From: a bacterium
Lineage (GTDB): Bacteria > DYJV01 > JALVYZ01
Length of the DNA stretch: 11,704 nt
Direction: 5' to 3'
Assembly (NCBI GenBank): GCA_027037705.1
Contig: JALVYZ010000234.1
Coordinates: 1 to 11,704, forward strand
Part shown: positions 1 to 11,704 of the stretch, one piece after another
How positions within the stretch are numbered: position 1 is the first letter of the stretch
How the letters are laid out: each line of letters starts with the position of its first letter
Translations under genes and position numbers: made by a program
Notes under the pieces: generated by a model
The model's input: the letters and a program-made list of their open reading frames with translations, nothing else
The model's database searches: none
What the model was told of the DNA's origin: nothing

Positions 1-203
1 CTTTATATGGTGACCCAGAAATATTAGTACTTGATGAGGCTACAAGTGCTCTTGATTATGAAACAGAAAAAGAGATTATGAATGAAATATATGAGATAGG
101 AAAAGATAAGACATTGATAATTGTAGCACATCGCCATTCTACTATTATTAATTGCAATAAGATTTATATTATAGAGAATAAAAAAGTTAAATTAGTCAAT
201 TAA
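1..203 (+). CDS. ABC transporter ATPase, C-terminal fragment (PglK/MsbA-type flippase or exporter)
   Basis: The open frame enters from the left edge (first whole codon at position 3) and ends at TAA 201-203, so only the last 66 residues are seen. They contain the Walker B aspartate and catalytic glutamate with D-loop ([12 protein letters not shown]), and the H-loop histidine in the segment [10 protein letters not shown]. This is the end of an ABC nucleotide-binding domain; the closeness of LDEATSALD and AHR-STI to lipid and oligosaccharide exporters (MsbA, PglK) is family knowledge. The usual leucine after AHR is a histidine here. The next gene begins 27 nt later in a glycan cluster, so a lipid-linked oligosaccharide flippase is the best inference. 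The membrane domain, which would decide it, lies outside the window. Confidence 0.85.
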
Positions 204-230
204 TTTTTTAAAAAGGATAATATATATTTC

Positions 231-2039
231 ATGTGTGGAATTGCAGGAGGGGTTAACTTAAAATTAGATAAAGAGTTTTTAGAAAAAGCTCTTTTTCATA
301 GAGGGCCAGATGACATAGGATATTTTGAAAATAAAAATATTTTTTTATTTCATACAAGACTTGCTATTCAGGATATAAGGCGAGGAAAACAGCCATTTAA
401 ATTTAAAAATTTTGTTATTGTTTACAATGGAGAAATATATAATCATCTTGAGTTAAGAGACCAATATTTAAAGGATTTCAAATTTTCAACTCATTCAGAT
501 ACAGAAACACTTCTCTACATGTTCATAAAATTCAGAGAAAATATGTTTGAAAAGATTGATGGAATGTTTGCCTTTGCTATTTTTGACATGGAGAATAAAA
601 AATTATTTCTTGCAAGGGATAGAACAGGGAAAAAGCCTCTTTATTATTATTTAGAAGATGATAAATTTTTTTTTGCAAGTGAGCTTAATGTTTTTAAGTG
701 TATAAATAGATTACAAATTAGTGATGAAGCTATTTATTTATACTTGAGATGTGGATTTTTCCCATTTGATACAACTCCTTATAAAAAAGTAAAAAAATTA
801 AAAAATGGGAGTTTTTTAGTATTTAATCTACAAAATTATTCTTTAAAGGAATCAAAATATTTTGATATTTTAGAATATTATTTGCAACCAAAATTATTAA
901 AAGATGAGGATGAGACTATAGAAATTTTGGATGAAAAACTATCAAAAAGTGTCAAAGATAGACTTTTAGCTTCAGATTTAGAAGTTGGGGCTTTTCTAAG
1001 TGGAGGTATAGATAGTTCTCTGGTAGTAGCTTTTGCTTCTCAATTTGTATCTAACTTAAAAACTTTTACTGTGAAGTTTGAAGGTGAATATGATGAGACC
1101 CCATTAGCTAAATTAACTGCACAAAAATATGGAACTGAACATAATGAAGTTGAAATTTCAATGAATTTAAAGGAAGATGTTGTAAAAATATTAAAAAATT
1201 ATGGAATGCCATTTATGGATTCTTCTGCAATTCCAAGTTATTATGTAAGTAGAGAAGCAAAAAAATATTTAACTGTAATTTTAAATGGAGATGGAGCTGA
1301 TGAGTTGTTTGCAGGATATAGAAGATATGTGCCAGTAACTAATAAGTATCTAAAAATTGCAAGAAAATTTAATTATTTATTAAAGATTTTACCTCTGCCA
1401 GATGAAAAAAAATCAATTTATAATTATATTTATCGTTTACTTGAAATGAGTAACAAAAAAGGACTTGATTTTTATCTTTCTGCAACAAATGATATTTTTG
1501 AAGATGTTTACTATTTTGAAAGTAATGAAATTTTAGAAAAGCTTGATAATTTTATTTTAAGTGTTTTTGAAAATAAAGAATTAACAGAATTATCAAAATT
1601 TTTATATCTTGATTTTGAATTAATTTTATTTTGTGATTTGCTTATAAAAATGGACATTGCAACAATGGCAAACTCATTGGAGGGTAGAAGTCCATTTTTA
1701 AGCAAATATCTACTTGAATTTGCTCCACAAATTCCAGATAAGTATAAAATTTACAAATTAACTACAAAATATATTTTAAGAAAATTAGGAAAGAAATATT
1801 TACCTAAAAGATTGATAAATCAACCAAAGAGAGGATTTGAAGTTCCATTAAAAAAATGGATAAATCACGAGCTAAAAGATTTAATATTTGATGCGTTGAG
1901 AAAAGGATGTTGTTCAGAAAATTATATCAATAGAAAATTTATAGATAATTTATTAAATAAAAAAATAAGGATATCAGAAGAAAAAAGAGCTAAAATTTTA
2001 TGGACAATGTTTTGTCTTGAAGTATGGAAAAATGAATAA
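231..2039 (+). CDS. asnB: Glutamine-hydrolysing asparagine synthetase family protein (AsnB), possibly a sugar amidotransferase
   Basis: This 602-residue protein has the two-domain layout and length of class B asparagine synthetases. The start is fixed by Cys2, the N-terminal nucleophile exposed after Met removal (MCGIAGG). The class II glutaminase domain shows HRGPDD (23-28), HTRLAIQD (41-48), VYNGEIYNH (64-72) and ARDRTGKKPLYYY (128-140). The synthetase domain carries the pyrophosphate-binding loop SGGIDSS (257-263) and GDGADELFAGYRRY (353-366). Known chemistry: glutamine supplies ammonia to an AMP-activated carboxylate, normally aspartate. Homologues inside polysaccharide clusters are thought to amidate uronic-acid sugars instead, so its position between a flippase-like ABC gene and glycosyltransferases leaves both roles open. 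A weak ribosome site (AAAAGGA, 211-217) lies 13 nt upstream. The end overlaps the next gene by 8 nt. Confidence 0.93.
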   Translation: MCGIAGGVNLKLDKEFLEKALFHRGPDDIGYFENKNIFLFHTRLAIQDIRRGKQPFKFKNFVIVYNGEIYNHLELRDQYLKDFKFSTHSDTETLLYMFIKFRENMFEKIDGMFAFAIFDMENKKLFLARDRTGKKPLYYYLEDDKFFFASELNVFKCINRLQISDEAIYLYLRCGFFPFDTTPYKKVKKLKNGSFLVFNLQNYSLKESKYFDILEYYLQPKLLKDEDETIEILDEKLSKSVKDRLLASDLEVGAFLSGGIDSSLVVAFASQFVSNLKTFTVKFEGEYDETPLAKLTAQKYGTEHNEVEISMNLKEDVVKILKNYGMPFMDSSAIPSYYVSREAKKYLTVILNGDGADELFAGYRRYVPVTNKYLKIARKFNYLLKILPLPDEKKSIYNYIYRLLEMSNKKGLDFYLSATNDIFEDVYYFESNEILEKLDNFILSVFENKELTELSKFLYLDFELILFCDLLIKMDIATMANSLEGRSPFLSKYLLEFAPQIPDKYKIYKLTTKYILRKLGKKYLPKRLINQPKRGFEVPLKKWINHELKDLIFDALRKGCCSENYINRKFIDNLLNKKIRISEEKRAKILWTMFCLEVWKNE

Positions 2040-3147
2040 TAAAAAGATTGTATTTCTTTCACACCTTGATCTTAATTTATATTTATTTAGACTTCCTATT
2101 ATGAAACAACTTGTAAAAAATGGATTTAATGTTTATGCAATAATTCCAAAAGGAGACTATTTTGAAAAATTTAAAGATTTTGGTATAATACCTATACATT
2201 ATACAATAGAAAGGAGTAGTTTAAACATTTTTTATGAAGCTAAAACTCTCAAAAAAATTAAAGAAATTATAAAAAAAATAGATCCTGATATTTTACATAC
2301 TTTTATGCATAAACCAAATATCTATGGAAATTTATCTGGTGCAAGAAATATAATAAATACTGTTTCAGGACTTGGAAGCTTTTTTATACATGATGATATC
2401 AAGTCAAAATTGGTAAGAAAAATAATTGAAAATCTTTACAAAATTACAACAAAAAATGCCAAAAAGATTATTTTTCAAAATCAAGATGATATGTATTATT
2501 TTTTGAATAAAAGAATTATTCCTGAAAGTAAAGCTGTTTTAGTAAAATCAAGCGGAGTTGATACAGAATATTTTAAACCACAGCCTCAAAATCAAGAATT
2601 AATGAATGAATTAAAGATTGATAAAGATAAATTAGTTGTTTTAATGATTGCAAGGGTTATAAAAGATAAAGGAGTGCTTGAATATATTAAAGCAGCTGAA
2701 AATTTAAAAAATAAAGCAATTTTTTTATATGCTGGTGAGATAGATAGGGGGAACAAAAATGCTTTTATTCCAGATTGGAGAAATGTGAAATATCTTGGTT
2801 TTAGAAAAGATATAAAAGATTTGATTTCTATTGCAGATATTGTAGCCCTTCCAAGTTATAGAGAAGGGACTCCGCGAACATTACTTGAAGCTGGAGCAAT
2901 GGAAAAACCATTGATAACAACTGATGCTCCAGGATGTAGAGAGGTAGTTAAAGATGGATATAATGGTTTTCTTGTTCCTGTTAAAAATATAGAATTATTA
3001 ACTGAAAAGATAAAGAAGCTAATTGAAAATCAAGAATTGAGAGAAAAGTTTGGACAAAATAGTAGAAAATTCATCACAGAAAATTTTGATGTAAAAATTG
3101 TAGTTTCAAAATATATTGAAATTTATGAAGAGATTTTAAATGTATAG
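2032..3147 (+). CDS. GT4-family glycosyltransferase, PglA/CapM-like
   Basis: The product has 371 residues with the GT-B fold pattern of family 4 retaining glycosyltransferases. The N-terminal half starts [20 protein letters not shown] and includes VSGLGSFF (111-118). The C-terminal nucleotide-sugar half has [18 protein letters not shown] (205-222), the EX7E motif with Glu278 and Glu286 ([14 protein letters not shown], 277-290) and [19 protein letters not shown] (298-316). I chose ATG 2032 rather than the in-frame TTG at 2017 because homologues begin right before the first beta strand; it overlaps asnB by 8 nt. In Campylobacter the similar PglA adds GalNAc to undecaprenyl-PP-bacillosamine. Being directly upstream of a PglC gene suggests it adds the second sugar on the cytoplasmic membrane face. 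Donor specificity cannot be read from sequence. Confidence 0.9.
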
Positions 3148-3745
3148 AAATTGTATTAAACCAATAATTGATTTTTTTTTAGCAATTATTTTATTGATAT
3201 TATTATCTCCATTGATGATTTTAATTTCAATTTTTATATACTTTTCAATGGGAAAGCCTGTTTTATTTAAACAAAAAAGACCAGGATATAAAGAAAAGAT
3301 TTTTACTTTATATAAATTTAGAACAATGACTAATGAAAAAGATAAGAATGGAAATTTATTGCCTGATGAAAAGAGATTGACAAAAGTTGGTAAAATAATT
3401 AGAAATTTAAGTCTGGATGAGTTACCACAATTATTTAATGTTTTAAAAGGCGATATGAGTTTTGTTGGACCAAGGCCTTTACTTGTAGAATATTTACCAT
3501 TATACAATGATAGGCAAAGAAAAAGACATGAAGTAAAACCTGGGATAACAGGTCTTGCTCAGGTAATGGGAAGAAATGCGTTAACATGGAAGGAGAAATT
3601 TGAATATGATGTTTACTATGTAGAGAATTTATCATTCTGGCTCGATCTAAAAATAATTTTATTAACAATATTGAAAGTATTAAAGAGAGAAGGTATTTCT
3701 CCAGAAAATAGAGTTACTATGGAAAAATTTAATGGAAAAAATTAA
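3140..3745 (+). CDS. pglC: Monotopic phosphoglycosyl transferase PglC (initiating sugar-1-phosphate transferase)
   Basis: This 201-residue protein is the size of the minimal bacterial sugar transferase (PF02397) and closely follows Campylobacter PglC as I remember it. It has the N-terminal re-entrant membrane helix with its Ser-Pro break (S23-P24, in LLSPLMIL), the catalytic Asp-Glu dyad at the same numbers (D93-E94 in [16 protein letters not shown]), the [13 protein letters not shown] segment (106-118), [14 protein letters not shown] (134-147) and a tail ending EKFNGKN as in PglC. The enzyme moves sugar-1-phosphate from a UDP-sugar to undecaprenyl phosphate through a covalent Asp intermediate, starting glycan assembly. 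It overlaps the GT4 gene by 8 nt, with GAAGAG (3127-3132) as ribosome site. Its usual substrate is UDP-di-N-acetylbacillosamine; here the acyl group on N4 is uncertain because pglD is not adjacent. Confidence 0.92.
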
Positions 3746-4705
3746 ATGAAAATAGAAAATATTTTAATTACAAGTGCAGGAAGAAGAGTAACATTAGTAA
3801 ATATTTTTAGAAAAACTTTAAAAAAATATAATAAAAATGGAGAAGTATATACTACAGATATGAATCCTTTTTTTAGTAGTGCATGTCATATTTCAGATGG
3901 TTATTTTGAAGTGCCAAAAGTTACAGATAAAAATTATATTAAAATTTTAAAAGAGATCTGTATTGAAAATAATATTTCTATTGTTGTTCCAACAATTGAT
4001 ACAGAATTACATATATTAGCTTCTGCAAAGGATGAATTTTTAGAGTATAATATTTTAATTGCAGTATCATCAGAAGAATTTTGTAAAACTTTTTATTTAA
4101 AAACAACTACTGAAAGATTTTTTAAAAAATATGGATTTAAAACTCCTGAAATTATAACAGATTTAAATAATTGTTCCTTCCCGATTTTTGCAAAAAAAAA
4201 TAATTCTTCAAGTTCAATAGGAGCAAAGATTATCAATAATTTAGAAGAAGCTAAGAGCCTTTCAAAATATGGTGATTATATATTTCAGCAATATATAAAT
4301 GGAGAAGAGTATACAGTTGATGTTTTTATTGATAGAAATGAAAGGGTGATATCTATCATTCCGAGGTTAAGAATTGAAATTAGAGCAGGAGAAGTTAGTA
4401 AAGCAAAAACAGTAAAAGACAAAAAAATAATAGAGAAAGTAAAAGAAGTTTGCAAATATTTAAAAGGAGCATATGGTTGTTTAACAATTCAGTTATTTAA
4501 AACAGAAAATGAAATATATTTTATTGAGATAAATCCAAGATTTGGGGGAGGATATCCATTAAGTTATTTTGCTGGGGCTAATTTTGCAGATTATTTAATT
4601 CAAGATTTTTTGCAATATGATTTAATTTATAATGAAAGCTGGAAAAATAATTTAATTATGCTTAGATATGATGCAGAGGTTATAGTTGATGGTAATAGTT
4701 TTTGA
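3746..4705 (+). CDS. ATP-grasp ligase, carbamoyl-phosphate-synthase-like, glycan-cluster type
   Basis: The protein has 319 residues. An N-terminal pre-ATP-grasp Rossmann-like domain opens with ILITSAGRRVTLVNIF (6-21), followed by TTDMNPFFSSACHISDGYF (36-54) and VPTIDTELHILASAKDEF (81-98). The ATP-grasp part includes a small Ser/Gly loop (NNSSSSIGAK, 152-161), the strand before the acid cluster (QQYINGEEYTVDVFID, 181-196) and the metal/ATP signature FIEINPRFGGGYPLSYFAG (259-277). Such enzymes join a carboxylate to an amine or other nucleophile through an acylphosphate; the acceptor is unknown. It starts on the base after the pglC stop and overlaps the HAD gene by 17 nt. It occupies the place held by the acetyltransferase gene pglD in Campylobacter, so ligation of an acyl or amino-acid group to an amino sugar is a reasonable but untested inference. 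Confidence 0.85.
   Translation: MKIENILITSAGRRVTLVNIFRKTLKKYNKNGEVYTTDMNPFFSSACHISDGYFEVPKVTDKNYIKILKEICIENNISIVVPTIDTELHILASAKDEFLEYNILIAVSSEEFCKTFYLKTTTERFFKKYGFKTPEIITDLNNCSFPIFAKKNNSSSSIGAKIINNLEEAKSLSKYGDYIFQQYINGEEYTVDVFIDRNERVISIIPRLRIEIRAGEVSKAKTVKDKKIIEKVKEVCKYLKGAYGCLTIQLFKTENEIYFIEINPRFGGGYPLSYFAGANFADYLIQDFLQYDLIYNESWKNNLIMLRYDAEVIVDGNSF
4675..4679 (+). promoter_or_regulatory. Ribosome-binding site deciding the start of the HAD gene
   Basis: AGAGG lies 9 nt before ATG 4689, inside the end of the ATP-grasp gene. This favours ATG 4689 over the in-frame TTG at 4686 and indicates coupled translation of the two genes. Confidence 0.55.
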
Positions 4706-5315
4706 TCTTGATGATACATTATATAATGAAGTTGATTTTGTAAGAAGTGGATTTAAAGAAATTTCAAGTTATTTAGGAGATGATTTATATTATGATTTTA
4801 TGTGGAATTTATTTTTAGAAGAAGGTAGTGGAAAAATATTTAATAAATTAATAGAAAAATTTAAAATAAAAGAAGATATTGCAAAACTTCTTGAAATTTA
4901 TAGATTCCATATACCAGATATAAAATTAAGTGAAGAGTCAATTAGATTATTAGAATTTGCAAAAAATTATAAAACAGCCTTAATAACAGATGGACATTAT
5001 ATTACTCAAAAAAATAAGTTTCTAACTTTAGGTCTGGGAAAATTTATAGAATATTCTGTTTTTACAGATTTTTATCATACCTCTAAGTTTGAGGAAAAGC
5101 CATTTATCATGGTTATGAAATATTTTAAAAATGAGGATAAATTCATTTATATTGCTGATAATCCTAAAAAGGATTTTATAGTTCCTAAAAAGTTAAAATG
5201 GTATACAATAAGATATAAAAATCCATATGGTATTTATAAATCGTATCCAAATAATGCTAATATTGAGGTTGATTCATTAGAAAAAATTATATCAATATTA
5301 GAGGAGATTAAATGA
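4689..5315 (+). CDS. HAD-superfamily hydrolase paired with the ATP-grasp gene
   Basis: From ATG 4689 the product has 208 residues. Motif I is FDLDDTL (5-11, nucleophile D6 and acid/base D8). Motif II is ALITDG (97-102, T100). Motif III is the lysine in FEEKP (K137). Motif IV is YIADNPKKDF (154-163, D157 and D162). All catalytic positions of a HAD phosphatase are present, with an alpha-helical C1 cap at about residues 15-85. The substrate is not deducible; a sugar phosphate, nucleotide or acyl-phosphate product of neighbouring enzymes are candidates. It overlaps the ATP-grasp gene by 17 nt and pglE by 4 nt (ATGA), so the three are probably made together. I recall ATP-grasp plus HAD pairs recurring in surface-polysaccharide clusters, which supports a joint role. 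Confidence 0.87.
   Translation: MVIVFDLDDTLYNEVDFVRSGFKEISSYLGDDLYYDFMWNLFLEEGSGKIFNKLIEKFKIKEDIAKLLEIYRFHIPDIKLSEESIRLLEFAKNYKTALITDGHYITQKNKFLTLGLGKFIEYSVFTDFYHTSKFEEKPFIMVMKYFKNEDKFIYIADNPKKDFIVPKKLKWYTIRYKNPYGIYKSYPNNANIEVDSLEKIISILEEIK
5301..5306 (+). promoter_or_regulatory. Strong ribosome-binding site of pglE
   Basis: GAGGAG is placed 5 nt before ATG 5312, within the last codons of the HAD gene. It is one of the few strong sites in the glycan block and confirms the ATGA-overlap start. Confidence 0.65.
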
Positions 5316-6439
5316 TATTTCTCTCTCCACCTTACATGTCAGGTAAAGAGCTTGAATATATTAAAAAGGTTTTTGAAAGCAATTATATTGCACCTGTTGG
5401 AGAGTTTTTGGATAAATTTGAAAAAAATATTTGTGATTACACAAAAAGTAAATATGCAGTAGCTGTATCATCAGGGACTTCTGCAATTCATCTTGCTTTG
5501 AGAGTCCTTGGAGTAAGAGAAGGAGATTATGTCTTATGTTCAACATTTACATTTATTGGCTCAGTTTCTCCTGTACTTTATCAAAATGCAATTCCAGTTT
5601 TTATAGATAGTAATTATAAAACATGGAATTTAGATCCAGATTTACTTGAACTTGCTATTAATGAGTTACATAAAAAGGAGATATACCCAAAAGCATTAAT
5701 TTTAACTCATATTTACGGACAACCAGCAGAAATTGATAAAATTCTTGAGATTTGTAATAAATTTAACATTTATCTTATTGAGGATGCAGCAGAATCTCTT
5801 GGCGCAACTTTTAATAATAAACATACTGGTACTTTTGGAATTGCAGGAGTTTATTCTTTTAATGGCAATAAAATAATTACAACTTCTGGGGGAGGAATGC
5901 TTATATCCAATGAAAAATGGGTTGTGGAAAAAGCAAGATTTTATGCAACCCAAGCAAAAGAAGATACTTTATGGTATGAGCATAGAGAAGTTGGATATAA
6001 TTATAGGTTAAGCAATGTACTTGCGGGAATAGGTGTTGCTCAACTTGAGATGATTGAAGAAAAAATAGAAAAGAGAAGGAAAATTTTTAATTTATATAAA
6101 GAGTTATTAAAAGATTTGAATGTAGAATTTATGCCTGAACTTGAGAATGCAAGAGGGAACAGATGGTTAACCACTTTAACTTTTAATGATTTAGATATAA
6201 ATCCATTTGAAGTAGTAAAAAGAATGCAAAATATTGGGATAGAGACAAGGCCTTTGTGGAAACCAATGCATCTTCAGCCAGTTTTTAAAAATTTTATCTT
6301 TTATTCAAATGGAGTAAGTCAAGATATATTTAATAGAGGAATATGTCTTCCAAGTGGACATGAATTAACAGAGGATGATTTAATTTTTATTACCAATAAA
6401 TTAAAATCTATTATAGATGGATTAAATAAAAAAGCTTGA
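5312..6439 (+). CDS. pglE: PLP-dependent UDP-amino-sugar aminotransferase, PglE-like (DegT/DnrJ/EryC1 family)
   Basis: This 375-residue protein matches the DegT family and resembles Campylobacter PglE along its length. The N-terminus reads FLSPPYMSGKELEYIKKVF; VSSGTSAIHLAL (52-63) is the phosphate-binding region; IEDAAESLGA (156-165) carries the PLP-pairing Asp158; YSFNGNKIITTSGGGML (181-197) holds the Schiff-base Lys187; GYNYRLSNVLAGIG (228-241) and ETRPLWKPMH follow, and GICLPSG lies near the end. In the known pathway PglE aminates C4 of the UDP-4-keto-6-deoxy-GlcNAc made by PglF, using glutamate as amino donor. The product amine would be the substrate for acylation by PglD, which is not in this window. 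It is the last gene of the glycan block; a 61-nt gap with no clear terminator separates it from rpmE. Confidence 0.92.
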   Translation: MIFLSPPYMSGKELEYIKKVFESNYIAPVGEFLDKFEKNICDYTKSKYAVAVSSGTSAIHLALRVLGVREGDYVLCSTFTFIGSVSPVLYQNAIPVFIDSNYKTWNLDPDLLELAINELHKKEIYPKALILTHIYGQPAEIDKILEICNKFNIYLIEDAAESLGATFNNKHTGTFGIAGVYSFNGNKIITTSGGGMLISNEKWVVEKARFYATQAKEDTLWYEHREVGYNYRLSNVLAGIGVAQLEMIEEKIEKRRKIFNLYKELLKDLNVEFMPELENARGNRWLTTLTFNDLDINPFEVVKRMQNIGIETRPLWKPMHLQPVFKNFIFYSNGVSQDIFNRGICLPSGHELTEDDLIFITNKLKSIIDGLNKKA

Positions 6440-6489
6440 AATTTTTTTATAAATTCTGTAAAGGTAGATGGTCAAAATTTTATGATTTC

Positions 6490-6495
6490 GGAGGA
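6490..6495 (+). promoter_or_regulatory. Strong ribosome-binding site of rpmE
   Basis: GGAGGA sits 5 nt before ATG 6501. It is the best Shine-Dalgarno match in the window and fits the high expression expected for a ribosomal protein gene that begins a new functional block. Confidence 0.75.
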
Positions 6496-6500
6496 ATAAA

Positions 6501-6719
6501 ATGAAAGAGGGAATTCATCCAGAATACAATGAAGAAGTTGTTGTAAAGTGTGCATGTGGAAATACTTTTACAACAGGTTCAATAAAAAAAGAGATTAAAG
6601 TGGAGATTTGTTCTCAATGTCATCCTTTTTTTACTGGTAAACAGAAATTTGTTGACTCAGCAGGAAGAATTGAGAAATTTAGAAGAAAATATAAAGATTT
6701 TAATATTGAAAAGAAATAA
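6501..6719 (+). CDS. rpmE: 50S ribosomal protein L31, zinc-binding type
   Basis: The 72-residue product begins [20 protein letters not shown], a typical bacterial L31 start, and continues with [16 protein letters not shown] (37-52) and [10 protein letters not shown]. Cys17, Cys19, Cys37 and Cys40 mark the zinc-containing (C+) form rather than the zinc-free YkgM form. L31 sits at the central protuberance of the large ribosomal subunit and bridges to the 30S head. The stop shares one base with the thyX start (TAATG), so thyX translation is probably coupled to it. L31 genes near prfA and a DUF1385 gene are, from memory, a recurring arrangement in Firmicutes and related thermophiles. Confidence 0.96.
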
Positions 6720-7405
6720 TGAAAGTCAGGCTTCTTGCACATACTCCTGAACCAGAAAAAGTTATAGCTTTAAGTGCAAGGCTTTGTTATTCAAAAGCAA
6801 ATATTGAAGATTTAGAAAAAAATTTTACTGACGATAAAATTAAAATTTTTTTAAAGAAAATAATAGATTTAGGTCATGAGTCTGTTTTAGAACATGTTAG
6901 TTTCACTTTTGGAATAGAAGGAATATCAAGGGCTTGTTCACATCAATTAGTGAGACATAGATTGGCAAGTTATTCTCAACAAAGTCAAAGATATGTAAAT
7001 TTTGATAATATTGAATATGTTATTCCTGATACAATAAAGAATAATAGAGAATTATGTGAAAAGTTTAAAAATTTTATGAAAGAAATATCAAAATTTTATA
7101 AAGAGATGCTTGACAAAAATATCCCAGCTGAGGATGCAAGATTTATATTGCCAAATTCATGTACAACAAAAATAATTGTAACTATGAATTTAAGAGAGTT
7201 AAAGCATTTTTTTAAATTGAGATGTTGTAACAGATCGCAATGGGAAATTAGAAAGTTAGCAATAGAGATGTTAAAAATTTTAAAAAATAAAATTCCTATT
7301 TTATTTTCTCAAATGGGTCCAGCCTGCCTAAATGGTCCATGCCCTGAAGGAATTATGAGTTGTGGGCAGATTCAAGAAGTGAGGGAATTTTTCAGGTCTT
7401 TATAA
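6719..7405 (+). CDS. thyX: FAD-dependent thymidylate synthase ThyX
   Basis: This 228-residue protein carries the ThyX signature RHRX7S: RHRLASYSQQSQRY (79-92, with R79, H80, R81 and S89). Other family landmarks are GHESVLEHVSFTFGIEGISR (52-71), EDARFILPNS (138-147), LRELKHFFKLR (158-168) and NRSQWEIR (171-178). ThyX makes dTMP from dUMP with methylenetetrahydrofolate and reduced FAD/NADPH, replacing ThyA. The C-terminal tail holds three cysteines (C203, C208, C215, in ACLNGPCPEGIMSCGQ), a pattern I recall from clostridial-type ThyX. Translation starts at the ATG overlapping the rpmE stop; no separate strong ribosome site is present. The enzyme's 1-nt overlap with rpmE places nucleotide supply in a translation operon. 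Confidence 0.96.
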   Translation: MKVRLLAHTPEPEKVIALSARLCYSKANIEDLEKNFTDDKIKIFLKKIIDLGHESVLEHVSFTFGIEGISRACSHQLVRHRLASYSQQSQRYVNFDNIEYVIPDTIKNNRELCEKFKNFMKEISKFYKEMLDKNIPAEDARFILPNSCTTKIIVTMNLRELKHFFKLRCCNRSQWEIRKLAIEMLKILKNKIPILFSQMGPACLNGPCPEGIMSCGQIQEVREFFRSL

Positions 7406-7409
7406 TTAT

Positions 7410-7414
7410 GGAGA
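7410..7414 (+). promoter_or_regulatory. Ribosome-binding site deciding the DUF1385 start
   Basis: GGAGA lies 5 nt before ATG 7420. This favours 7420 over ATG 7408 and over the upstream TTG 7360 (which would overlap thyX); the conserved family N-terminus also begins right after this codon. Confidence 0.6.
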
Positions 7415-7419
7415 AAAAA

Positions 7420-8292
7420 ATGAATGTTGGTGGTCAAGCAGTTATAGAAGGTGTTATGATGCGTAGTCCAAATTTTTGGGCTATTGCAGTAAGAAAACCT
7501 GATGGTGATATTGAAATTAAAAAAGATAAATTAAAAATGCTATCTGAAAAAACAAAGTTTTTTAAACTTCCTATAATTAGAGGATTTTTAATGTTAATTT
7601 CTGCCTTGGTTTTAGGAATAAAAGCATTAAATTTTTCTGCAAATGTTGCTTTAGAAGAAGAGGAAGAAGAGATATCAGATTGGCATATATATTTAACTAT
7701 TGCTTTTGCTTTTGGTGTTGGAATTTTATTCTTTTTTTTGTTGCCATTGTATTTGACAAAATTATTAAATTTTAAAAGTTATTTTATGTTTAATTTAGTT
7801 GATGGAGTTATAAGAATAATATTTTTCTTAATTTATCTTGGTTTTATCTCCTTTTTTAAAGATATTAAAAGAGTTTTTCAATATCATGGTGCAGAGCATA
7901 AAGTAATATATGCATACGAACAGGGAGAAGAGTTAAATGTAGAAAATGCTAAAAAATACACTACATTACATCCAAGATGTGGAACTTCTTTTTTAATAAT
8001 TGTTTTCATTATAAGTATTTTTGTTTTTTCATTAATACCAAAAACATCTCCTTTCTGGATAAAAGCATTATCAAGAATAGTATTAATTCCTTTGATAGCA
8101 GGTATATCTTATGAAGCTTTAAAATTATCTGATAAATTTAAAGATAATTTTTTGGTAAAATTATTCATTTTGCCTGGCTTATGGTTGCAAAAAATTACAA
8201 CTAAAGAACCAGATGAAACTCAAATTGAAGTGGCATTAGCTGCTTTAAAGGAAGTATTGAATTCTGAAAAAGAGGTAGATAATGTTAAATAA
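7420..8292 (+). CDS. DUF1385 family polytopic membrane protein
   Basis: From ATG 7420 the protein has 290 residues. It opens with the DUF1385 hallmark [15 protein letters not shown] (3-17), followed by a likely membrane segment around 54-75, an acidic run of six glutamates (79-84), and hydrophobic stretches at about 90-115, 120-146, 190-206 and 219-233. The central cytoplasm-side blocks [13 protein letters not shown] (155-167) and [10 protein letters not shown] (183-192) contain invariant-looking His, Glu and Cys that might bind a metal or form an active site. The function of the family is not known to me. It is co-transcribed with thyX, 14 nt upstream, and overlaps prfA by 11 nt, so its expression is tied to translation genes. 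ATG 7408 is an alternative start that would add four residues. Confidence 0.93.
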
Positions 8293-9352
8293 GCTTCAGG
8301 AGATAGAAAATAAATATAAAGAATTAACAAAAGAGCTTGAAAATCCTGATATTTTTCAGGATATCAAGAAGTATCAAGAAATATCAAAAGAACATTCTGA
8401 TTTAAAACCAATTGTTGAAAAATTTAATGAATATAAAAGTGTGGTTAAGCAAATTGAAGAAAATAAAGATATAATTGAAAATGAAAAAGATGAAGAAATT
8501 ATAGAGCTTGCAAAAGAAGAATTAAAAGAACTTGAAGATAGAAAAGAGAATTTGGAAAATGAATTAAAATTACTTTTAATCCCAAAAGACCCTAATGATG
8601 ATAAAAATATTATTCTTGAAATAAGAGCTGGAACTGGAGGTGAGGAAGCAGCCTTATTTGCAGCTGATTTATTTAGAATGTATTCAAGATATGCGGAAAG
8701 AAAAGGCTGGAAAGTTGAAGTTATGAGTGCTAATGAAACAGGCACAGGTGGATATAAAGAAATTATATCATTGATTTCTGGAAAAGGTGCATATTCAAAG
8801 TTAAAATATGAAAGTGGAATTCACAGAGTTCAAAGAATTCCAGTTACTGAATCGCAGGGAAGAGTTCATACATCAGCTGTTTCTGTTGCAATTTTACCAG
8901 AAGCAGAGGAAGTAGATGTTGAGATTAAGCCTGAAGATTTAAGAATTGATGTGTTTAGAGCAAGTGGTGCTGGCGGACAGCATGTTAACACAACTGATTC
9001 TGCAGTTAGAATTACTCACATACCAACAGGAATTGTTGTTTCATGTCAGGATGAGAGAAGTCAGCATAAAAATAGAGCAAAAGCAATGAAAATTTTAAGA
9101 GCAAGATTGTATGAACTTGAAAGACAGAGAAAAGAGCAGGAATTAGCTGATTCAAGAAGACAACAAGTTGGCTCTGGTGATAGAAGTGAAAAGATAAGAA
9201 CTTATAATTTCCCTCAAAATAGAGTTACTGACCATAGAATTAATCTTACCTTATACAAGCTTGGAGATATTTTAGATGGAGATCTTGATGAAATAATTGA
9301 CAGTTTGATAACCCACTTTCAAGCTGAAAAGATTGCAGAATTGAGTGCGTGA
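8282..9352 (+). CDS. prfA: Peptide chain release factor 1 (RF1)
   Basis: The 356-residue product has normal RF1 length. An N-terminal helical domain occupies roughly 1-105. The stop-codon-reading tripeptide is PVT (187-189, in [14 protein letters not shown]), the RF1 type, not the SPF of RF2, so it reads UAA and UAG. The peptidyl-hydrolysis loop [15 protein letters not shown] has GGQ at 231-233. Family segments [15 protein letters not shown] (113-127) and [14 protein letters not shown] also match. ATG 8282 has AGAGG (8271-8275) at 6 nt and lies within the DUF1385 3' end. The Gln of GGQ is the methylation target of PrmC, whose gene is two genes downstream rather than adjacent because another module is placed in between. 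Confidence 0.97.
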
Positions 9353-9365
9353 GGAAGATAAGGAG

Positions 9366-9393
9366 GAAGGTTGAAGGTGGAAGGTAGAAGGCG
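9366..9393 (+). repeat. Tandem heptamer array 1, unit GAAGGTN (4 copies)
   Basis: Four direct heptamers follow without gaps: GAAGGTT, GAAGGTG, GAAGGTA and GAAGGCG. The whole stretch 9353-9391 has no cytosine on the + strand and is much richer in G than the flanking genes. It begins 14 nt after the prfA stop. It resembles heptanucleotide short tandemly repeated repetitive sequences described in some bacteria; no homology is claimed. Confidence 0.85.
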
Positions 9394-9399
9394 ATAAAA

Positions 9400-9421
9400 G
9401 GTTAGTTGGAGGTTAGTTGAG
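9400..9421 (+). repeat. Tandem 11-mer pair, unit GGTTAGTTGGA
   Basis: Two adjacent copies are seen, GGTTAGTTGGA and GGTTAGTTGAG, separated from array 1 by six A/T-rich bases. The segment could pair weakly with the C-rich array near 9466-9472 (GGTTAGT against ACTAATC, one G-U pair). Confidence 0.75.
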
Positions 9422-9431
9422 ACACGGTTCA

Positions 9432-9452
9432 AATGAGAAATGAAAAATTAAA
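9432..9452 (+). repeat. Tandem heptamer array 2, unit AATGARA (3 copies)
   Basis: AATGAGA, AATGAAA and AATTAAA run in tandem and continue into an A-run (9453-9457). The first unit supplies the ATG at 9433 used by the open frame of the antitoxin-like gene. Confidence 0.65.
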
Positions 9453-9741
9453 AAAAACACGAACCACTAATCACGAGTCACAAACCACGCTAAACATCAA
9501 TTGGGATAATGTGAAATCTGAAGATGTGTTAGTTGTGAGAGAGATGCTTTATGAAAATCCTAAAATTGTTTTAAAAAAGTATAGCAAAGAGAAGTTAAAA
9601 GAAATTTTTCTAAATTATTTGCATTTATTTGATAAAAAGAATTTAAATTTTTGGAAATTGGTGTTAGATATAGATGATGATCTGCTTAACAAAAAAACAA
9701 AAAAGAGCTTTAGAAAAGATTGTTCAATCTGGAATTACTAA
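9433..9741 (+). CDS. Small putative antitoxin of an AbiEii-type toxin pair
   Basis: The open frame encodes 102 residues. Residues 1-19 are translated from the repeat blocks and look accidental; the plausible folded part begins near NINWDNV (about residue 21). It contains VREMLYENPKIVLKKYSKEK and FDKKNLNFWKLVLDI, and ends in SIWNY. The D-K-x-x-L-N-F-W segment and the W-x-Y end remind me of the small DUF6922-type proteins that precede AbiEii-like toxins; this is memory, not a search. Its last 68 nt overlap the toxin gene in another frame, typical of a coupled two-gene module. ATG 9433 lacks a clear ribosome site; GTG 9511 and ATG 9544 are alternative starts. I chose 9433 because the conserved-looking INWD segment lies upstream of 9511. 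Confidence 0.6.
   Translation: MRNEKLKKTRTTNHESQTTLNINWDNVKSEDVLVVREMLYENPKIVLKKYSKEKLKEIFLNYLHLFDKKNLNFWKLVLDIDDDLLNKKTKKSFRKDCSIWNY
9458..9492 (+). repeat. Tandem heptamer array 3, unit CACNARY (4 copies plus one degenerate)
   Basis: CACGAAC, CACTAAT, CACGAGT and CACAAAC are contiguous, followed by the degenerate CACGCTA. This block is C-rich and G-poor, the reverse strand bias of array 1. It is read in frame as TRTTNHESQTT in the antitoxin-like gene, a peptide pattern I recognise from spurious low-complexity ORFs in other bacterial genomes. Confidence 0.85.
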
Positions 9742-10285
9742 AAAGTTTTACTTGGCAGGTGGAACTGCCATTTCAATAAAATATAATCATAGAATCTCTG
9801 AAGATTTTGATTTTTTTATAAAAAATAACAAATTTAACTTTCAACCTTTTATACAAAATCTTTCAGACACAAGGATCTTAACACTTTCCAATAATACTTT
9901 AATATTTGATTTTTTAGGAGTAAAATTTTCATTTTTTTGCTATAATTATAAATTGATTGAAGAATTATATTTTCACAAAGAGCTTAATATAAATATTGCT
10001 TCAGATAAAGATATAATTTGCATGAAAGCTATTTCAATAATTCAGAGAGGCTCAAAGAAAGATTTTTATGATTTATGGTTTTTAATGAAAAATAATAAAT
10101 TTGATATTAATCATTTAATAAACTTTTGCAAAGAGAAATATGAAGATAAATTTTCAGAACAATTGTTATTGAAATCTCTTATTTATTTTAATGATGCAGA
10201 AAAAGAAGAGTATAAAGATATTGAGAAAAACTGGAATGAAATTAAAAATTTTTTTATAAGATTGGTAAATAAATATATAAATTGA
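9674..10285 (+). CDS. AbiEii/AbiGii-type nucleotidyltransferase toxin
   Basis: This 203-residue protein shows the pattern of the AbiEii toxin family (PF08843), a DNA polymerase beta-like nucleotidyltransferase fold. It opens with LTKKQKRALEKI. Motif I is FYLAGGTAISIKYNHRISED (25-44), with Gly29-Gly30 and the metal-binding Asp44-x-Asp46. Motif II is FDFLGVKFSFFCY (78-90). The conserved helix region is SDKDIICMKAISIIQRGSKK (110-129), followed by DFYDLWFL with D130 and D133. Family members such as AbiEii and MenT transfer nucleotides to RNA or tRNA and stop growth or phage. All motif residues seem intact, so it is likely active. ATG 9674 and ATG 9677 are equally possible starts. The stop overlaps the prmC TTG start by 3 nt. 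It sits between prfA and prmC, an unusual place for such cargo. Confidence 0.88.
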   Translation: MMICLTKKQKRALEKIVQSGITKKFYLAGGTAISIKYNHRISEDFDFFIKNNKFNFQPFIQNLSDTRILTLSNNTLIFDFLGVKFSFFCYNYKLIEELYFHKELNINIASDKDIICMKAISIIQRGSKKDFYDLWFLMKNNKFDINHLINFCKEKYEDKFSEQLLLKSLIYFNDAEKEEYKDIEKNWNEIKNFFIRLVNKYIN

Positions 10286-11121
10286 CACTTAGAGAACTTT
10301 TAATTCAAGGAATTAAGAAATTAAAGGATTCAAATATAAATAACCCTCAACTTGTCTCAGAAATTTTCCTCTCAGATATTTTATCTAAATCTAAAGAATG
10401 GATAATTGCAAATCCTGATTTTGAATTAAAAGATAGTAAAATAATAGATAAATTTAATGAATTCATTCAGAGAAAAATAAATGGTGAGCCAGTTGAATAT
10501 ATTATTGGAAAAAAAGAATTTTTTTCAATTAATATTAAAGTTAATAAAAATGTTTTAATTCCAAGACCTGAAACAGAAATCTTAGTAGAAAAAGCGATTA
10601 ATGTCATCAAAAAAAATAGTTTAAAAAAAGTGATTGATATTGGTACTGGTAGTGGCGCAATTGCAATTTCCATAAAAAAAGAGGCCCCAGATATTGAAAT
10701 TATCGCTACTGATATAAGTTTAGACGCATTAAAAGTTGCAAAAGAAAATTCTAAAAATTTAAATATAAATTTTATATGCTGTGATTTGTTTAATGGAGTA
10801 AAGGGTAAATTTGATTTAATTATTTCAAATCCACCTTATATAAAAACAAGAGATTTAAAAAAATTACCCGATAAAGTTAAAAATTTTGAGCCAATTAATG
10901 CTCTTGATGGTGGTGAAGATGGTTTGAAATATTATAAAAAAATAGTTGGAGAAGGAAAAAATTATCTTTCAAAAAATGGATTTATAATTTTTGAAATCGG
11001 TTATATCTCAGTAGTAAAAAAACTTGAAAAAATATTTGCATATAATAATTTTTGTGATATAAAATTTTTTAGAGATTATTCTAATTTCCCAAGAGTTATT
11101 ATGGCAAGATATAAATGTTAA
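10282..11121 (+). CDS. prmC: Release factor glutamine methyltransferase PrmC
   Basis: The 279-residue protein has an N-terminal helical domain (MTLRELLIQG at the start) and a Rossmann methyltransferase domain. Visible landmarks are VLIPRPETEILVE (91-103), the SAM-binding DIGTGSGAIAIS (119-130) and the catalytic FDLIISNPPYI (177-187) with NPPY at 183-186. PrmC N5-methylates the Gln of the GGQ motif of RF1 and RF2 and increases release efficiency. The start is TTG 10282: an in-frame TAA at 10270-10272 blocks any upstream start, no ATG lies nearby, and MTLREL is the usual family N-terminus. No good ribosome site precedes it, so translation probably depends on ribosomes finishing the toxin gene, whose TGA overlaps (TTGA). 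Confidence 0.96.
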   Translation: MTLRELLIQGIKKLKDSNINNPQLVSEIFLSDILSKSKEWIIANPDFELKDSKIIDKFNEFIQRKINGEPVEYIIGKKEFFSINIKVNKNVLIPRPETEILVEKAINVIKKNSLKKVIDIGTGSGAIAISIKKEAPDIEIIATDISLDALKVAKENSKNLNINFICCDLFNGVKGKFDLIISNPPYIKTRDLKKLPDKVKNFEPINALDGGEDGLKYYKKIVGEGKNYLSKNGFIIFEIGYISVVKKLEKIFAYNNFCDIKFFRDYSNFPRVIMARYKC

Positions 11122-11704
11122 GAATTAATTTCATTTTTTTTGTTCTTCTATTTTTATTTATTTCATGTTCCTCTCAAAACAACAATAATTCTACACACAC
11201 AAAAAAATATGTTATAAAATCAGATAACTCAACTCCATGTTATGGTGATAAACTTGTTACAGGATCAATTGGAGATGCAAGCAATTTAATTCCAATTTTA
11301 GCAACTGATTCAGCATCTCATGAAATTGCGGGACTTGTTTATAATGGATTGTTAAAATATGACAAAAACTTAAATCTTGTAGGAGATTTAGCTGAAAATT
11401 TTACTTTTTCAAAAGACCATTTAAAGATTATTTTTCATTTGAAAAAAAATGTAAAATGGCAGGATGGATATCCATTTACAGCCGATGATGTTATTTTTAC
11501 TTACAATTTAATAATGGATCCAAAAACTCCAACTGCATATAGAAGTGATTACGAATATGTTAAAACAGTTAAAAAGTTGGATAATTATTCAATAGAAGTA
11601 ATATACAAAAGACCTTTTGCTCCAGCCCTTTCAAGCTGGACTGTAAGTATCTTGCCAAAGCATTTATTAGAAGGAAAAAATTTATTAAATTCTCCTTTAA
11701 GAAC
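11115..11704 (+). CDS. Family-5 ABC transporter substrate-binding lipoprotein (oligopeptide/dipeptide/nickel), partial
   Basis: An open frame from ATG 11115 runs off the right edge, giving 196 residues of a protein usually over 500 long. It begins with a lipoprotein signal peptide: MLRINF, a hydrophobic core (FIFFVLLFLF) and lipobox FISC with Cys18 as lipidation site, then an Asn-rich linker. The mature part shows SBP_bac_5 (PF00496) features: GDASNLIPILATDSASHEIA, LVYNGLLKYD, GDLAENFTFS, then VKWQDGYPFTADDVIFTYN and SILPKHLLE. It would bind peptides or a related ligand outside the membrane for an ABC importer. It overlaps the prmC end by 7 nt, so it is probably in the same transcript. The partner permeases would lie to the right; the ligand cannot be inferred. 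Confidence 0.9.
   Translation, partial: MLRINFIFFVLLFLFISCSSQNNNNSTHTKKYVIKSDNSTPCYGDKLVTGSIGDASNLIPILATDSASHEIAGLVYNGLLKYDKNLNLVGDLAENFTFSKDHLKIIFHLKKNVKWQDGYPFTADDVIFTYNLIMDPKTPTAYRSDYEYVKTVKKLDNYSIEVIYKRPFAPALSSWTVSILPKHLLEGKNLLNSPLR

Follow-up and report, generated by a model that had tools for sequence, protein, structure and literature searches.

A ligase and phosphatase pair in a pgl-like locus probably places glyceric or a similar acid, in place of acetate, on the first sugar of a glycan

Glycans initiated by PglC are commonly assumed to begin with diacetylbacillosamine, and the pgl genes of Campylobacter jejuni have the order pglA-pglC-pglD-wlaJ-pglE-pglF. The 11,704 nt stretch of DNA analysed here, termed the window, carries a pgl-like cluster in which genes for an ATP-grasp enzyme and a HAD hydrolase are found where the PglD acetyltransferase gene would be expected. 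The question is which enzyme acylates the N4 amine of the first sugar in this organism, and with what acid. The initial annotation proposed that an ATP-dependent ligase does so in place of PglD. This proposal is well supported and highly probable, and it has a precedent which that annotation did not name, PglB2 of Neisseria. Taken as a whole, the locus is quite likely a split PglB2-type cassette within a pgl-like glycan locus, with glycerate as the most likely acid.

Gene organization of the window

The window is an entire contig (C234) of a MAG that consists of 496 contigs, and the left flank of the cluster can be read only up to asnB. This gene (positions 231–2039, plus strand, as are all genes of the cluster) encodes an AsnB-like glutamine amidotransferase (PF00733/TIGR01536) that heads the cluster and is followed by a GT4 glycosyltransferase (2032–3147; PF00534) at the pglA position. 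Next is a PglC-type monotopic phosphoglycosyltransferase (PGT) of 201 aa (3140–3745), a small single-domain Bac_transf protein in which PF02397 covers residues 7–182 (1.1e-67). The ATP-grasp protein, the proposed N4-acyl (glycerate) ligase, consists of 319 aa (3746–4705) and displays PylC-like_N and ATP-grasp_3 domains. The HAD hydrolase (4689–5315; HAD_2), of the C1-cap type, has an ATG start and 208 aa and is the proposed phosphatase supplying the carboxylate. A 375 aa PglE-type UDP-4-keto-sugar aminotransferase of the DegT family (5312–6439; PF01041) completes the four-gene core, which spans positions 3140–6439. The PGT stop codon directly precedes the ATP-grasp start (a 0 nt junction), the ATP-grasp and HAD genes overlap by 17 nt, and the HAD and PglE genes by 4 nt. 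The open reading frame coordinates and Pfam families agree with the earlier description of pglC, ATP-grasp, HAD and pglE genes abutting or overlapping by 0–17 nt.

The right flank of the cluster consists of thyX, DUF1385 and prfA. An AbiEii-like nucleotidyltransferase gene (PF08843) is present at positions 9674–10285, between prfA and prmC, and a small open reading frame upstream of it (9433–9741) might be its partner.

Synteny at the phylum level rests on two genomes, this MAG and a relative (G001). The relative shows asnB-GT4-PGT-ATP-grasp running off a contig end; its PglE gene is not beside the cassette but elsewhere, after a repeat-rich stretch, and no HAD gene is found there. Short 10/20-nt tandem repeats (TTATTCGCGG) are situated upstream of this PglE gene (L239, 1036–1236). 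As in the window, an AsnB-like amidotransferase gene comes first in the clusters of G001 (contig C11, 2967–4796; L243) and of a Desulfohalobiaceae MAG (L059); the enzyme could function in amidation of a uronic acid in the glycan.

The ATP-grasp and HAD proteins

Residues K150, E261, N263 and R265 of the ATP-grasp protein, together with other residues, are invariant among 39 homologues. The AlphaFold model has a pLDDT of 95 and its best fold match is 2pn1 (Z = 36.8), which is also the nearest solved structure by sequence. 2pn1 is a 'carbamoyl phosphate synthase-like' ATP-grasp protein from Exiguobacterium known as a structure only. The amide-forming ligases PylC and PurD match the model with Z of about 27. 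PylC, the 3-methylornithine-L-lysine ligase, shares the PylC-like N-terminal domain and the ATP-grasp amide-forming fold with the window enzyme, but the sequence identity is about 18% and its substrates are amino acids.

The HAD protein displays motif I (DxD), the lysine motif and the acidic motif IV, with D6, D8, K133, D157 and D162 invariant in 25 sequences. Its AlphaFold model (pLDDT 97) has YfnB, PH1655 and NANP as nearest folds and resembles C1-cap phosphatases such as YfnB and NANP; the fold neighbours are mixed and none is diagnostic of a substrate. Judged from conserved residues and predicted structures, both the ATP-grasp and the HAD proteins look active.

Similarity to Neisseria PglB2

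Aligned from end to end, the window ATP-grasp sequence matches the C-terminal half of a Neisseria PglB2-type fusion protein at 41% identity (318 columns, E-value = 2e-77). A homologous ATP-grasp gene is carried by 25 of 46 Neisseria species. In all 25 a PGT directly precedes it, one copy being a 527-aa PGT-ATP-grasp fusion, and a HAD gene follows in 23. The place taken by a PglB2-type ligase module is that of the PglB1 C-terminal domain or of PglD. The window shows the same features: the PGT abuts the ligase gene, the ATP-grasp homology is full length and includes the catalytic residues, and the acetyltransferase place is taken.

PglB2 is an ATP grasp/phosphoglycosyltransferase that makes GATDH, a glyceramido-acetamido-trideoxyhexose (PMC11130364, PMC6959607). 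A swap of pglB2 for pglB1 is by itself enough to yield DATDH instead of GATDH, and the glyceramide has been located at C4 by cryo-EM (PMC10948894). A naturally split pglB2 is functional (PMC4569582). The principle of acylation by such a ligase is thus already known from Neisseria PglB2. A HAD hydrolase near the neisserial pgl genes has been mentioned just as a neighbour (PMC6959607), and we infer that the Neisseria 'ORF8' is this HAD gene.

The Neisseria locus also contains PglE- and PglF-type enzymes, but there are differences. In the window the PGT and ATP-grasp proteins are unfused, PglF is unlinked, a GT4 and an AsnB-like gene are found upstream of the PGT, and the aminotransferase belongs to the C. 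jejuni PglE subfamily, from which the Neisseria enzyme is distant. In a quick SH-aLRT tree, where many nodes are open, the window ATP-grasp groups with sequences from Campylobacterota and Desulfohalobiaceae, and the sister of this group is the larger clade to which Neisseria belongs. The Neisseria precedent makes glycerate a candidate acyl group, but because of the sister-clade position the assignment is carried over from Neisseria through homology and gene order, and the acid may differ.

PglD, PglF and PglE in the MAG

The initial annotation noted that a pglD gene could lie next to the cluster or elsewhere in the genome. No MAG sequence reached the TIGR03570 cut-off for PglD/NeuD, and the sole match of the PglD_N profile across the MAG is the Rossmann part of PglF. 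No protein combining PglD_N with left-handed beta-helix hexapeptide repeats is found in the locus or the genome. Five stronger hexapeptide matches were read by inspection as CysE, LpxD, GlmU and two gamma-carbonic-anhydrase-like proteins. Since the MAG is 92.8% complete, absence of pglD, as seen from these searches, is likely but not proven.

PglF itself is present, alone on contig C424 (3100–4932, minus strand) and unlinked to the window. Contig C254 carries, beside a GT2, the gene of an STT3/PglB-like oligosaccharyltransferase (L245, 1399–3444) that contains a WWDFG motif; the organism may N-glycosylate proteins. The best PDB relatives of the window aminotransferase, far above the next, are 1o61 (425 bits, 1.8e-126) and 4ztc (421 bits), both of which we take to be C. 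jejuni PglE. The set is similar to the C. jejuni pgl system in its PglC-type PGT, PglE-type aminotransferase and GT4 order, and in having PglF and an STT3/PglB-like protein in the genome. It differs in that the C. jejuni PglD acetyltransferase is replaced by the ATP-grasp and HAD proteins.

Exchange of PglD and the ATP-grasp in Campylobacterales

An anti-correlation between the ATP-grasp and PglD, suggested as a check by the initial annotation, is seen in Campylobacterales. Of the 199 genomes examined, a C. jejuni-type PglE is present in 106, a close ATP-grasp in 8 and a NeuD/PglD match in 95. PglD is found in 0 of the 8 ATP-grasp genomes vs 74 of the 98 other PglE genomes (Fisher 3.5e-5, uncorrected for kinship and inflated by related genomes). 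Within 4 kb of PglE there are 40 cases of PglD, 7 of the ATP-grasp and none of both. The two occupy the same syntenic slot, the order being GT4-PGT-PglD-PglE-PglF (L190, L191) or GT4-PGT-ATP-grasp-HAD-PglE with or without PglF (L172, L194, L195, L197).

The window PglE falls inside the Campylobacterota PglE clade. On the PglE tree, also a quick SH-aLRT tree with many open nodes, there are four or more changes of gene neighbourhood. Loci of the ATP-grasp form are found at three separate places within Campylobacterota, with one of which the window groups. This implies several separate PglD/ATP-grasp swaps. In one Campylobacterales genome without PglD (G210, L200), an ATP-grasp copy is broken by internal stops and adjoins a PglE read as two pieces.

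Distribution of the cassette

A scan of genome contigs for the ATP-grasp sequence gave 80 loci. The HAD gene is directly downstream in 64 of 77 loci, across phyla, and a PGT is directly upstream in 36 of 75. Where at least 6 kb is available on both sides (53 loci), HAD is present in 47, PGT in 46, PglE-type in 39, PglF-type in 27 and PglD in 5. The initial annotation had held that absence of co-occurrence with pglE-type genes in other genomes would speak against its proposal; co-occurrence with both PGT and PglE is strong. The order PGT-ATP-grasp-HAD-PglE-PglF is found in Bacteroidota, Pasteurellaceae, Acinetobacter, Ignavibacteriota and Campylobacterota, and the cassette is found in Bacillota as well. 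A search of viral contigs showed no ATP-grasp relative.

Fusions occur in several forms. In L067 and L080 the ATP-grasp and HAD are fused into one protein, which links the two steps. Bacteroidota also carry fusions that hold both acylation functions, PglD-ATP-grasp (L077, 6302–7957) and ATP-grasp-HAD-PglD (L095, 6941–9295). Replacement is thus not universal, as some Bacteroidota loci keep PglD and the ligase together. Two acylation activities in one protein are puzzling if they compete for one amine. Locus L049 shows a short PglD_N remnant between the PGT and the ATP-grasp. In Alphaproteobacteria (L053, L056, L057; L053 is an inverted duplicate) ATP-grasp-HAD pairs are found beside formyltransferases with no PGT adjacent, and the substrate range of the pair may therefore be wider.

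Predicted pathway and alternatives

In the predicted pathway PglF and PglE would convert UDP-GlcNAc to UDP-2-acetamido-4-amino-2,4,6-trideoxyhexose. The ATP-grasp ligase, acting in PglD's stead, would activate a small carboxylate with ATP to an acyl phosphate and form the amide on the N4 amine. With glycerate, the most likely carboxylate, the product would be UDP-GATDH. The HAD protein might either convert a phosphoglycerate to free glycerate or dephosphorylate a phosphoglyceramido product. Transfer of the acylated sugar phosphate to undecaprenyl phosphate by the PGT would then set the reducing-end sugar of the glycan, which the GT4 would extend. By this analysis glycerate is the likely acid; its supply through phosphatase action of the HAD protein is a reasoned guess, slightly favoured.

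The same N4 acylation might use another acid, such as an amino acid, lactate, hydroxybutyrate or a different carboxylate, which the HAD protein would make from a phosphorylated form. The amino acid substrates of the ATP-grasp relatives PylC and the D-Ala ligases fit such a reading, as do the separation of the window ATP-grasp clade from that of Neisseria and a HAD subfamily that carries no diagnostic substrate. However, the sole members with a known product, those of Neisseria, give glyceramide, and the PGT-ATP-grasp-HAD order is identical in both clades; another acid is judged unlikely. A HAD protein with an unrelated housekeeping role, e.g. as a nucleotide phosphatase, would leave acylation to the ATP-grasp alone, with the acid perhaps drawn from cell pools. 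The diversity of its fold neighbours, and the lack of an adjacent HAD match in 2 of the 25 Neisseria copies and 13 of the 77 loci, agree with this, but its frequent position directly downstream across phyla and its fusion with the ATP-grasp protein (L067, L080, L095) make it improbable.

A further reading, judged very improbable, places a pglD gene in the unassembled part of the genome and has the ATP-grasp-HAD pair act on another sugar or position. The MAG is fragmented and incomplete, a few loci have PglD and the ligase together, and the pairs beside formyltransferases exist without PGT or PglE. Yet all 8 close relatives with the same cassette are without PglD genome-wide, the cassette sits in the exact PglD slot, and in Neisseria the ATP-grasp is fused to the PGT. 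The reading preferred here remains N4 acylation by the ligase, with glycerate as the favoured acid.

Novelty and related observations

Besides the divergent phylum of this organism, Campylobacterota and many Bacteroidota have the N4-acylation module of Neisseria pilin in the PglD slot, and it exchanges with PglD. A literature search found nothing joining 'ATP-grasp' with 'bacillosamine', and in the literature searched neither the wide PglD/ligase exchange, repeated within Campylobacterota, nor the near-constant HAD partner seems to have been described. The cassette offers an easy way to recognize a different reducing-end sugar from genome sequence, suggests a candidate role for a closely linked HAD gene, and puts an enzyme set at hand for acyl variants of bacillosamine.

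A broader reading, possible but tentative, is that the ATP-grasp and HAD genes form a portable module, which has taken the place of PglD repeatedly and across phyla while the pgl-type loci around it stayed otherwise unchanged. In this reading the HAD protein would be a phosphatase dedicated to phosphoglycerate or phosphoglyceramide, and in this organism and some Campylobacterota N-linked glycans would start with bacillosamine that is glyceroylated rather than diacetylated. Such a phosphatase, if true, would be a step so far undescribed.

The gene for the N-glyceroyl group of the Tannerella forsythia nonulosonic acid has been called elusive, and the cassette may help with this glyceroyl step (PMC6120980). 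At the ATP-grasp locus of a Tannerella MAG (L073), no pseudaminic acid genes were identified nearby by inspection, and the tie to the glyceroyl group of pseudaminic acid is thus just a lead. Also at L073, a large HAD protein of FkbH-like appearance (9054–10640; 528 aa; by Pfam only PF03031) adjoins the ATP-grasp-HAD pair. Proteins of the FkbH kind are linked to glyceryl transfer.
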